Source: Pseudovibrio japonicus (lineage in GTDB: Bacteria; Pseudomonadota; Alphaproteobacteria; Rhizobiales; Stappiaceae). From it: a DNA stretch of 64,000 nt. The stretch lies in the NCBI RefSeq assembly GCF_014651595.1, contig NZ_BMXE01000009.1, forward strand, positions 62,001 through 126,000, read 5' to 3'. Positions 1 through 64,000 of this stretch are shown piece by piece. The position numbers and the translations under genes are program-made. Every line of letters begins with the position of its first letter. The first letter of the stretch is position 1. Under the pieces are notes generated by a model. The model was given only the letters and a program-made list of their open reading frames with translations. It had not been told where the DNA came from and did not search any database.

Positions 1-124
1 TGACAGCGTCACCGGACCCACACTTATCGTCATCGGTAAGGCAGTGGCCCACGCAGACCAGTCGCGCTCGCTCCCACTAAGTCCATACAAATACGAACGT
101 TTACCGGCTGTTGTCGCAGCCTAG
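1..124 (+). CDS. cysG: Siroheme synthase / uroporphyrinogen-III C-methyltransferase, C-terminal end (partial)
   Basis: Only the last 40 codons are inside the window; they read in frame from base 2 to a TAG at 122-124. The tail contains GPTLIVIGKAVAHADQ, the closing strand typical of SAM-dependent uroporphyrinogen-III methyltransferases such as CysG/CobA. The enzyme makes the precorrin-2 that becomes siroheme, the cofactor of the sulfite reductase encoded just downstream, which fits the operon. Whether the missing part also carries the dehydrogenase/ferrochelatase domain of full CysG cannot be seen. The next gene starts only 11 bases after the stop, so the genes are almost certainly co-transcribed. 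Confidence 0.8.
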   Translation, partial: DSVTGPTLIVIGKAVAHADQSRSLPLSPYKYERLPAVVAA

Positions 125-135
125 GGAGACCCCGG

Positions 136-441
136 ATGAAAACTATTACCGCCAACAGACTGGTCGATGGGGATGTCGTCTGGCTCGGCCACAACGGAGA
201 TTGGGTCGAGTTTGTCGAGGCCGCATGGATCCTCAACTCTGATGAAGACATGGCCAAAGCTCTGGAATTCGCAAAATCCGGTGAAGACAAGCAATACGTT
301 CTTGGCACCTACGCGATTGATCTGGAACTAAAAGACGGCCACTTGCAACCTAAGAGCCTGAAAGAACGCATTCGTGCGCAAGGCCCCACCACGCGCCTTG
401 ATCTCGGCAAGCAGGCTGAACAGCACCTGCGCTCGGCGTAA
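136..441 (+). CDS. DUF2849 family protein, sulfur-assimilation operon
   Basis: This 101-residue cytoplasmic protein has no signal peptide or membrane segment. It matches the small DUF2849 family, which in alphaproteobacteria sits between the siroheme synthase gene and the sulfite reductase gene. Its biochemical role is not known; the fixed position suggests a helper of sulfite reductase or of siroheme delivery, but that is inference from neighbourhood only. The ATG at 136 has an AGGGAG ribosome site eight bases upstream. It is followed after 26 bases by cysI. Confidence 0.8.
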   Translation: MKTITANRLVDGDVVWLGHNGDWVEFVEAAWILNSDEDMAKALEFAKSGEDKQYVLGTYAIDLELKDGHLQPKSLKERIRAQGPTTRLDLGKQAEQHLRSA

Positions 442-467
442 GTCCTTTTAAATTCTGGAGTATTTTA

Positions 468-2123
468 ATGTATCGCTACGACGAATTTGATCGTGACTTT
501 GTCAATCAGCGCGTGACCCAGTTCGAGGATCAGGTGCGCCGCCGCATGTCTGGCGAGCTGACCGAAGACGAATTCAAGCCGCTCCGCCTGATGAATGGCC
601 TTTACCTGCAGCTACACGCCTACATGTTACGCGTTGCCATTCCATACGGCACGCTCAATGGCACCCAGATGCGTAAACTTGCTCATATTGCAAGGACTTA
701 CGACAGAGGCTACGGCCACTTCACAACCCGTCAGAACATCCAGTTCAACTGGCCAAAGCTCTCTGACACCCCAAAGATCCTGCGCGAACTCGCCGACGTA
801 GAGATGCACGCCATCCAGACGTCCGGCAACTGTATCCGCAACGTAACCTCCGACCAGTTTGCCGGCGCAGCCGCTGACGAATTCGCAGACCCACGCGTTT
901 ACGCCGAGATTCTGCGTCAATGGTCCTCCCTGCATCCTGAGTTCCTGTTCCTGCCGCGCAAATTCAAGATCGCGATCACCGGCGCTGATGAAGACCGCGC
1001 TGCCGTGCAGGTGCACGACATCGGTCTGCAGCTGACCCGCAATGAAAACGGGGAAGTCGGCTTTGTGGTCTACGTGGGTGGTGGCTTAGGTCGCACGCCT
1101 ATGGTTGGCCGTAAGGTACGGGATTTTCTACCGGAAAATGATTTGCTGGCTTACAGCGAAGCGATCTTACGCGTCTATAACCGCTATGGCCGCCGCGATA
1201 ACAAGTACAAGGCGCGTATCAAGATTCTGGTGCATGAAACCGGTCTCGAAGAGCTGAAGCAGGACATCGAAAAAGAGTTCGAGGCTACCAAAGACGGTAT
1301 CCTCAACCTGCCGCATGAAGAAGTCGTTCGTATCAACGAATACTTTGCGCCACCATCTTTCGAAGCCCTGCCAAAGATCAGCATGGAGCTTGAAGCCGCC
1401 AAGCGCGAAAACCGTGATCTGGCGCTGTTTACAAGCCGCAACCTGAATGCCCACAAGGCAGAAGGCTACACATCTGTCACAATCTCGCTGAAACCGATCG
1501 GTGGAGCACCAGGGGATGCAACGGCGGACCAGATGGACGTTATTGCTGATTTGGCAGAACGGTTTGGCTATGATGAGCTGCGTGTTACACATGAGCAGAA
1601 CCTCGTTCTACCACACGTAAAGCTGCAGGATGTCCCCACCGTCTTCAAGATCCTGAAGGCCAATGGTCTGGCAGAGGCAAATGCCGGTCTGATCACCGAC
1701 ATGATCGCATGTCCTGGGCTGGATTACTGTGCGCTGGCGAACGCCCGCTCGATCCCGGTCGCGCAGGAAATATCCAAGCGGTTTGAAGAGGTTAAGCGCC
1801 AGAATGAGATCGGCGATCTGAAGCTGAAAATCTCTGGCTGCATCAACGCCTGTGGTCACCACCATGTCGGTCACATCGGCATTCTGGGTGTAGACCGCAA
1901 AGGCGAAGAGCTCTATCAAATTACATTGGGTGGTTCTGCGGATCAGAACACATCCATCGGCAAAATCATTGGTCGCGGCTTCCCGGAAGCAGAGATCACC
2001 GATGCCGTTGAAACTGTTGTAGATACCTATCTGGCAAATCGCCTGGATGAGGACGAAAGCTTCATCGACGCTTACCGCCGCTTGGGTGATCAGCCATTTA
2101 AGGACGCTCTTTATGGCGCATAA
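468..2123 (+). CDS. cysI: Sulfite reductase (nitrite/sulfite reductase family), siroheme and 4Fe-4S hemoprotein
   Basis: The 551-residue cytoplasmic protein has the duplicated ferredoxin-like half-domain plus siroheme/4Fe-4S domain layout of sulfite and nitrite reductases. It reduces sulfite to sulfide in six electrons for cysteine synthesis. The cluster and siroheme ligands are visible as C415-x5-C421 (CPGLDYC) and C458-x3-C462 (CINAC), followed by GHHHVGHIG. The N-terminal part has the substrate-domain motif GHFTTRQNIQFNW. It lies between DUF2849 and the APS reductase gene, so sulfite rather than nitrite is the likely substrate. No flavoprotein CysJ partner is present, as is usual for this alphaproteobacterial type, so the electron donor is probably ferredoxin or another unlinked reductase (inference). 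Confidence 0.92.
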   Translation: MYRYDEFDRDFVNQRVTQFEDQVRRRMSGELTEDEFKPLRLMNGLYLQLHAYMLRVAIPYGTLNGTQMRKLAHIARTYDRGYGHFTTRQNIQFNWPKLSDTPKILRELADVEMHAIQTSGNCIRNVTSDQFAGAAADEFADPRVYAEILRQWSSLHPEFLFLPRKFKIAITGADEDRAAVQVHDIGLQLTRNENGEVGFVVYVGGGLGRTPMVGRKVRDFLPENDLLAYSEAILRVYNRYGRRDNKYKARIKILVHETGLEELKQDIEKEFEATKDGILNLPHEEVVRINEYFAPPSFEALPKISMELEAAKRENRDLALFTSRNLNAHKAEGYTSVTISLKPIGGAPGDATADQMDVIADLAERFGYDELRVTHEQNLVLPHVKLQDVPTVFKILKANGLAEANAGLITDMIACPGLDYCALANARSIPVAQEISKRFEEVKRQNEIGDLKLKISGCINACGHHHVGHIGILGVDRKGEELYQITLGGSADQNTSIGKIIGRGFPEAEITDAVETVVDTYLANRLDEDESFIDAYRRLGDQPFKDALYGA

Positions 2124-2856
2124 TCAACCACATAACGCCTCACTAGGGGCGCAGGTGAAGCTGCTAAACCGGATGTATTCCGAGCGATCCGCACAGCAGA
2201 TTCTGGAGCATGCGCTCAGCGAGCAGTTCGCCGGCGAGATTGCTCTGGTGTCCTCGTTTGGTGCCGACAGTTCAGTTCTGCTGCATATGGTCTCCCAGAT
2301 CGATGCACGCACACCCGTTCTGTTTGTCGATACCGGCAAACTGTTTGGCGAAACCCGCCGCTATCGTGACGAACTGGCTGAACAGCTTGGCCTTTTGGAT
2401 GTGCGCACGCTCACACCAGAGCCGGAAAACGTAGCTAAACAGGACCCCAAGGGCTCACTCTGGGCGACTGATCCAGACACCTGCTGTCATATCCGCAAGG
2501 TGCTCCCTCTCGCGAAAGGTCTGCAAGGGTTCGAGGCCTGGATCTCTGGCCGCAAGCGCCATCAGGCCAGCACGCGCGCCACTTTGGAGCATTTTGAGGT
2601 CGAGGAAGGCCGTGTCAAAGTGAACCCGCTGGCCAACTGGTCAGCAGCCGAAGTCCTTCAATACGCAAAGGATAACGGCCTGCCACCACATCCGTTGGTT
2701 GCGGAGGGGTATCCATCCATCGGCTGTATGCCGTGTACTGACAAGGTTGCTCCGGGTGAAGACGTACGTGCAGGTCGCTGGCGTGGTCAGAACAAAACTG
2801 AATGTGGAATTCATTTCTCAAGTGCGTCCAAGGGCGGCGCAGCCCAAAGCATCTGA
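2113..2856 (+). CDS. cysH: Assimilatory adenylyl-sulfate (APS) reductase
   Basis: This 247-residue enzyme reduces activated sulfate to sulfite using thioredoxin or glutathione. The ATG at 2113 lies inside the end of cysI, an 11-base overlap that suggests translational coupling; a longer reading from 2047 would only repeat cysI bases. Visible motifs are the P-loop-like SSFGADSS near residue 40, LFVDTGKLF, a CC pair in CCHIRKV, the arginine-rich GRKRHQASTRA, CMPC, and the C-terminal ECGIHF active-site cysteine. The extra CC and CxxC cysteines ligate a 4Fe-4S cluster in APS-type reductases and are absent from the enterobacterial PAPS type, so APS is the predicted substrate. Confidence 0.9.
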   Translation: MAHNQPHNASLGAQVKLLNRMYSERSAQQILEHALSEQFAGEIALVSSFGADSSVLLHMVSQIDARTPVLFVDTGKLFGETRRYRDELAEQLGLLDVRTLTPEPENVAKQDPKGSLWATDPDTCCHIRKVLPLAKGLQGFEAWISGRKRHQASTRATLEHFEVEEGRVKVNPLANWSAAEVLQYAKDNGLPPHPLVAEGYPSIGCMPCTDKVAPGEDVRAGRWRGQNKTECGIHFSSASKGGAAQSI

Positions 2857-2863
2857 GGTTAAA

Positions 2864-3394
2864 ATGACAGAAGAACTCAAAAAGACCCATGAGGTTTACA
2901 AGGGCGGTAAGATCGTCCCTGACGACTGGAGCTACATTGCAGATGAGGACCCTCTGCCGAAAGAAGGCAAGTTGATCTTCTCACTGGAGCGTTTTCTAAA
3001 AGAAGAACAGGACCTTAAGAAGACAAACCTGTCTTTGGGCGTTGTGCTTCGCGCGGGTGAAAAAGCTGAGGATCTGACGGATCACCTTGAAGCGCTTGAG
3101 TTGATCGCAGTCGACTTTCCAAGCTTTTCGGATGGCCGTGGCTTCTCCGCCGCACGCATCCTGAGAGACGGATTACACTACGGTGGCGAGGTCCGCGCGG
3201 TTGGTCCGTTCATTCTGGACCAGATCGGCTTTATGATGCGCGTCGGCATCACCAGCTTCGCGCTAGACAACCCGCGTTTGAGGGCAGATCTGGAAACTGG
3301 CAACCTCAACCAAGTCACTGCCTACACCCAGCCGGTCTTTGCACGAAAAGAAGCGCCAGCAGGAACAAGGCCATGGCAGCGACGTCCAGTCTGA
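2864..3394 (+). CDS. DUF934 family protein, sulfur-assimilation operon
   Basis: This is a 176-residue soluble protein of the DUF934 family, a companion of cysI/cysH in alpha-, beta- and gammaproteobacteria. The sequence carries the family-type core FPSFSDGRGFSAARILRD followed by GEVRAVGPFILDQIGFMMRVG. The biochemical activity is not established; a role in sulfite reductase function or electron delivery is inferred from gene order. I chose the ATG at 2864, seven bases after the cysH stop and preceded by GAGG, over a longer in-frame reading from 2699 that would overlap cysH by about 160 bases. It is the last gene of the operon, followed by a strong terminator. Confidence 0.85.
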   Translation: MTEELKKTHEVYKGGKIVPDDWSYIADEDPLPKEGKLIFSLERFLKEEQDLKKTNLSLGVVLRAGEKAEDLTDHLEALELIAVDFPSFSDGRGFSAARILRDGLHYGGEVRAVGPFILDQIGFMMRVGITSFALDNPRLRADLETGNLNQVTAYTQPVFARKEAPAGTRPWQRRPV

Positions 3395-3456
3395 CGACTG
3401 CGTACCTCCTGACAGGGCCTGCGGGCACTCTGGGTAAGTTACGGAAAACAAGCGAG

Positions 3457-3484
3457 AAAAGGCGGGTCAATGACCCGCCTTTTG
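3457..3484. terminator. Bidirectional rho-independent terminator
   Basis: A perfect stem (AAAGGCGGGTCA against TGACCCGCCTTT) around a single-base loop, with A and T runs on the two flanks, lies between the sulfur operon and the convergent gene whose stop codon starts at 3486. It can end transcription from both sides. Confidence 0.85.
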
Positions 3485-3485
3485 C

Positions 3486-4694
3486 TTATTCTGCCGGTTG
3501 CGCCTGCAATTGGCTGGACGCAGACAGCAGCTTGTTATTGAGCTTCAGGAACAGCCAGACAGTCGCAATCTGCACCACGATCAATGGGGCATAGAGCGCG
3601 AAGTAGGCAAAGGACATGGAGCCAACGACCCCGAGCTTCACCAAACCCGCATTGATCACAAAGTTGCCGAACACGAACAGGCCTACACCGGGGCAAACCA
3701 AGGCGTAAGAACCGGGAGACTTTTCCGAACCCGCGATCCAGCGATCATAATAACCAACCCGCTTCATGACTGACCAGCCGATCAAGCCAAACAGGATCTG
3801 GACTGCAAACAGGCTAATCAGGAACACATAGACGCCCCCAGCAGTCACAGGCGCATCAAAGTTATGGGCAAGGCTCATCTTGATGCGGTAGATAGCGATG
3901 CCGATCACAGTCAAAAACGGGATGATGATCCAAAGGGTTGGCGTGGTTTCACCCGCTGCCTTGTGTTCCATCATGGAACGGAAACCAAGGATCAGCTTGA
4001 TCGTTCCCATCACAATCGCGGCGCCAAGAAAGAAGATACTCCCTGCAATACCAATGGCCGCGATCACCTTCGTATGGCTCATGGCCGCTGGTGCGGAAAA
4101 CCCGACGCCGATCATCGCAAAAGCAAACACGGAGAGCATCTGACCCAGGCTGTTGTTCTTCGCGCAGTCATAACCGCCCTCTGTCAGCACGCGGGAGATA
4201 AAACTCAGATAGATGCGAAAACCGAACACACCGATGGCCGTCAATGCCAGCAGTGAGAGGGGGAACAGCATCTCGCGGACCTCCCAAAGCCCCGGAACAA
4301 ACACCGCACCAGCAATGAAGCTGACATTGACCGTCATGGCCAACGCCAGCGGAATAGTCATCAGCTGACTTTCCGCATTGGAGGTTTGAAAGCCTTTGAA
4401 AACCTTGGTGTTCTTCCATTTTCCGTACTCTGAAAAGTTCCAGAATAACAACCGGAAATGTATTAGAGAGAAGAAGAGAATCCCAAGCGTTGCCACAACG
4501 ATCACAGCTTGCATGGCCAAGGAACCAGTGCTGAACGCCTGCATTAGCGAGTCAAAGCTGGCAATTGGAGAGCCTTTATGTGGGGTCATCCACATGAGAT
4601 ACATAAAGAAGCTGATAGCAAGCCCGCCTGCACCAACAGCGGACAGGAAGTACAGAGGCGAATACCGCTCACCTAAATTAGAAAGATAACGCAT
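3486..4694 (-). CDS. TsoY-like multi-pass inner-membrane protein
   Basis: This 402-residue protein is almost entirely membrane, with about ten hydrophobic segments, and no soluble domain of note. The N-terminal YSPLYFLSAVGAGGLAISFF and following MYLMWMTPHKGSPI resemble what I recall as the TsoY family of (seleno)proteins, a group with a distant resemblance to TehA/SLAC1-type transporters; I am not certain of this assignment. Some members of that group are reported as selenoproteins; here the frame is uninterrupted and cysteines occur, for example in GGYDCAKN. Substrate and role are unknown. The gene is convergent with the sulfur operon and transcribed alone, with an inverted-repeat-containing A+T-rich leader upstream. 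Confidence 0.5.
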   Translation of the reverse strand: MRYLSNLGERYSPLYFLSAVGAGGLAISFFMYLMWMTPHKGSPIASFDSLMQAFSTGSLAMQAVIVVATLGILFFSLIHFRLLFWNFSEYGKWKNTKVFKGFQTSNAESQLMTIPLALAMTVNVSFIAGAVFVPGLWEVREMLFPLSLLALTAIGVFGFRIYLSFISRVLTEGGYDCAKNNSLGQMLSVFAFAMIGVGFSAPAAMSHTKVIAAIGIAGSIFFLGAAIVMGTIKLILGFRSMMEHKAAGETTPTLWIIIPFLTVIGIAIYRIKMSLAHNFDAPVTAGGVYVFLISLFAVQILFGLIGWSVMKRVGYYDRWIAGSEKSPGSYALVCPGVGLFVFGNFVINAGLVKLGVVGSMSFAYFALYAPLIVVQIATVWLFLKLNNKLLSASSQLQAQPAE

Positions 4695-4726
4695 TGGGCT
4701 AATCCTTTTTCAGAGTCAAGTTCATT

Positions 4727-4778
4727 ATATTAGATAACTCTAAAATAACAAGATATGAAAATTAGGATGATCTAATAT
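4727..4778. promoter_or_regulatory. Inverted repeat upstream of the TsoY-like gene
   Basis: Nine-base arms ATATTAGAT (4727-4735) and ATCTAATAT (4770-4778) are separated by 34 bases in a very A+T-rich stretch 33 bases upstream of the ATG at 4694. This is a candidate operator or promoter region; no regulator is identified. Confidence 0.4.
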
Positions 4779-4943
4779 TAAAATAGCGCATTGAAATAGA
4801 ACGGGAACCTTCTAAACAAACTGGTCGCGGAAACTCTGCTTTGGCTCAGATTTGAGATTTAATTATTTGAAATTTTTTGGGTTTTCACAGGAGCATCGAG
4901 CGGATACCCTAAGCGTTCTCTTTTTGTTTTCCCGGAGCCAATT

Positions 4944-6812
4944 TTGCTGCATGCATTCTATAAGTGGGCATCCAATCGGGTTGATCCATTCGCCAAAAAT
5001 CACATGGAATGGGAGGGCAAGACGCATCTGCAACAGCTGTGGTCGCTCCTGTTCATCTTTCCAAAGCACACGCTTGTTCTTCTGCTGGTGGTGCTGGTTG
5101 AGACCATCCTCACGGTCTCGCTGCTCTCATTTGTCGGCTTCCTGATCGATCAGTTGGAAGCAAGCGGTCCCGAGCTTTTCTGGCAGCAGAATATGTGGCT
5201 AATCGCAGGGGCTGCAATCGCGTTTCTTTTAGCAAAGCCCTTGTTTTCAATTGCTTATGAAGTCCTGATTTCGCTCACGCTGCACGTCAATATTCTTACC
5301 GCGACCCGGGTGACGTTCTTCGACCGGCTGCTCAAGCAGGACATGACGTTTTTTCAAAAGGAGTTTGCGGGGAATCTGGCCAGCAAAACGTTTGTGGGTG
5401 GTCGTGAAGTTGCAGAGATGTTCTGGGCGGGGATCGGTGTTGTTGTCCCGAATGTCTTCTTCGCCGGATCACTGCTGATCGCATTGTCATGGCTGCATTG
5501 GTACCTTGGAGTCGTCATGCTGCTCTGGATCGGGCTATTCGCTGTTCTTGCGTATGTCCGTGTGCCAATCATTCGCGATGCATCGAAATCAGCCTCAGAC
5601 ATCGCCCATGCAGTGAACGGATCGGTCGTCGATGTTTACTCCAACATTCAGACTGTGAAGCTTTTTCAAGGCAACGAACGCGCCAATGGCCAGTTCACGG
5701 ATCAACTCAGAGGTTTCCGAGTGGCGATGATCCAGTTTCGTACCACGGTGGTGACATCGCGAATGCTTGTTGCTGTCATTGGGGCGTGTGGGCTTGCTAC
5801 ATTCACCGGACTCAGCCTCGTTCTGTGGTACCAACAGGCCATTACCACAGGGGAGGTCGCGATCGTTCTAGGCTTTGCTATTCGTCTGGAAAGCAAACTC
5901 CTTGAAATCTTTGCTCAATTGACCGGCCTGTTCCGCTCTTATGGATCATTCAAGTCCACCGCCAGAACGATGGAGCACTCGCTCGGCCTTGTTGACGACA
6001 GCGATGCCAAGGACTTTCAATTCAACAAAGGCTTGATTGAGTTCAAGAACGTCAACTTCGCATACGGCCAGCAAACCGCCATTGTGAAGGACTTGAACTT
6101 CACACTTCATCCGGGAGAGAAGGTTGGTATTGTTGGACATTCAGGCGCAGGCAAGTCCACCGTCGTGAATTTGCTTCTGCGCATGTACGATGTTGAGGGC
6201 GGAGCAATCAACATTGACCATCAGAACCTGCGCAACGTAACGCAGGAATCTCTGCGCTCGGAAATTGGATTGGTGACACAGGATACATCGCTGTTTCATA
6301 GATCCATATTCGACAACATCTCGCTGGGAAGCGACGAAGCCACCATGGAAGAGGTGCGCGCCGCTGCCCGAAGAGCGCACGCTTTGGAGTTTATCGAAGC
6401 ACTGGTAGACAACAAAGGCCGCCGAGGCTTTGAGGCGTTCGTAGGCGAGCGTGGCATCAAACTCTCCGGTGGCCAACGCCAGCGTATTGCCTTGGCCCGC
6501 GTTTTCCTGAAAAACCCGCCAATTCTGATTCTGGATGAAGCAACATCGGCGCTCGATACCAAACTGGATGCGGACATTCAGGAGATTCTGAATGACGTGA
6601 TGAAGGACAAAACAACTCTGGCCATCGCCCACCGCCTGACGACTGTGGCAAGAATGGATCGCCTGATTGTGATGGACAAAGGACAGATCACCGAAACCGG
6701 CACTCATGCAGAATTACTGGGAAAAGGTGGTCTCTATGCGGAGTTGTGGCACAATCAATTCTATGGAGTAAAAACCGCAGAAACGGAGCTGACGCCAACT
6801 GCTGCGCAGTAA
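4944..6812 (+). CDS. ABC exporter, fused permease and ATPase (MsbA/multidrug type)
   Basis: This 622-residue half-transporter has an N-terminal six-helix membrane domain (about residues 35-340) and a C-terminal ATPase. The ATPase shows Walker A GHSGAGKS near residue 398, signature LSGGQRQRIALARV near 506, Walker B ILILDEATSALD near 526 and H-loop IAHRLTT near 560. Such proteins work as homodimers or heterodimers exporting lipids, drugs or peptides; the substrate cannot be read from the sequence. The long HALEFIEALVDNKGRRGFEAFVGERG loop before the signature is typical of one alphaproteobacterial subfamily. The start is probably the TTG at 4944, behind GGAG at 4934; the first ATG in frame would be at 5004. 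Confidence 0.88.
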   Translation: MLHAFYKWASNRVDPFAKNHMEWEGKTHLQQLWSLLFIFPKHTLVLLLVVLVETILTVSLLSFVGFLIDQLEASGPELFWQQNMWLIAGAAIAFLLAKPLFSIAYEVLISLTLHVNILTATRVTFFDRLLKQDMTFFQKEFAGNLASKTFVGGREVAEMFWAGIGVVVPNVFFAGSLLIALSWLHWYLGVVMLLWIGLFAVLAYVRVPIIRDASKSASDIAHAVNGSVVDVYSNIQTVKLFQGNERANGQFTDQLRGFRVAMIQFRTTVVTSRMLVAVIGACGLATFTGLSLVLWYQQAITTGEVAIVLGFAIRLESKLLEIFAQLTGLFRSYGSFKSTARTMEHSLGLVDDSDAKDFQFNKGLIEFKNVNFAYGQQTAIVKDLNFTLHPGEKVGIVGHSGAGKSTVVNLLLRMYDVEGGAINIDHQNLRNVTQESLRSEIGLVTQDTSLFHRSIFDNISLGSDEATMEEVRAAARRAHALEFIEALVDNKGRRGFEAFVGERGIKLSGGQRQRIALARVFLKNPPILILDEATSALDTKLDADIQEILNDVMKDKTTLAIAHRLTTVARMDRLIVMDKGQITETGTHAELLGKGGLYAELWHNQFYGVKTAETELTPTAAQ

Positions 6813-6901
6813 GATCCCGGTAAGAAGAGAATTGCGCTGCCCTCTTTGATGATCTAGCGTTTGAAGGACCATCACAATGCTTTTCATCTGGGGAGGGCAG
6901 C

Positions 6902-8380
6902 ATGACAGAGTTTGGCACAACACTTAGTTCGAGGGAGCTGAAGAAATATCGAGCTCTTATCAATGGTTTGCAGTGTGATGGATCCTCTGGTGAAACCATT
7001 GAAATGATCTGCCCAAGCACCGGATTGCCCTTTGCAACGATTCCTCGTTGCAGCGCGGCTGATGTGGGAAGAGCCGTTTCTGCCGCCAGAGCAGCACTTG
7101 GCTCCTCCGAGTGGTCCAGCCTGTCCGCCGGCCAGCGCGGAGAGCGTTTGCACCGCCTTGCAGAGCTGATTACTCAAAACCGGGACCGCCTTGCTGAGCT
7201 TGAAGCCCGCGACACCGGCAAACCGCTCAGTCAGGGCTACGGCGATATAGATACTGCGGCCCAGTACTTCCGCTTTTATGGCGGGGCAGCTGACAAGGTC
7301 ACCGGAGACACCCTCCCAATCGCCACTGACCACCTTGCAATGACCGTTCGTGAACCCCACGGCGTGGTTGCTTCCATCGTGCCGTGGAACTACCCCATGC
7401 AAATCTTCGCCCGTGTTGCGGGAGCTGCCTTGGCCATGGGCAATACGCTGGTGGTCAAACCCGCCGAAGACGCGTGCTTATCGGTGATCGAAACCGCCAA
7501 CCTCGCACTGGAAGCTGGCTTCCCACCCGGAGTGCTTAACATCCTGACTGGTCTGGGAGAAGAAGCAGGAGCCGCGCTCTCCTTCAATCCGGAAGTGGAT
7601 TTCATCACCTTCACGGGCTCTCCGGATGTAGGGTCCATGATTCAGTCCGCCGCCGCCCGCAATCACATCGGCTGCACACTGGAGCTCGGCGGCAAGTCAC
7701 CGCAAATTGTCTTTGAAGATGCCAACCTGGACAAGGCACTGCCAGTCATTCAGGACTGCCTGTTAATGAACGGCGGCCAGACCTGTTCCGCGGGATCTCG
7801 TGTTCTGGTGCATCAAAGCCTCTGGGATGAGGCAATCGATAAGCTCAGAACCGGCTTCCGAAGTGCCGTCGCAGGCCCCTACAAGGACGACAGAGATCTG
7901 GGCCCCTTGATCAACGCAAGCCAGCTGCGCCGCGTAAACGCCTTCTGTGAGCAGGCAGAAGCAGACGGCATCCCACTTCTTGGTGAAGGCACCATAGCCC
8001 CGGACGCACCCGTAGAAGGCTACTACACAACCGCAAAAGTCTATGGCCCGGTTCCGGTCGAACACCCGCTTGCACAGGACGAAGTTTTTGGTCCGGTCCT
8101 CTCTCTGATACCATTCCGCACAGAGGAAGAAGCGATCCACCTCGCAAATGCCACCGCCTATGGGCTTGTAGCAGGGGTCTGGACCCACGATATCTCCAGA
8201 GCAACCCGTGTTGCCAAAGCCCTTCGCTCCGGTCAGGTCTTTGTAAATACCTACGGCGCTGGAGGGGGCGTTGAACTCCCGTTTGGCGGGGTTAAAAAAT
8301 CAGGCCACGGCAGAGAAAAAGGCTTTGAAGCCCTTAAAGAATTCTCTGTTCTGAAAACCATTGTTGTTAGTCACGCATAA
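6902..8380 (+). CDS. NAD(P)-dependent aldehyde dehydrogenase (betaine/aminoaldehyde-dehydrogenase-like)
   Basis: This 492-residue enzyme is a standard-length member of the ALDH superfamily. The general base E261 in LELGGKS, the nucleophile C295 in GGQTCSAGSR and the Rossmann segment IVPWNYP are all present. It oxidises an aldehyde to a carboxylate with NAD(P)+. The closest-looking groups are betaine-aldehyde and gamma-aminobutyraldehyde dehydrogenases. A role in putrescine breakdown would fit the PuuA-like ligase and polyamine transporter 4-7 kb away, but that is inference. It is followed after 29 bases by an SDR gene and probably shares its transcript. The ATG at 6902 follows GGGGAGGG. Confidence 0.88.
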   Translation: MTEFGTTLSSRELKKYRALINGLQCDGSSGETIEMICPSTGLPFATIPRCSAADVGRAVSAARAALGSSEWSSLSAGQRGERLHRLAELITQNRDRLAELEARDTGKPLSQGYGDIDTAAQYFRFYGGAADKVTGDTLPIATDHLAMTVREPHGVVASIVPWNYPMQIFARVAGAALAMGNTLVVKPAEDACLSVIETANLALEAGFPPGVLNILTGLGEEAGAALSFNPEVDFITFTGSPDVGSMIQSAAARNHIGCTLELGGKSPQIVFEDANLDKALPVIQDCLLMNGGQTCSAGSRVLVHQSLWDEAIDKLRTGFRSAVAGPYKDDRDLGPLINASQLRRVNAFCEQAEADGIPLLGEGTIAPDAPVEGYYTTAKVYGPVPVEHPLAQDEVFGPVLSLIPFRTEEEAIHLANATAYGLVAGVWTHDISRATRVAKALRSGQVFVNTYGAGGGVELPFGGVKKSGHGREKGFEALKEFSVLKTIVVSHA

Positions 8381-8409
8381 AGCGGACTGACAGATGCGGG
8401 AGGAATAGC

Positions 8410-9162
8410 GTGTCAGGACGATTGGAAGGAAAAACAGCAATAATTACGGGTGGAGCTGCGGGCTTTGGGGAAGGCATCGCACGAAAGTACGCGCAAGAAG
8501 GGGCTGCGGTGATCATCGCTGACCTGAACGGCGTTGCAGCACAAAACCTTGCAGAGGACATTGGTGACAGTGCCTACGCCATAGAAACAGACGTCACCGT
8601 GCGCTCGGATGTCAAAGCCATGGTTGCCCACGCGATGGAGAGAACCGGGCGCGTTGATATTGTGGTCAACAACGCTGGCTACACCCATCGCAACTGCCCA
8701 ATGGCACAGGTCGATGAAAATAACTTTGACCGAATTCTCGAGGTCAATGCAAAGGCGATCTACCTGACGACGCTTGAAGTTCTTCCCGAGCTGGAAAAAC
8801 AGGGTGGGGGTGTCATCATCAACACCGCCTCAACAGCAGGCATCCGACCCCGTCCGGGTCTCACCTGGTACAACGCCTCCAAGGGTTGGGTGATCACGGC
8901 AACCAAATCCATGGCCGTGGAACTTGCCCCCCAGAACATCCGGGTCAATGCCCTGTGCCCCGTTGCTGGCGAAACCGGTATGCTGGAACTCTTCATGGGC
9001 GAGGATACACCGGAAAAACGCCAACAGTTTCGCGATAGCATTCCGCTCGGACGCCTATCAAAGCCGGAAGATGTTGCCAGCGCAGCACTCTGGCTCGCCT
9101 CGGAGGAAGCACAGTTCATTACGGGAGTTGCGTTGGAAGTCGATGGAGGAAGGACAATCTGA
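8410..9162 (+). CDS. Short-chain dehydrogenase/reductase (SDR) family oxidoreductase
   Basis: This 250-residue classical SDR has the cofactor motif TGGAAGFGEGIA near the N-terminus, NNAGYTH, the catalytic serine region STAGIR, and Y154-x3-K158 (YNASK). The acidic residue in IIADLNG after the second strand suggests NAD preference. It starts at a GTG (8410) with AGGA immediately upstream and follows the aldehyde dehydrogenase closely, so the pair probably acts on one substrate, perhaps an alcohol-to-aldehyde-to-acid sequence. The specific substrate is not known. The C-terminal GVALEVDGGRTI is typical of 3-ketoacyl-reductase-like SDRs. Confidence 0.85.
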   Translation: MSGRLEGKTAIITGGAAGFGEGIARKYAQEGAAVIIADLNGVAAQNLAEDIGDSAYAIETDVTVRSDVKAMVAHAMERTGRVDIVVNNAGYTHRNCPMAQVDENNFDRILEVNAKAIYLTTLEVLPELEKQGGGVIINTASTAGIRPRPGLTWYNASKGWVITATKSMAVELAPQNIRVNALCPVAGETGMLELFMGEDTPEKRQQFRDSIPLGRLSKPEDVASAALWLASEEAQFITGVALEVDGGRTI

Positions 9163-9182
9163 TGGCTTTCGGAGCCGCGGGA

Positions 9183-10466
9183 TTAATCCACGTCGATGGT
9201 CATGGCTGATGAGGTTACAACGCGGTTGCGACCGGATTTCTTGGCCCGGTACAAACAACGGTCCGCGACCCTGAGAGCACTGACCAGCGTATCTTCGCTA
9301 CCGGAAGACAGGCCGACGCTGATCGTAGGCGCAAACGTATGCTCGTCATTGCCGGGGTCAGTCACTGGCATGGAACTTCTCAGCTCAGAGAGAAATTGCT
9401 TTGCAGTTGGCTCGTCAGTATCCGGCAGAGCAACGCAAAACTCATCTCCACCAATACGAATGGCAACCCCGTTGCAGGGCAGGAGATCCGAAATGCGATG
9501 AGCAACGGAGATAATTAGGTTATCTCCAGTTTCATGGCCAAACTTGTCATTGATCTGCTTGAAGCGATCAATGTCGATCATGGCATATCGCATCTCCCTA
9601 CCAGCTTGGGCCTGACTTCCGTGAAGCTTGTCGACCACGTCGTAAAGATGACGGCGGTTGAACAAACCCGTCATCGGATCCCGGTGCGCCATCTCAGTCA
9701 GCTCCGCAATGCGGTCCAGCTGGTTGAGGTTTTGCGAAACCCGTAACAGCAACTCTTCAGGCGTACAGCTCTTCTTCAGAAAGTCGTTGGCCCCGGACTT
9801 GAGGAACTTTGCTGTAAGGGCTGGATCGTCTTTGGATGATATCCCGATAACTGCCAAAGTGTTGGCGCTATGTGTCCGACGAATTTGCGTTATCATCTCA
9901 AAGCCGGAGGCGCCCGGTAGTGAGTCATCAATGATCAGCAACTTGATATCTGGATGTTGCTGCAGCACCTCAAGCACATTCTGACCTGAAGTCGCGGTGA
10001 GTACGTTGAGGCAATAAAGTTGCAGTCGTTTTTTTAAGAACGCCCGCGCTTTTGAGGAATCATCGATAAGCAAAACCTTGGTGCTGAAGTTCCGATCAAC
10101 CCGGTTCACTAAGCCACCTAGATAACCAAGGCTTGCGGGCGAATCCTTGAGCACATAATCCACGATGCCCTTCTTAAGGATCGACCGGCGAGTGCGCTGG
10201 TCAAAGCGTCCGGAGAACACGATGGTCGGCAGGCCAGCGTCAATTGTCAGGTCCACAACCTCGCCATCAGGAGCATCTGGAAGCGTCAGATCAACGAGAG
10301 CAAGGAAAGGCTTCAACTTTCCTTCATCAAGGATCTCCTTGGCCTGAGCGTAGGTTTTGACTGTTGTCACATGGTAAGGACCGGCACGTTCAATTTCGCT
10401 CACCGTAATGCGCGCAAAGAAATTGGCGTCTTCAACAAGAAGAATGCTCTTTTTCTGATCTGGCAT
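9183..10466 (-). CDS. PleD-like response regulator diguanylate cyclase (REC-REC-GGDEF)
   Basis: This is a 427-residue cytoplasmic protein. Receiver 1 (about residues 6-130) has the acidic pair in LLVEDAN and phosphoacceptor region LALVDLTLP. Receiver 2 (about 135-255) has LLIDDS and LLIIDDSLPG. A GGDEF domain with the intact IRIGGDEF motif follows from about 270. The architecture is that of PleD, which makes cyclic di-GMP in response to phosphorylation. The RxxD inhibitory site normally five residues before GGDEF is not seen at that place (PCNG occupies it), so classic product inhibition may be absent. It is single-gene, convergent with the SDR gene, with a GAGGA ribosome site before the ATG at 10466. 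Confidence 0.88.
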   Translation of the reverse strand: MPDQKKSILLVEDANFFARITVSEIERAGPYHVTTVKTYAQAKEILDEGKLKPFLALVDLTLPDAPDGEVVDLTIDAGLPTIVFSGRFDQRTRRSILKKGIVDYVLKDSPASLGYLGGLVNRVDRNFSTKVLLIDDSSKARAFLKKRLQLYCLNVLTATSGQNVLEVLQQHPDIKLLIIDDSLPGASGFEMITQIRRTHSANTLAVIGISSKDDPALTAKFLKSGANDFLKKSCTPEELLLRVSQNLNQLDRIAELTEMAHRDPMTGLFNRRHLYDVVDKLHGSQAQAGREMRYAMIDIDRFKQINDKFGHETGDNLIISVAHRISDLLPCNGVAIRIGGDEFCVALPDTDEPTAKQFLSELRSSMPVTDPGNDEHTFAPTISVGLSSGSEDTLVSALRVADRCLYRAKKSGRNRVVTSSAMTIDVD

Positions 10467-10917
10467 GTGCTGTCCTCAAAAACCGGTAAGTGCGATAAAA
10501 TTGCGCCTGCAATCCATCGAGCGCTATTGATATCCTAGAATAGCGGTTCTAATAAACAGTATTTGAAATACACTTAAAATTAAAAACAAAATTGCATTAA
10601 AGTTAAATAAAATTAAAATTTATATTAAGAGGAGTGCCGCATGTGATTAATCACCCTCTAGTGGTAAAAATGTATAGGTAAAACTTCCTAATTCATTATA
10701 TTCAGTAATGTCTCTATCAAAAGATGAACCGTCTATATTGGAAGGAGTTTATAGGCGGGATGTAAGTTGGAGTGTCCCGTAAGTATACCATCAGTAGTAG
10801 TGTTGTAACGGGGCGTGCAGTAGACGCAAAAATCTTGGATTGCTGGTGCTTTATTTTACACTCAATGAGTGTGGTATCCACAGGTTCTCGCGCAAACCAC
10901 ACCCACCGGAACCAGAT
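10467..10917. other. Non-coding A+T-rich region between the PuuA-like and GGDEF genes
   Basis: About 450 bases without a convincing gene. It holds the upstream region of the diguanylate cyclase gene, including a very A+T-rich block at 10540-10640 and a TAGAA-N6-TTCTA inverted repeat at 10536-10551, and the region just past the end of the PuuA-like gene. I see no clear terminator stem with a T run. Confidence 0.5.
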
Positions 10918-12318
10918 TTAGACGTTCATCAGCAGATATTCGCGCTCCCACGCGCTGATGACCGACATAAAGGTCTCATACTCTTCTAGTTTAATGGCAC
11001 GATAGGTCGCAATAAACTGCTCGCCAAAGATGTTCATCAGATCCTCTTGCTCCTCGAACTCATCAACCGCATGAAGCAGCGTACGAGGCAGCCTACTCAT
11101 GATTTCGCTGTTATCTGTGTCCCGTGGGTTATCTGGCTCAATCCCTTTCTTGATGCCCAGATACCCAGCTGCAAGGCTCGCAGCGATCACAAGGTAAGGG
11201 TTTGCATCAGAGCCCGGAACACGGTTCTCCAGACGCCGCGCCTCGGGTGAAGAGTTTGGGACGCGTAGACCAACAGTTCGGTTGTCATAGCCCCAAAACA
11301 GATTACTCGGTGATCCGCTGTTGCGTGCGCTCCGCCGATAAGAGTTCACGTAGGGGGCCATAATCGGCATCAGGGCAGGCAGATAATGCTGGTGCCCGCC
11401 GATGAAATGAAAGAAGGCAGGGGTGGCGTCGTTGTCCGCGCCGGTAAAGATGTTCTTGCCGGTAGCTCTGTCCACGATGGACTGGTGGATATGCATCGAC
11501 GAACCCGGTTGAGACGACATCGCTTTTGCCATGAAGGTCGCATATATCCCGTGCCTCAGCGCAGCCTCGCGGATGGTGCGTTTGAACATGAAGGCCTGAT
11601 CCGCGAGCTCCAGAGGATGCCCGTGGCGCAGATTGATCTCCATCTGCGCAGCGCCCTCTTCATGAATAAGCGTGTCGATCTCCAGGCCTTGCGCCTCTGA
11701 AAGATCGTAGATGTCGTCGATCAACTCATCAAACTCATTGAGAGCGGAAATCGAATAGGATTGCCTGCCAACCTCGGGGCGACCAGAACGGCCAATAGGC
11801 GGTTCCAGCGGATAGTCAGGATCAGTATTCGGTTTGACCAGATAAAACTCCACTTCCGGTGCGATAATCGGATTCCAGCCCTCAGCATCGTAAAGCTCAA
11901 GAACACGCTTCAAAACATTGCGTGGAGCAACCGGAAAGGGCTTACCTTCCTTGGTGAAGGCATCATGGATAAGCTGCGCTGTCGGGTCGGTTTCCCACGG
12001 CACCACCGTCAGCGTCGAATAATCGGGCTGAAAATAAAGGTCGCCATCCGTTGGGCTATATTGAAAGCGCTCATCATTTGCAGGGTAATCGCCTGAAATG
12101 GTCTGGGCAAAGATGGACGACGGCATCGTCAGCGTATTGCTGCTGAAGAACTTGTTTGTCGGCATCATCTTGCCGCGCGGAACTCCGGCAATGTCAGGCA
12201 CAACGCATTCGATATCGCCAATGTTACGGGCTTGCAGCCAGGTGCGTGCTTCCTCAAGGTTGCTCACACCGCGCATGTTGGGCGCTGTTTCATCTTCTGG
12301 ATAATTCTCAGAACTCAT
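10918..12318 (-). CDS. puuA: Glutamine-synthetase-family gamma-glutamyl-amine ligase (PuuA-like)
   Basis: This 466-residue enzyme is close in length to gamma-glutamylputrescine synthetase. The glutamine synthetase fold is recognisable from APEVEFYLV, EEGAAQMEINL, GSSMHIHQS and a C-terminal RRLENRVPGSDANPYL segment, which bind metal, glutamate and ATP. It would couple glutamate to putrescine or a similar amine. The substrate is inferred from divergence from a complete putrescine-type ABC transporter. I place the start at the ATG at 12318, preceded by GGAAG; an in-frame extension to 12453 has no ribosome site and is not family-like. No puuB or puuD gene is in the window. Confidence 0.82.
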   Translation of the reverse strand: MSSENYPEDETAPNMRGVSNLEEARTWLQARNIGDIECVVPDIAGVPRGKMMPTNKFFSSNTLTMPSSIFAQTISGDYPANDERFQYSPTDGDLYFQPDYSTLTVVPWETDPTAQLIHDAFTKEGKPFPVAPRNVLKRVLELYDAEGWNPIIAPEVEFYLVKPNTDPDYPLEPPIGRSGRPEVGRQSYSISALNEFDELIDDIYDLSEAQGLEIDTLIHEEGAAQMEINLRHGHPLELADQAFMFKRTIREAALRHGIYATFMAKAMSSQPGSSMHIHQSIVDRATGKNIFTGADNDATPAFFHFIGGHQHYLPALMPIMAPYVNSYRRSARNSGSPSNLFWGYDNRTVGLRVPNSSPEARRLENRVPGSDANPYLVIAASLAAGYLGIKKGIEPDNPRDTDNSEIMSRLPRTLLHAVDEFEEQEDLMNIFGEQFIATYRAIKLEEYETFMSVISAWEREYLLMNV

Positions 12319-12931
12319 AGGACTTCCAATAGGGTTGCTGCCCAGCTCGTAAGGCAATCGTTCGTGAGTGAAATAACATTTCAGCTCTTTACAGCTGCTA
12401 AAAAGCGCCCAGTTTTCTTTTGGTTGTAGACGTAGTTTAGCAGAAGTGAACACAACTCGGATACTCAGCTGTTTGGTAGAACTTTAAGCAGACCATCCAC
12501 GAACTTCTCCTTGATTTCGCCCTCTGAGCCCGAAATCCACCAGCCTCAAAACGCGCCGCAATCCTCGGTTCAGATGATGAAAGTGGACTTATGAAGAGCT
12601 ATCACATTGAAAAGACTTCTGTTTCATGAGTTGCGCTATATCCGCTGCAGCACTGACTCACAATTGTGCACCTATACCGGCAACTAACCCGACATTTCTA
12701 ATGAACACGCCCCTCAAACAGTCCCCAAAAGGGTTAGAGCGGGGATCTGAAGCCCATGTCATCAATGACCCCTTAATTTATAGGGGATCTACGGCATTCC
12801 TATAAAATGCCGATTTGGAATGTAGGTCGAAATTAATCCATCCGCACAAGGATGTACCATGCGGCTAAATGCAGGAATCTGGTGCGCAAGTGTGCTTCGA
12901 ACCCCTGTATTTGATATTGGAGTGTTTGAGG
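12319..12931. promoter_or_regulatory. Divergent regulatory region between puuA-like and potF-like genes
   Basis: About 610 bases separate the two start codons. A perfect inverted repeat CGGCATT/AATGCCG (12792-12798 and 12806-12812) surrounds a TATAAAAT sequence that could be a -10 box for the transporter operon, so a repressor binding there could block transcription. The regulator is not in the window. The bases 12320-12450 could encode an N-terminal extension of the ligase but look non-coding. Confidence 0.5.
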
Positions 12932-14023
12932 ATGAGAAGCTTGGTTTTAGTGTCAGGAGCTGCCGCTATGGCGCTCTCGCTGTCTGACGCTCTCGCTGAA
13001 GACCGCGTTGTAAACGTATACAACTGGTCCGATTATATCGACATGCAGGTTCTCACCGACTTCGAAGAGGAGACCGGCATCTCCGTAAACTATGATACCT
13101 ATGACTCCAATGAAGTTCTGGAAACAAAACTGCTGACCGGCAAAACCGGTTATGATGTGGTCGTCCCCAGCGCCACCTATCTCCAACGGCAGATACAAGC
13201 AGGCGTTTATCAGAAGCTCGACAAAAGCAAACTCCCTAATCTCAAACATATGGATCCGCTCCTGCAAGAACGTGTCACAGTATACGACCCCGGCAATGAG
13301 TTCTCGGTCAACTACATGTGGGGCACGTCTGGCTATGGTGTGAACGAAGATCAGGTGCGGTCCCTCAACCCCGAGGCTCCAATCGGCAGTTGGGAACTGC
13401 TCTTTAACGTGGAAGAGCTTGCAAAGATTGCCGGGTGCGGCGTCTATGTGATGGATGAGCCGGAAGAAATGTTCCCGGTTGCCATGCATTATCTCGGCTT
13501 AAGCCCCAACTCCAACAGTCCTGAAGACATTCGGAAAGCCGGTGTATTGCTGGAAACAATTCGTCCGCATATCCGGAAGTTTCACAACTCTGAATTCGTA
13601 GGCGCCCTGGCAACCGGTGAGATCTGTCTCGCCTATGGGTGGTCAGGCGACATATTGCAGGCAAAGAACCGCGCGGTTGAGGTGGGCAAGGGTGTTGAAG
13701 TCACCTTCATCTTGCCCAACGAAGGCGCACAGATGTGGTTTGACCAGATCGCAATTCCTGCAGATGCAGAAAACCTTGAAGAGGCCTATGAGTTCATCAA
13801 CTACCTGATGCGCCCTGAGGTAATTGCACGGATGTCCGACTACGTCTTTTACGCCAACGGCAATAAGGACGCGACTGTTTTGGTCAAAGAGGAAGTGACG
13901 TCAAATTCAAATATCTATCCGCCCGATGAAGTAAAGCAGCGCTTATACACCATCAGTGTAAAGCCGCTCCTCGCACAGCGCCTCATGAACCGTGCATTTA
14001 CAACGGTAAAATCAGCGCACTAA
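12932..14023 (+). CDS. potF: Polyamine (putrescine-type) ABC transporter periplasmic binding protein
   Basis: This 363-residue secreted protein begins with MRSLVLVSGAAAMALS and a likely cleavage after ALA-ED. The mature start RVVNVYNWSDYID is characteristic of the PotD/PotF family, followed by TGISVNYDTYDSNEVLETKLLTG. It captures putrescine or related polyamines in the periplasm for the permease encoded downstream. The ATG at 12932 is chosen because it gives a proper signal peptide; the reading frame is open 63 bases further upstream. It is the first of four genes potF-potG-potH-potI. Exact polyamine specificity cannot be read from sequence alone. Confidence 0.9.
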   Translation: MRSLVLVSGAAAMALSLSDALAEDRVVNVYNWSDYIDMQVLTDFEEETGISVNYDTYDSNEVLETKLLTGKTGYDVVVPSATYLQRQIQAGVYQKLDKSKLPNLKHMDPLLQERVTVYDPGNEFSVNYMWGTSGYGVNEDQVRSLNPEAPIGSWELLFNVEELAKIAGCGVYVMDEPEEMFPVAMHYLGLSPNSNSPEDIRKAGVLLETIRPHIRKFHNSEFVGALATGEICLAYGWSGDILQAKNRAVEVGKGVEVTFILPNEGAQMWFDQIAIPADAENLEEAYEFINYLMRPEVIARMSDYVFYANGNKDATVLVKEEVTSNSNIYPPDEVKQRLYTISVKPLLAQRLMNRAFTTVKSAH

Positions 14024-14072
14024 GGGCATACCAGCGAGAACAGAAGGGGGGATCTGTGAGATTTAACCCCAC

Positions 14073-14100
14073 CTAAGCCCGCGTTCTAATCTGGGCTTAG
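14073..14100 (+). promoter_or_regulatory. Intergenic hairpin between potF and potG
   Basis: Perfect eight-base arms CTAAGCCC and GGGCTTAG with a 12-base loop, no T run, 20 bases before the potG start. Such stems often stabilise the message of the upstream binding-protein gene so that it is made in excess over the permease. Confidence 0.5.
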
Positions 14101-14119
14101 ATAAAGGATAGGAGTACTG

Positions 14120-15268
14120 GTGAAGAAACCGCTCGGTCCTGTTCGTCGCGCCTTTTCGCCTTGGGACAACCCGAGTGAGCAACCCTTTATCGAATTTTGT
14201 AATGTCACCAAGCGATTTGGCAGGGTCGTTGCCGTAGATGACCTTTCCCTTAAAATCTATGAGCGAGAGTTCCACGCGCTGCTGGGCGGGTCAGGTTGCG
14301 GCAAAACCACCCTCATAAGAATGCTTGCTGGATTTGAGGTTCCCTCAGAAGGGCAGATCTATCTGCAAGGGCAGGACCTATCCGGAGTGCCGCCCTACAA
14401 GCGCCCAATGAACATGATGTTCCAATCCTACGCCTTGTTCCCCCATATGAGTGTTACAAAGAACATTGCATTTGGCTTGGAAATGGATGGCTTGCCCTCC
14501 CGTGAGATCAAAGACCGTGTCTATGACATGCTTGCTCTGGTCAGACTGGAAGGCTTCGCTAAGCGCAGACCGCACCAACTCACCGACGGGCAGCGTCAGC
14601 GTGTTGCTCTCGCCAGATCTCTTGCCAAACGGCCGAAAGTTCTTCTCCTTGATGAGCCTCTGGCTGCACTAGAGAAAAAGCTCCGCGAAGAAACCCAGCT
14701 GGAGCTGATCAACCTGCAGGAACAACTGAAAATCACATTCCTGATCGTTACACATGATCAGGAAGAGGCCATGACCGTGGCGGACCGCATCTCACTGATG
14801 CACATGGGCAAGATCATGCAGAACGCGACGCCCGGCGAAATTTACGAGCAACCCAACTCCCGCTTTGTTGCGGAGTTTCTCGGTGATATCAATGTCCTGG
14901 ATGGGCAGATCAGCAAGAAACAGGACGACGAAGTTCAGCTCTATTCGTCGGTTTTAGGCGATCATCTGGATGTGCACTATCCAACACCTGCTGAGGTCGG
15001 AGACCATGCAGCCCTTGCCATCCGTCCAGAAAAGATGCGGATCTCACTTGATAAACCAGAGCAAACCGACATCAATGCCATCCGTGGCGAGGTTTGGGAT
15101 ATCGCTTACATGGGTGACGTATCAATCTATCACGTCAAGGTGGCTGAGACTGAAACACTCCGGGCAATCGTTGCCAACACAACGCGGCTGGTGCAACGAC
15201 CAATCACTTGGGAGGATCAGGTTTGGCTGTCATGGGACAGTGATGCCGGCGTGATCCTGTTAGCGTGA
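14120..15268 (+). CDS. potG: Polyamine ABC transporter ATP-binding protein
   Basis: This 382-residue ATPase has Walker A GGSGCGKT near residue 57, Q-loop MFQSYALFPHM, Walker B KVLLLDEP, H-loop VTHDQEEAMTVAD and a C-terminal TOBE-type domain from about residue 270. It drives polyamine import through PotH/PotI. Two normally rigid motifs deviate: the signature is LTDGQ rather than LSGGQ, and the D-loop is AALE rather than GALD. The reading frame is otherwise intact, so this is probably a functional variant, but reduced ATPase activity is possible. The start is a GTG at 14120 with GGAG just upstream. Confidence 0.88.
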   Translation: MKKPLGPVRRAFSPWDNPSEQPFIEFCNVTKRFGRVVAVDDLSLKIYEREFHALLGGSGCGKTTLIRMLAGFEVPSEGQIYLQGQDLSGVPPYKRPMNMMFQSYALFPHMSVTKNIAFGLEMDGLPSREIKDRVYDMLALVRLEGFAKRRPHQLTDGQRQRVALARSLAKRPKVLLLDEPLAALEKKLREETQLELINLQEQLKITFLIVTHDQEEAMTVADRISLMHMGKIMQNATPGEIYEQPNSRFVAEFLGDINVLDGQISKKQDDEVQLYSSVLGDHLDVHYPTPAEVGDHAALAIRPEKMRISLDKPEQTDINAIRGEVWDIAYMGDVSIYHVKVAETETLRAIVANTTRLVQRPITWEDQVWLSWDSDAGVILLA

Positions 15269-15278
15269 GGTGTGGCAA

Positions 15279-16280
15279 ATGATAGACCATAACCTCTCAT
15301 CCGTCGGCCTCACCAGAACCGAACCTGCGCCGGCACCGCGCCACGAACCCGAGGCCCCCGAAAACACGCCAACCAACCCAACCGGAACTTGGGGCCGCTT
15401 CGCGCTCATCTGTGTGCCATACGTCTGGCTCCTGCTGTTCTTCCTCATCCCGTTTGTCATTGTGGCTATGGTATCTCTGGACGAAGTCACGGTCGCAGTT
15501 CCTCCTTATCTGCCAGTCATTGAGTGGGGCAGGGGTGTTGCAGGCCTCTGGGAGGCTGTGCAGCACTGGTCGCTCAGCAATTATGTAAGGCTGGTAGAAG
15601 AGGCACTTTATTGGCAAGCCTATCTATCGAGTTTGCGTATCGCATTCTTATCAACACTACTGACGGTGCTTGTCGGCTTCCCAATCGCCTATGGTATGGC
15701 ACGAGCACCAAGAAGCTGGCAGCCCATATTGGTGATGATGGTCATCTTGCCCTTCTGGACAAGCTTTCTGATCCGAGCCTATGCATGGATCGGTATCCTA
15801 AGGACAGATGGCCTGCTCAATCAGGCGTTATTGTCCGTTGGTCTGATCAATGAACCATTGTTTCTGCTCAATACCAGCGGCGCTGTCTATGTCGGTATCA
15901 TCTACACATACCTGCCCTTCATGGTCCTCCCGCTCTATTCAGCTTTAGAGAGGCTGGATACCACACTGACCGAGGCTGCTGAGGATCTCGGATGCCCGCC
16001 ATGGAAGACCTTCTGGTATGTAACTGTGCCACTTGCAAAGCCGGGCCTGATCGCAGGCTGCCTGCTTGTCTTCATCCCGGTTATGGGGGAGTTTATCATT
16101 CCAGACCTTTTGGGAGGCTCATCAACGCAGATGATTGGTCAGACCCTCTGGGTCGAATTCTTCTCGCACAGAGATTGGCCCATTGCCTCGGCTATTACCA
16201 TTGTCTTACTGGCAGTGCTAATCATCCCAATCCTGCTGTTCCAGCGTCATGAAACCCGCCGCAGCGAGGAGGAGACGTGA
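15279..16280 (+). CDS. potH: Polyamine ABC transporter permease PotH-type
   Basis: This 333-residue inner-membrane protein has six or seven hydrophobic segments and the EAA loop TEAAEDLGCPPWKTFWYVTVPLAKPG that contacts the ATPase. The proline-rich N-terminus (TEPAPAPRHEPEAPENTPTNPTG) is cytoplasmic. The ATG at 15279 is chosen because GAGG lies eight bases ahead; an alternative GTG at 15270 lies within that ribosome site. The stop overlaps the next start. With PotI it forms the membrane channel. Confidence 0.9.
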   Translation: MIDHNLSSVGLTRTEPAPAPRHEPEAPENTPTNPTGTWGRFALICVPYVWLLLFFLIPFVIVAMVSLDEVTVAVPPYLPVIEWGRGVAGLWEAVQHWSLSNYVRLVEEALYWQAYLSSLRIAFLSTLLTVLVGFPIAYGMARAPRSWQPILVMMVILPFWTSFLIRAYAWIGILRTDGLLNQALLSVGLINEPLFLLNTSGAVYVGIIYTYLPFMVLPLYSALERLDTTLTEAAEDLGCPPWKTFWYVTVPLAKPGLIAGCLLVFIPVMGEFIIPDLLGGSSTQMIGQTLWVEFFSHRDWPIASAITIVLLAVLIIPILLFQRHETRRSEEET

Positions 16281-17101
16281 TGCTGTCAAGACCAAGCTGG
16301 TTCAACATTACATCACTCGTTGTGGGCTTCAGTTTCCTTTACCTGCCCATTGTCATCTTGATTGTTTTCTCGTTCAATGACGCTCAGTTGGCGACGGTTT
16401 GGTCCGGGTTCTCAACCAGATGGTATGGTGGGATGTTGCAAAACGAGCAACTCATGCAGGCAGTCTGGATCACGCTCCGGATCGGCCTCACTTCTGCCAC
16501 GCTGGCGACCGTTCTTGGAACCCTGGCGGCTCTGGTCTTGGCTCGACAAGGACGCTTCTTTGGACGTTCACTTTTTTCAGGGATGATCTACGCACCTCTG
16601 GTCATGCCTGAAGTCATCCTCGGACTATCCTTAGTACTCCTGTTCGTGGCCATGGATCAGAACCAGGGCTTCTGGACCATCATGATCGCGCACACCACAT
16701 TTTCCATGTGCTACGTGACAGTCATTGTGCAATCGCGGCTCTCTGAATTTGACCGCTCTCTGGAGGAGGCCGCCATGGATTTGGGATGCCCGCCCGTCCG
16801 CACCTTCTTCCATATCACGTTACCCCAGATCCTTCCGGGCATTCTGGCAGGCTGGATGCTGGCATTCACGCTTTCATTGAATGATCTGGTGATCGCAAGC
16901 TTCAACGCTGGCCCTGAAACTACTACTTTGCCAATGCGAATTTATGGGCAAGTCAAACTGGGCGGAACACCTGAGATCAACGCCATTAGCACCATACTGA
17001 TCCTGCTGATGACAGTTGGTGTCATTTTAGCTTCTGTGCTTACCAAACGGCAAAGGCTTAAGCGTATGGAGGAGGAGCGACTCGCAGCAGCGCACCTTTG
17101 A
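16280..17101 (+). CDS. potI: Polyamine ABC transporter permease PotI-type
   Basis: This 273-residue inner-membrane permease has about six transmembrane segments and the EAA loop EEAAMDLGCPPVRTFFHITLPQILPG. Its ATG overlaps the potH stop (TGATG), with GAGGAGG upstream, a sign of translational coupling. The C-terminus ends in a basic/acidic cytoplasmic tail KRQRLKRMEEERLAA. It completes a potFGHI-type importer; no terminator with a T run is visible after it. Confidence 0.9.
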   Translation: MLSRPSWFNITSLVVGFSFLYLPIVILIVFSFNDAQLATVWSGFSTRWYGGMLQNEQLMQAVWITLRIGLTSATLATVLGTLAALVLARQGRFFGRSLFSGMIYAPLVMPEVILGLSLVLLFVAMDQNQGFWTIMIAHTTFSMCYVTVIVQSRLSEFDRSLEEAAMDLGCPPVRTFFHITLPQILPGILAGWMLAFTLSLNDLVIASFNAGPETTTLPMRIYGQVKLGGTPEINAISTILILLMTVGVILASVLTKRQRLKRMEEERLAAAHL

Positions 17102-17403
17102 AAAGATTTCACCCTGTGGGGATACCCAATAGTGAGATTGTGTGCTGCAAACATTCATTCCTCCGGGCTTTGTGATCTCCATCTCAACAAATAGTCGCTC
17201 TCCGCATAAAGAGCACTTGGCGAGGACATAAAACCGGTCTATCAACGATGAGATCGCTATACATATTTTCCCTAGTAGGGAAGGCAGGGTGCTGGTCCAA
17301 ATGGAGGACCAATATCCCAATGCCAGCATGAAAATGTAGTATTGCTTGCGTTTTGGGGAATGAGAAGCGCGAGTTCTGCCAAGTCATGTATTGGGAGTAT
17401 ACA
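17102..17403 (+). promoter_or_regulatory. Upstream region of scoAB with two inverted repeats
   Basis: About 300 bases without a gene. Two perfect palindromes lie here: TTCCCTA-G-TAGGGAA at 17268-17282, and TGGTCC/GGACCA with a seven-base spacer at 17293-17311. Both are 90-140 bases upstream of scoA and are candidate operators. GGGAG ahead of the ATG at 17404 is the ribosome site. Confidence 0.45.
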
Positions 17404-18099
17404 ATGAATAAAGTTTATCCAAGCGCTGCCGCTGCTTTGGAGGGGCTTACCTTTGATGGCATGACCGTCATGGCAGGTGGGTTTGGTCTCTGTGGCATTC
17501 CGGAAAATCTGATTATTGCGCTGCGGGATTCAGGTGCAAAAGACCTGACCGCCATCTCCAACAATGCAGGCGTTGACGACTTCGGTCTGGGCCTCTTGTT
17601 GCAAACCCGCCAGATCAAGAAGATGGTGTCTTCTTACGTTGGCGAGAACGCGACCTTCGAGCGCCAATATCTGGACGGTGACCTTGAGTTGGAGTTCAAT
17701 CCGCAGGGCACTCTTGCTGAACGCATCCGTGCCGGCGGTGCAGGTATCCCGGGTTTTTACACCAAAACCGGCGTTGGCACCCTGATTGCTGAAGGCAAAG
17801 AACACAAAGACTTCAACGGTGAAACCTACATCATGGAAACCGGTCTGGTATCTGATGTGTCGCTGGTAAAAGCCTGGAAAGCCGACAAGGAAGGCAACCT
17901 GATCTTCCGTAAAACGGCACGCAATTTCAACCCGATGATGGCAACCGCAGGTAAGACCACTGTTGTTGAGGTTGAAGAGCTCGTAGAGATCGGCGAACTG
18001 GATCCGGATCAGATTCACACTCCAGGTATCTTTGTTGACCGGATCGTTGCCGGCTCATTCGAAAAGCGCATCGAACAGCGCACCATCCGCGAAGCTTAA
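17404..18099 (+). CDS. scoA: Succinyl-CoA:3-ketoacid CoA-transferase subunit A
   Basis: This 231-residue subunit has the family start [28 protein letters not shown], then [13 protein letters not shown] and [13 protein letters not shown]. With subunit B it moves CoA from succinyl-CoA to acetoacetate, linking ketone-body or PHB breakdown to central metabolism. The presence of two phasins 10 kb away fits PHB turnover in this organism. The ATG at 17404 is chosen for its ribosome site and family-like start; the frame extends 51 bases further upstream. scoB follows after 15 bases. Confidence 0.93.
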
Positions 18100-18114
18100 G
18101 GGAGGGCATATATC

Positions 18115-18744
18115 ATGGCTTGGAATCGTGACGAAATGGCCGCCCGTGCGGCAAAAGAACTGAAAGATGGTTTCTACGTGAACCTTGGCATTGGCATCCC
18201 GACACTGGTTGCCAACTACATTCCCGATGGCATGAATGTAGCTCTTCAGTCTGAAAACGGCATGCTCGGCATGGGCCCGTTCCCAACCGAAGACGAAGTG
18301 GATGCCGACCTGATTAACGCTGGCAAGCAGACCATCACCGAGCTTGACCGCACCAGCTACTTCTCTTCTGCTGACAGCTTTGGAATGATCCGCGGCGGCC
18401 ACATTGACTTGTCTATTCTCGGCGCAATGGAAGTCTCCGAAGAAGGCGATCTCGCCAACTGGATGATCCCCGGCAAGATGGTCAAGGGCATGGGCGGCGC
18501 AATGGACCTTGTGGCAGGCGTCAAGCGCGTTGTCATTATTATGGACCACACCAACAAACGCGGCGATAAAAAGCTCCTCCACAAATGCGCCCTACCACTC
18601 ACCGGCGTAAAATGCGTAGACCGCATCATCACCAACCTCGGAGTGTTCGACGTTGTTGATGGTGGTCTGAAGGTCGTCGAAATGGCCGATGGTGTAACGA
18701 TGGACGAGATCAAAGAAAAAACCGAAGCAAATCTGGTAGACTGA
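18115..18744 (+). CDS. scoB: Succinyl-CoA:3-ketoacid CoA-transferase subunit B
   Basis: This 209-residue subunit carries the catalytic glutamate in the [10 protein letters not shown] motif (near residue 44) that forms the glutamyl-CoA thioester. The start [30 protein letters not shown] is typical of the family. A strong ribosome site, GGGAGGG, precedes the ATG. The gene ends 27 bases before a rho-independent terminator, so scoAB is a two-gene operon. Confidence 0.93.
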
Positions 18745-18771
18745 TTTAACTTAATACTTCTTAGGACGTAG

Positions 18772-18798
18772 AGGGAGGGCAATGTGCTCTCCCTTTTT
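18772..18798 (+). terminator. Rho-independent terminator of scoAB
   Basis: AGGGAG (18772-18777) pairs with CTCCCT (18789-18794), followed directly by a T run. It lies 27 bases after the scoB stop. Confidence 0.75.
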
Positions 18799-18854
18799 GT
18801 TTGTGTTTGATAAGAGCACTTGGTAACAGCTCCCTAAAAAAAGGCGGAAAGCGA

Positions 18855-19481
18855 ATGATCGTTCTAAATCAAGATCAATTCATCGCTGCAGGTGCACTAC
18901 GAGAAGTGTACGTACATCCGGAATTTCACGATCGATGCATCAAAGTTGAAAAAAATCATGGAGGTGAAGGTGGGGCGGCTACATTAGCTGAGATCGTTTA
19001 TTTTGAATACCTTAAGAAAACACGACGACAGCAGCGTTTCGGGGCAATTGCATCTTATCATGGAGTTGTTGTGACAAGTAGAGGGCTTGGTACGGTATTT
19101 GACTTGGTTCGAGACGAGGAAACAGGAAAGACTTCCAGAACCTTATATTCTGAAATGTGCAAGCAGCATAATGACGTAGAGAAGGAACGGCACGAGAGAG
19201 AACTACGTGCTTTCAAGCATCGTCTTCTAAAAGATGCTGTTCTTGTTACGGATTTGTCACCTTGGAACATATGCGTCCAGAGGTTGAAGGGAGGACAGAT
19301 TCGATACTTCTTAATTGATGGCTCCGGACATCCGAACGCTCTACGGTATAATCGGTTCAGGATTTTCATTAAGATGTTCCGACAATTATCGCATCGGAAA
19401 CTAACGTCATATAATGTTTTGAAAACCTATTGCGTTGATTATGAGCTTTCGAAGATCCACTGGAGGGGAGTAGAAGAATAG
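18855..19481 (+). CDS. YrbL-like (PhoP-regulated network) protein
   Basis: This 208-residue cytoplasmic protein resembles the YrbL family of small kinase-like proteins. The opening LREVYVHPEFHDRCIKVEK resembles a nucleotide-binding lobe with a lysine, and VLVTDLSPWNICVQ followed by FLIDGSGH resembles the catalytic and metal-binding loops (D-x4-N and D-G) of aminoglycoside/lipopolysaccharide-kinase-fold proteins. The function of YrbL itself is unknown. The start is set at the ATG at 18855 behind GGCGGAAAG. Base composition is more A+T-rich than the flanking genes and it stands alone, suggesting horizontal acquisition. Confidence 0.65.
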   Translation: MIVLNQDQFIAAGALREVYVHPEFHDRCIKVEKNHGGEGGAATLAEIVYFEYLKKTRRQQRFGAIASYHGVVVTSRGLGTVFDLVRDEETGKTSRTLYSEMCKQHNDVEKERHERELRAFKHRLLKDAVLVTDLSPWNICVQRLKGGQIRYFLIDGSGHPNALRYNRFRIFIKMFRQLSHRKLTSYNVLKTYCVDYELSKIHWRGVEE

Positions 19482-19622
19482 CTTTCCTTTCAGTATGGCT
19501 TGGTCTTTGGTGGCTGATGCCACATTTGCAGAGCTAACGGCCTGCTTAAAAACTTGAAGCAGCTTTTCTTACCTGTTATCTCCCTTAGTATAAATAATTA
19601 AGGTCTAACTGAGGAGCTCTAT

Positions 19623-20249
19623 GTGATCCCAATAGACGTACTTGCCGGTTTCTTCACCGTTACTGTTTTGTTGGCGCTGGCTCCGGGCCCAGACAACATC
19701 TTTGTGCTGACACAGTCCGCAGTGTCTGGTCGTATGGCAGGGATTGCAGTGACGCTTGGGCTTTGTACTGGTCTCATCTTTCACACAACGGCAGTTGCCC
19801 TTGGTGTGACTGCAATTTTCCAGGCATCTGAGATGGCATTTACTGCTGTGAAGGTGTTGGGCGTCGGTTATCTGCTTTATCTCGCATGGGGAGCTTTCAG
19901 GGCGAAGCCTGAGCCACTAAAGCAAGACAAGGTTGATCAGTCTTCGTTGATTCCGCTGTACCGTCGTGGCGTGATCATGAACATAACCAACCCAAAGGTT
20001 GCGATCTTCTTTCTGTCGTTTTTCCCGCAGTTTATCAATCCGGCCCACGGCCCTTTGATGCCGCAGTTCTTCACGTTAGGCGCTGTGTTCATTCTGTCGG
20101 CTATCTTGGTATTCGGCAGCATCGCGTTTGCTGCCGGAACGATTGGAGAGCGTTTGAGCAAATCAGTGAAGGCTCAAAAGGTCATGAACCGCATCGCATC
20201 CGCTGTCTTCGTTGGCATGGCGCTAAAGCTGGCAGCAGCCACGAGATAA
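19623..20249 (+). CDS. LysE/RhtB-family amino-acid exporter
   Basis: This 208-residue inner-membrane protein has about six hydrophobic helices and the family signature APGPDNIFVLTQSAVSGR after the first helix, with GVIMNITNPKVAIFFLSFFPQF in the middle. It exports an amino acid or homoserine-lactone-like compound; which one is unknown. The start is the GTG at 19623, preceded by GAGGAG; the ATG at 19621 reads straight into a stop. It is followed by a bidirectional terminator. Confidence 0.88.
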   Translation: MIPIDVLAGFFTVTVLLALAPGPDNIFVLTQSAVSGRMAGIAVTLGLCTGLIFHTTAVALGVTAIFQASEMAFTAVKVLGVGYLLYLAWGAFRAKPEPLKQDKVDQSSLIPLYRRGVIMNITNPKVAIFFLSFFPQFINPAHGPLMPQFFTLGAVFILSAILVFGSIAFAAGTIGERLSKSVKAQKVMNRIASAVFVGMALKLAAATR

Positions 20250-20269
20250 CGAACACACCAGTCTGAAAT

Positions 20270-20304
20270 AAAAAATCCGCCGAAGTTCTCGGCGGATTTT
20301 TTTA
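20270..20304. terminator. Bidirectional rho-independent terminator
   Basis: AAAAATCCGCCGA and TCGGCGGATTTTT form a perfect long stem with a five-base loop, flanked by A and T runs. It separates the LysE gene from the convergent ferric permease gene. Confidence 0.9.
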
Positions 20305-20321
20305 CGTTGGTGCCGTAGAAA

Positions 20322-22061
20322 TTACTCGGCAGGCGCCATTGCAGCCTCTTTGGAGAAACGCTTGTTAGCGCGCTTCTCGCGGAAGGTATCGGCGCTTGTT
20401 TTTGCCAGCATAATCACTGGAATAATGCCTACAAGCACGATGGAGAGAGCCGGTAAAGCTGCATCCTCGAACGCCTCGGTCGATGCAGAATTGTAAACCG
20501 TGGTTGCCAGCGTTTCGAAGTTAAACGGGCGCAGCAGCAACGTCGCCGGAAGCTCCTTCATGCACTCTACAAAAGACAGCAGAGCAGCAGACAGGATCAC
20601 GGGTTTCATCAACGGCATATGCACGCGGCCAAGTGTGCCCCACGCGGTATGGCCAAGGCTGCGGGACGCCATGTCATAGTGTGGAGTGATCTTCCCAAAG
20701 CCGCCATCAATCTGACCGTAAGACATCGCCAGAAAACGCACCACGTAAGCATAAATGAGCGCAGTGCCTGAGCCGATCAGCAGCAACCCGGTTCCAAAGC
20801 CAAACAGCGCTTGTGTGCTTGCGGAGATCATGTTGTCCAATGCGGCGACCGGGAACAAAATACCGACAGCCAGAATTGTGCCGGGAACAGCATACCCGAT
20901 TGAGGCAACGCGGCCCAGGAACGTGGTGACGTTGCTTGGGAACAAGCGGCGGCGATAGGCCAGCATCAGGCTGATGGCGATGGAAACCGCAGCAGCCACA
21001 GCCGCAAGCCAGAGGGTATTGCCAGCAGCGGCCCATAGAGCAGGCTCAAACAGGTCTTCAATACGGCGGCTTGCCCGGCTCAGCAGCAACAGGGACGGGA
21101 AGAGGAAACCCAAAATGATTGGCAAGGAGCAGATAACGACAGCAAGCCAACCACGCCAGCCTTTTAGTTCATAGCTCGGTAAAGCACGATACGTGCCGGT
21201 GGTTTGGTGGAAGCGTTGTTTGCGCCGCCCATAATACTCAAAGAACATCAGTGCCAGCACAAACACCAGCATGATTGTTGCGATCTGTGCAGCACCGGTC
21301 AGGTTTGAGCGGTTGAGCCACGTGTCATAAACGGAAAAGGTTAGCGTCTGAACGCCGAAGAAAGAGACTGCGCCAATATCATTGAGGCACTCCATCAGGG
21401 CGAGCGTGACACCAACGACGATCGCGGGACGTGCCAGCGGTAAAGCGACTTTCCAGAACAGGCGAAGCGGACCTGCCCCGAGTGTGCGGGAAACATCCAG
21501 TGCGCAGGCCGACTGGATCAGGAATGAAGCACGGGCACTCAGGTAAACATAGGGGTAAAGAACAAACCCCATCACAAACATGGCGCCGCCAAGAGAGCGG
21601 ATCTCCGGGAACCAGTAGTCGCGAGAAGTCTGGAAACCAAAGACACTGCGGATCAGGCTTTGTACAGGCCCCGTGTAATCCAGTAGCTCAACATAGGAAA
21701 AAGCAATAATGTAGGTCGGCACAGCAAACGGCAGAAGCAACGCCAGATCAAACCAGCGCCGTCCGGGAAAACGGCACATGGTCACCAGCCAGGCGGTGCT
21801 GACCCCCACCACGAACACAATCAGCCCGACCCCGACCATCAATTGGACCGTGGTGGAAATAGCGCGTGGCAGAATTGTTGAAACAAGATGCGGCCACAGA
21901 TTGCCCGAAGAACCCATGGCCATGAAAACAATTGCAATAACCGGCATTACAACAAGGCCGGCTAGAAAGTAGGTACCAAATGCGAGCAGCCGCTCCCCTC
22001 GCGAAGAGGGGGCGGCCGTCCTGTATTGTGGCGATCCACTATGTCCGTGTCTGGATGTCAT
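20322..22061 (-). CDS. fbpB: Ferric iron ABC transporter permease (FbpB/SfuB type, duplicated)
   Basis: This 579-residue inner-membrane protein has about twelve transmembrane segments in two tandem permease halves, as in FbpB. Each half has an EAA-like loop, the first being TLGAGPLRLFWKVALPLARPA and the second SLGHTAWGTLGRVHMPLMKP. It moves Fe(III) delivered by the binding protein encoded immediately upstream. It lies 33 bases after that gene and certainly shares its transcript. No ATPase gene (fbpC) is adjacent, so the ATPase must be encoded elsewhere. Confidence 0.9.
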   Translation of the reverse strand: MTSRHGHSGSPQYRTAAPSSRGERLLAFGTYFLAGLVVMPVIAIVFMAMGSSGNLWPHLVSTILPRAISTTVQLMVGVGLIVFVVGVSTAWLVTMCRFPGRRWFDLALLLPFAVPTYIIAFSYVELLDYTGPVQSLIRSVFGFQTSRDYWFPEIRSLGGAMFVMGFVLYPYVYLSARASFLIQSACALDVSRTLGAGPLRLFWKVALPLARPAIVVGVTLALMECLNDIGAVSFFGVQTLTFSVYDTWLNRSNLTGAAQIATIMLVFVLALMFFEYYGRRKQRFHQTTGTYRALPSYELKGWRGWLAVVICSLPIILGFLFPSLLLLSRASRRIEDLFEPALWAAAGNTLWLAAVAAAVSIAISLMLAYRRRLFPSNVTTFLGRVASIGYAVPGTILAVGILFPVAALDNMISASTQALFGFGTGLLLIGSGTALIYAYVVRFLAMSYGQIDGGFGKITPHYDMASRSLGHTAWGTLGRVHMPLMKPVILSAALLSFVECMKELPATLLLRPFNFETLATTVYNSASTEAFEDAALPALSIVLVGIIPVIMLAKTSADTFREKRANKRFSKEAAMAPAE

Positions 22062-22094
22062 GGAATGGCTTCAACTCGATTTGTCTGTGGGAAC

Positions 22095-23144
22095 TTAGCT
22101 GGATGGACCGTCGTCAAAGCTAACTACATCGGCCATTTCACTTGCTTTGGCACGCAGTGCCGCAATCTCTGCAAGGGAAATGTCATCAGCTTTAAAATCA
22201 CCCCAGGATGCAACCAGTTCGGATGGCTCAATGCCAGCCTCTACCGGATACTCAAAGTTCTCTGCCGCGTAGATGGCCTGAGCTTCGTCAGACGCAAGGA
22301 ACTCCATCAGCTTGATGGCGTTCTCTTGGTTTGGTGCGTATTTTGCCAGGATCATGCCGGAGATGTTCACGTGAGTGCCGCGATCTTCAGTGTTCGGGAA
22401 GATGATGCGGACTGACTCTGCCCACTCTTTCTGTTCCGGATCCTTTTCGTTGGTTTGCATTTTGCCCATGTAGTAGGTGTTACCCAAGGCAATGTCACAC
22501 TCACCGGAGTAAATGGATTTAACCTGATCGCGGTCACCACCGGTTGGTCTGCGGGCAAGGTTGTCACGCACACCTTCCATCCACTTTTCTGCTTCAGCTT
22601 CGCCCTTGTGGGCAATCATGGAAGCGAACAGACCGATAGAATATACATGTTGGCCAGAACGGGTGCAGAGACGGCCTTTCCATTTTGGATCAGCAAGCTC
22701 TTCATAAGTGATGCTGTCTTGATCCACGCGATCTTTGGAGGCGTAAATCACACGGGCACGAGTGGTCAGACCAAACCAGTGGCCTTCCGGGTCACGCAGG
22801 TTTTCTGGAATGTTGTTGTTGATCACTTCATTTTCGAGAGGCTGGCTAACGCCCAGATCCTTTGCGCTCTGCAAACGGCCGATGTCGACGGAAAGAAGAA
22901 CATCTGCCGGAGAGTTTTCACCCTCAGCCTGCATGCGTTCGCCAAGGCCGTCGCTTGCGTAAACGAGGTTTGCTGTAACGCCGGTTTTCTCGGTAAATGC
23001 GTCGAGAAGCGGTTTGATCAGTTCTGGCATACGGTAAGAATAGATATTTACTTCTTCTGCAGCCTGAGCTGAAGCTACCAGAGCAGTTGTGCCGAGGGCA
23101 AAACCAACTGCGGACAGCCCGATTCCCTTAAACAATGACTTCAT
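22095..23144 (-). CDS. fbpA: Ferric iron ABC transporter periplasmic binding protein (FbpA/FutA family)
   Basis: This 349-residue secreted protein has a clear signal peptide ending SAQA-AEE, then VNIYSYRMPELIKPLLDAF. The tyrosines of YSYR and of GNTYYMGKM are at positions where family members bind Fe(III). It captures periplasmic ferric iron for the downstream permease. Upstream lie a consensus promoter and an Irr-type iron control element, so expression is expected to respond to iron and heme status. Start ATG 23144 with GGAG nine bases ahead. Confidence 0.92.
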   Translation of the reverse strand: MKSLFKGIGLSAVGFALGTTALVASAQAAEEVNIYSYRMPELIKPLLDAFTEKTGVTANLVYASDGLGERMQAEGENSPADVLLSVDIGRLQSAKDLGVSQPLENEVINNNIPENLRDPEGHWFGLTTRARVIYASKDRVDQDSITYEELADPKWKGRLCTRSGQHVYSIGLFASMIAHKGEAEAEKWMEGVRDNLARRPTGGDRDQVKSIYSGECDIALGNTYYMGKMQTNEKDPEQKEWAESVRIIFPNTEDRGTHVNISGMILAKYAPNQENAIKLMEFLASDEAQAIYAAENFEYPVEAGIEPSELVASWGDFKADDISLAEIAALRAKASEMADVVSFDDGPSS

Positions 23145-23197
23145 TGGAGCATCTCCTACGTGATCTTATATGCGTCTGCGAACGCTTGTCATTAGCT

Positions 23198-23230
23198 GTT
23201 ATATCGGAAAGTTGACTTTCTCTGTCAACT
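23198..23230 (-). promoter_or_regulatory. fbpAB promoter with overlapping inverted repeat
   Basis: On the minus strand a TTGACA -35 box (23223-23228) stands 17 bases from GATATA (23200-23205). A perfect inverted repeat AGTTGAC-N7-GTCAACT (23210-23230) overlaps the -35 box and is a candidate second operator. Confidence 0.6.
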
Positions 23231-23253
23231 AATAAACTTCGTAAAAACAATGG

Positions 23254-23270
23254 GATAGAATGATTCTAAA
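23254..23270 (-). promoter_or_regulatory. Irr-box-like iron control element (ICE) upstream of fbpA
   Basis: On the minus strand the 17 bases read TTTAGAATCATTCTATC, matching 15 of 17 positions of the alphaproteobacterial ICE consensus TTTRGAAYNRTTCYAAA. It lies 25 bases upstream of the predicted -35 box, a position more usual for activation than repression. Confidence 0.65.
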
Positions 23271-23443
23271 CTATAAAACTCAGCTTTCTGAGGGCTATCT
23301 GGTTGCAATTGCGAATGATTTTCAGTTGCGCCTTGTATCCGCGCAGAAAAAAAGTTCACCAAAAAACTCAGCGTTGTTGAAAACAATCAGAAGGTAGGGA
23401 GCTTGGTTGCAGTTTGGGGGAGGGGGAAAAGCAGTATTTGCCC

Positions 23444-24412
23444 CTATGGAACCGGTGTGTCACCACTCAATACGCGGGCCATCCAGGCCCGATTCATATT
23501 CTGCCCACACAGGACAAAAGACGCTTTTTTGCCTTGTAGACTGTCCCGTTCGTTTGAGAGACCGGCAAGACCAGCCGCAGCAGCGCCTTCGCATGCATTG
23601 TGGGTTGTGCGATAGAGCAGACGGATCGCTTCGGCAATTTCCTCATCACTCACGCGTATAACGCGTTCTGCGCCAGAGCGAATGTGCGCAAATGCTTCTC
23701 GCGCAGGGCCTCTCACACTAATTCCTTCTGCAAAAGTATCGGCAGAGGAGGTGAGTGTGTATTCGCCAGCCTCAATGGATCGCGCGCACCCATCTGCCTT
23801 TTCTGCGACTACGCCGATGATCTTTGTCTTCAGGCCAAAAAGATCCCGAACAGAAATCAGTCCACAAATCCCCGTGCCCAAACCAACAGGCACATAAATC
23901 ACATCCAGATCCTTCATTGCTCTGAAAATTTCAAGCGCGTAGGTCGCCGCACCCAACACCAGGTCATAGTTGAAGCCCGGAGAAAGTACCTGCTTGGAAT
24001 CCTCGGCCATCTGGCAGGCAAAGTCGTGCGCTTCTTCAAAGTCATTACCATGTTCAATGAGGAATGCACCATAGCTTTGGATCGCTGCTGTCGTCTCACT
24101 GGAGGTGCCTTGCGGAACAACGATGGCAGCTCGTTGATGCAGCTCTCTGGCGGCCCAGGCCATGCCTAGCCCAAAGTTGCCACGGGTCGCAGCTACAAAG
24201 CTTGAGGAGCTGATATGGCGTTCTGACTGCCGTAAGAGATAAAGCAAAGCGCAGCGTGCTTTGAAGGAACCGGTCGGCGCATGGTTTTCGTGTTTGATGA
24301 AAACCTCACAGCCCAAAGCCTCATTCAACAAGGGCCAGCTGTAAAGCGCCGTTGGCGGCATGTGGTGCCGCAATTCCTGTGAAGCTTGTTCCAAGGCAGC
24401 CAGTGTGAGCAT
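23444..24412 (-). CDS. PLP-dependent threonine/serine dehydratase-like enzyme
   Basis: This 322-residue enzyme belongs to the tryptophan-synthase-beta (fold type II) family. The PLP lysine is K51 in PTGSFKARCA, the phosphate loop is PVGLGTGICG and a serine/threonine-dehydratase-like ATRGNFGLGMAWAA segment follows the lysine. It probably deaminates a hydroxy-amino acid; the substrate (threonine, serine or hydroxyaspartate) is uncertain. It lacks the C-terminal regulatory domain of biosynthetic IlvA, so it is a short catabolic type. Of two in-frame ATGs (24418 and 24412), the second has a proper six-base spacing from GGAG. That GGAG lies in a hairpin shared with the region after pdhS. Confidence 0.82.
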   Translation of the reverse strand: MLTLAALEQASQELRHHMPPTALYSWPLLNEALGCEVFIKHENHAPTGSFKARCALLYLLRQSERHISSSSFVAATRGNFGLGMAWAARELHQRAAIVVPQGTSSETTAAIQSYGAFLIEHGNDFEEAHDFACQMAEDSKQVLSPGFNYDLVLGAATYALEIFRAMKDLDVIYVPVGLGTGICGLISVRDLFGLKTKIIGVVAEKADGCARSIEAGEYTLTSSADTFAEGISVRGPAREAFAHIRSGAERVIRVSDEEIAEAIRLLYRTTHNACEGAAAAGLAGLSNERDSLQGKKASFVLCGQNMNRAWMARVLSGDTPVP

Positions 24413-24418
24413 GTGCAT

Positions 24419-24447
24419 CTCCTGCGAAGGTCAGCCCACCGCAGGAG
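24419..24447 (-). promoter_or_regulatory. Hairpin enclosing the dehydratase ribosome-binding site
   Basis: Eight-base perfect arms CTCCTGCG and CGCAGGAG with a 13-base loop fill the gap between pdhS and the dehydratase gene. The 3' arm on the minus-strand message is the Shine-Dalgarno sequence of the dehydratase, so folding would hide it. No T run follows, so it is not an ordinary terminator. Confidence 0.6.
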
Positions 24448-24451
24448 CGCA

Positions 24452-27400
24452 CTATTCAGCAAGAACGCGCTGCGGAGGGAAGGTAACTTGGGCCAACGTA
24501 CCCTCATCCTCTTCAGAATTTATTGAAAATGAAGCGCGATTTGCTTCCACAAGGGCTTTAGTTAAGGGAAGGCCAAGACCCGACCCCTCTGTTGAGGCCG
24601 AAGCATCAAGACGCCGGAACGGTTGAAGGGCAGCTTCAAGGTCGGCCTTGGACATGCCATGACCCGTGTCGCGCACTTTCAAATGCACTTCGCCATTTGC
24701 ATCAAGCCCAAGAGAAACAATCACCTGACCACCAGAGCGATTAAACTTGATGGCATTGGAAAGCAGGTTCAGCGTGATTTGGCGAAGCGTTTTGGGATCA
24801 GCCACAATCTTGGGAACGGACAATGGCGTGCTCGCGCGAATGATCACGCGTCGGTCATTAGCCTGCGGCTGCAGCAACGCAACGCACTCATTAATGATGT
24901 CCGCCGCGGAGACGGCCTCAAACGCCAGATCCATCTTTCCAGCCTCGATCTTGGCCAGATCGAGTAAATCGTTGATCAGGGTCAGCATATGCGAGCAGGA
25001 GCGGTGAATATCGCGTGCATATTCTTTGTAACGCACATTCCCCAGCTCACCGAAACGCTCTTCCTGCATCACTTCGGAAAATCCAATCACAGCGGTAAGC
25101 GGTGTCCGGATCTCGTGGCTGATCTTGGTCAGATACTCCGACTTGTGGGTGTTTGCTTTTTCGGCTTTGTAGCGCGCGCTTACCAACTCTTCTTCAGCGC
25201 GCTTGAACTGAGTGATGTCACGCAGAACGGCGCAGAATAAACGCTCATTAGCGTGACTGACACGCCCCATGCTCAGGAAGGTCGGGAACAGGTCACCATC
25301 CAGCGTCTGGCAAATCACTTCGCGCCCATCATTGAGTACGCTGGAAACACCATTGGCAACCAGACCATCCAGATAATCCAGCGCGGCAATGTGGCTTTCA
25401 TCGGCAAGGAAGGTCGTGAACGGTGCGCCAAGAAGGTCATCCTCACTGGCGTTGAACAAAGCCTGGGCAGAGTGATTAGCACTACGGATGATACCCCGTT
25501 GGTCCATCACAAGTACGCCATCGGTTGCCGTTGCCAGCACCGACTCCAACTCTTCAATACGTGTATGCAAATGCTTGATCTGCGCATTAGATGCACCGGC
25601 GCTCGTCGCTCGCGGTGCAACCGAAAGCTCATCCTCAGAGGCATCATCCGGGGCTTTCTCAACGACAGAGATCATGAGAGCTTGCGCACCGTTCCATGGC
25701 ACAGCATGCATTCGCGCATCAGCTGAAAGCACACCGCCTCCGGCAAGGCGCACATGCACCACCCGGTCAACAGTCTGAGGGCTTGGAGTAGGGCACTCTT
25801 CCGGCTCAGCAAAGATTGCCTCAAGCCCGCCAGCTTCATTTAGCGCTTCGAAGCGCTCGTAGCCAAGCAATTCCAGCAGTGTATCGTTTGCATAAACAAC
25901 GTCACGTTCGCGAACGATGGCAACACCAATCGGCAGACGGTCCAAAAGACGCGGATCAATTGGCGCGACGATCGGTTTATCGGGAATACGGCCATTTTTC
26001 TCGCGGGCCCGTTCAGCCGCCTCTTCAATGTCCGGCGGAACACGTGGCAACACCACATGGGTGACATTGTCGTGTTTCTTCTCAGCCTGCGCCTTCTCTT
26101 CGCGAGCAGCAGCGTCTGCAGGTAGCGAGATAACGTTATCCGCTGTGGCCTCAGGTGCACGTGCAGCCTCTGGCTTCGCCGCATGGGTTTCCGCGACAGC
26201 TAGTGCAGCCGCTTCTTCAGATGTTGTCGGAACGGATTTTGAGGTCTCAGCCTTTGCTGGAGTAGGTTCCGGCTTTTTCTCCGCACCAAGCGCACGCGCA
26301 ATTTTGTCAAACGCGTCTTGTTCGGGTTTCGAAAGCCGGGTGTTTTCTCGTGCAGCAGGCTGCTTGTCCACCAGACGAACGATGCTGCTCGTCAACTCCG
26401 CAAGGCTGCGGGGGCCAGATCTGGTTTGTTTTGGCGGGGCATCCGGAAGATTTGCTATAGCACGGGCAAAATCGTCTTTGCTGCTTTGTGTCGGAATAGA
26501 CGGCAGCTCACCAGCCTGTCCTGCAACTTCCGCAGAAACACGCTCCACCTCTTCCTGCTCGGGCATTACCAGCTCGGCAATGTCCTCTTTCAGCGCTTCA
26601 ACCTCCGGGGAAGCCGCAATCTCAAGAGGATCAGCCGGATCGTGAAGCACATCCGCATCGGTCAGCTGAAGAAGGCCCTCTTCTTCGTCAACCTTAACCG
26701 GCTCTTCCGTAGGCACAAACCGCAAGCCATCTTCCAAGGCCTCTTCGGGCTCGGGCTCTGGCTCGTCTGGCGCTGCAAGTGCTGCGACCTCGCCAGCCGC
26801 ATCCGGCTCAGCTTCAGTGATGGCCTCAACAACTGGCTCTTCAGCTGGTTGTGTCGCTTCAGGTGTGTCTGGCTCAACCGCTTGAGTGGCTTCGCTGACC
26901 TCTGGTTCTTGTTCGTCTTCCTCTTCATCCTCGTTGAAATCGATGATCAACTCGGGAATTTCCGGTTCACTCTGCAAAAAGCCCGGAGCGGTAATCCCGT
27001 CGTCCAGCGGCTCTTCTAATAGTTCAGAAACCTGAAGTGCCTCTGCCTCTATCTCTGGTTCAGTAAGCGCACCGATTGGTGCGACATCAGCCTGCAAAAA
27101 ACGTTCAGGCTGGTCGTGTTCGAGGGATAGTCCAGGACTTGGTGCCGCATCCGTCTCTACAGGAGGTGGCTCAGGCAGCTCGTCGGTGTCTTTTCCATCT
27201 ACCCTGTGCGTCGCCGATAGCTTCGCAAGGGCAGCAAGCGGGTCCACCGGTTCATCGGCGGTGATCGCATCCACACTACGTATAACCCCAAATCCACGCA
27301 GCCCGTCATACTCACCGGTTTTGCTCTCAACCGGTTGAGCAGACAGATCGACAGGAACGACTTTGTTGGAATTGCACGCAGGCCAAAGCATCGTAGCGCC

Positions 27401-27622
27401 CACCACCGCGCGCTGTTTCTTGATGGCTTTGGTGATCGCAGGAACCTTGCCCATTTTAAGCTTCTTGCGAACAGCATCAAACGGCAGGCCGATCAAAGCA
27501 GCGTCCTGCGGGCCCAAAATCTCGGCGAACTCCTTCGAAAGGCTGCGAATGCAGCCATCTCGGTCCAGCTCCCAGGTGAAGCGGATCGGCCGTTGTCGGC
27601 GTTTAAAGACGAAGTCAGCCAC
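24452..27622 (-). CDS. pdhS: PdhS-like cytoplasmic sensor histidine kinase (PleC/DivJ family)
   Basis: This 1056-residue protein has no transmembrane segment. After an N-terminal PAS-like region (about 1-120) comes a long acidic, glutamate- and proline-rich low-complexity stretch (about 130-560), then PAS domains (about 575-680 and 700-810). A HisKA domain follows with phosphoacceptor H836 in KISHEIRTPLTAV, and an ATPase domain with N-box LNLLSNAIKFN, G1 DTGHGM and G2 GSGLGLPL. The H-box and length match PdhS, the cytoplasmic DivK-pathway kinase of Brucella that controls cell-cycle asymmetry. Partner and function here are inferred. The disordered linker is probably a scaffold or localisation segment. 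Confidence 0.85.
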   Translation of the reverse strand: MADFVFKRRQRPIRFTWELDRDGCIRSLSKEFAEILGPQDAALIGLPFDAVRKKLKMGKVPAITKAIKKQRAVVGATMLWPACNSNKVVPVDLSAQPVESKTGEYDGLRGFGVIRSVDAITADEPVDPLAALAKLSATHRVDGKDTDELPEPPPVETDAAPSPGLSLEHDQPERFLQADVAPIGALTEPEIEAEALQVSELLEEPLDDGITAPGFLQSEPEIPELIIDFNEDEEEDEQEPEVSEATQAVEPDTPEATQPAEEPVVEAITEAEPDAAGEVAALAAPDEPEPEPEEALEDGLRFVPTEEPVKVDEEEGLLQLTDADVLHDPADPLEIAASPEVEALKEDIAELVMPEQEEVERVSAEVAGQAGELPSIPTQSSKDDFARAIANLPDAPPKQTRSGPRSLAELTSSIVRLVDKQPAARENTRLSKPEQDAFDKIARALGAEKKPEPTPAKAETSKSVPTTSEEAAALAVAETHAAKPEAARAPEATADNVISLPADAAAREEKAQAEKKHDNVTHVVLPRVPPDIEEAAERAREKNGRIPDKPIVAPIDPRLLDRLPIGVAIVRERDVVYANDTLLELLGYERFEALNEAGGLEAIFAEPEECPTPSPQTVDRVVHVRLAGGGVLSADARMHAVPWNGAQALMISVVEKAPDDASEDELSVAPRATSAGASNAQIKHLHTRIEELESVLATATDGVLVMDQRGIIRSANHSAQALFNASEDDLLGAPFTTFLADESHIAALDYLDGLVANGVSSVLNDGREVICQTLDGDLFPTFLSMGRVSHANERLFCAVLRDITQFKRAEEELVSARYKAEKANTHKSEYLTKISHEIRTPLTAVIGFSEVMQEERFGELGNVRYKEYARDIHRSCSHMLTLINDLLDLAKIEAGKMDLAFEAVSAADIINECVALLQPQANDRRVIIRASTPLSVPKIVADPKTLRQITLNLLSNAIKFNRSGGQVIVSLGLDANGEVHLKVRDTGHGMSKADLEAALQPFRRLDASASTEGSGLGLPLTKALVEANRASFSINSEEDEGTLAQVTFPPQRVLAE

Positions 27623-28186
27623 GAGCTCGGTCCTTACTCTGAAGGTTTCCCAGGAAGGGGTTGATTGAGAAACGCAAACTACTCTCTTTCACAGGCACCA
27701 GGACGCAAGTGCACCGGTGCTACTGAATGATATCCGGTTTGAAACGGGCATGTAAGCGCCTTCAGCGGTTTTGCTGTAAGCTTACTAAAGAAACCTGCCT
27801 CAATTTATCAGGGGTATGTTTTCCCAATACTAGCCCCACCCTACCTTATCCGTAAGCTTTGAAAAACCAGAGCTTGTCTTTCAAGACAACCCACCCACCG
27901 GCATTTTCAAAAGCTAAATTCTGATAAAGGCTTACACTTTAACAAATGAGCGCTGAAGTCCGCATCTGTCAATTCCAATAGAAGCGCGTCACCAAATTAT
28001 TCACCCCCCAGTCCCTGCTTACTTAAGGTACCGTAAACTCCGGTGCTCGTCTAAGCTCCTATTTTCTTTCCCTATAGTTAAGTATAGCATTGCCACAGCA
28101 GAGTAAACGAGTTGCAAACAGGGGAGGGAATAGGCCCTCGCCGCACTGCGAATCTAACCTAAATCGAAAATGGTGGAGGCTTGAGC
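27623..28186. other. Divergent intergenic region between pdhS and the first phasin gene
   Basis: About 560 bases without a convincing gene. It contains a short perfect hairpin TTGTCTT/AAGACAA (27874-27889) and three scattered copies of GTAAGC or GCTTAC. GGTGGAGG at 28172-28179 is the ribosome site of the phasin gene. No repeat family or RNA gene was recognised. Confidence 0.5.
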
Positions 28187-28573
28187 ATGGCAGATACGAA
28201 GAATCCCTTTGAAGTTTCAGATCAAATGCGTGAGTTCGCGGATCGAAGCATCGATCAGGCGCGCAAGGCCTTTGATAACTTCATGGATGCAACCGAAAAT
28301 GCGGTCAGCAACATGGAGGACGCTTCAAGCTCAATGCACACCGATTCCTCCGATATCCACCGGCAGGCCCTTGCTTTCGCCGAGCAAAACGTAAGCTCCG
28401 CTTTTGAGTTGGCGCAGCGCATGTGTCAGGCGCAGGATCTAGAGGAACTCATGGCCCTGCAGCAGGAGTATCTGCATAAGCAAATGGAGCAAAATGGAGC
28501 GCAAATGCGCGAGATGGGAGAGAAGGCTTCGAAGGTTGTTCAGGAAGCTGCTAAGAAAGCCGGCGACCGCTGA
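28187..28573 (+). CDS. Phasin family protein (PHB granule-associated), first copy
   Basis: This 128-residue, almost entirely helical, amphipathic and charged protein has a phasin-type core: FADRSIDQARKAFDNFMDATENAV followed by ALAFAEQNVSSAFELAQRMCQAQDLEELMALQQEYL. Phasins coat polyhydroxyalkanoate granules and control their size. The start is the ATG at 28187, seven bases after GGTGGAGG; a TTG two codons earlier is possible but less well spaced. A second phasin gene follows 300 bases downstream with its own promoter. Confidence 0.85.
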   Translation: MADTKNPFEVSDQMREFADRSIDQARKAFDNFMDATENAVSNMEDASSSMHTDSSDIHRQALAFAEQNVSSAFELAQRMCQAQDLEELMALQQEYLHKQMEQNGAQMREMGEKASKVVQEAAKKAGDR

Positions 28574-28617
28574 GAAAAACCTGCATGACGCAGGGTCCCT
28601 CCATGAAAAAGCAAGGG

Positions 28618-28647
28618 TTACATGAGGCGATTCCCAGCCTCATGTAA
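28618..28647 (+). terminator. Strong hairpin after the first phasin gene
   Basis: An 11-base perfect stem (TTACATGAGGC with GCCTCATGTAA) and eight-base loop lie 45 bases after the stop. There is no T run, so it may protect the 3' end of the abundant phasin message rather than terminate on its own. A smaller CCTGC/GCAGG stem precedes it at 28580-28594. Confidence 0.5.
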
Positions 28648-28747
28648 GGTGAGTCGCTAAAACCCTCCGGTGTAAAACCGGGATATACACCACAAGAATA
28701 AAAAAGTTTTCTGTCTCCTTTCAGCAGCTTAAGTCACATCCATTATG

Positions 28748-28793
28748 TTGCACTGCAAAATAATGTTGCAACGCACAAAAAATCTCCTATATT
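28748..28793 (+). promoter_or_regulatory. Promoter of second phasin gene with TGC-rich PhaR-like operators
   Basis: TTGCAA (28766-28771) and TATATT (28788-28793) form a promoter with a 16-base spacer. TTGCA-C-TGCAA (28748-28758) is a perfect palindrome just upstream, and a similar TTGCAACGCA overlaps the -35 box. TGC-rich motifs of this kind are bound by the PHB-responsive repressor PhaR in alphaproteobacteria. Confidence 0.6.
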
Positions 28794-28874
28794 AGTTTCA
28801 AGTTGACCTTAGGAGAGATTGGTCTCTCCCTTTGATCCTTTATGTTCCTCCCAAGACGATAAGGAGCGATCCCA

Positions 28875-29378
28875 ATGACTAATGCCAAAACGAATACTGC
28901 TAAATCCGAGACGAAGACGGAAGAGACTGTTTCCAAGGCCTCCAAGTCTGTAGAAAATGAGGTGTTTGCTATGAATAAGATGGAAGTACCTGCATTTATT
29001 CAGGAAATGACCGAAAAGAGCGTCGATCAGGCGCGCGAAGGTTATGCAAAAGTGAAAACTGCTTCTGAAGAAGCAACTGCGATGCTCGAAGAAACCATCG
29101 AAGTCACTCGCGACAGCATTATGGAAATCAACCTTAAGGCTGTCGATGCTGCAAAAGAAAACTCTGAAGCCGCATTCACTCACATCCGTGACCTGTTCAG
29201 CGTGAAGAGCCTGTCTGAAGCCATCGAACTTCAGTCCGCTTATACACGTCAGCAGTACGACACAGTGAGCCAGCAGGTCAAAGACATGCAGGAAACTGCA
29301 ACCAAACTTGCAGCAACCGTGTCCGAGCCTGCAAAGGAAGCCTTCGATAAGTCCATGAAAGAAATGAAGCTGGCATAA
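28875..29378 (+). CDS. Phasin family protein (PHB granule-associated), second copy
   Basis: This 167-residue helical protein has a charged, probably disordered N-terminus (about 1-35, rich in Lys, Thr and Glu) and a phasin core: FIQEMTEKSVDQAREGYAKVKTASEEATAMLEETIE, then KAVDAAKENSEAAFTHIRDLFSVKSLSEAIELQSAYTRQQYD. It is the longer and more typical of the two phasins and is probably the main granule coat protein. Its promoter overlaps PhaR-like motifs, predicting repression when no granules are present. A terminator follows the gene. Confidence 0.9.
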   Translation: MTNAKTNTAKSETKTEETVSKASKSVENEVFAMNKMEVPAFIQEMTEKSVDQAREGYAKVKTASEEATAMLEETIEVTRDSIMEINLKAVDAAKENSEAAFTHIRDLFSVKSLSEAIELQSAYTRQQYDTVSQQVKDMQETATKLAATVSEPAKEAFDKSMKEMKLA

Positions 29379-29408
29379 TCGCCAAAAATTTCTTTTAGGA
29401 AAAACATC

Positions 29409-29460
29409 TCCTCTCGTTTGAATTGCTGCACTTTTTGCAACTCAGGCGAGAGGATTTTGT
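29409..29460 (+). terminator. Terminator of second phasin gene
   Basis: TCCTCTCG (29409-29416) pairs with CGAGAGGA (29447-29454), followed by TTTTGTGTTT. The loop contains a nested TTGC/GCAA pair. The position, 30 bases after the stop, fits a rho-independent terminator. Confidence 0.7.
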
Positions 29461-29564
29461 GTTTAAGTCGCTGAAAAACAGAGTGAAACCACTTAGTTGC
29501 AGTGGGTAACTAGCGATTTTTTATCAGTGTTGTGGACTTTTTGCATTTTGAGGTTTCAAGGGAC

Positions 29565-29593
29565 TTGCCAACCTCAAAAATTGAACCTATGTT
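29565..29593 (+). promoter_or_regulatory. Promoter of tRNA-His
   Basis: TTGCCA (29565-29570), a 17-base spacer and TATGTT (29588-29593) lie 15 bases before the tRNA. Confidence 0.6.
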
Positions 29594-29608
29594 CCGCGCC
29601 ACTGGCAA

Positions 29609-29685
29609 GCAGACGTAGCTCAGTTGGTTAGAGCGTCGGATTGTGGCTCCGAAGGTCGGTGGTTCGAATCCACTCGTCTGTACCA
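29609..29685 (+). tRNA. tRNA-His (GTG anticodon)
   Basis: All four stems fold: acceptor GCAGACG with CGTCTGT, D arm GCTC/GAGC, anticodon stem TCGGA/TCCGA with loop TTGTGGC, T arm GGTGG/CCACT with TTCGAAT. CCA is encoded. The base before G1 is A, so G-1 is not encoded; position 73 is A and pair 1-72 is G-U. This matches the unusual tRNA-His described for a clade of alphaproteobacteria with a special histidyl-tRNA synthetase. Confidence 0.95.
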
Positions 29686-29767
29686 TCTCTTCTTAAGGCT
29701 CCTTAGTGAGATAGTTGAGATCATCTGCTTCGCCAGTTCTTTTTCCTTCATCGTTGAAAATGTTCAC

Positions 29768-31588
29768 TTATTCCGCTGGTAATTGCTGTGGAATAACGAT
29801 CGCATTTGCATTCCTCTCGATGATCTCTCCAAGCCAGAACGCACAATCGGATTGCTCAAACAGACCTGAATAGGTGTTGTCCATTGAAGCACCTTGCAAC
29901 ACATTGAAGTTTGCCGGGTTCCCAACGGCAGGCAAGGTCCACTGCATCCAGTCGTCTGCAGGTCCTTCCTCAGGTGTCTTTGCAAACTGCGCCCAAAGCC
30001 CATTCATCTTCACCGCAAGATCTCTGTCTTCCTGCGTTGCACCTGCTGGCATGGTGTTGAACACAAATGGCAGTTCTGAGGTGTGGCAGGCATTGCCCCA
30101 CTCATTATTCGGCCCGCAAACATTATTCAGCGAACTGTCAGTTGGCGGTGCTTGAATATTTGCAACAGAAGTCTGCGCGAAGAAATACAACCATGTGTTC
30201 TGACTTGGTGCCTCTGCCTCAAGATTGGCGGACATGGTTGGGCACGCAAAAACCGAGTTCCCGATCAGATTGGAAAGTGCAGTCGCCGGTGTGCTGGGCT
30301 GTAGGCCGTTTGCAGCCGGCGTGGTGGCCGCATAGCCATCCCGATTCACAATCATCATGGGGTCTTCATAGTCCCGCCCTAAGGTCCCATTGAAGGTCAC
30401 CGCAGTCAGGTCGCCGCTCGCATCAATGGAATTGGCGAACAAGACCCCTTCATCCTTGTTGAACCCCAGTAGGAGGGGTTTGTCGTTCCCTTTTTCCATC
30501 TGGACTTCAGGCTGATCTCTGAGGAACTCACCGTCGATGATGGGCGAGAAAGTAAGACTGCCAGGAAGGCCGGTCAGGAACACACCCTTCTTGGAGAGTG
30601 TCTCCTGAAGCAATGCCTGTGCAAGAAGGATCTGGCGGGTATTTGCCTGCTCCAGATCATCAAGCTGGGCCGTCAACGCACATTCAGTGGAAGCGGGATT
30701 GCGCATAGTCGCTCTTAGGCACTTCAGATAGAAGTAGAACAGGTCCCGCCCTTCATCTTTATCGCGGTATTTGTAGGCTGCAGCACTGCTTTGCATAATG
30801 CCGGCCTGGAACAGGTCCCGCGAACTGTCCGCGCTGAACATATGCAGGCCAACAGCCATGGCACCAGAGCTGGCGCCAAAGATGGTCACCTGTTCAGGAT
30901 CGCCACCAAATGTTTCAATGTGCTTTTTTACCCAGTTCAGCGCAGTCTGCTGATCCTGAAAACCGTAGTTGCCGCCATTCGAAGGGTCTTGCCCGGTAAT
31001 GCCGTCTGTAGCGAGCGTTCCAAGCGCGCCGAGGCGGAAGTTGACGGTAACCACCACGATATTCTGATCCGCTGCAAATGAGTTCCCGGAATAGAGCTCA
31101 ACGATCTCATTGTCCTCAGCATGATAGACCTGGTCTGCACCGCCAGCCATAAAGCCACCCCCATGGAAAAACACCATGACAGGCAGTTTGCTCGAATTCT
31201 TGATCGCCCCGTCCGGCGCCCAGATATTCAGGTAAAGGCAGTCTTCCTCACCGCGTATTTGATCCTCTGGTTTGCTGATAGGCTGCGGGCACCGGGCGCC
31301 ATACTGCAAAGCCTCAATGCCATTGGGCTCATAGTTATCAAACACGCTGGAAGACTGCCAACGCGCCGCTTGTCCGTACTTTACACCTTTGAAGATGCTG
31401 AGAAGCTGGCTGCCGCTATTATCGGCTTGCCCGCAAATATCTTTATCATTGCTCAAGGTAACGCAAGGTTGCTCCGGAGCAGGCGGCTGGGTTGGAGCAA
31501 GAATCGACTCATCATCAGCATTTGGGCTTTGTGCAAATGACCACGTTGAGCTGAGAATGCTGAATGCAAGGACAAGCGCCGTTTTCAT
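29768..31588 (-). CDS. Type-B carboxylesterase family protein, secreted
   Basis: This 606-residue protein starts with a signal peptide (MKTALVLAFSILSSTWSFAQ). The alpha/beta-hydrolase fold shows the oxyanion loop FFHGGGFMAGG, nucleophile S240 in GASSG, the acid region FNKDEG and the histidine region CHTSELPFVF, so the triad is complete. It hydrolyses carboxylic esters outside the cytoplasm; the natural substrate is unknown. The usual GESAG elbow is replaced by GASSG, losing the glutamate next to the nucleophile. It is a single gene, convergent with the tRNA-His and divergent from the OmpA-like lipoprotein gene. Confidence 0.87.
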   Translation of the reverse strand: MKTALVLAFSILSSTWSFAQSPNADDESILAPTQPPAPEQPCVTLSNDKDICGQADNSGSQLLSIFKGVKYGQAARWQSSSVFDNYEPNGIEALQYGARCPQPISKPEDQIRGEEDCLYLNIWAPDGAIKNSSKLPVMVFFHGGGFMAGGADQVYHAEDNEIVELYSGNSFAADQNIVVVTVNFRLGALGTLATDGITGQDPSNGGNYGFQDQQTALNWVKKHIETFGGDPEQVTIFGASSGAMAVGLHMFSADSSRDLFQAGIMQSSAAAYKYRDKDEGRDLFYFYLKCLRATMRNPASTECALTAQLDDLEQANTRQILLAQALLQETLSKKGVFLTGLPGSLTFSPIIDGEFLRDQPEVQMEKGNDKPLLLGFNKDEGVLFANSIDASGDLTAVTFNGTLGRDYEDPMMIVNRDGYAATTPAANGLQPSTPATALSNLIGNSVFACPTMSANLEAEAPSQNTWLYFFAQTSVANIQAPPTDSSLNNVCGPNNEWGNACHTSELPFVFNTMPAGATQEDRDLAVKMNGLWAQFAKTPEEGPADDWMQWTLPAVGNPANFNVLQGASMDNTYSGLFEQSDCAFWLGEIIERNANAIVIPQQLPAE

Positions 31589-31925
31589 AGAACCCCACCT
31601 TCTTATTGTATTTTGGGTTCCCTCTAGTGTTCGCCTTTTTGGAAAAAACGGCGTTAAGCAGCATGCTTTAAAATTCCTTGCGTAATTGTGGCGAATTTTA
31701 GAGTGTCAAAACGCTTTGGCAAAATCATCGGAAATTTTCACTGCTACCAGCGGAATTTAATTAAAATGGCAGTTTTCTGCGTGAAACCCGGTGGAATTCA
31801 AGGACACTCTTACGTTGGGTACTTGTTTTAAATGCTCAGTACCTTTTGATGGGCCCCAACGTTCGGGGTAAGGCCAGATTAACCAAGATCCATCTGCCTT
31901 CAAAAATTACGATGAGAGATTTTAA
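31589..31925. other. Divergent intergenic region (carboxylesterase / OmpA-like lipoprotein)
   Basis: About 340 bases with no gene. It must hold both divergent promoters. No inverted repeat or known regulatory motif stands out. Confidence 0.4.
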
Positions 31926-32588
31926 ATGAAAAAACTGATGCACGCCGCGACTGCTGTTGTTCTCGGCCTTTCCGTTGCAGCATGTACCACAACCAATCCA
32001 TATACCGGTGAGTCACGCGTTTCCAAAACCGCAGGCGGTGCAGGTCTGGGCGCAGCCACAGGCGCAGTCATTGGTGCCCTTGCTGGCGGCAAGAGCGCAC
32101 GCGTTGAAGGTGCTCTCGTTGGCGCAGCTGCTGGTGGCCTGATCGGTGGTGGTATCGGCAACTACATGGACCGACAGGAATCGCAGCTTCGTGCGCAGCT
32201 CCAGTCAACCGGTGTTTCCGTCACCCGTAATGGCGACCAGATCGTCCTGAACATGCCAAACGATGTGACCTTCGCCGTTGGTCAGGCAACTCTGTCCTCC
32301 CGCGCAATGCAAGTGCTCAACAGTGTGGCGCTTGTGGCGAAAGAATTCCCGCAGACCCGTCTGAACATCTATGGCCACACCGACAACACCGGTTCTGCTC
32401 AGTTCAACATCGGCCTGTCCCAGCGCCGCGCAGATTCCGTCAGCAACTACCTGTTTAATCAGGGCGTCAACGGTGCACGCATCTCCGCAGCTGGTTACGG
32501 CCTGTCCAACCCGATTGCTTCCAACGCAACCGAAGCTGGCCGCGCACAGAACCGCCGCGTAGAGATCATCCTGTCTCCTATGAGCTAA
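31926..32588 (+). CDS. OmpA-family outer-membrane lipoprotein (YiaD-like)
   Basis: This 220-residue protein has a lipoprotein signal ending SVAAC with the lipidated C20, a glycine- and alanine-rich glycine-zipper segment (about 38-80, GGAGLGAATGAVIGALAGG), and a C-terminal OmpA peptidoglycan-binding domain (about 105-220) with IYGHTDNTGSAQFN and the closing AQNRRVEIIL. It anchors the outer membrane to peptidoglycan. The ATG at 31926 is the first codon of a normal signal peptide. A strong terminator follows. Confidence 0.92.
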   Translation: MKKLMHAATAVVLGLSVAACTTTNPYTGESRVSKTAGGAGLGAATGAVIGALAGGKSARVEGALVGAAAGGLIGGGIGNYMDRQESQLRAQLQSTGVSVTRNGDQIVLNMPNDVTFAVGQATLSSRAMQVLNSVALVAKEFPQTRLNIYGHTDNTGSAQFNIGLSQRRADSVSNYLFNQGVNGARISAAGYGLSNPIASNATEAGRAQNRRVEIILSPMS

Positions 32589-32612
32589 TCTCTTAGCAAG
32601 CAAAAATTTAAG

Positions 32613-32644
32613 AACGCGGTCCCTTGTTGGGACCGCGTTTTTTG
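32613..32644 (+). terminator. Rho-independent terminator
   Basis: AACGCGGTCCC and GGGACCGCGTT form an 11-base perfect stem with loop TTGTT, followed by a T run. It closes the lipoprotein gene. Confidence 0.92.
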
Positions 32645-32678
32645 TTAGGGTGCTCCCGCAGTGAGGGGAGGCACAGAC

Positions 32679-33437
32679 ATGACGCAGAACAATCCAGCCG
32701 CATCACACTTCCAGAGCGTAGGTGAGGGCTACGCAAAGTATCGCCCAACCTATCCCATCCAACTGGCGCAATTTTTGGCCTCCCAATGCACCCGGCATAA
32801 TCTGGCGGTAGATGTGGGCTGCGGAAACGGGCAGTTCAGCGTGTTGCTTTCCAATCACTTCAAACAAGTGCTTGCAACAGACGTCAGCGCCTCGCAAATC
32901 GAAAATGCTGCAGCCGTCCCCAACATTCACTTTGCCGTAGAGCCAGCTGAGCACTGTTCCGCAAAAGACAACAGTGTTGATCTGATTGTCGCCGCACAGG
33001 CCGCCCATTGGTTCGACTTGCCACGTTTTTATGAGGAAGTCAGACGCATCGCAGCCCCAGACTGCGTTCTTGCACTCGTCAGTTACGGAGTGCTTTCCAT
33101 TAATGACAGAGACTGCAACGCCCGATTCCGTCAGTTCTACTATGACGAAATCGGCCCTTACTGGCCGCCGGAACGTCAACACGTCGACAACAGTTATACC
33201 AGCATCGGCTTTCCGTTTGAGGAGCTCGATTACCCGCAAATGACCATTGACCGTGAGTGGACGCTGGAACAGTTTCTTGGCTACCTGTGCACATGGTCAT
33301 CGGTCATAGCCGCAGCAAAGGCTGGCAAGCGAAACCTGATGGAAAGCTTCGCAGAGCAGCTAACGAGCCTTTGGGGAGGTCCTCAGCAGCATCGTAGAAT
33401 CAGCTGGCCCATCGCCATGCGTTTGGGCCGTGTCTGA
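32679..33437 (+). CDS. Class I SAM-dependent methyltransferase
   Basis: This 252-residue soluble protein has the SAM-binding motif I VDVGCGNGQFS near residue 45, motif II LATDVS, and DLIVAAQAAHWFD corresponding to motif IV. The overall pattern is that of UbiE/Coq5-like or trans-aconitate-methyltransferase-like enzymes; the family is close to bacterial homologues of yeast Crg1/Tmt1. The substrate is unknown. The start is the ATG at 32679 behind GGGGAGG. It ends 11 bases from the convergent metal exporter gene. Confidence 0.85.
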   Translation: MTQNNPAASHFQSVGEGYAKYRPTYPIQLAQFLASQCTRHNLAVDVGCGNGQFSVLLSNHFKQVLATDVSASQIENAAAVPNIHFAVEPAEHCSAKDNSVDLIVAAQAAHWFDLPRFYEEVRRIAAPDCVLALVSYGVLSINDRDCNARFRQFYYDEIGPYWPPERQHVDNSYTSIGFPFEELDYPQMTIDREWTLEQFLGYLCTWSSVIAAAKAGKRNLMESFAEQLTSLWGGPQQHRRISWPIAMRLGRV

Positions 33438-33448
33438 TTGGGCTGGCG

Positions 33449-34768
33449 CTAAAGGCTGCTCGGCCATCGTGTGTGCAGATCATCAATCTTGAACTCATGC
33501 ACGTGGCTCTTGCCGACCTTGTCGACACCCTTGGACCAGTGCGGATCATTATCCGGCAGATTTTCGTGGGAGTGGCGTAGCTTCTCCGCATCCTTGCTAG
33601 GCCAAAGCATCATCGCTGCTGCTACGCTGAACCATGCCAAAACGGCCATGGCAAGGAAGCTGACAGGAATGCCAAAACTGGCGCCAACCCAGCCTGCGAG
33701 AGGGTAGCCAATCAGCCAGCATACATGGCTCAGCGCAAACTGGCTTGCAAACACCGATGGTAGGTCACCGCCTCTCGCAGAGCGACGCAACACACGCCCT
33801 GCTGGTGTCTGCGCTGCAGAATAACCAATCCCCATCAGGAACCAGAGTGACAAAAGCTCGGCAAAGCTGGTCAGGAAAAAACCAAAGCTCAGGGCGGCAG
33901 CCATCGCAACAGCACCCAAAATCATCACGCTTCGGTCTCTAAAACGTTCCAGCACCTTGGGCAAGCTGAGCGCTGTGATCATCGAACCAGCACCAAAGCA
34001 AGCAAGCGCAATGGCAACACTATCGGCTTGCAAACCAAACCTGCCTTGCACAATCACCACTGTATTCACAATCACCATGGCGCCACCAGCTGCAACGGCC
34101 AGATAAACAGCCAGCATACCGCGCAGGCGAGGGGTGCTGAGATAAATGCGCGTGCCTTGCGTCATACGCTTGACCGTACGCTGGTTTTCGACCGGCTTAA
34201 GCTTCGGTAAGCTGATAGAGACAACAAGCGCAGCAGACGCAAGGAAACCAAGTACCGTGCCACCAAATAGGCCATGGAAGTTGATCACCAACAGCAAGCC
34301 AGCCGCAATCGTTGGGCTGAGCAAGTTCTCCAGATCGTAAGCGAGACGGCTCAATGAAAGTGCGTTGGTGTAATCCTTCTCTTCCGGCAGCACGTCGGGA
34401 ATAACCGCCTGAAAAGCTGGCGTGAACGCAGCAGAAGCGGACTGCAGCACAAAGATGAGCACATAAATTTCCCAGACCTGTGTCACGAACGGCAGCGCAA
34501 GCGCAACAGCTGCGCGAATAAGATCCAGCCCCACCAACACAGCGCGCCGTGGCAGCCGTTCAACAAGTGCAGCTGCAATCGGTGCCAGCCCCACATATGC
34601 AATCATCTTGATCGCAAAAGCAGTCCCCAGAACTGAACCGGCGTTGTCCCCGGCAATGTTAAACGCCAGCAGGCTCAACGCAACGGTGGCAAGGCCAGTG
34701 CCAAACAGGGCAATGACCTGAGCAAGAAACAGGTGGCGGTAGGTTCGGTTCGCGAGTACGGACAGCAC
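33449..34768 (-). CDS. MFS metal exporter, NreB-like
   Basis: This 439-residue major-facilitator protein has about twelve transmembrane helices; the conserved ALVERLPRRAVLVGLDLIRA loop lies between helices 2 and 3. The C-terminal cytoplasmic tail is histidine-rich (HSHE, DPHW, SHVHEF, DLHTRW), a feature of the nickel-resistance exporter NreB. It is placed 47 bases after a CsoR/RcnR-family repressor gene on the same strand, so a metal-efflux role is well supported; nickel is the best guess but copper or cobalt remain possible. The start is a GTG at 34768 with AAAGGAG upstream. Confidence 0.75.
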   Translation of the reverse strand: MLSVLANRTYRHLFLAQVIALFGTGLATVALSLLAFNIAGDNAGSVLGTAFAIKMIAYVGLAPIAAALVERLPRRAVLVGLDLIRAAVALALPFVTQVWEIYVLIFVLQSASAAFTPAFQAVIPDVLPEEKDYTNALSLSRLAYDLENLLSPTIAAGLLLVINFHGLFGGTVLGFLASAALVVSISLPKLKPVENQRTVKRMTQGTRIYLSTPRLRGMLAVYLAVAAGGAMVIVNTVVIVQGRFGLQADSVAIALACFGAGSMITALSLPKVLERFRDRSVMILGAVAMAAALSFGFFLTSFAELLSLWFLMGIGYSAAQTPAGRVLRRSARGGDLPSVFASQFALSHVCWLIGYPLAGWVGASFGIPVSFLAMAVLAWFSVAAAMMLWPSKDAEKLRHSHENLPDNDPHWSKGVDKVGKSHVHEFKIDDLHTRWPSSL

Positions 34769-34815
34769 GCGGAAACTCCTTTGACTTAATGTTTTCCCGA
34801 GTATGCGTATCCCCC

Positions 34816-35094
34816 TTAAAGGTAGCGGGAGATTGCCTTGAACTCTTCAATTGTCTGTTTGGAATCAGCTTCTTGATTAACGATAGTCTCATCAAGGCAG
34901 TGGTCAAGATGATCGTAGATCAGCGTCTTCTTTGCCTGCATGACAGCTCGTTCAACCGCATGAAGTTGCTGAGCTATTTCAACGCAGGGCCGCCCATCCT
35001 CAATCATGTCAATGATTGATCTGAGATGCCCGTCGGCGCGCTTCAGGCGATTGACAATGCCCGGATGGGATTGGTGTTGTTGCTTTTCGGTCAT
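34816..35094 (-). CDS. CsoR/RcnR-family metal-sensing repressor
   Basis: This 92-residue all-helical protein matches the CsoR/RcnR/FrmR family: IVNRLKRADGHLRSIIDMIEDGRPC, then QLHAVERAV and LIYDHLDHCLDE. Candidate metal ligands C37, H62 and C66 have the exact spacing of the C-H-C site of copper sensor CsoR; additional histidines H7 and H10 at the N-terminus recall RcnR. It represses its own transcription and that of the exporter downstream, and releases DNA on metal binding. The ATG at 35094 lies 11 bases downstream of a perfect operator. An open frame upstream to 35175 runs through that operator and is not used. Confidence 0.88.
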   Translation of the reverse strand: MTEKQQHQSHPGIVNRLKRADGHLRSIIDMIEDGRPCVEIAQQLHAVERAVMQAKKTLIYDHLDHCLDETIVNQEADSKQTIEEFKAISRYL

Positions 35095-35105
35095 TCGATA
35101 AGTGT

Positions 35106-35122
35106 ATCCCCCCTGGGGGGAT
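35106..35122. promoter_or_regulatory. Palindromic operator of the CsoR-family repressor
   Basis: ATCCCCCC-T-GGGGGGAT is a perfect 17-base inverted repeat just upstream of the repressor ATG. C-tract/G-tract palindromes flanked by A/T are the operators of CsoR/RcnR-family proteins, so autoregulation is expected. Confidence 0.8.
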
Positions 35123-35378
35123 GTCGCAAGGTCGATAATCCTTAATAATAGGCATCCGCGCACACTAGTGCGCAAAAGCCTCCACCATCGCCAGCGGAAA
35201 TAAGGGCTTGCTCGTCATCGAGGAATGCTGAGACTGATCTGAACAGGTGCACACGCATTGCCAGCACTGTGTTTCCCCGATAATAAGGGGCAGGACTATT
35301 CGGAAAAATCTGGCAAAACAGTCGCTTAAAGTAGCTTGCGGCAGACAGGCAGTTTTAAAGCTACGCCGGGAGAAAGAC

Positions 35379-36341
35379 GTGTCGGATAAATATGTGTTTG
35401 TAGTAGACACCGATGGCGGAATTGATGATGCAATCGCACTCATGATGCTGATCGGTGCTGGCAAGAAGATTGATTTCATCACGACCACATTTGGCAATAT
35501 TGATCTGGAGCAGGCAACGACGAATATTCTCGACGTACTTGCCGTCTGCAACGCCGAAGTCCCCGTTTATAAAGGTGCTTCTGATTCCCTTGTCGGCGAA
35601 CGTATGAATGCGGTTCATGTGCATGGGCAGGATGGCTTGGGCGGTGCCGAGCGCCCGCATCATGAGCTCAAAGCATCAGGCGAAACCGCTCACAACGCGA
35701 TCAGAGATGTGCTGCGCAAAGCCGTACTTGGCGGACCAAAGCTGCAGCTCCTGACCATCGGCCCTCTCACAAACCTTGCGGAAGTGCTTCGAGAAGAACC
35801 GGATTTGGCGCAAGGGATTGATCGCATCTGGATCATGGGCGGCACCTGTCACGGACGCGGCAACGTAACGCCCGCTGCTGAGTTCAACATCTTCTGCGAC
35901 CCCGAAGCCGCTAAAATCGTCCTCTCCCAGTCTGTTAACATAACCCTCATTCCATGGGAGCCATGCCTTCACAATGCTATCCCTGGCGATGTGATTGATG
36001 GTATTTTCCAGCGTCTCCGAGCGTCTGCTCCAGCTCAGTTTGCAGAGCATATCTGCACGTTCCTGCGAGAGCGCTATAAGACATGGTATCAGGAAGACCT
36101 GATAATCTTGGCTGACCCCTTGGCCGCTGCTACACTGCTCGACCCTGACGTGATCACCAAAACAATTATTTGCGGCGTACTGGTCGAGACAGAAGGGGAG
36201 TTTGCCCGCGGCGCAACCATTCTGGATTACCGGGGTAAGACGGAGGCCCCCATCATCGGTATCGTGGAGCAGGCCGACCGTTTGAAGCTGGAACGCATCC
36301 TGGAAGCAACACTGGCAGCGCTCATATCACGCCACCAGTGA
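35379..36341 (+). CDS. Nucleoside hydrolase (inosine-uridine preferring family)
   Basis: This 320-residue enzyme opens with VVDTDGGIDDAIALMML, the calcium-binding aspartate cluster of nucleoside hydrolases, though the usual DTDPG has glycine in place of proline. LTIGPLTNLA, IWIMGGTCHGRGN and AEFNIFCDPEAA are further family motifs. It splits nucleosides into ribose and base. The GTG at 35379 with GGGAG upstream is chosen; upstream codons in the same frame do not look family-like. A nucleoside-type BMP binding protein gene lies 2 kb away. It ends six bases from a convergent LysE gene. Confidence 0.87.
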   Translation: MSDKYVFVVDTDGGIDDAIALMMLIGAGKKIDFITTTFGNIDLEQATTNILDVLAVCNAEVPVYKGASDSLVGERMNAVHVHGQDGLGGAERPHHELKASGETAHNAIRDVLRKAVLGGPKLQLLTIGPLTNLAEVLREEPDLAQGIDRIWIMGGTCHGRGNVTPAAEFNIFCDPEAAKIVLSQSVNITLIPWEPCLHNAIPGDVIDGIFQRLRASAPAQFAEHICTFLRERYKTWYQEDLIILADPLAAATLLDPDVITKTIICGVLVETEGEFARGATILDYRGKTEAPIIGIVEQADRLKLERILEATLAALISRHQ

Positions 36342-36347
36342 GGCTCT

Positions 36348-36944
36348 TTACAGAAGCAAGGACCATGCAGTGGCGGCCAGCATCGCTACAGCCATGGCAA
36401 TGGTGATACTACGCATCAAGGGACCCTCGCCAATCACCTTCAGGATTGAGACGCCCACCATCGCCCACACGCTGTGAGAGATCATGCCGCCGATTAGGAA
36501 CCCAGCAGTCAGGATTGCGGCGTTCTCGTAAAGTCCCATGCCGTTGGCAGCAAAGAAGCTGGTAAACGCCACCAGGCTCATCGCCCATGTTTTGGGGCTT
36601 AGCGGGTGAATGAACAAACCTTCCCAAAAGGTCGGAAGGCTGACTTCTCCCTTAGGCTTGATGTTCAGCTGTACAATGCGCCAGGCCAGATACGTCATGT
36701 AAGCCATGGATGCGAACTTGAAGGCGTTGACCATCGGACCACCCCGAGCCATCAACTGTCCCAGTCCGAAAGCCACACAAAGGTTAAGCAGAAGACTGCC
36801 AAGCTCTGCCGCAATGATGACCGGAAACGCAGTGCGATACCCCGCGCTGGCACCAATCGCCATGAAGGTAAGGTTTCCCGGTCCCGGTGTGCCGGTCATA
36901 ATGGCTACAAAAATCGCGAAAGCGCTGAGTGTTGCCCAATCCAT
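36348..36944 (-). CDS. LysE/RhtB-family exporter, MocR-linked
   Basis: This 198-residue inner-membrane protein has the LysE signature GTPGPGNLTFMAIGAS in the first helices and about six hydrophobic segments, with HPLSPKTWAMSLVAF in the middle. It likely exports an amino acid or related metabolite. It is divergent from a MocR-type regulator across an 82-base region with a long inverted repeat; such divergent MocR/LysE pairs are usually regulator and target. The effector is unknown. Confidence 0.85.
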   Translation of the reverse strand: MDWATLSAFAIFVAIMTGTPGPGNLTFMAIGASAGYRTAFPVIIAAELGSLLLNLCVAFGLGQLMARGGPMVNAFKFASMAYMTYLAWRIVQLNIKPKGEVSLPTFWEGLFIHPLSPKTWAMSLVAFTSFFAANGMGLYENAAILTAGFLIGGMISHSVWAMVGVSILKVIGEGPLMRSITIAMAVAMLAATAWSLLL

Positions 36945-36961
36945 ATTGTTATTCCAGTCAA

Positions 36962-37000
36962 TTGATACAATCTATACAACGTGCTAAGTTATTGTATCAA
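36962..37000. promoter_or_regulatory. Long inverted repeat between lysE-like and mocR-like genes
   Basis: Perfect ten-base arms TTGATACAAT (36962-36971) and ATTGTATCAA (36991-37000) are separated by 19 bases. A further ATACAA copy lies at 36974-36979. The spacing and position between the divergent genes suggest the MocR operator. Confidence 0.75.
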
Positions 37001-37026
37001 TCGTATCGATCAATCTCTTTATTGTT

Positions 37027-38448
37027 ATGAATACAATGTGGAAGCCCGACCCAAACAAACTCACAAGTCCAAAATACCTAAGCATTGCAACGGCTTTGGA
37101 GCAGGACATTCAAACTGGCCGCCTTGTGGAAGGTGACAAGCTCCCACCCCAACGCGAGCTTGCCTATCAGCTTGGGGTGACACTTGGCACAATCACGCGA
37201 GCCTATGCCGAGGCGGAACGCAAGAAGCTGGTGCGCGGGGAAACGGGCAGGGGCACATTTGTGGCCAAGACCGGAGATGTCCGCTTACCGTTGATGTTAG
37301 CGTCTAATACAGAGGGTGCCCAAAGTTATGATTTAGCTCGTAGTTTGGGTCTCGCACATCTGAGTCCGGATCTGGGTCAAATGCTCCGGGAATTGAGTGA
37401 TGATCCCTTGGTCGGTTCACTTAATGAGTACGGTCCCTCAGAAGGAACAGATCATCACCGGGAGGTTGGCGCTCAGTTTCTCCGTGAGTATTACGGTGCC
37501 CCGGCGAATGCCTGTCAAACGCTTGTTACCTCTGGGGCGCAGCATGGCATTCAGACCTCCATGCAGGCTCTGTTCAATCGTGGTGATGCAATTGCGGTAG
37601 ATGAGATGATCTATCCGCCCGTGTTGTCTGTTCTTGCCACCTTGGATTTGCAAATTGTACCCATCGAGTCTGAGCGTGACGAAAACGGCCACATAATTGG
37701 CATGTCTGCAAGAGCTCTGGAGGAAGCATGTGCCAGACAGGAGATTCGTGGGATCTTCCTGATACCAAACGCCCAAAACCCCACGACGCATACACTAAGC
37801 AATGCCAAGCGACAGAAACTGGCGGCCATCATCGAAAAGTACAATCTCATGGTTGTCGAGGATGATCCTTATATGCCGTTCATCTCCTGCAAGCAGAAGA
37901 GCTTTCTGGAATTGGTTCCCGATAACACTGTTCTGATTGGCTCCCCCTCCAAGGTCATGTCTGCGGGGCTGCGCACCGGCTACGTCCACGTGCCTCAATC
38001 CACCAAAACTGCCTTTGCAAACGCAATTGGTGAAAGCACATGGATGGTTGCTCCGCTCAATGTGGAGATCGTCTCCAGGTGGATCACAGGTGGCCAGCTG
38101 CAAGAAACATTGCAGCGCAAACGTGAGGTTCTAAAGCAGCGCTATCGGTTTATGAAAAACACGTTCCCCGCAAACACGCTGCAAGGCGGTGAGGAAAAGC
38201 TGTTTGCATGGCTGCACCTCCCGCAGCACCAAAACGCTGAACTGGTTGAACAGGCTGCTCTGCTACGCGGTGTTGAGGTGCTCTCTCATCGCCACTTTCA
38301 GGCCGCGCCGCGCACAGACATCAACGCCCTGCGCGTCAGCCTCTCAAGCATTGCTCATCAGGCGCACTTTGAAGAGGCGATTACCCTGCTAAAAGCTTCC
38401 ATTGACCAGTTGGAAAACCTGCAAGCACCAAGGCCGATGGTGGGGTAG
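37027..38448 (+). CDS. MocR-family regulator (GntR DNA-binding plus aminotransferase-like domain)
   Basis: This 473-residue protein has an N-terminal winged helix (about 12-80; EGDKLPPQRELAYQLGVTLGTITRAYAEAE) and a fold-type-I aminotransferase-like domain (about 115-465) with the PLP lysine K309 in SPSKVMSAGLRTGY and NPQN-like PNAQNPTT. MocR proteins sense PLP or amino compounds and regulate a nearby divergent gene, here the LysE exporter. Two in-frame ATGs (37027, 37036) are possible and neither has a clear ribosome site. A terminator follows. Confidence 0.88.
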   Translation: MNTMWKPDPNKLTSPKYLSIATALEQDIQTGRLVEGDKLPPQRELAYQLGVTLGTITRAYAEAERKKLVRGETGRGTFVAKTGDVRLPLMLASNTEGAQSYDLARSLGLAHLSPDLGQMLRELSDDPLVGSLNEYGPSEGTDHHREVGAQFLREYYGAPANACQTLVTSGAQHGIQTSMQALFNRGDAIAVDEMIYPPVLSVLATLDLQIVPIESERDENGHIIGMSARALEEACARQEIRGIFLIPNAQNPTTHTLSNAKRQKLAAIIEKYNLMVVEDDPYMPFISCKQKSFLELVPDNTVLIGSPSKVMSAGLRTGYVHVPQSTKTAFANAIGESTWMVAPLNVEIVSRWITGGQLQETLQRKREVLKQRYRFMKNTFPANTLQGGEEKLFAWLHLPQHQNAELVEQAALLRGVEVLSHRHFQAAPRTDINALRVSLSSIAHQAHFEEAITLLKASIDQLENLQAPRPMVG

Positions 38449-38453
38449 GCCAT

Positions 38454-38490
38454 AAAAAAGCCCCCCGCCTGAACTCAGGCGGAGGGCCAT
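38454..38490 (-). terminator. Terminator of the BMP gene (probably bidirectional)
   Basis: CCCCCCGCCTGA pairs with TCAGGCGGAGGG with one mismatch and a two-base AC loop. On the minus strand it is followed by a run of T (A run at 38454-38459), so it ends the 38521-39522 gene. Confidence 0.8.
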
Positions 38491-38520
38491 TTCTGGTCTA
38501 AGCCAGTAGACTGGAAAGTC

Positions 38521-39522
38521 TTAGTATGGGCAGGCCATGTCGCTCATGTAGTCATGAACAACGATCTTGCCGGAAATGATGTCAGCGCGAGCTGCTTCAA
38601 CAGCTGCTTTCATTTCATCGCTAACCAATGGAGCGTTGTTTTCGTCCATTGCGTAGCCAACACCGTCTTCAGCAAGGCCCAGAGCCTGAATGCCAGTGGT
38701 GAAGTTGCCGTCTTTTGCATCCATGAATGCATTGGAAACAGCAACGTCAACGCGCTTGATCATAGAGGTCAGCACTTTGCCAGGAGCCAGGTGGTTCTGG
38801 TTGGAGTCAACACCGATGAACAGCTTGTCTTCATCAACAGCCGCCTGAAGAACACCAAGGCCGGTACCACCAGCGGCAGCGAAGATCACGTCTGCGCCAC
38901 GTGCGAAGTGAGACTTGGAAAGCTCGCCGCCTTTAACCGGGTCATTCCATGCAGCTGGAGTGGTACCGGTCATGTTTGCGAACACTTCACCGTCTTTGTT
39001 GGTGGCTAGTGCGCCCTGCTTGTAACCACAGGAGAACTTGGAGATCAGCGGAATGTCCATGCCGCCCACGAAACCGACTTTACCGGTCTGGGAAGCGAGC
39101 ATTGCCATCATACCAACCAGGTAAGAACCTTCCTGCTCTTTAAAGACAACAGAGCGAACGTTTGGCAGGTCAACAACCGCGTCAACAATTGCAAAGTTTA
39201 CATCAGGAAATTCCTTAGCAACTTTCTCAACTGGCGCTGCCTGTGCGAAGCCCATTGCTACGATTGGGTTCAAGCCACGGCGCGCAAAGTTGCGAAGAGC
39301 CTGCTCGCGCTGTGACGCGTTGGAAACTTCAAACTCGCGATATTCGATTCCGGTTTCAGCCTTGAAAGCCTCAGCACCATTGTAAGCAGCTTCGTTGAAT
39401 GACTTATCGAATTTACCACCCATGTCAAAGATAACTGCTGGCTTAAAGTCTGCTGCCATAGCAGTTGTGCTCATTGCTGCTGCCAATACCGCAGATGCAG
39501 CGATGGTTTTGATGGATTTCAT
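38521..39522 (-). CDS. BMP-family ABC transporter substrate-binding protein
   Basis: This 333-residue secreted protein has a signal peptide (MKSIKTIAASAVLAAAMSTTAMA-AD). The mature part has the Bmp/Med/PnrA pattern VIFDMGGKFDKSFNEAAYNGAEAF, GSYLVGMMA, KVGFVGGMDIPLISKFSCGY and FAAAGGTGLGVLQA with FIGVDSNQNHL. PnrA-type members bind purine nucleosides. It lacks a lipobox, so it is periplasmic rather than lipid-anchored. No permease or ATPase genes are adjacent. Of two ATGs, 39522 has the correct spacing from GGAGG; 39528 is too close. Confidence 0.88.
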   Translation of the reverse strand: MKSIKTIAASAVLAAAMSTTAMAADFKPAVIFDMGGKFDKSFNEAAYNGAEAFKAETGIEYREFEVSNASQREQALRNFARRGLNPIVAMGFAQAAPVEKVAKEFPDVNFAIVDAVVDLPNVRSVVFKEQEGSYLVGMMAMLASQTGKVGFVGGMDIPLISKFSCGYKQGALATNKDGEVFANMTGTTPAAWNDPVKGGELSKSHFARGADVIFAAAGGTGLGVLQAAVDEDKLFIGVDSNQNHLAPGKVLTSMIKRVDVAVSNAFMDAKDGNFTTGIQALGLAEDGVGYAMDENNAPLVSDEMKAAVEAARADIISGKIVVHDYMSDMACPY

Positions 39523-39894
39523 ACCCATTCCTCCGTTATATCCCAATGGGAAACCTTCCCTTTGCCCTGTCACCAAGCCTGCCTTCAGTGCCAATTCCCA
39601 ACCTGAAGACACACCTCGATGAGGTGAGCGCTTTAGTGCATACCTGCCCCAGCGTGAGTCCAGCCAAGCGTTAGCCTGTCCTTAATTATGCACTTCTAGA
39701 TTGATCAAATCGATCAGGCATGCTGAAACCAGTTTTGTGTACGACCTTCAGTTGGACACATGCTGGTGTTAGGATCAAGTTCAAAATACGAATAAATATA
39801 TCACGAATGCAAAATTTTTCAGTTATCGGTTAATTTGGCTAATATTTTCCATAAAAACCACCAAAATCGCAGAGTGACAAAACAGGAGTTTGGG
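39523..39894. other. Divergent region between BMP and lytic transglycosylase genes
   Basis: About 370 bases without a gene. Two palindromes are visible: CACCTC-GAT-GAGGTG at 39612-39626 and TGATC-AAATC-GATCA at about 39703-39716. Both lie upstream of the BMP gene and might be operators. AGGAG lies ahead of the GTG at 39895. Confidence 0.4.
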
Positions 39895-40752
39895 GTGTTC
39901 GAATCGTTTATTGAGACTGCGAAAAGCACAGCCGGAAAGGCTGGGCTCTTGCTCGGTGCCGGGCTGATGGTATTGGGTGTATCTTCCACTCAGGTAGCAG
40001 CGCAGGCGCAGGCCTGTGGCAACACTGGAGCTGGTTTTGACAACTGGCTGTCGTCTTACAGGCAGACGCTCCAAGCCCAGGGGATCACACAGGCAACACT
40101 AAACAGGTCGCTGAATGGTGTAACCTACAATCCCCGAGTGATTAGCTATGACCGGAACCAGAAGTCTTTCAGACTCAGTTTCGACGAGTTTTACAAACTT
40201 CGGGTCAACAATGCGCTTATCAATCAGGGTCGCGGGTTGATGCGCCAGCACAATGACCTGTTCAATCGTATTGAGCGCGATTTTGGTGTCCCGCGTGAAA
40301 TTATCACGGCAATCTGGGGCCTTGAAACCGGCTATGGCCGAGGCATCGGCAACATGAGCACAATCCGCTCTCTGGCTACGCTGGCCTACGATTGTCGCCG
40401 TGCGGATTTCTTCCGCAATGAGCTCTTCAACGCACTTCTGATTGTCCAGAAGGGCGATCTGGAGCCAAATGAAATGGTTGGGGCATGGGCAGGAGAACTC
40501 GGTCAGACCCAGTTCCTCGCGTCCTCCTATATCAAGTTTGCTCTGGACTACAGCGGCAACGGTAAACGCGACCTGCTTCGCAATACCGATGATACACTCG
40601 CCTCAACCGCCCACTTCTTGCAGGCCCACGGCTGGCAGCCGGGCCAACCATGGGGCCCAGGCACACCAAATCACGAGGTGATCCGCGCCTGGAACCGTGC
40701 CGGTGTGTATGTAAAGACAATCCAGATCATGGCAGAGCAGCTGAGTCAGTAG
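39895..40752 (+). CDS. Lytic murein transglycosylase (MltB / SLT-2 family)
   Basis: This 285-residue protein has a hydrophobic export segment (about 15-40, LLLGAGLMVLGVSSTQVAAQAQA). The catalytic domain includes the glutamate E144 in AIWGLETGYG and the MltB-type GELGQTQFLASSYIKFALDYSGNGKRDL. It cleaves peptidoglycan glycan strands with formation of anhydromuramic acid. The GTG at 39895 with AGGAG ahead is preferred to the more distant TTG at 39835. The C-terminal peptidoglycan-binding domain of some relatives is absent. Confidence 0.87.
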   Translation: MFESFIETAKSTAGKAGLLLGAGLMVLGVSSTQVAAQAQACGNTGAGFDNWLSSYRQTLQAQGITQATLNRSLNGVTYNPRVISYDRNQKSFRLSFDEFYKLRVNNALINQGRGLMRQHNDLFNRIERDFGVPREIITAIWGLETGYGRGIGNMSTIRSLATLAYDCRRADFFRNELFNALLIVQKGDLEPNEMVGAWAGELGQTQFLASSYIKFALDYSGNGKRDLLRNTDDTLASTAHFLQAHGWQPGQPWGPGTPNHEVIRAWNRAGVYVKTIQIMAEQLSQ

Positions 40753-40794
40753 GCCAGTCTGTGACCCACATCTGATACAGTCTGCAAAAGACAA

Positions 40795-40829
40795 AAGGGC
40801 TGCTGAATGGAAAATTCAGCAGCCCTTTT
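40795..40829 (+). terminator. Rho-independent terminator
   Basis: GGGCTGCTGAAT (40797-40808) pairs perfectly with ATTCAGCAGCCC (40814-40825), followed by TTTT. It closes the transglycosylase gene and may also work for the opposite folD gene through the A run on its left. Confidence 0.88.
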
Positions 40830-40908
40830 CTATAAACTAAGCGATTACTTCAGCAGTACCCAGCAGGCCTCACCTTTTAAAGGCGTGTCATCAGGCAAAC
40901 ACTGTGCC

Positions 40909-41835
40909 CTAGGCGTCCAATGCCTCAAACAGTGGTGGCTCTTCGCTCAGACCCATCAGACGACGCGCAGCAGTCAGAGTATTGCTCATCAACATGGCAA
41001 TAGTCATAGGCCCAACACCGCGTGGAACCGGTGTGATTGCTGCAACGTGATCAAGCGCTTCATCAAAAGCCACATCACCCACCAGACGTGTCTTGCCTTC
41101 GCCCTTCTCAGGCGCAGGTATGCGGTTGATACCAACGTCAATCACAGTCGCGCCCGCCTTCAGCCAGTCACCTTTGATCATCCGGGGACGGCCCACCGCA
41201 GCAATAACGATATCTGCCTGACGAACCACATCAGGCAGGTCCTTGGTGCGTGAATGCGCGATGGTCACTGTGCAGTTCTCCTGAAGCAGCAACTGCGCAA
41301 TCGGCTTGCCAACAATGTTGGAACGGCCAACAATGACGGCGCTCTTGCCAGCAAGGTTATTGCCAAGCGCCTTTTTAGCCAGCAACACACTGCCTGCAGG
41401 CGTACATGGCACCAGCGCACGCTCCGTGTTCCCGCTGCCCAGAAGACCCACATTGATTGGGTGGAACCCGTCAACGTCCTTCTCTGGCTTGATGAGATCA
41501 AGGACCTTATTTTCGTTGATGTGCTTTGGAAGGGGCAACTGAACCAGAATGCCGTGAATGGCTTCATCTTCGTTCATTGAGGCCACAAGAGACAGCAGCT
41601 CTTCTTCACTCACATCAACCGGCAATGTATGTGTGATGGAGTTGAAGCCGCATGCTTTTGCAGTACGCCCCTTGTTGCGTACATAAACCTGACTGGCAGG
41701 GTCTTCACCCACAATCACAACAGCCAGTCCCGGCTTCACACCTGTCTCAGATTCAAGACGCGCAGCACGTGCTGCAATCTCTTCGGTTACAGATGCAGCA
41801 ATGGCTTGGCCATCGATAATAAGAGCCTTACTCAT
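40909..41835 (-). CDS. folD: Bifunctional methylenetetrahydrofolate dehydrogenase/cyclohydrolase FolD
   Basis: This 308-residue cytoplasmic enzyme has the YVRNK motif (catalytic lysine in [16 protein letters not shown]), [24 protein letters not shown] and the NADP loop [12 protein letters not shown], with the C-terminal GGVGPMT-like [12 protein letters not shown]. It interconverts methylene- and formyl-tetrahydrofolate. It is the second gene after purU on the same strand, eight bases apart, so formyl-THF made here and its hydrolysis to formate by PurU are co-expressed. Confidence 0.95.
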
Positions 41836-41843
41836 GGCAAGTC

Positions 41844-42701
41844 CTATTTAAAGATCACGGTACGATCACCGTTCAGAAGGATTCGGTGCTCCAGGTGATA
41901 GCGGACGGCACGAGCGAGAACCTGACTTTCCGTATCACGACCCTGGGCAATGAGTTCGTTCACCGAATGGAAGTGTTCAACCCGGCTCACGTCTTGCTCG
42001 ATGATTGGGCCTTCGTCAAGGTCAGCGGTCACATAGTGCGCGGTGGCACCAACCATCTTGACGCCGCGTGCATGGGCCCGGTGATAAGGTTTTGCACCTA
42101 TAAAGCTTGGCAGGAAAGAGTGGTGGATATTAATGACCTTACCCGCCAGCTTCTCACAAAGGTCGTTGGAGAGTATCTGCATGTAGCGCGCCAGCACCAC
42201 CAGATCGATGTTCTCACGTTCTACCAGATCCAGAATCTGTGCTTCCTGCTCTGCCTTGGTCTCTTTGGTCACCGGCAGATAATGGAACGGAATCTGCTCA
42301 TGCTCCACGCGGGACTGGTACTTGGTGTGGTTGGACGCAACCGCCACCAGATCCATCCGCAACTGGCCGGTCGAATTACGGTAGAGCAAATCGTTCAGGC
42401 AGTGTCCCATCTGAGAAACCAGCACAAGCACACGCGGCTTCTTGGAAAGGTCATGCACCTGCCAGTCAAAGCCATACCCGGTTGCGACAGGGCCGAACCC
42501 TTCTTCAAACTTTTCTTTGCTCATCCCCTCCGGCGCGTTGAAAGAGACCCGCATAAAGAAGCGGTCTGCTTCCGGATCGCCGTACTGGGCGCTTTCGCAG
42601 ATGTTGCAGTTTTGGGAAGCGATTGAATTTGCAACCGCTGCCACGATGCCTTTTCTGTCTCCGCAGGAAAGGGTGAGCACATAGTTTGCCTGAGTGTTCA
42701 T
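41844..42701 (-). CDS. purU: Formyltetrahydrofolate deformylase PurU
   Basis: This 285-residue enzyme has an N-terminal ACT domain (about 1-85; [19 protein letters not shown]) and a formyltransferase-like domain with [19 protein letters not shown], the catalytic-site [11 protein letters not shown] and the conserved histidine before it. It releases formate from formyl-THF and so balances one-carbon units. The start fits the family but is preceded by CCTCC, not a Shine-Dalgarno sequence, so initiation may be weak or leaderless. folD follows. Confidence 0.93.
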
Positions 42702-43077
42702 AGGAGGCTTATTCTACACTTTTGATCTGGTTTTGTTGCCGCGCACAATAGGGGGCAACATTCCATTTTTAAAGCGAAAAAACGCCAGTAAAGCTCAGAA
42801 AATGACGCCTGTCGGTTACAATGTGACTTATTTGGGCACCCAGTCGGCCCTCCGTTAGTTTTTAGGGGGCTTTTGTATCAGATTCAGAACCGACCAAATC
42901 GCGGGTCTATGTCAGCAATAACCCTGATAATTGCCTTGGGAGATAGTCGGGTACCAAATCAACCAGATTGAGAACAACACCGTAGATTTCTAGATTAAGC
43001 TGCGGTGTGGGCTCTTGTAGCCAGAATTCTGAGTATCTGGAGCCGGACCAGTTGGACCGGTGGGCCGGGGGCGCGTC
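42702..43077. other. Divergent region between purU and the glycosyltransferase gene
   Basis: About 375 bases without a gene. A perfect inverted repeat TGTTGCC/GGCAACA (42734-42740 and 42754-42760) lies 33 bases upstream of purU and could be its operator. No riboswitch was recognised. Confidence 0.4.
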
Positions 43078-44202
43078 ATGAAGCTCTTTATGGTACAGGA
43101 CAGCTTCCTTGATGAAGACATAGCTGAGATCACCGGGGTGGTCGCCAACGGTCTTGCTGCGCGTCAACATAACATCACTCTGGTCACGCTTACGGGCAAG
43201 CCAAGAGATCTTTCCCACTATTCACCGCGGATCACGCCGGTCTTTTTGGAAAAGGCAAGGGCTGCCTCCGCCGCAGCTGGTTTAGCCAGACTGGTGGAAC
43301 GGGAAAAGCCCGACATCGTCCTCTCCCACGGCACCGGCAGCAACATCGCCTGCCTGTCCGCCGTCAAAACACGCACACGGCTCAAGGTGCCAGTGGCGAT
43401 TACGCTTCATTCCTCGGTCACCATCGCAGGCAATCTCTCGCTCGACACCCAAAAGAGCGCGGCCACCATCGCCATACCGCTGCTCTACCGCGAAGCTGAT
43501 AGGGTAATCTGCACGCTAAAGTCCATCGAACATGTCGTAGAGTTGTGCGAGCAGGTGCCCAACGAAAAGATTTCCGTCATTTACAATCCTCTTGTCCAAA
43601 TGAACGTGTTTGAAACAGCTGCAGAGCCCATCGAAGAGGATTGGTTCGACACCCACGGGGCCAGCAAAGTCGTTAGTATTGGCACCGCTTTCAGTCGCAC
43701 CGCCCACCACCAGCTGCTGCGCGCCATGGCAATCAGCCGCTATAAAGAGGATCTGCGCGCCTATCTTCTGGGCTACCGCGACGAGCAAGACGATCTCCGC
43801 CTTCTGGCCTCTAACCTGGCGCTGGACGACATCGTGACTATGCCGGGGGATGTGGTCAAACCGGAACGCTTCCTGCGTGCGGCCAATGTGTACGTCTCAA
43901 CCTCTCAGCAAGACAGTGTTCCGGGAGAAATGGTGCGGGCCATGGCGTTGGGCACACCTGTTATCGCACTGGATAGCGGAGCAGGGGCCCGCGAAGTTCT
44001 CAGCGACGTGCGCAATGGCTGGCTGGTCCCGTCAGGCGATGCCGACAAACTGTCGGAAGCCATTCTCGCAGCAGTAAAATGCGACAGATCCGACGACACT
44101 CTGGCCACAAGAGCACGCGACTTTTCGCTGGAGCGTGCGTTGGATGCCTACGAGAAACTGCTTCTCTCTATGGTCGCGGAGCGCGTCACAGACCTGAACT
44201 AG
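43078..44202 (+). CDS. Glycosyltransferase family 4-like protein
   Basis: This 374-residue cytoplasmic or membrane-associated enzyme has a GT-B fold. The C-terminal half contains PGEMVRAMALGTPVIALDSGAGAREVL, the family's nucleotide-sugar binding region, and earlier segments include KISVIYNPLV and VTMPGDVVKPERFL. It transfers a sugar to an unknown acceptor. It is a lone gene, not part of a polysaccharide cluster in this window. The ATG at 43078 is preferred over the GTG at 43060 by its GGGGG ribosome region. Confidence 0.8.
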   Translation: MKLFMVQDSFLDEDIAEITGVVANGLAARQHNITLVTLTGKPRDLSHYSPRITPVFLEKARAASAAAGLARLVEREKPDIVLSHGTGSNIACLSAVKTRTRLKVPVAITLHSSVTIAGNLSLDTQKSAATIAIPLLYREADRVICTLKSIEHVVELCEQVPNEKISVIYNPLVQMNVFETAAEPIEEDWFDTHGASKVVSIGTAFSRTAHHQLLRAMAISRYKEDLRAYLLGYRDEQDDLRLLASNLALDDIVTMPGDVVKPERFLRAANVYVSTSQQDSVPGEMVRAMALGTPVIALDSGAGAREVLSDVRNGWLVPSGDADKLSEAILAAVKCDRSDDTLATRARDFSLERALDAYEKLLLSMVAERVTDLN

Positions 44203-44472
44203 GTGCCTCCATAAAGGTGAGCCCATAGGATTTCGGATCGTAACTAATTAATATAACTAGGTAAAATAGGATATCTCAGGCCATTAGCTTGGGATAACCC
44301 AACACACGTCACAACCGTGTTTGACCTGCAAAATCCGCATCAAGTATCCTAAACTAAGCCGCGTTCTGGGCCAGTATTTGTGCGTGCGTACAGCTTTGTT
44401 CTCCGCCAACAAAAGATACAGGTCATTGGAGCACCACTGTTGAGTCTCAGGTTCGGGTTTTGCAGCAAGACG

Positions 44473-46041
44473 ATGACTGCTCTTGCGCCTGCAGTTTGCC
44501 GGCGTTCCGGGCTTGCGCTGCTTGTCCTGCTCTCAGGCTGTATGGTTGGTCCCAACTTCGAGCGGCCGGAACTCCCCCTGGAAGCCAAATATGTCCGCAA
44601 CGACCCAGGCGCCACCGCATCTGCGGATATCCATGGTGGAGAATCGCAAAACTTCTCCTTCCAGAGAGATTTGCCAGGTGAGTGGTGGGAACTTTTCGAG
44701 TCAGAGCCCCTTAACGCTTATGTTAGCCTCGCGATCGTCAACAGTCCGACACTCGGGCAGGCCGAAGCGCTCTTGAGACAGGCACAGGAAACCGCCTATG
44801 CCGCTGGTGCAGCGCTTTATCCGACCGTTACCGGCAATGCTAGCCGTAACAGGCAGAAATTCGCTATCCTTGGTGGTGGGGTGAATGAGATCATCGCGAA
44901 CATTGACCCCTTTTTCACCACATACAGTGCCACGCTCTCGCTTTCGTACCTGTTGGATGTCTGGGGCGGGACCCGTCGCTTTATTGAATCACAAGTCGCA
45001 AATATCGAGTTTGCCCAATTTCAGGTGGAAGCAGCCCATCTGACCCTAACCTCCAACCTGCTCAATGCGGTGATTATGGAGGCTTCGTTCAGGGGCCAGA
45101 TCCGTGCGACCATCGAAATAATTCGGGTCCAGCAAGAGCAGCTTGACATTCTGGAGGCTCAATTCAGGCTTGGCGGAGTGGACGAAAGTCAGGTGCTGCA
45201 ACAAGAAGCGCTTCTGGAGCAAACCAAAGCAACACTGCCGTTTCTCGAAACGCAGCTGACCATTCAGCGAAATCTGATCAACACGCTCGGCGGCTTTTAT
45301 CCCACACAGGAGGTCGTGCAGGAGTTTGATATCGAGGATCTGCAGCTTCCCAGAGAGCTGCCCTTGAGCCTGCCATCTGAGCTGGTTGCCCAACGACCTG
45401 ATGTCCGGCAGGCCGAAGCTATGTTGTGGGCAGCCAGCGCTCAAATTGGTGTAGCTCTGGCCAACCAGCTCCCTAGTTTCATGATTACCGGCAACGTGGG
45501 TAATGAGTCAGAAACGTTTGAGCGCTTGTTCTTCTACCCCGGCACTGGCATATGGCAGATTACCACCACGGCAGCACAAACCGTATTTGACGCCGGTGCG
45601 CTTAACAGCCAGCGCAAAGCCGCAGTTGCTGCCTTCGAGGCAGCTGCCGAGAATTACCGTTTTGTTGTTGTGAGTGCGTTTGGAGACACCGCCAACGCCA
45701 TTGGTGCTTTGGAAAATGATGCCATTGCGCTTGAAGCCAGTCTGGCCGCAGAACGCGCAGCCGCAAGGAGCCTGCGACTGGCGCAACAGCAATACAGACT
45801 GGGCGCCATTGAACTCGTTACGTTGCTATTTGCAGTCCAGACCTACCAGCAGGCAAAGATCAATTTGGTGCAGGCGCAAGCTGTCCGCTACACGGACACT
45901 GTTGCTCTCTTTTTTGCGCTGGGCGGCGGCTGGTGGAACCGCCCGGAATCCGCGCCACTCCGGGATGGCAGGCCTCTTTCAATCATTTCAGCGGTTCCGC
46001 CGTTTAACCTACTTCCACCTCCGGCGAAGAACCAACCATGA
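44473..46041 (+). CDS. Outer-membrane efflux lipoprotein (OprM/NodT/TolC family)
   Basis: This 522-residue protein begins with a lipoprotein signal ending LLSGC (lipid C23). MVGPNFERPELPLE after the cysteine is typical of NodT/OprM channels, and two TolC-type repeats of long amphipathic helices (about 70-290 and 295-490) follow, including QRPDVRQAEAMLWAASAQIGVA. It forms the outer-membrane duct for the RND pump encoded downstream. The ATG at 44473 is chosen for the signal peptide; the frame extends upstream to 44380. Its stop overlaps the adaptor start by four bases. Confidence 0.88.
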   Translation: MTALAPAVCRRSGLALLVLLSGCMVGPNFERPELPLEAKYVRNDPGATASADIHGGESQNFSFQRDLPGEWWELFESEPLNAYVSLAIVNSPTLGQAEALLRQAQETAYAAGAALYPTVTGNASRNRQKFAILGGGVNEIIANIDPFFTTYSATLSLSYLLDVWGGTRRFIESQVANIEFAQFQVEAAHLTLTSNLLNAVIMEASFRGQIRATIEIIRVQQEQLDILEAQFRLGGVDESQVLQQEALLEQTKATLPFLETQLTIQRNLINTLGGFYPTQEVVQEFDIEDLQLPRELPLSLPSELVAQRPDVRQAEAMLWAASAQIGVALANQLPSFMITGNVGNESETFERLFFYPGTGIWQITTTAAQTVFDAGALNSQRKAAVAAFEAAAENYRFVVVSAFGDTANAIGALENDAIALEASLAAERAAARSLRLAQQQYRLGAIELVTLLFAVQTYQQAKINLVQAQAVRYTDTVALFFALGGGWWNRPESAPLRDGRPLSIISAVPPFNLLPPPAKNQP

Positions 46042-47192
46042 GCGAAAACAAGAACCCCCACCTGAAAAGAAATATGATCATCATGCTGATCTGCGTGGGG
46101 ATAGCGTTCGGCGGCCTTTATGTATTCCAGCTGATCAAATCCAGAGCGCTCAGCCGGCTTGCGACGAGCATGCAAAACCCTGTGGAGACGGTCTCTTCCT
46201 ATAAAGCCACTACTCAACTCTGGACAGATACTGTCTCCGCAGTTGGTACACTTGTCGCCATCAAAGGCGCAGACCTGGCGCCCGAATTGCCCGGTACAGT
46301 GACCAACATTAACTTCTCATCAGGTGAGGACGTTGAAGAAGGCATGTTGTTGATTGAGTTGGATACGTCGCTCGAAGTCGCACAACTCAAATCATTACAG
46401 GCGCAGGAAACGTTCGCCCGTCAGACGCTGGAACGAGATCTGAGACAGCTGGAAGTCAATGCGGTCAGCCAACAACAGATTGACTTTGATTGGGCGAATC
46501 TCAGAGACCTTCAAGGACAGGTGGAAAGCCAGCTGGCGATTATTGCCAAGAAAAATTACCGCGCGCCATTCTCCGGTCGTCTGGGTATCCGGCTAGTTAG
46601 TGTCGGGCAGTACGTCAATGTTGCGCAGCCGTTTGTCAATCTCCAGCAACTTGACGAACTCTTCGTTGATTTCTTTATTCCTCAGCGCATGTTGGGAATG
46701 ATCAGGCCAGGTCTGGACATTGACGTTACGGTCGACACGTTCCCGGACCAAACCGTCAAGGGGAAGGTGGTTGCCGTTGATGCTCAAGTGGACATTAACA
46801 ATGGTAACGCCCTTGTACGCGGGCGCTTCACCAACCCAAATAAAGAGCTGATCCCGGGCATGTTTGTTGATGTGGCAACAGCTATCTCCGAACCGGAAAT
46901 GCGAGTGACTGTGCCGCAAACAGCAATTGCTTATGAGTCCTTTGGCACAACAGTCTATGTGCTGACCAAGACGAGCGACACGTTTAACGACAAGCCTGTT
47001 TACACGGCCACGCAAAACTTTGTCACGACTGGGGCAACACGGGGAGACCAGATTGTGATCGAGAAGGGTGTCGAGGCAAATGATCTGGTGGTGAATGCCG
47101 GCCAGCTCAAACTTCGCAATGGGTCAAGAGTGGTCATCGACAACTCTGTCCAGCCAACCAACGATCCTAATCCAAAACCGGTGGAGCACTAG
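46038..47192 (+). CDS. RND efflux periplasmic adaptor (membrane fusion protein)
   Basis: This 384-residue protein has one N-terminal membrane anchor (about 10-30, MIIMLICVGIAFGGLYVFQLI) and the adaptor layout: lipoyl half-motifs PGTVTNINFSSGEDVEEGMLLIELDTS and APFSGRLGIRLVSVGQYV flank an alpha-hairpin, followed by beta-barrel and membrane-proximal domains. It bridges the inner-membrane pump and the outer-membrane channel. The overlap with the upstream gene and one-base gap to the pump gene show a single operon of three genes. Confidence 0.92.
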   Translation: MSENKNPHLKRNMIIMLICVGIAFGGLYVFQLIKSRALSRLATSMQNPVETVSSYKATTQLWTDTVSAVGTLVAIKGADLAPELPGTVTNINFSSGEDVEEGMLLIELDTSLEVAQLKSLQAQETFARQTLERDLRQLEVNAVSQQQIDFDWANLRDLQGQVESQLAIIAKKNYRAPFSGRLGIRLVSVGQYVNVAQPFVNLQQLDELFVDFFIPQRMLGMIRPGLDIDVTVDTFPDQTVKGKVVAVDAQVDINNGNALVRGRFTNPNKELIPGMFVDVATAISEPEMRVTVPQTAIAYESFGTTVYVLTKTSDTFNDKPVYTATQNFVTTGATRGDQIVIEKGVEANDLVVNAGQLKLRNGSRVVIDNSVQPTNDPNPKPVEH

Positions 47193-47193
47193 G

Positions 47194-50100
47194 ATGGCTA
47201 CAAGGAATTTCACGGAAATCTTTGTTCGTCGGCCCATTATGGCGTCCACCATCAGCCTGATGATCCTGGCTCTCGGCCTGAGGGCAATTTTCCTGCTGCC
47301 AGTGCTGGAATTCCCTCAGACGGAAAATGCAGTCATCACCATTTCCACCACTTTGTTTGGTGCCAGTGCTGAAACCGTAGCAGGCTTCATCACGACACCG
47401 CTTGAAGAAGCCATCGCACAGGCCAACGGCATCGACTACATGACCTCCACCAGCGCCAGCACCGTGAGCACGATCACGGTCAATCTGGTGCTCAACTGGG
47501 ATGTTGACTCAGCTCTAACGGAGATCAATACACAGATCAGCTCGGTACAAAACCAGCTACCTCCCCAAACGCAGCCCTCGGTTCTGACCATTCAGATCGG
47601 TGAAACCATTGACGCCATGTACATTGGGTTCACTTCCGATGTCATCGACCCCAACCAGCTCACAGACTACGTTGTCCGCGTTGTGCAGCCACAGATACAG
47701 GCGATTGAGGGCGTGCAAAATGCTGAACTTATTGGTGAAAAGCGCTTTGCAATCCGCGTCTGGCTCTATCCGGACAAAATGGCTGCTTATGGCGTGACTG
47801 GCGCGGATGTTGCAAACGCTCTGGCAGCAAATGACTTCATTTCCGGCGTTGGCAACACCAAGGGTCAGATGGTGCAGGTGGAACTCACTGCCAACACCAA
47901 CCTGACGGATGTGGAGCAGTTCCGCGAGCTTGCAGTGGCAACAAACGACGGTGCTATCATTCGCTTGCGCGACATTGGCATGGTTGTTCTGGGGTCGGAA
48001 GACTATGACGAAGAAGTGTTTTATTCGAACGTTTCAGCGGTCTACGTTGGTGTTCAGGCAGCTCCCGCCGCCAACGTGCTTGCAATGCTGGAGCAGGTGC
48101 GTGCACTCATTCCCAACATCCAGGAAAACATGCCTCCGGGCTTGGAAGTCAGAATTGTCTACGATTCCGGCGTTTTCATCGACGCTGCCATTGATGAAGT
48201 GATCAGTGCCCTAGTGGAAGCGCTCGCAATCGTAACCTTTGTGGTCTTCCTCTTCATCGGCTCGCCCCGCACGGTTGCCATCCCAGTGATCGCCATTCCG
48301 CTCTCGCTGATCGGAACGTTTTTCATCATGCTCGTTCTGGGCTTCTCCATAAACCTGCTAACGCTGCTTGCGTTGGTGCTCGCCATCGGGCTCGTGGTCG
48401 ATGACGCGATCATCGTGGTAGAAGATGTCGAACGCCATATTTCTGAGGGGAGTACGCCGTTTCGCGCCGCAATTCAGGCCGGGCAGGATCTGGGGCGCCC
48501 CATTCTGGCAATGACTGTTGTCCTTGCAGCTGTTTACGCACCGATCGGCTTTCAGGGCGGGTTGACGGGTGCACTGTTTACAGAATTTGCCTTCACGGTG
48601 GTTGGCGCGGTGACCATCTCCGCTGTCGTCGCGTTGACTCTAACGCCCATGATGAGTTCCCTGATCCTGAAGCCAAGATCGCCGGATTCCTCCGGTTGGG
48701 ATGATGCGCTGGTCCGTACCGTCGATGCTGTCTATGACAGGTTTCGCAAGAGCTACCTGCGTGCCTTGGAAGCCTCGCTTGATAACAGACCTGTCGTTCT
48801 GACCTTTGCGTTCTTGATACTCGCAAGTATCCCTGTGCTTTATGCCACTTCGCAGGCAGAACTTGCGCCCCAGGAAGATCAGGGCATCGTATTGGCTATG
48901 TCGACACCTGCGCCCTCAGCCACCTTGCAACAAAAGCTTCTCTATATGGAGCAGATCTTTCACAACTCACAGAACTACCCGGAGGTCATGGGGGTTTTCC
49001 AGCTGGTGCAATCGGCGACAGCCATCTCTGGTTTCCTCCTCACTCCTTGGGATGACCGCTCGCGAACTGCCACCCAGCTGCAATATGCCATGCAACCCTC
49101 CATGGAAGCCGTTCCGGGCCTAAGAACCGTGCTGTTTCAAAACCCGCCGCTGCCGGGCGCCAGCGGCTTGCCCGTGCAGTTCGTGATCAAGACCACGCAA
49201 CCTGTCGATCAGCTCAATGTTGTCGGGTCACAGCTTCTTGAAATGGCAGAACAATCGGGGAAGTTCATTTACATCGATAAGGACCTGAAGATCGATAAGC
49301 CTCAAGGCCAGATCATACTGGATCGGGACCGGGTGGCAGAGCTCGGGCTCACTTTACAGGATGTGGGGCAATCTCTTACCTCGGTCATGAGTGGTGGCTT
49401 CATCAACTACTTTGATTTTTATGGCAGGTCCTATCAGGTCATTCCTCAGCTTATCCAATATGACCGCCTCAATCCTGATCAGATGCTGGAGAACTACATT
49501 CGCGTACCAAGAAGCTCCACCCCCCCCAGTGCCTCTGGCGGGCCAGCCCCCAGTAGCTCAGCCGCCAGCGGTTCAGGTGCAGGTGCCAGGTTAATGGCCA
49601 TGCCTTCGGGCACGACGTCTCAAACCAGCACCACGTCAGGTGCTATGACAACGGGTTCCATCACCACCCAGTCAAGTGCGACAGCAACGAGCTTCTCTGG
49701 CACTGCGCCAACGGTTCCCGCTGGTGCAGGGGGAATGGCAACAACCAGCAATGGACCGGTAGACACAATCATACCGCTCTCCAGTGTGGCTTCCATTGAA
49801 ATGCAAGTGACACCTGAGTTCATCCCACACTTCCAGCAACAAAACTCCATGACCCTTTCCGGAGTACCCAGCTTTGGCGTGCCCTTGGCCGAAGCCCTGC
49901 AAACCTTGCAGCAACTCGCAGCGGAAGAACTGCCGGAGGGATACGCCATTGACTACGCCGAACAGTCCCGACAGTACATTCAGGAAAGCAGCGGATTTGT
50001 CGTCACCTTCGCTTTTGCCTTGCTGATCATCTTCCTGACGCTCGCCGCCCAGTTCGAAAGTTTCCGCGACCCCATCATCATCCTTGTCTCTGTCCCAATG

Positions 50101-50559
50101 TCCATCGCCGGTGCGCTGTTCTTCATCAATCTTGGCGTCGGCGGAGCCACAATCAACATTTACACTCAGGTTGGCATCATCACGCTTATGGGGTTGATCT
50201 CCAAACACGGCATTTTGATTGTTGAGGTCGCACGTGAGCTTCAGGAAAATCAGGGTGCAACCAAGCGGGAAGCCGTCGTCGGTGCCTTGCAAATCCGTTT
50301 GCGCGCAATTCTGATGACCACCGGTGCCATGGTGCTCGGCGTAATCCCGCTTATCCTCGCCAGCGGAGCAGGGGCAGCCTCCCGCTTTAATATGGGACTG
50401 GTCATTGCAACCGGCCTGTCCATCGGAACACTCTTCACCCTGTTCGTGGTGCCCAACGTCTATATGCTCATTGCTTTGGACCGTTCGGAATTAAAGGAAC
50501 CTGATGATAACGCTACAGAAACACCTGACGGGGATGGCGAACCAGATCCAGCCACATAG
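47194..50559 (+). CDS. RND-family multidrug efflux pump with low-complexity insertion
   Basis: This 1121-residue inner-membrane pump (HAE1 type) has twelve transmembrane helices and the proton-relay DD in LAIGLVVDDAIIVVEDVER, with GLISKHGILIVEV in the second half. It exports drugs or toxic compounds. About residues 772-853, within the second periplasmic part, form a Ser/Thr/Gly/Pro/Ala-rich stretch (such as SASGGPAPSSSAASGSGAG and STTSGAMTTGSITTQSSATA) not seen in standard pumps of about 1040 residues. The frame is open throughout. No local regulator is encoded nearby. The ATG at 47194 follows the adaptor stop by one base. Confidence 0.92.
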   Translation: MATRNFTEIFVRRPIMASTISLMILALGLRAIFLLPVLEFPQTENAVITISTTLFGASAETVAGFITTPLEEAIAQANGIDYMTSTSASTVSTITVNLVLNWDVDSALTEINTQISSVQNQLPPQTQPSVLTIQIGETIDAMYIGFTSDVIDPNQLTDYVVRVVQPQIQAIEGVQNAELIGEKRFAIRVWLYPDKMAAYGVTGADVANALAANDFISGVGNTKGQMVQVELTANTNLTDVEQFRELAVATNDGAIIRLRDIGMVVLGSEDYDEEVFYSNVSAVYVGVQAAPAANVLAMLEQVRALIPNIQENMPPGLEVRIVYDSGVFIDAAIDEVISALVEALAIVTFVVFLFIGSPRTVAIPVIAIPLSLIGTFFIMLVLGFSINLLTLLALVLAIGLVVDDAIIVVEDVERHISEGSTPFRAAIQAGQDLGRPILAMTVVLAAVYAPIGFQGGLTGALFTEFAFTVVGAVTISAVVALTLTPMMSSLILKPRSPDSSGWDDALVRTVDAVYDRFRKSYLRALEASLDNRPVVLTFAFLILASIPVLYATSQAELAPQEDQGIVLAMSTPAPSATLQQKLLYMEQIFHNSQNYPEVMGVFQLVQSATAISGFLLTPWDDRSRTATQLQYAMQPSMEAVPGLRTVLFQNPPLPGASGLPVQFVIKTTQPVDQLNVVGSQLLEMAEQSGKFIYIDKDLKIDKPQGQIILDRDRVAELGLTLQDVGQSLTSVMSGGFINYFDFYGRSYQVIPQLIQYDRLNPDQMLENYIRVPRSSTPPSASGGPAPSSSAASGSGAGARLMAMPSGTTSQTSTTSGAMTTGSITTQSSATATSFSGTAPTVPAGAGGMATTSNGPVDTIIPLSSVASIEMQVTPEFIPHFQQQNSMTLSGVPSFGVPLAEALQTLQQLAAEELPEGYAIDYAEQSRQYIQESSGFVVTFAFALLIIFLTLAAQFESFRDPIIILVSVPMSIAGALFFINLGVGGATINIYTQVGIITLMGLISKHGILIVEVARELQENQGATKREAVVGALQIRLRAILMTTGAMVLGVIPLILASGAGAASRFNMGLVIATGLSIGTLFTLFVVPNVYMLIALDRSELKEPDDNATETPDGDGEPDPAT

Positions 50560-50675
50560 GAAATCTGCGGGCGATTTCTGACTGCTATCACCTCACAAAT
50601 CTGCCGCTTTCTTTGGAAATAAACTTCAACTGTGGAACACTTGTAAGTTTCTCACAGCAAAAAGAAATTGAGTGG

Positions 50676-50704
50676 TTGCCTATTCCAAATCATAAAGCTA
50701 TAAC
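50676..50704 (+). promoter_or_regulatory. Promoter of tRNA-Gln
   Basis: TTGCCT (50676-50681), a 17-base spacer and TATAAC (50699-50704) lie 18 bases before the tRNA. Confidence 0.6.
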
Positions 50705-50722
50705 CCGCCCCACACGCATCAA

Positions 50723-50797
50723 TGGGGTGTAGCCAAGTGGTAAGGCAACGGTTTTTGGTACCGTGTATCGTAGGTTCGAATCCTACCACCCCAGCCA
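50723..50797 (+). tRNA. tRNA-Gln (TTG anticodon), island insertion site
   Basis: Acceptor TGGGGTG pairs with CACCCCA, anticodon stem ACGGT/ACCGT encloses loop TTTTGGT with anticodon TTG, the T arm has GTAGG/CCTAC with TTCGAAT, and CCA is encoded. The last 20 bases are repeated at 55486-55505, marking the site where a genomic island integrated without destroying the tRNA. Confidence 0.95.
50778..50797 (+). repeat. attL-type direct repeat in tRNA-Gln 3' end
   Basis: The bases GAATCCTACCACCCCAGCCA at the 3' end of tRNA-Gln occur again, identical, at 55486-55505. This is the crossover repeat expected for a tyrosine-recombinase island. Confidence 0.85.
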
Positions 50798-50927
50798 TTC
50801 TTTCCTAAAAATCGTTATATGACAGCATCTTAAGCGATTAGTATTTCGCACAAGATTCTCTGTTGTACACAGCTGACGTGTATGACGGGTTTAAGCCTTC
50901 AACTCTCAATCTTGAGAGGTTTGAACC

Positions 50928-51179
50928 ATGCCCAAAATTCCGTATGTTTATCGCCGCAGAGCCGTATATTGGTGGCAAAGAAGGTTGCCTGTGCGGGCGA
51001 ACACTATTTCTCAAAAAAATTTCCGGATCAGACATTGTTTGCATGAAATTCGAGCTAGCGTCGCCAAGACGGTGGCTTTTGAGCTGACCGCTTACAGTGA
51101 AAAAGTGTTTTGGGAGTATAAAATGGGCGCAATTGACCACCTTGAAGTCCGCGAACTAATCAAAAAAAATAGCGAGTGA
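50928..51179 (+). pseudogene. Truncated tyrosine integrase N-terminus (DUF6538-like)
   Basis: The 83-residue frame starts MPKIPYVYRRRAVYWWQRRLP, which resembles the N-terminal domain of alphaproteobacterial tyrosine recombinases (DUF6538 type, with Y-x-Y-RR and YWW-RRLP). The later ELTAYSEKVFWEYKMGAIDHLEVRELI also resembles the continuing integrase. It stops at 51179, and no core-binding or catalytic domain with the R-H-R-Y residues follows in any frame. Its position and direction next to the tRNA are those of an island integrase. It is therefore a remnant, though a short protein could still be made. Confidence 0.65.
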
Positions 51180-51852
51180 TTTTACCTTTGAATTGTTTGT
51201 CATCGACGCCGCGCTGGTGGTGGATTTTTACAGGTAAACACGGAGAGTTAGAAAGCAAACGCGAAGCTTTGCGTGAACGTCTGAACCAGAGCAAAGCAAA
51301 TAAAGCGAATACGGAGTAGTCACTACTAAAAGCTTCAGAAGATCTCCTCTGCTTGGAGAAGAGTATTCAACAGAAGGTCGATGATAAGAGGCAGGAAGTG
51401 ACCCTCCGAATGCGTTTAGCAAACGAACGACTACCTATCATCAGGGTGGCAGCATTTGGACAAACAAACAAAGCAGAAAATGAAGCTGGAAGCAGAATAT
51501 GAATTTGCTCCACGTGAGCTGGCTCCGTCTCGGTTCTGATCAATCCAGCGTCTAGTGTTTGCACCACCCTGTTTCGTCTGATGATGATGTTGACACGCTA
51601 GGTACTTAGCAGCTCTCATTGAGTGCTCTATGTTGCAAGTCAGTACATAGCTTGTCTTTGGTTCATCGGAATTATGGAGCGAACTCGTTCCAACTTAAGA
51701 GGTGAGGGCTGCAATCAAACCAAAGTTTACGCAGAACTCTAAATCATCAAATTTACAGCACTATATGGACACGATCAGGCGCTATAGCGCCGATCTTTCA
51801 ATAAGATAAAAATCTTGTTGTCTTACCTCAGAGACCCACCCCTCAGCTAGGT
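51180..51852. other. Degenerate stretch within the island
   Basis: About 670 bases between the integrase remnant and the permease gene carry no recognisable gene. Short charged frames, such as one at 51188-51319, may be decayed remains of the integrase or other island cargo. The promoter of the three-gene catabolic operon must lie toward the right end. Confidence 0.45.
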
Positions 51853-52824
51853 ATGACCCAAAAAATGAAAATCAAAAAGACAATTGAGAAAGTCCCTGGC
51901 GGAATGATGGTCATCCCATTGGGACTTGGGGCAGTAATTAGTACATTTGCGCCTGAAGCCTTGCAAATTGGTGGCTTTACTACGGCCCTCTTTAGTGATG
52001 GGGCGACACCACTCATAGGTGCATTCTTACTGTGCATGGGTGCAGGCATAAGTTTGAAGACTGCGCCTCAAGCACTAAAGCAAGGCTCTGCGATTACCCT
52101 CTCTAAATTGATCACTGCGGTAATCATTGGGCTTGCAGTGCAAACTGCCTTCGGCGACGCTGGTTTTTACGGGATTACTGGGCTTGCGATTATAGCAGCT
52201 ATGTCAAATACCAATGGTGGGTTATTCGCCGCGCTTGCTGGTGAATTTGGTAATGAGAGAGATTTAGGATCGATCTCAATATTAAGCCTTAACGATGGTC
52301 CATTTCTAACAATGATTGCACTAGGCACCGCTGGCATAGCGATCATTCCTTTTATGACTTTGGTCGCCGTACTGGGTCCGCTGGTTGTAGGGATGATACT
52401 AGGCAATCTGGATAGCGACATGCGCACGTTTCTGACAAGTGGAGGGGCGCTGCTAATCCCGTTGTTTGCCTTTTCTTTAGGAACAGGCATTGATCTAAGG
52501 ATATTACTTGAAGCAGGCCTTGCTGGCATCGCATTGGGTTTTGTTGTCACGTTCGTCGGTGGTTTCTTCAATATCTACGCTGATAAGATTGCAGGTGGAA
52601 CTGGCATTGCAGGTGCTGCTGCGTCCTCAACCGCTGGCAATGCAGTCGCTACTCCTGCAGCAATTATTTTGGCTGACCCCACATTAACTGATGCTGCGCA
52701 ATCCGCTGCGCCTCTTATTGCAGCTTCTGTTATTACTACTGCGGTTTTAACGCCAATTCTCACCGCTTATGTCTCAAAGCAAAACCAACGGGCAACCATA
52801 GGAAAGGCTAGCAAGAATGCCTAA
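51853..52824 (+). CDS. KdgT-family sugar-acid permease
   Basis: This 323-residue inner-membrane protein of about ten helices matches the 2-keto-3-deoxygluconate permease family, with IEKVPGGMMVIPLGLGAVI at the start, then FLLCMGAGISLKTAPQALKQG and AAMSNTNGGLFAAL. In this context it probably imports a four-carbon sugar acid such as threonate or erythronate rather than KDG (inference from the two catabolic genes that overlap it). An alternative ATG at 51865 would give the more typical family start MKIKKTIEKVPGG. It overlaps the kinase gene by eight bases. Confidence 0.85.
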   Translation: MTQKMKIKKTIEKVPGGMMVIPLGLGAVISTFAPEALQIGGFTTALFSDGATPLIGAFLLCMGAGISLKTAPQALKQGSAITLSKLITAVIIGLAVQTAFGDAGFYGITGLAIIAAMSNTNGGLFAALAGEFGNERDLGSISILSLNDGPFLTMIALGTAGIAIIPFMTLVAVLGPLVVGMILGNLDSDMRTFLTSGGALLIPLFAFSLGTGIDLRILLEAGLAGIALGFVVTFVGGFFNIYADKIAGGTGIAGAAASSTAGNAVATPAAIILADPTLTDAAQSAAPLIAASVITTAVLTPILTAYVSKQNQRATIGKASKNA

Positions 52825-54070
52825 ATTGCTTGTTGTTGCCGATGATTTTACAGGGTCAAATGATACCGGTGTGCAGTTTGCCAACAAAGGTGCTTCGGTC
52901 GAAGTTAAGTTGTCGGATCAGGCAGTTAACTGTGATGTGACGGTTATCAATACAGAAAGCCGAGCGTTGACCGCCAATGAAGCGGCGTCGAGAGTTAGGA
53001 GCGCTATCAAAGACAATGTCGATGGTGACACGCAAGTCATCTTCAAGAAAATAGATTCGACGTTTCGCGGAAATATAGGAGCCGAACTGGAAAGTGCGGT
53101 AAATGCATTCGGTGCTAAATTAGCCATCGTAGTTGCAGCGATTCCTGAATCAGGCAGGCTAACTAAGAACGGCGTTTGCTATGTAAATGGCACACCGGTG
53201 AGCGAGACGGAGTTCGCTCGCGACCCCAAAACGCCAGTCAGCCATTCGAGCATTGCTGAGATAATTAGCTTACAGACTAATCTGCCGTGCGAAATTGTTC
53301 CTGTTGAACAAGTTAGAAGCCACACTCTCAATAGTCTTATTAAACAACACATCGGAGAACTTGCTCCAAGCATATTGATTTTAGATGTCCTAGCTGAGCA
53401 AGATTTGTCGACAATAGCCGACGCCCTTACCGATCTAAATGAAAAATTTGTATTAGTTGGCGCTGCCGGTATCGCGAAGCACTTACCCAGTTCCATGTTC
53501 TCTGAGGGTGTAGGTAAGCCAGTCTTGGTGCTTGCTGGGTCTATGAGTGAGACTACTTTTAATCAGATAAATTATTGCCGCAGCTTGGGTTTGAAAACCG
53601 TTTATGTAAGCGCGAGAGATATTTGGTTAAATTTCGAGGACACCCTGCGTGATGCAGTTGATAAAATCTCCTGGCAATTACAACAAGGAAACAATTGCGC
53701 GTTGATGACGCTTCAAGATCAGGGGGAGCGGCAGAAAGTTTTGGAGTTGTGCGCTGCGGAGGACGTCAATTTGAGCCAGATAAGTACCTCAGTGGCACGG
53801 TTCTTCGGGCAGGCGGGTAAGGAGCTTTTCACAAAATTTCATCTCGCAGGAGCGCTTCTTACCGGCGGCGACATTGCAGCATCGGTTGCTGCCGGGTTGG
53901 GCGCTTCAGGTTATAAAATTCAAGGTGAAATAGAGCCTTGTATCCCTTATGGGCACTTCACTGATAATAAAACAAGAATTGTGACCAAAGCCGGAGGTTT
54001 TGGCTCAGAAGAATCAATCCAGAACATTATTGAATTTTTGGAGGGCCCTCAATGCAACCAATCGGAATAA
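52817..54070 (+). CDS. DUF1537 four-carbon acid-sugar kinase
   Basis: This 417-residue kinase has the N-terminal DUF1537 substrate domain (LLVVADDFTGSNDTGVQFA, then KKIDSTFRGNIGAE) and a C-terminal ATP-binding domain with LTGGDIAASVAAGLGASGY. Family members phosphorylate D-threonate, D-erythronate or 3-oxo-tetronate at O4. Next to a PdxA2 gene without an OtnC/LtnD-type partner, a D-threonate- or D-erythronate-kinase role (DtnK/DenK type) is the most economical reading. It overlaps both neighbours, so translation is coupled. Confidence 0.85.
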   Translation: MPKLLVVADDFTGSNDTGVQFANKGASVEVKLSDQAVNCDVTVINTESRALTANEAASRVRSAIKDNVDGDTQVIFKKIDSTFRGNIGAELESAVNAFGAKLAIVVAAIPESGRLTKNGVCYVNGTPVSETEFARDPKTPVSHSSIAEIISLQTNLPCEIVPVEQVRSHTLNSLIKQHIGELAPSILILDVLAEQDLSTIADALTDLNEKFVLVGAAGIAKHLPSSMFSEGVGKPVLVLAGSMSETTFNQINYCRSLGLKTVYVSARDIWLNFEDTLRDAVDKISWQLQQGNNCALMTLQDQGERQKVLELCAAEDVNLSQISTSVARFFGQAGKELFTKFHLAGALLTGGDIAASVAAGLGASGYKIQGEIEPCIPYGHFTDNKTRIVTKAGGFGSEESIQNIIEFLEGPQCNQSE

Positions 54071-55032
54071 CGATGGGGGATGCCAGCGGCATCTCTCCTG
54101 AGATAATATTAAAAGCATTAGATGCTGATGCGTTGAAAAATACGCCTCTTGTCATCTTTGGCTGCTTTGAAACATTTGTTGCTCAAAATGAATTAATGCA
54201 AATTACAAAGAGGCAATTCAGCCGGATAGATGATGTAAAAGAGGCTGATTTTCAGAGCGGGAAAATATTTATCATAGATGTGCCTTTGGAACAGCCAGCA
54301 GGCTTGCAGTTTGGCAAGGTACAAGCTCAATGTGGTGATGCAGCCTATAGATGTATCGAGAAGGCAACTCATTTTGCTTTGAAAAAGCAGATTAGTGCGA
54401 TCGCAACGGCGCCCCTAAATAAGGAAGCGCTTCACCTTGCGGGGCATATGTATGCTGGACATACTGAACTTCTCGCTGAATTGACCAATACCCGTGATTA
54501 CGCAATGCTCCTATATACAGATAAGCTTCGCGTAATTCACGTTACCACTCATATTTCGCTGCGACAGATGCTGGACAGGTTAAACCCTGAGCGGCAAGAA
54601 ATTGTGGTTGAAATAGCGGAAAGGTTTCTCGATAAAATTGGTGAGAAAAATGCGCCCATAGCCGTGGCGGGCATTAATCCTCATGCCGGGGAAAACGGCC
54701 TGTTTGGCCGCGAAGAGCTTGATGTAATTGCACCTGTTATTGAGGGCTTGAAAAACAAAGGGCACAATGTTCATGGCCCGCAGCCGCCAGATACTGTTTT
54801 TCTGCAGGCATATGAAGGTAAGTACGCTATGGTAGTTGCCCAATATCATGATCAAGGCCATATCCCGCTTAAACTATTGGGGTTCCATTCTGGCGTAAAC
54901 ATTACTGCTGGTCTGCCGTTTATCCGAACTTCAGCAGATCATGGCACCGCCTTTGATATTGCAGGAAAAAATATCGCCAAGTGCGAAAGTATTATTGAAT
55001 CCATTAAACTGGCGGAAAAGCTGATAAACTAA
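54052..55032 (+). CDS. pdxA2: PdxA2-type 4-phospho-threonate/erythronate dehydrogenase
   Basis: This 326-residue enzyme is a PdxA-family NAD-dependent dehydrogenase. Metal-site histidines are visible in GHTELLAEL, NPHAGENG and QYHDQGHIPLK. PdxA2 members oxidise and decarboxylate 4-phosphotetronates to dihydroxyacetone phosphate instead of acting in vitamin B6 synthesis. The 19-base overlap with the kinase gene and the absence of other pyridoxine genes support the catabolic role. It is the last gene of the island operon. Confidence 0.88.
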   Translation: MQPIGITMGDASGISPEIILKALDADALKNTPLVIFGCFETFVAQNELMQITKRQFSRIDDVKEADFQSGKIFIIDVPLEQPAGLQFGKVQAQCGDAAYRCIEKATHFALKKQISAIATAPLNKEALHLAGHMYAGHTELLAELTNTRDYAMLLYTDKLRVIHVTTHISLRQMLDRLNPERQEIVVEIAERFLDKIGEKNAPIAVAGINPHAGENGLFGREELDVIAPVIEGLKNKGHNVHGPQPPDTVFLQAYEGKYAMVVAQYHDQGHIPLKLLGFHSGVNITAGLPFIRTSADHGTAFDIAGKNIAKCESIIESIKLAEKLIN

Positions 55033-55485
55033 TCGAACTAGGGGCAAGGGCGCTTCCCGCTGGACAACAGCAAATGCTTCAGCCTTGATAAAATAAATTG
55101 ACCACCTGCGAATTACCTTTTGTCGTGTACCTCGGCGAACTGGAAGCTCACCTTTACCGTGAATAGGTAGGCTCTAAAGAAGTCTTCGACTATTGCTTAG
55201 GCTCGTAGATCTACGAGGGCGACCACTATCGCGAACTGCAACATTTTATGTAACATCAATCGGTACGTTTTTGACAATTGATGGAGACAAAAGTCGCCCG
55301 CCTGCTTTCGATATTTGGGTCTCCAGCAGGCTACCTTCTGAGCGATCCATGCACGTTTCCAGAATTGTAAACCCATGCGAATGCTGTATTGCATACTGTG
55401 CCCACATGGGTGTAGTACATGAATTGTTTCTGAGTTGAAGTATATGTTATTTCAATGGCTTACCGAGATATGGAGAGGCAGCTGA
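55033..55485. other. Non-coding right end of the island
   Basis: About 450 bases between the last catabolic gene and the right repeat show no convincing gene; an 81-residue frame at 55193-55438 has no recognisable family and no good ribosome site. No terminator with a T run was found after pdxA2. Confidence 0.45.
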
Positions 55486-55505
55486 GAATCCTACCACCCC
55501 AGCCA
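55486..55505 (+). repeat. attR-type direct repeat
   Basis: An exact 20-base copy of the 3' end of tRNA-Gln, including CCA. The upstream bases do not continue the tRNA, as expected for the distal att site of an island. Confidence 0.85.
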
Positions 55506-55639
55506 ACTTTCTCCTTAAAGTTTTATGCAATTACAGCACACAGACTTGCGTTTGTGCGCGATGTTAGCGTTTGCATGTTCATCAAGAATGCAGCTGATTG
55601 CTGCGTAGACCCGTCAAAAAAACACCCCGCCCCACAAAC

Positions 55640-56302
55640 TCAAGCTGACGCTTCGCCATGTCTGAGCAGGTATACGCCTGCCCAGATGAACCAGACGATA
55701 AATCCAAGGCCGAAGATAATGCCGCCCGGTTCGCTCATGCCCGGAATAACTGTCACAAGACCTGCCAGCCCGATGAGGATGCCCAGCCAGCTCAGCCCTT
55801 TGGAGAGGCTGGCCCCGCGCAGCCCTGCCCAGCACAGCAGCAGCACCCAGAGGCCGCCGGTGATCTCGTTGCCGCCGCCAATGCCTTCCTGCACGTTGCC
55901 CAGTGTTGCCCACATCGCGAGCGCTCTGTCCTGATCCAGCTCATAAAGCGCAGAAACTTCAGCCAGGGAAATATTCGCAAGCATGCCGCTTGCCAGCACC
56001 AGCCCCGCCCAGATTAACCCAAAGGCCGCTGCAATCTGCGAAAGGCCCGGCGCTGCCCCTTTCAGCCGGTCATGCAGTGCAACAACGAGCACCACCAAAA
56101 ACACCGCGTTGACGATGTAGATGATGAAGTTCCACAGGTACATAAGGCCCTGATTGGACATCTCAAATGCGAACATATTCACATCATCGCCGTCTTCTCC
56201 GGCCCCTGCCTCTACAAGCAAAGTTGATAAGAGAGCAAAGCCGACAATATAAGTGGCAGCCGCGATCAGAGAGGCCACACCTCCGGTTTTTTGTAGGGTC
56301 AT
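55640..56302 (-). CDS. DUF4386-like integral membrane protein
   Basis: This 220-residue protein has about six hydrophobic segments with short loops. TGGVASLIAAATYIVGFALL at the N-terminus and the later LGNVQEGIGGGNEITGGLWVLLL resemble DUF4386-type membrane proteins of unknown function. No catalytic motif is visible. The ATG at 56302 has AGGA upstream; a GTG directly precedes it. It is divergent from the acyl-CoA synthetase gene and lies just outside the island's right repeat. Confidence 0.6.
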   Translation of the reverse strand: MTLQKTGGVASLIAAATYIVGFALLSTLLVEAGAGEDGDDVNMFAFEMSNQGLMYLWNFIIYIVNAVFLVVLVVALHDRLKGAAPGLSQIAAAFGLIWAGLVLASGMLANISLAEVSALYELDQDRALAMWATLGNVQEGIGGGNEITGGLWVLLLCWAGLRGASLSKGLSWLGILIGLAGLVTVIPGMSEPGGIIFGLGFIVWFIWAGVYLLRHGEASA

Positions 56303-56630
56303 CACAACGGTCCTCGCATAGGTCTGGCATCACCCTCTGGTCGAAATTGGCTTGCCCAAAGGTAGAGGGACTTAAAAAGTGCAGGTAGACGCAGCGTAAA
56401 CTTACAGTATGCGTTAAACAAGAGGCCTATACTCAGACGTGCAAAAACCGGTAGTATTTGTGGTTCAGAAGTTTGGATAAGGCAGCCTGCTATAATCCAA
56501 CACTGCGAAGCTCACACACGAAGACAGATACCTGAGCGCAAAGTGCGGTCATGCAAAACAACCCGTGGGGAACGGGAGGGCTGCCAGATTGCTTTTGAGG
56601 AGAGGCAATCTGATATAAGGGGGAGACCGA
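56303..56630. promoter_or_regulatory. Divergent region with leader hairpin of acyl-CoA synthetase gene
   Basis: A consensus TATAAT is at 56491-56496, but no good -35 box is at the usual distance. Perfect eight-base arms CAGATTGC and GCAATCTG (56585-56592 and 56605-56612) form a hairpin 19 bases before the ATG. GGGGGAG is the ribosome site. Confidence 0.45.
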
Positions 56631-58175
56631 ATGAATCTGGCAGAGTGGCTGGCCCGGACAGCCAGGATAACACCTGATGCACCCGCGCTCTTTCATGGCA
56701 CGCAGCTTGTCGCAACCTATGCGCAGTTCGGTGCACATGCTGCAGCCATTGCTGGGTCATTGCAGGCCGACTTTGGTATCGCGCGCGGCGATCGTGTCGC
56801 CATTTTCATGAAAAACCGCTGCGAGTATCTGGAAGCCAGCTACGGCATCTGGTGGGCAGGCGCTGCAGCTGTTCCCATCAACGCCAAACTCCACCCTAAA
56901 GAAGCCGCGTGGATCATCGAAAACGCAGGCGCCACAGTCGTCTTTGTCTCCGATGACGTGGGTGAAGATCTGATCAGGGAGATTGACCAGACCAGAACCA
57001 AAGTTATCTCGGTAGATCAGGATATCTACACGCAGATGCTCAAGGCCCAGCGACTGGCTTATCCGGTGCCCATTGATGCGCAGGACATGGTCTGGCTGTT
57101 TTACACCTCCGGCACCACGGGACGCCCCAAAGGGGTGATGATGTCCTCGCAAAACATCCAGAGTATGATGCTTGGCTATTATGCAGGCATTGGCACCCCA
57201 ACCCATGAAGACGCCACACTTTACGCTGCCCCCATGTCACATGGAGCGGGAATCTATAGCTTCATGCATGTTGTTGCTGGAGGCAGACATGTCTGTCCGG
57301 TCTCCGGCGGATTTGACGCCGCCGAAATCCTGCAGCTCGCCCCCAAAATTGGCCGGATCGCCATGTTCGCAGCCCCCACCATGGTCCACAGGCTCGTGGA
57401 AGAGGCAAAGGCCACAGGCGCAACCGGGGAGGGACTGGACACCATCATCTACGCTGGTGGTCCCATGTACTTTGCCGATATCGTTGAAGCTGTTGAAGTT
57501 CTCGGCCCCCGTTTCGCGCAGATCTACGGGCAGGGCGAATGCCCCATGGGTATCACGGTCCTCAGCCGGGAGCAGGTCTGCGATAGAAAACACCCCCGCT
57601 GGCAAGAAAGATTGAAGTCAGTTGGGGTAGCTCAAGTCGTCTCCCGCGTGCGTGTGGTAGGAGAGGACATGAATGACCTGCCTATTGGTGAGATCGGTGA
57701 AATTGTCGTGTCAGGCTCAGCGGTCATGTTGGGCTACTGGAACAATGAGGAAGCAACCGCTTCCACGATCGTCGATGGCTGGTTGAAAACAGGCGACATG
57801 GGTGTACTGGATGCCGATGGGTTCCTCACTATGCACGACCGCTCGAAGGACATGATCATCTCGGGCGGGTCCAACATCTATCCTCGCGAGGTGGAAGAAA
57901 TTCTTCTGCTGCATCCGGATGTATCTGAAGTCGCAGTTGTCGGTCGCTTCCATGAGGAGTGGGGCGAGGAGGTGGTGGCCATCATCTCTCCGGAAAATGG
58001 AAAGACCGTCGAATTTGCAGAGCTGGACAAGCTCTGCATTGATAACATCGCGCGTTTCAAGCGTCCAAAGCAGTACATCGCCATGGATCAGTTGCCGAAG
58101 AACAATTACGGCAAGATCCTCAAGCGGGACTTGCGGGAGATGCTGAAAGGCCCGCAGCAAGGTGGATCAGTTTGA
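56631..58175 (+). CDS. AMP-dependent acyl-CoA synthetase/ligase (class I adenylate-forming)
   Basis: This 514-residue enzyme has the ATP motif YTSGTTGRPKGVMM near residue 158, the A5-like YGQGECPMG, the adenylate-binding TGDMG and the hinge region DRSKDMIISGGSNIYPREVEE, with the C-terminal catalytic lysine in PKNNYGKILKRDLRE. It activates a carboxylic acid to its acyl-CoA through an acyl-AMP. The substrate, possibly a medium-chain or aromatic acid, is unknown. A GNAT gene overlaps its stop codon, suggesting a link such as lysine acetylation control of the ligase, which is known for some acyl-CoA synthetases; that is inference. Confidence 0.9.
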   Translation: MNLAEWLARTARITPDAPALFHGTQLVATYAQFGAHAAAIAGSLQADFGIARGDRVAIFMKNRCEYLEASYGIWWAGAAAVPINAKLHPKEAAWIIENAGATVVFVSDDVGEDLIREIDQTRTKVISVDQDIYTQMLKAQRLAYPVPIDAQDMVWLFYTSGTTGRPKGVMMSSQNIQSMMLGYYAGIGTPTHEDATLYAAPMSHGAGIYSFMHVVAGGRHVCPVSGGFDAAEILQLAPKIGRIAMFAAPTMVHRLVEEAKATGATGEGLDTIIYAGGPMYFADIVEAVEVLGPRFAQIYGQGECPMGITVLSREQVCDRKHPRWQERLKSVGVAQVVSRVRVVGEDMNDLPIGEIGEIVVSGSAVMLGYWNNEEATASTIVDGWLKTGDMGVLDADGFLTMHDRSKDMIISGGSNIYPREVEEILLLHPDVSEVAVVGRFHEEWGEEVVAIISPENGKTVEFAELDKLCIDNIARFKRPKQYIAMDQLPKNNYGKILKRDLREMLKGPQQGGSV

Positions 58176-58678
58176 TGAAGACCTTTGATATTCGTAGTGC
58201 TCGCTCAAAAGACATTCCGCAGATAGGAGAGGTCGGTCTGGCCTCATGGAAACGAGGCATCGGCCCGCACGTCCCGCCGGTATCCCACGACAGCGTTAGT
58301 ATAGAGACCTTCACAGGCTTTGCCAGCGCCCGTCTGGATCAGATCGTGGTGGCTGTCAAAGACGATCGCGTGCTCGGCTTCACAGCAACCGAGCAGGCAA
58401 ACAACTTCATCACCGACCTTTGGATCGACCCCGACTGCGAAAGCAGCGGATTAGGTACCGCCCTGATGGAAGAAGCCGAACGACGCATCGCCGCCCGTGG
58501 CTACCACACCGCAGAAATCTCGGTGCTACTGCAAAACGAACGCGCACTCAGCTTGTACCGCCACATGAAATACGAGGACGTGCAAGAGGAAACCAAGTTT
58601 AACAAGACCCTCAAATCCGAAATCACAAGCATCCGCCTACGCAAACACCTGCAATTCTACGCGGATGAAATCGCCTGA
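58175..58678 (+). CDS. GNAT-family N-acetyltransferase
   Basis: This 167-residue protein has the GNAT fold with motif A LWIDPDCESSGLGTALMEEAERRI, binding acetyl-CoA through the GLGTAL loop, and motif B NERALSLYRHMKYE. The start ATG overlaps the stop of the acyl-CoA synthetase (TGATG) behind AAGGTGG. Target unknown; coupling with a ligase gene suggests a regulatory acetyltransferase, or simply shared metabolism. A 22-base perfect palindrome includes its stop codon. Confidence 0.85.
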   Translation: MKTFDIRSARSKDIPQIGEVGLASWKRGIGPHVPPVSHDSVSIETFTGFASARLDQIVVAVKDDRVLGFTATEQANNFITDLWIDPDCESSGLGTALMEEAERRIAARGYHTAEISVLLQNERALSLYRHMKYEDVQEETKFNKTLKSEITSIRLRKHLQFYADEIA

Positions 58679-58694
58679 GGAGTACTCCTCAGGC
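58673..58694 (+). repeat. Perfect 22-base palindrome at the GNAT stop codon
   Basis: GCCTGAGGAGT and ACTCCTCAGGC are directly adjacent complementary halves. The TGA stop lies inside. There is no T run, so its role, for example transcript end protection or protein binding, is open. Confidence 0.65.
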
Positions 58695-59148
58695 ACACCT
58701 TTCCCGCAGCACACCTCCACCCGTTGTGGGATGAAATAGAGTGATACGCTTGAAGGTATGGTGTCTTTCCCAAGCTTGGTGAAGGTAGACTGGGTGTGCC
58801 AACATCTACCTGTCAGATTAAGCGTGTGAGTTGTCGGTTTGAGCCCCAGAGGGGAAAGAGTACGTCACCTAAGCCAAGGGCCATACATGCGGATAGACGG
58901 CCATGCGCTTTATATTCAAAGAGCAGCATGTGGATGAGGGGACTTACCTACCTCGTTCTTTTGGAAACTCTTCAAGATTGCGGGAGCGGAGGTCATATCT
59001 TCAATACGACCTCACAGCCCAAAAAATGATCTCACCTTGAAATTGACGACGCTTAAACAGTTGATGTCGCGTCAATGTTTAAATGCCGGAATATCGACGA
59101 AATATATGGTTAGGAGACTGGAGAAAAGACCTTTCGAAAGGACCTTCC
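58695..59148. other. Gene-poor, compositionally distinct stretch before the FAD oxidoreductase
   Basis: About 450 bases with no recognised gene. A short 77-residue frame (58796-59029) has no known family. The DNA and the gene that follows are more A+T-rich than the surroundings, so decayed mobile-element DNA is possible, but I could not identify it. Confidence 0.45.
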
Positions 59149-60450
59149 ATGGTTGTCTATTGTGCTACGACACCGCAGAAATTCTTTGATCAATTGCCAG
59201 CTCAAACAGATATACTTGTTATCGGCGGTGGAATAATTGGCATTTCTACCGCTTATTACCTTGCGAAAATGGGCGTGAAAGTAACAGTCTGTGAAAAAGG
59301 GTGTGTTGCTGGAGAGCAATCAAGCAGAAATTGGGGTGCAGTACGTCAGCAAGGTAGGGATCCTGCAGAATTACCCATAATGATCGAGGCAAATCTTTTA
59401 TGGCGCAATCTCGCCGTGGAGACTGGTGAAGATCTTGGGTTTCGACAACATGGACTTAGTCACCTGGCTGAGACTGAAGAGGCCCTGTCAGGTTTTGAGG
59501 ATTTTCTAAAGCTGGCAAAACAGTTTGAACTTGATACGCGGCTTCAAAGCGCTGCGGAAGTTCTGCTGCATATCGATGGTCGGCCAGGGAGATGGCTCGG
59601 CGGTATGATCACGCCAAGCGATGCCTGTGCAGAGCCATGGCAAGCAGTTCCCGGCATTGCACGAGCGGCGCAGCGTTTAGGTGCTGTTATCGTCGAGAAT
59701 TGCGCAGTACGTGACATCGAAATCACGAACAGTGCGGTTACCGGTGTCTTAACTGAAAAAGGGCGCGTTGAATGTAATCGAGTGCTCCTTGCCGGTGGCG
59801 CATGGTCATCTGTTTTTGCGGAAAAAATCGGGTTAGATATTCCCCAATCGTATGTGATGATGCCCGTAGCCTCAACCGAAGAGACAACGAACATTTCCTC
59901 CGGGTGTGCCTCTGATCAAACTGTCTTCTTCCGAAGACGGGAAGATGGCGGTTATTCTTTATGTGCCAAAGAGCTGTATTCGGAGCTTTCACAAAATGGT
60001 TCACTGGCGGATGCTGGCAACAAAGAGCAGGCTTTCATAAACCTATTGGCAGAACTTGGCTTGGAACCAGTAAGTTCACAAAATGGTACTGAAGAAACCA
60101 TTTTCGAAAAGTACCGGATCCTTAACCCAGCGCCTCCTGCAAAATCTGGACGGATAATCCTGGAACATTTTGGTGAACGGTTTCCACAGTTGGCTGACAC
60201 GAAAATTAGTGAACTATGGGCGGGGATGATTGACGTATTGCCAGATGATCTCCCGATTATGGATCAAGCTGGTAGTTGTGATGGATTGTTCATAGCGACC
60301 GGGTTTTCAGGTCATGGTTTTGGCATTGGCCCTGCGTCTGGACGTATAATGAGCGATATGATGCTCGGAAAACCTGAGCGCCATGATCTCAGCAGTTTCC
60401 GCTTTTCCCGTTTTAATGGCGCCACCCCCAGTACTCCCGCACCCGTTTAA
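59149..60450 (+). CDS. FAD-dependent oxidoreductase (DAO/glycine-oxidase-like)
   Basis: This 433-residue enzyme has the FAD dinucleotide motif ILVIGGGIIGISTAYYLAKMG near the N-terminus, SSRNWGAVRQQGRD, and a C-terminal FIATGFSGHGFGIGPASGRIMSDM where the FAD and substrate bind in D-amino-acid oxidase relatives. It would oxidise an amine or amino acid. I prefer the ATG at 59149 (GAAAGGA upstream) to the one at 59083, which has no ribosome site. More A+T-rich than its neighbours and lying between unrelated operons, it is likely acquired. Confidence 0.82.
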   Translation: MVVYCATTPQKFFDQLPAQTDILVIGGGIIGISTAYYLAKMGVKVTVCEKGCVAGEQSSRNWGAVRQQGRDPAELPIMIEANLLWRNLAVETGEDLGFRQHGLSHLAETEEALSGFEDFLKLAKQFELDTRLQSAAEVLLHIDGRPGRWLGGMITPSDACAEPWQAVPGIARAAQRLGAVIVENCAVRDIEITNSAVTGVLTEKGRVECNRVLLAGGAWSSVFAEKIGLDIPQSYVMMPVASTEETTNISSGCASDQTVFFRRREDGGYSLCAKELYSELSQNGSLADAGNKEQAFINLLAELGLEPVSSQNGTEETIFEKYRILNPAPPAKSGRIILEHFGERFPQLADTKISELWAGMIDVLPDDLPIMDQAGSCDGLFIATGFSGHGFGIGPASGRIMSDMMLGKPERHDLSSFRFSRFNGATPSTPAPV

Positions 60451-60469
60451 GTTAGTTCGCCAGAGCCAA

Positions 60470-61276
60470 TCAAACCCCCAGTGCAATCTGGGCGTTTTCT
60501 GAAATTTCTTGAACCGCTGTTCTCATGGCAGGCAGATAGGTCTTTGCCATATTCTCCAGCGTCGTTACATAAGTCGTGCTGGTTACTGATAGGGCGCCAA
60601 TTGGTTCCCCGTGCTTGTTCAGGATCGGCAGGGCCACGCAGATGATGGTGTCCTCATGTTCCTCATCATCAAACGCGTGCCCGCGCTCACGAATACGCGC
60701 CAGCTCATCACGCAGCATCAGCTCGTTCACCAGCGTCTTATCCGTATGGCGTTGAAAGGACTGCGCCTTGAGCGCCTCCGCAAGTTGCGGCTCGGACAGG
60801 GCAGAAAGCATGGCTTTGCCTACGCCGGTGCAATAGGCAGGGCCAATCTTTCCGGGACTGGAGAACATGGAAACACTGCGCGGCGGCAGCCGTTTGTCCA
60901 CGTAAAGCACCTGATTGTTGTCCAGCACCGCAAGATGAATGGTCTCTTCAATCTCAGTGCTCAGCTTGTCCAATGCATTACGCGCAACGCTGGCAAGACT
61001 TGCCCGGCTCCAGGTAGAATGCGCCAGTTTCAAAACCCGCATACCCATGCTGTAGGTTTGGCGCACATCGTCATAAGCCAGCATACCTTCACGTGTCAGC
61101 TGCCGTAACTGTCGGTGCAAGGTGGCTCGGCTCAGCGGCAAGGCATTTAGCAAATCCACGAACCGGGGAGGTGATTCTGCCAGCGCAACCGCATCCAGCA
61201 CCACCAGCGCCTTGGAGATAGGACTGGAGAGGTCTGGTTCACTTGCCTCAGCGGTTCTCACGGTTTCTGCAGCCAT
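60470..61276 (-). CDS. IclR-family transcriptional regulator of the D-galactonate genes
   Basis: This 268-residue regulator has an N-terminal winged helix (about 15-80; ALVVLDAVALAESPPRFVDLLNALPLSRATLHRQLRQLTREG) and a C-terminal effector domain with the family pattern GKAMLSALSEPQLAEAL and DDEEHEDTIICVALPI. It is divergent from dgoK-dgoA-lactonase, so a pathway intermediate such as galactonate or KDGal is the likely effector (inference). The inverted repeat at 61392-61410 is its probable operator. Confidence 0.88.
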   Translation of the reverse strand: MAAETVRTAEASEPDLSSPISKALVVLDAVALAESPPRFVDLLNALPLSRATLHRQLRQLTREGMLAYDDVRQTYSMGMRVLKLAHSTWSRASLASVARNALDKLSTEIEETIHLAVLDNNQVLYVDKRLPPRSVSMFSSPGKIGPAYCTGVGKAMLSALSEPQLAEALKAQSFQRHTDKTLVNELMLRDELARIRERGHAFDDEEHEDTIICVALPILNKHGEPIGALSVTSTTYVTTLENMAKTYLPAMRTAVQEISENAQIALGV

Positions 61277-61391
61277 GTCCAGTTGCTTCCTTATATGCTC
61301 GCGGATTTTGCATTCTTCATGCAGACCACGCCCTCATGCCTTTGCTTGACAATTATGCATGAGCACGTAACAATTTCAATAAACAAAACAT

Positions 61392-61410
61392 AGTTTCATT
61401 GAGTGAAACT
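61392..61410. promoter_or_regulatory. Probable IclR-family operator
   Basis: Perfect inverted repeat AGTTTCA-TTGAG-TGAAACT in the 298-base gap between the regulator and dgoK. IclR-family operators such as those of KdgR have GTTTCA/TGAAAC half-sites of this kind. Confidence 0.7.
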
Positions 61411-61574
61411 GTCTTGGCGATACTGGGAGGTTGAGCTTTTGAGTTTTTATGAAGGCAGCTACACGCGTTCCTGCTCCAGCACCTGCGATCTCAAGTCCCC
61501 CATATGTTGATGGCGACCTGATCCTCACACTCCACAAGACCTGATCATAACAACAAAGGAAGCGGGGGGCATAA

Positions 61575-62552
61575 ATGAACCAGCAGGGGGCACGAGACAG
61601 CGACCTTCGCCAGATCACTTCCGCAGGCAGCTGGATCGCTGTTGACTGGGGCACGTCCAGTCTTCGGGCATGGCTGATTGACGAAAACGGATGCACGCAA
61701 ACCGACGCAAAATCAACGCAAGGCGCCGGAACGCTTCAACCTACTGAATTTGAAGGTGTTTTGCTGGGTTTGGTCGGCGGCTGGCTACAAACCGACGCAA
61801 AACCAACGCAAGTGTTCATTTGTGGCATGGCCGGCAGCCGTCAGGGCTGGCAAGAGGCAGAATATGTCCCCGTTCCCACCAAACTGACAGATCTGCACAA
61901 GCATCTGGTTGTCCCGCAACCACACAATCCCCGCATCCAGCCGTTCATAGTGCCCGGTCTCTGCCAGAAGACAGAGCAGCACCCGGATGTTATGCGCGGT
62001 GAGGAAACACTGCTGCTGGGCATCTTGGAGGAGTTATCCCACAAATCCGGCACCTTTTGCTTACCCGGTACCCACAGCAAGTGGGTCGATATGGAGGAGG
62101 GGGTAGTCACCCGAACCGCCACTTACCTCAGCGGCGAGTTATTCGCGCTCATCGCCCAAAGGTCCATCCTCCGCCATTCGCTGGATACAGAAGCGACACT
62201 GGACAAGGATGTCTTCCTGCGAACGCTGGATCAGATGAAAAATCAGGAAGCTACACTGCTTGGCGACTTGTTTGGCCTGCGCGCCAGTCAACTGCTCAAC
62301 GAGACCAGCACCAAGGCAGCTGCGGCCAGACTGTCCGCACTTGTTATCGGAACCGAGCTAGCAGACAGACTCGCAACCTGCGGGGATAACCCGCCAAAAC
62401 AGGTGCACCTCATCGGAAGCACCTCGCTTTCGCAAAACTACGCGCTCGCCCTGCAACATTTCGACATTACGCCAATCTTGCATGATGCAGACAAAGTAGC
62501 GCTCGCAGGTCTCTCCGCCATCAGACAAGGGGTACTCAATGACAACTGTTAA
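61575..62552 (+). CDS. dgoK: 2-dehydro-3-deoxygalactonokinase
   Basis: This 325-residue kinase opens with the sugar-kinase phosphate loop WIAVDWGTSSLRAWLIDENG, followed by CGMAGSRQGWQEAEYV, VPGL and RGEETLLLG. It phosphorylates 2-keto-3-deoxy-galactonate at C6, the step before the aldolase encoded downstream. The ATG at 61575 follows a G-rich ribosome site. A 25-base direct repeat (61698-61722 and 61788-61812) inserts near-identical QTDAKSTQ and QTDAKPTQ segments. It overlaps dgoA by 14 bases. Confidence 0.92.
   Translation: MNQQGARDSDLRQITSAGSWIAVDWGTSSLRAWLIDENGCTQTDAKSTQGAGTLQPTEFEGVLLGLVGGWLQTDAKPTQVFICGMAGSRQGWQEAEYVPVPTKLTDLHKHLVVPQPHNPRIQPFIVPGLCQKTEQHPDVMRGEETLLLGILEELSHKSGTFCLPGTHSKWVDMEEGVVTRTATYLSGELFALIAQRSILRHSLDTEATLDKDVFLRTLDQMKNQEATLLGDLFGLRASQLLNETSTKAAAARLSALVIGTELADRLATCGDNPPKQVHLIGSTSLSQNYALALQHFDITPILHDADKVALAGLSAIRQGVLNDNC
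61698..61812 (+). repeat. In-frame 25-base direct repeat inside dgoK
   Basis: Copies at 61698-61722 and 61788-61812 share 24 of 25 bases and begin exactly 90 bases apart, so both are read in the same frame. They encode QTDAKSTQ and QTDAKPTQ, two surface-loop-like segments. Confidence 0.8.
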
Positions 62553-63177
62553 ACAAAGCCCGGAGCGCAACCTCATAGCAATCCTGCGCGGCATAACACC
62601 CTCCGAAATATTGGATGTGGTGGAAGTGCTTGTTGACGCGGGCTTTTCCAAAATCGAAGTACCGCTCAACTCACCTGATGCGATCACCTCAATCAGCATG
62701 GCACAAGAAAGGTTTGGCACCTTATCCGCCATCGGAGCGGGGACAGTTCTGACAGCACAGCAAGTCGGGCAGGTCCGTGCAGCAGGCGGAACCTTCATTG
62801 TCTCCCCCAACTGCGATGAAGAGGTTATCCGCACCACCAAAGCAGAAGGCATGAGATCCTATCCGGGAGTTCTTACCCCAACCGAGTGCTTTGCAGCGCT
62901 CAAAGCGGGTGCCGATGCACTCAAGATCTTCCCGGCCTTTCAGGTGGGCATAAAGGGGATTGAGGCCGTGCGTGCTGTACTGCCCAAAGAGACGCTCCTA
63001 TATGCAGTGGGTGGTGTTGAACCAGCTGACTTTGCCGACTATGCAAATGTGGGCTGTCAGGGCTTCGGCATGGCCAGCAACCTCTATAAACCGGGCTTCA
63101 GCGCTGCGCAGACAGCTGAAAACGCAAAGAAAATGGTCGCTGCATACGATGCGATCAAACTGGGAGAAAAAGCATGA
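62539..63177 (+). CDS. dgoA: 2-dehydro-3-deoxy-6-phosphogalactonate aldolase
   Basis: This 212-residue class I aldolase has the catalytic lysine K129 in ALKIFPA, the glutamate region KIEVPLNSP and the arginine in LIAILRGITP. It splits KDPGal to pyruvate and glyceraldehyde 3-phosphate, completing the De Ley-Doudoroff pathway with dgoK. The start lies inside dgoK and the stop overlaps the next ATG, so the genes are translationally linked. Confidence 0.93.
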   Translation: MTTVKQSPERNLIAILRGITPSEILDVVEVLVDAGFSKIEVPLNSPDAITSISMAQERFGTLSAIGAGTVLTAQQVGQVRAAGGTFIVSPNCDEEVIRTTKAEGMRSYPGVLTPTECFAALKAGADALKIFPAFQVGIKGIEAVRAVLPKETLLYAVGGVEPADFADYANVGCQGFGMASNLYKPGFSAAQTAENAKKMVAAYDAIKLGEKA

Positions 63178-64000
63178 GTGAGCCCTATGTGTTCGCAAAT
63201 ACAGAGTGTGAGCTGGGCGAGGGGCCGTTGTGGAGCGCCCGCCATGAGGCGCTGTTCTGGACCGACATCAACAATAGTCTGGTCCTGAAAAAGGGCATAT
63301 CCGGAGACGTTGAGACATGGAAGTTCGATGAGCCAGTCTCCGCCTTCGCCCGCATCCCCGACAGTGACGACTTCGTATTATCCTCTGCAACAGGGTTGTA
63401 TCACTGGTCCCCGGAGTTTCATAGCAAAGAACTTATCCTCCCCGTTGAGGACCAAAACCCAATCACCCGCTCCAACGACGCCCGCACCGACCGCTCCGGC
63501 GCATTCTGGATTTCCTCCATGGGCTATAAGGCAGAAAAAGGTGCCGGCAGTCTTTATCGGTTCTTCAAAGGGGAATTAGTGACAGTTGCAAGTGACATCA
63601 CAATCCCGAATTCCCTTTGTTTCTCGCCAGATGGCAGCACAGCATACTTTTCGGACACGCTAACATCCCAGATCATAAAATGGCCACTAAATGCACAAAC
63701 TGGCCTGCCAGAAGGGCCGGCGGAGGTATTTGTCGATATCTCCGGGACAGGTTTTGGCCCCGACGGTTCCGTAGTTGATGCGGAGGGATATCTCTGGAAC
63801 GCTCAGTGGGGCGGATACAGGGTCGTCCGCTATAAACCGGACGGAACAGTGGATCGCATTGTTGAGATCGACGCAAGTCAGCCAACGTGCCCTGCATTTG
63901 GCGGGCCGGACTACAAGACCCTGTTTGTTACTAGTGCTCGCGAACATTTAAGCGAGCAGCAACTCGCAAAAGAGCCACTCGCAGGTTCGGTCTTTGCGTT
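63174..64000 (+). CDS. SMP-30/gluconolactonase-family sugar lactonase (partial at window end)
   Basis: The frame opens at ATG 63174, overlapping the dgoA stop, and runs without a stop to the window end, covering 275 codons of a family usually near 290-300 residues. It begins MSEPYVFANTECELGEGPLW, where the glutamate binds the metal, and has TRSNDARTDRSGAFW, IPNSLCFSPDG and GPDGSVVDAEGYLWNAQWGG, the repeated strand pattern of the SMP-30 beta-propeller. It hydrolyses a sugar lactone, most likely galactonolactone or a related lactone in this context. Confidence 0.88.
   Translation, partial: MSEPYVFANTECELGEGPLWSARHEALFWTDINNSLVLKKGISGDVETWKFDEPVSAFARIPDSDDFVLSSATGLYHWSPEFHSKELILPVEDQNPITRSNDARTDRSGAFWISSMGYKAEKGAGSLYRFFKGELVTVASDITIPNSLCFSPDGSTAYFSDTLTSQIIKWPLNAQTGLPEGPAEVFVDISGTGFGPDGSVVDAEGYLWNAQWGGYRVVRYKPDGTVDRIVEIDASQPTCPAFGGPDYKTLFVTSAREHLSEQQLAKEPLAGSVFA

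Follow-up and report, generated by a model that had tools for sequence, protein, structure and literature searches.

Within the 64,000-base stretch of Pseudovibrio japonicus DNA subjected to analysis (the window), a tRNA-Gln(TTG) gene is followed by a compact element whose features are collected in Table 1. That exact 20-base repeats, one of them the 3' end of tRNA-Gln, enclose 4.7 kb had been proposed from inspection of the letters, and was borne out by the coordinates and by ARAGORN and Rfam: the two copies are identical at 20 of 20 positions with a start-to-start distance of 4708 bases, and the position assigned to the tRNA by both programs establishes the first copy as its 3' end. With up to three mismatches allowed the 20-mer matched the window only at the two island copies (0 matches in 100 shuffles), and with up to two mismatches the same two copies were the only matches throughout the 4,955,595-base genome, the reversed control giving none; a common genomic repeat was thereby ruled out.

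Table 1. Features of the tRNA-Gln(TTG) island, in window coordinates.
Feature	Position	Strand	Remarks
tRNA-Gln(TTG), integration target	50723..50797	+	ARAGORN; Rfam 50723-50794
Left 20-base direct repeat, attL core (3' end of the tRNA)	50778..50797	+	
Left inner arm and integrase-gene leader	50798..50927	+	Alignable with G008, partly with G010
N-terminal integrase remnant of 83 aa, DUF6538-type, lacking a catalytic domain	50928..51179	+	
41-base relic	51738..51778	-	Resembles one end of a repeat with 35 copies in G013
KdgT-family permease	51853..52824	+	Pfam KdgT, E 1.8e-111
DUF1537-family (four-carbon acid sugar) kinase, probable D-threonate kinase	52817..54070	+	Pfam SBD_N and NBD_C; 4xfm
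PdxA2-like dehydrogenase, probable D-threonate 4-phosphate dehydrogenase	54052..55032	+	Pfam PdxA, E 1.7e-101; 2hi1, 6e85
Right inner arm	55392..55485	+	Homology with the right island arm in G008
Right 20-base direct repeat, attR core	55486..55505	+	

The three metabolic genes are intact and, as the ORF coordinates demonstrated, overlap as originally described (52817 < 52824; 54052 < 54070). Against curated family models, the permease scored 263 bits with TIGR00793 (cut-off 453.8), the kinase 419.5 bits with NF047819 (equivalog cut-off 450) and the dehydrogenase 474 bits with NF002891 (equivalog cut-off 583), each therefore below its cut-off, although all three were the best NCBIfam names and no equivalog outscored the latter two. 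In the dehydrogenase, a conserved stretch reads TMGDASGISPE instead of TMGDPAGIGPE. A promoter-like site was looked for in 51180-51852 and not found.

As a published E. coli growth test shows, a permease, a kinase and a dehydrogenase of these kinds together suffice for growth on D-threonate. Homology together with that test of comparable enzymes lends support to the proposed self-contained permease-kinase-dehydrogenase pathway, for which the three genes look sufficient, and the 'tetronate' of the original prediction is, we infer, best narrowed to D-threonate. The cargo would thus import D-threonate, phosphorylate it at C4, and oxidise and decarboxylate the product to dihydroxyacetone phosphate; judged by sequence, growth on D-threonate by this route is the most likely function, and the operon is presumably expressed at the present day. 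Literature searches found no paper joining pdxA2 with kdgT, none on D-threonate kinase under 'four-carbon acid sugars' and, judged by title, no related paper joining D-threonate with a genomic island.

The cargo genes had also been described as differing in composition, and both G+C and GC3 agreed. The G+C content between the repeats is 45.8% versus 52.9% in the rest of the window (52.4% overall), and in 500-base windows it lies at 43-48% inside the island and 51-59% in the near flanks, with the shift falling at both repeats. Third-position values (GC3) for the three cargo genes were 0.41-0.45, whereas the 45 window ORFs of at least 200 aa, the cargo genes included, average 0.578 (sd 0.068); two window ORFs outside the island have equally low values (0.388, 0.406).

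An integrase N-terminal remnant was likewise identified inside the repeats as expected, in the form of an 83-aa ORF with a sub-threshold match to Pfam DUF6538 (E 0.0022, 18 bits; cut-off 27). It matched the integrase fragment of a same-genus genome, G008, with a tblastn E of 5e-10, and the counterparts in G008 and G013 themselves scored 25.3 and 22.2 bits, again under the Pfam cut-off of 27; homologues of the G008 fragment reached 50.6 bits in G121 and 55.9 bits in G275, the latter being overlapped by a PF00589 ORF in another frame. DUF6538-type genes adjoin tRNA-Gln(TTG) in G008, in G013 and, outside the family, in G121. A PF00589 search of the island's own genome returned seven places, all on other contigs and none on the island's contig, and a search of the island's two non-coding gaps for remains of a catalytic domain gave no tblastn match below E 0.3; its G121 query itself lacks a Phage_integrase match, which makes this a weak test and the PF00589 search the stronger of the two. 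The island thus holds only the 83-aa remnant rather than a functional integrase, which marks it as a relic and not an active member of its class. No paper on DUF6538 was found in the literature search. The G013 repeat that the 41-base relic resembles is probably an insertion sequence, so that the relic may be an insertion-sequence end. A leader hairpin was tried and rejected, being weak in G010.

Comparison of tRNA-Gln(TTG) loci in relatives revealed, as had been suggested might occur, other cargo at the same site. In G008 a different island (L029) occupies the same tRNA, with the same 20-base repeat 4.97 kb away; its inner ends are homologous to those described here (72% over 228 bases and 79% over 115), and no match was found in the 2 kb outside the repeats. 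The two elements share the repeat, the left and right arms and a truncated DUF6538-type gene, but differ in cargo; in G008 this comprises a protein of 692 aa whose nuclease-type matches are weak, an ORF resembling NikA below threshold, and IS3-type transposase ORFs. The recurrence of both ends with other cargo and in other surroundings supports integration at the tRNA-Gln 3' end. The matches of a right-arm model were those in G000 and G008, which follow from its construction, and a weak one in G066 (8.6e-4) that was not counted. A third member of the genus, G010, keeps the left end and has lost the right repeat. Since no intact integrase was found in the island or in the G008 or G010 elements, all three seem to be relics of a single element family that became immobile at a tRNA-Gln hotspot. 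As for empty sites, G009 and G011 possess both flanks without an island, with some 160 additional bases between the tRNA and the right flank, but a base-exact empty site was not found in the relatives. No paper on tRNA-Gln islands of this kind was found in the literature search.

The kinase occurred in one of 16 same-genus genomes, being absent from all 15 relatives searched, and in one of 397 genomes of the order at E <= 1e-60, the other 396 being without it; with the kinase as the query, no relative was therefore seen to carry the cassette at this place without the second repeat. The best kinase relatives found all belong to one distant family, and the gene order kdgT-dtnK-pdxA2 is the same in a distant genome, G791 (72, 42 and 64% identity). 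The cargo thus resembles an enterobacterial-type D-threonate operon in gene content and order, but in G791, where the operon was not seen on an island, a DeoR-type regulator then follows, and the operon described here is without a regulator. A near source of the cassette on plasmids was sought and rejected: DNA matches occurred in 43 records and, among the 15 listed, which were from Pantoea, Klebsiella and rhizobia, covered at most 12% of the island at up to 67% identity, while one of the 43, outside those 15, fell in the 80-90% identity band. Kinase matches in 1350 plasmid records were all below 60% identity, a near-source search of genome contigs gave one match (34%), and the dehydrogenase had no match in viral contigs.

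Taken together, these data make it very probable that the locus is a small integrative element at the 3' end of tRNA-Gln(TTG), its integrase since broken, carrying as cargo a D-threonate operon which, as part of the same explanation, was acquired from outside the order. Entry would have been by site-specific recombination promoted by a tyrosine recombinase of DUF6538 type, whose gene lay at the left end of the element; the tRNA would have stayed intact, with a second copy of its 3'-terminal 20 bases arising on the far side. With the later loss of the catalytic part of that gene, the island would be unable to move except through a related recombinase acting in trans. Repeat-bounded foreign DNA, recurring boundaries and absence from relatives (albeit with no base-exact empty site) place the island in a known class, and it is an ordinary case of gene acquisition. 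Like other tRNA-integrated tyrosine-recombinase islands it has a tRNA 3'-end target, a direct repeat on the far side and an integrase gene beside the tRNA reading away from it, but it differs in its very small size, single-operon cargo and truncated integrase. No transfer or phage genes were recognised on it. Tycheposons (4-200 kb, as quoted in PMC10872708) are similar in the features compared, namely a tRNA border, a tyrosine recombinase, metabolic cargo and size range, but have other hosts, and the recombinase is truncated here. The island may, as proposed, have shed a larger content, which would be compatible with the visible relics, an integrase stub and possibly an insertion-sequence end, but later acquisition of the cassette by a small element fits as well.

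Alternative readings were weighed against the same evidence. A fortuitous repeat around three genes that form an old chromosomal operon might be entertained given that tRNA gene fragments do occur and that GC3 is as low in two further window ORFs, but with 4e-9 copies of the 20-mer expected per 10 kb under a base-composition model, compositional shifts at both repeats, and arms homologous inside the G008 repeats with no homology outside, this reading was rejected as exceedingly improbable. Loss of an ancestral cassette-bearing island from the other members of the genus is quite improbable: relatives do have near-empty sites or other islands next to this tRNA, a sign of high turnover, but none of the 15 genus relatives has the kinase, nor do the other 396 genomes of the order at E <= 1e-60, its best relatives found belong to one distant family, and the island is foreign in composition.

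Somewhat less improbable, though still unlikely, is that the island remains mobile as a non-autonomous mini-island, with a related DUF6538 recombinase acting in trans on its conserved ends, such that cargo is exchanged while the ends persist. In its favour, three genus members, each with a different cargo, have one end in common beside this tRNA, and elsewhere the genome has a DUF6538 recombinase ORF of 440 aa that looks intact and matches PF00589 in the same frame. However, that candidate adjoins tRNA-Ser rather than tRNA-Gln, the arms of the island and G008 have diverged to 72-79%, and G010 has lost its right repeat. The corresponding wider proposition, that a mini-island family with fixed ends and interchangeable cargo is moved in trans by related DUF6538 recombinases and spreads single catabolic or defence modules within the genus, is similarly unlikely.

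The island represents a case, resolved to its boundaries, in which site-specific integration delivered a single nutritional operon that integrase loss then apparently fixed in place, and the sister elements in the genus allow the evolution of ends, integrase and cargo to be followed separately. Growth on D-threonate is predicted for the host strain but not for its relatives.

The island that the original prediction had placed at tRNA-Gln(TTG) is real and its borders are correct, as indicated by an exact repeat of the last 20 bases of the tRNA at its right end and by the recurrence of its arms, the inner ends just inside the repeats, in another genome of the genus (G008). A genome-wide search (4.96 Mb, up to two mismatches allowed) returned no further copy of the 20-mer. 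The enclosed DNA has a G+C content of 45.8% against 52.9% in the rest of the window, and the GC3 of the three cassette genes is 0.41–0.45, whereas the 45 long ORFs of the window, cassette included, average 0.578 (sd 0.068). From left to right, the island comprises a leader free of coding sequence, an ORF of 83 aa, 673 bases in which each of the six frames has 8 to 15 stops, the three overlapping genes, 453 bases and the second repeat. A promoter scan of 50700–55700 returned 3 sites against 7.9 expected, with none in 51180–51852.

Coordinates of features in the window and at the other loci named
Feature	Location	Coordinates
tRNA-Gln(TTG)	window	50723–50797
Island	window	50778–55505
Leader inverted repeat	window	50898–50921
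KdgT-type permease	window	51853–52824
DUF1537 kinase	window	52817–54070
PdxA2-like dehydrogenase	window	54052–55032
Second 20-base repeat	window	55486–55505
Second low-GC insertion	window	58695–60468
FAD-dependent oxidoreductase gene	window	59083–60450
226-aa ORF	window	18801–19481
tRNA-Gln(TTG) copies in G013	L034; L035	1816–1890; 8901–8975
tRNA-Ser(GCT) site of the 440-aa DUF6538 integrase	G000:C10, L053	8173–8262

Close to the island lies a second low-GC insertion, in a stretch that blastn matched to none of the relatives' 16 tRNA-Gln loci; the best NCBIfam model for its oxidoreductase gene (GC3 0.406) was sarcosine oxidase beta-type, far under cut-off. The 226-aa ORF has the lowest GC3 (0.388) of the 45 long ORFs.

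The tRNA-Gln loci were taken from all 15 same-genus relatives in the search (16 loci, the relative G013 having two copies). When these were searched for a second tRNA-end copy with up to three mismatches to the window 20-mer (over 17.4 kb in 14 loci, and over 1.8 and 1.0 kb in the G013 pair), only G008 yielded one, ending 4968 bases past the tRNA. Repeats included, the window and G008 islands are 72% identical over 228 bases at the left inner end and 79% over 115 bases at the right, with no blastn match at E 1e-3 in the 2 kb before the tRNA or after the right repeat; because the surroundings differ, the similarity marks the element ends. A left-arm model matched 3 of 87 family genomes at E ≤ 1e-6, two of them by construction (G000, the window's own genome, and G008, from which the model was built), the sole new one being G010 (1.9e-14), also of the genus; direct alignment of its arm without the repeat was equalled by none of 200 shuffles. 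The right-arm model gave no additional convincing match in the 87 genomes. All three elements (window, and the left arms of L029 from G008 and L043 from G010) have an inverted repeat, with the sequence CTCTCAA..TTGAGAG in the window, that covers the probable ribosome-binding site immediately upstream of the integrase start. Fold z-scores were −2.6, −3.4 and −1.3, respectively, that of G010 not being significant, and the best window fold uses another pairing.

The cargo of G008 includes a 692-aa protein that weakly matches nuclease-type models (NERD, E 0.014, under cut-off; PADLOC CARF_PDDEXK, E 7e-4) and an ORF whose NikA-like match is sub-threshold. That of G010 includes a TRAP transporter, a GntR-type regulator and a DapA-superfamily gene. 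In G013 there are type I restriction-modification genes, whose hsdR domains are split across two ORFs. Both flanks of the window site were recognisable in 7 of the 16 loci (L031, L032, L036, L037, L038, L040, L043). Two, from G009 (L038) and G011 (L040), have no island, and are near-empty rather than base-exact empty sites, since the right flank begins 295 and 294 bases past the tRNA against 133 bases past the right repeat in the window. L031, L032 and L037 hold about 3.5 kb of other genes without a second repeat, and therefore not all content here is bounded island. The two complete tRNA-Gln(TTG) copies of G013 lie on separate contigs, one after an RND operon and ahead of a DUF6538-type integrase, the other after the type I restriction genes and ahead of the right flank usual at this site; the two may be the borders of a single island that duplicated the entire tRNA.

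The 83-aa ORF of the window gave a sub-threshold DUF6538 match. In G008 a 223-aa fragment of the integrase gene remains, its DUF6538 match (E 1.3e-5) again under the Pfam cut-off, with IS3-type transposase ORFs after it (HTH_Tnp_1; HTH_21 and rve); a scan of three other, longer ORFs before the right end of the G008 island gave no recombinase catalytic match. G010 retains nine codons of the same integrase start, then a stop; thus none of the three copies that share an arm yielded an intact recombinase. One tRNA-Gln copy of G013 adjoins a different DUF6538-type gene (E 1.2e-4, under cut-off), which runs into a repeat close to the contig end. In G121, of the same order but outside the family, a gene homologous to the G008 fragment (E 4.2e-5) adjoins tRNA-Gln(TTG), a copy of whose 3' end, with one mismatch, lies 43.5 kb away; this gene matches DUF6538 well above cut-off and a SAM-like domain weakly, without a Phage_integrase match. 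In G275, a DUF6538 ORF and a Phage_integrase ORF overlap in different frames. Taken together, these matches suggest that the window remnant belongs with the tyrosine recombinases. DUF6538-type recombinases occur at tRNA-Gln more than once. PF00589 was found at seven places in the window's own genome, none on the window contig. Only one DUF6538 integrase in that genome exceeds the cut-off: a 440-aa frame, also matched by PF00589, next to tRNA-Ser(GCT) on another contig and probably part of another island.

The cassette encodes a KdgT permease, a kinase with both DUF1537-family domains (primary paper: Zhang 2016) and a PdxA dehydrogenase. The top-scoring NCBIfam models were D-threonate kinase and D-threonate 4-phosphate dehydrogenase, both under curated cut-offs, the dehydrogenase exceeding that of the broader pdxA model. 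Alignment with solved relatives (4xfm for the kinase; 2hi1 and 6e85, the latter named D-threonate 4-phosphate dehydrogenase) showed that ADDFTG, KKIDST and KAGGFG are kept in the kinase, and GHTELL, THI and YHDQGHIPLK in the dehydrogenase, stretches that bind ATP and metal; a conserved stretch of the dehydrogenase, TMGDPAGIGPE, is altered to TMGDASGISPE. The predicted route would run from D-threonate import by KdgT through phosphorylation at C4 to an oxidation and decarboxylation that yield dihydroxyacetone phosphate. In a published growth assay, E. coli expressing kinase and dehydrogenase grew on D-threonate only with KdgT permease as well (PMC10079672).

Searches for the kinase matched 1 of 16 genomes of the genus, 1 of 397 of the order (E ≤ 1e-60) and 6 of 398 of the phylum (E ≤ 1e-40); apart from the window's own genome, the phylum matches come from five members of a single family. 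Another contig of the window's own genome holds a further, remote match (39% over 150 residues). Since order and phylum were sampled evenly, there may be a closer donor. Of three distant loci, that of G791 has all three genes in the window's order (72, 42 and 64% identity), then a DeoR-type regulator that the window cassette lacks; that of G619 gave no dehydrogenase match and that of G798 no permease match. The G791 operon is regarded as enterobacterial-type because it is surrounded by what we recognised by eye as acnB and speE/speD; there is a parallel in Salmonella. In annotated Klebsiella and Pantoea records, the genes for kinase and D-threonate 4-phosphate dehydrogenase stand together with that for a DeoR-type regulator, with no kdgT adjoining. 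One record in the plasmid collection, CP125156.1 (5.37 Mb, Klebsiella), is probably a mislabelled chromosome.

If the recombinase encoded by the element carried out the integration, the tRNA would remain whole at left and a 20-base copy would arise at right, matching what is seen; later loss of the catalytic domain would have fixed the element. The layout is compatible with shrinkage from a large island, as originally proposed; an island already small when the cassette arrived fits as well. About 75 bases before kdgT lies a 41-base relic similar to the end of a repeat that has 35 matches in G013, a hint that an insertion sequence took part. The island is a well-documented new example of an already known type of element, and what is worth keeping is the occurrence, within one genus, of sister elements with common ends and different cargo.
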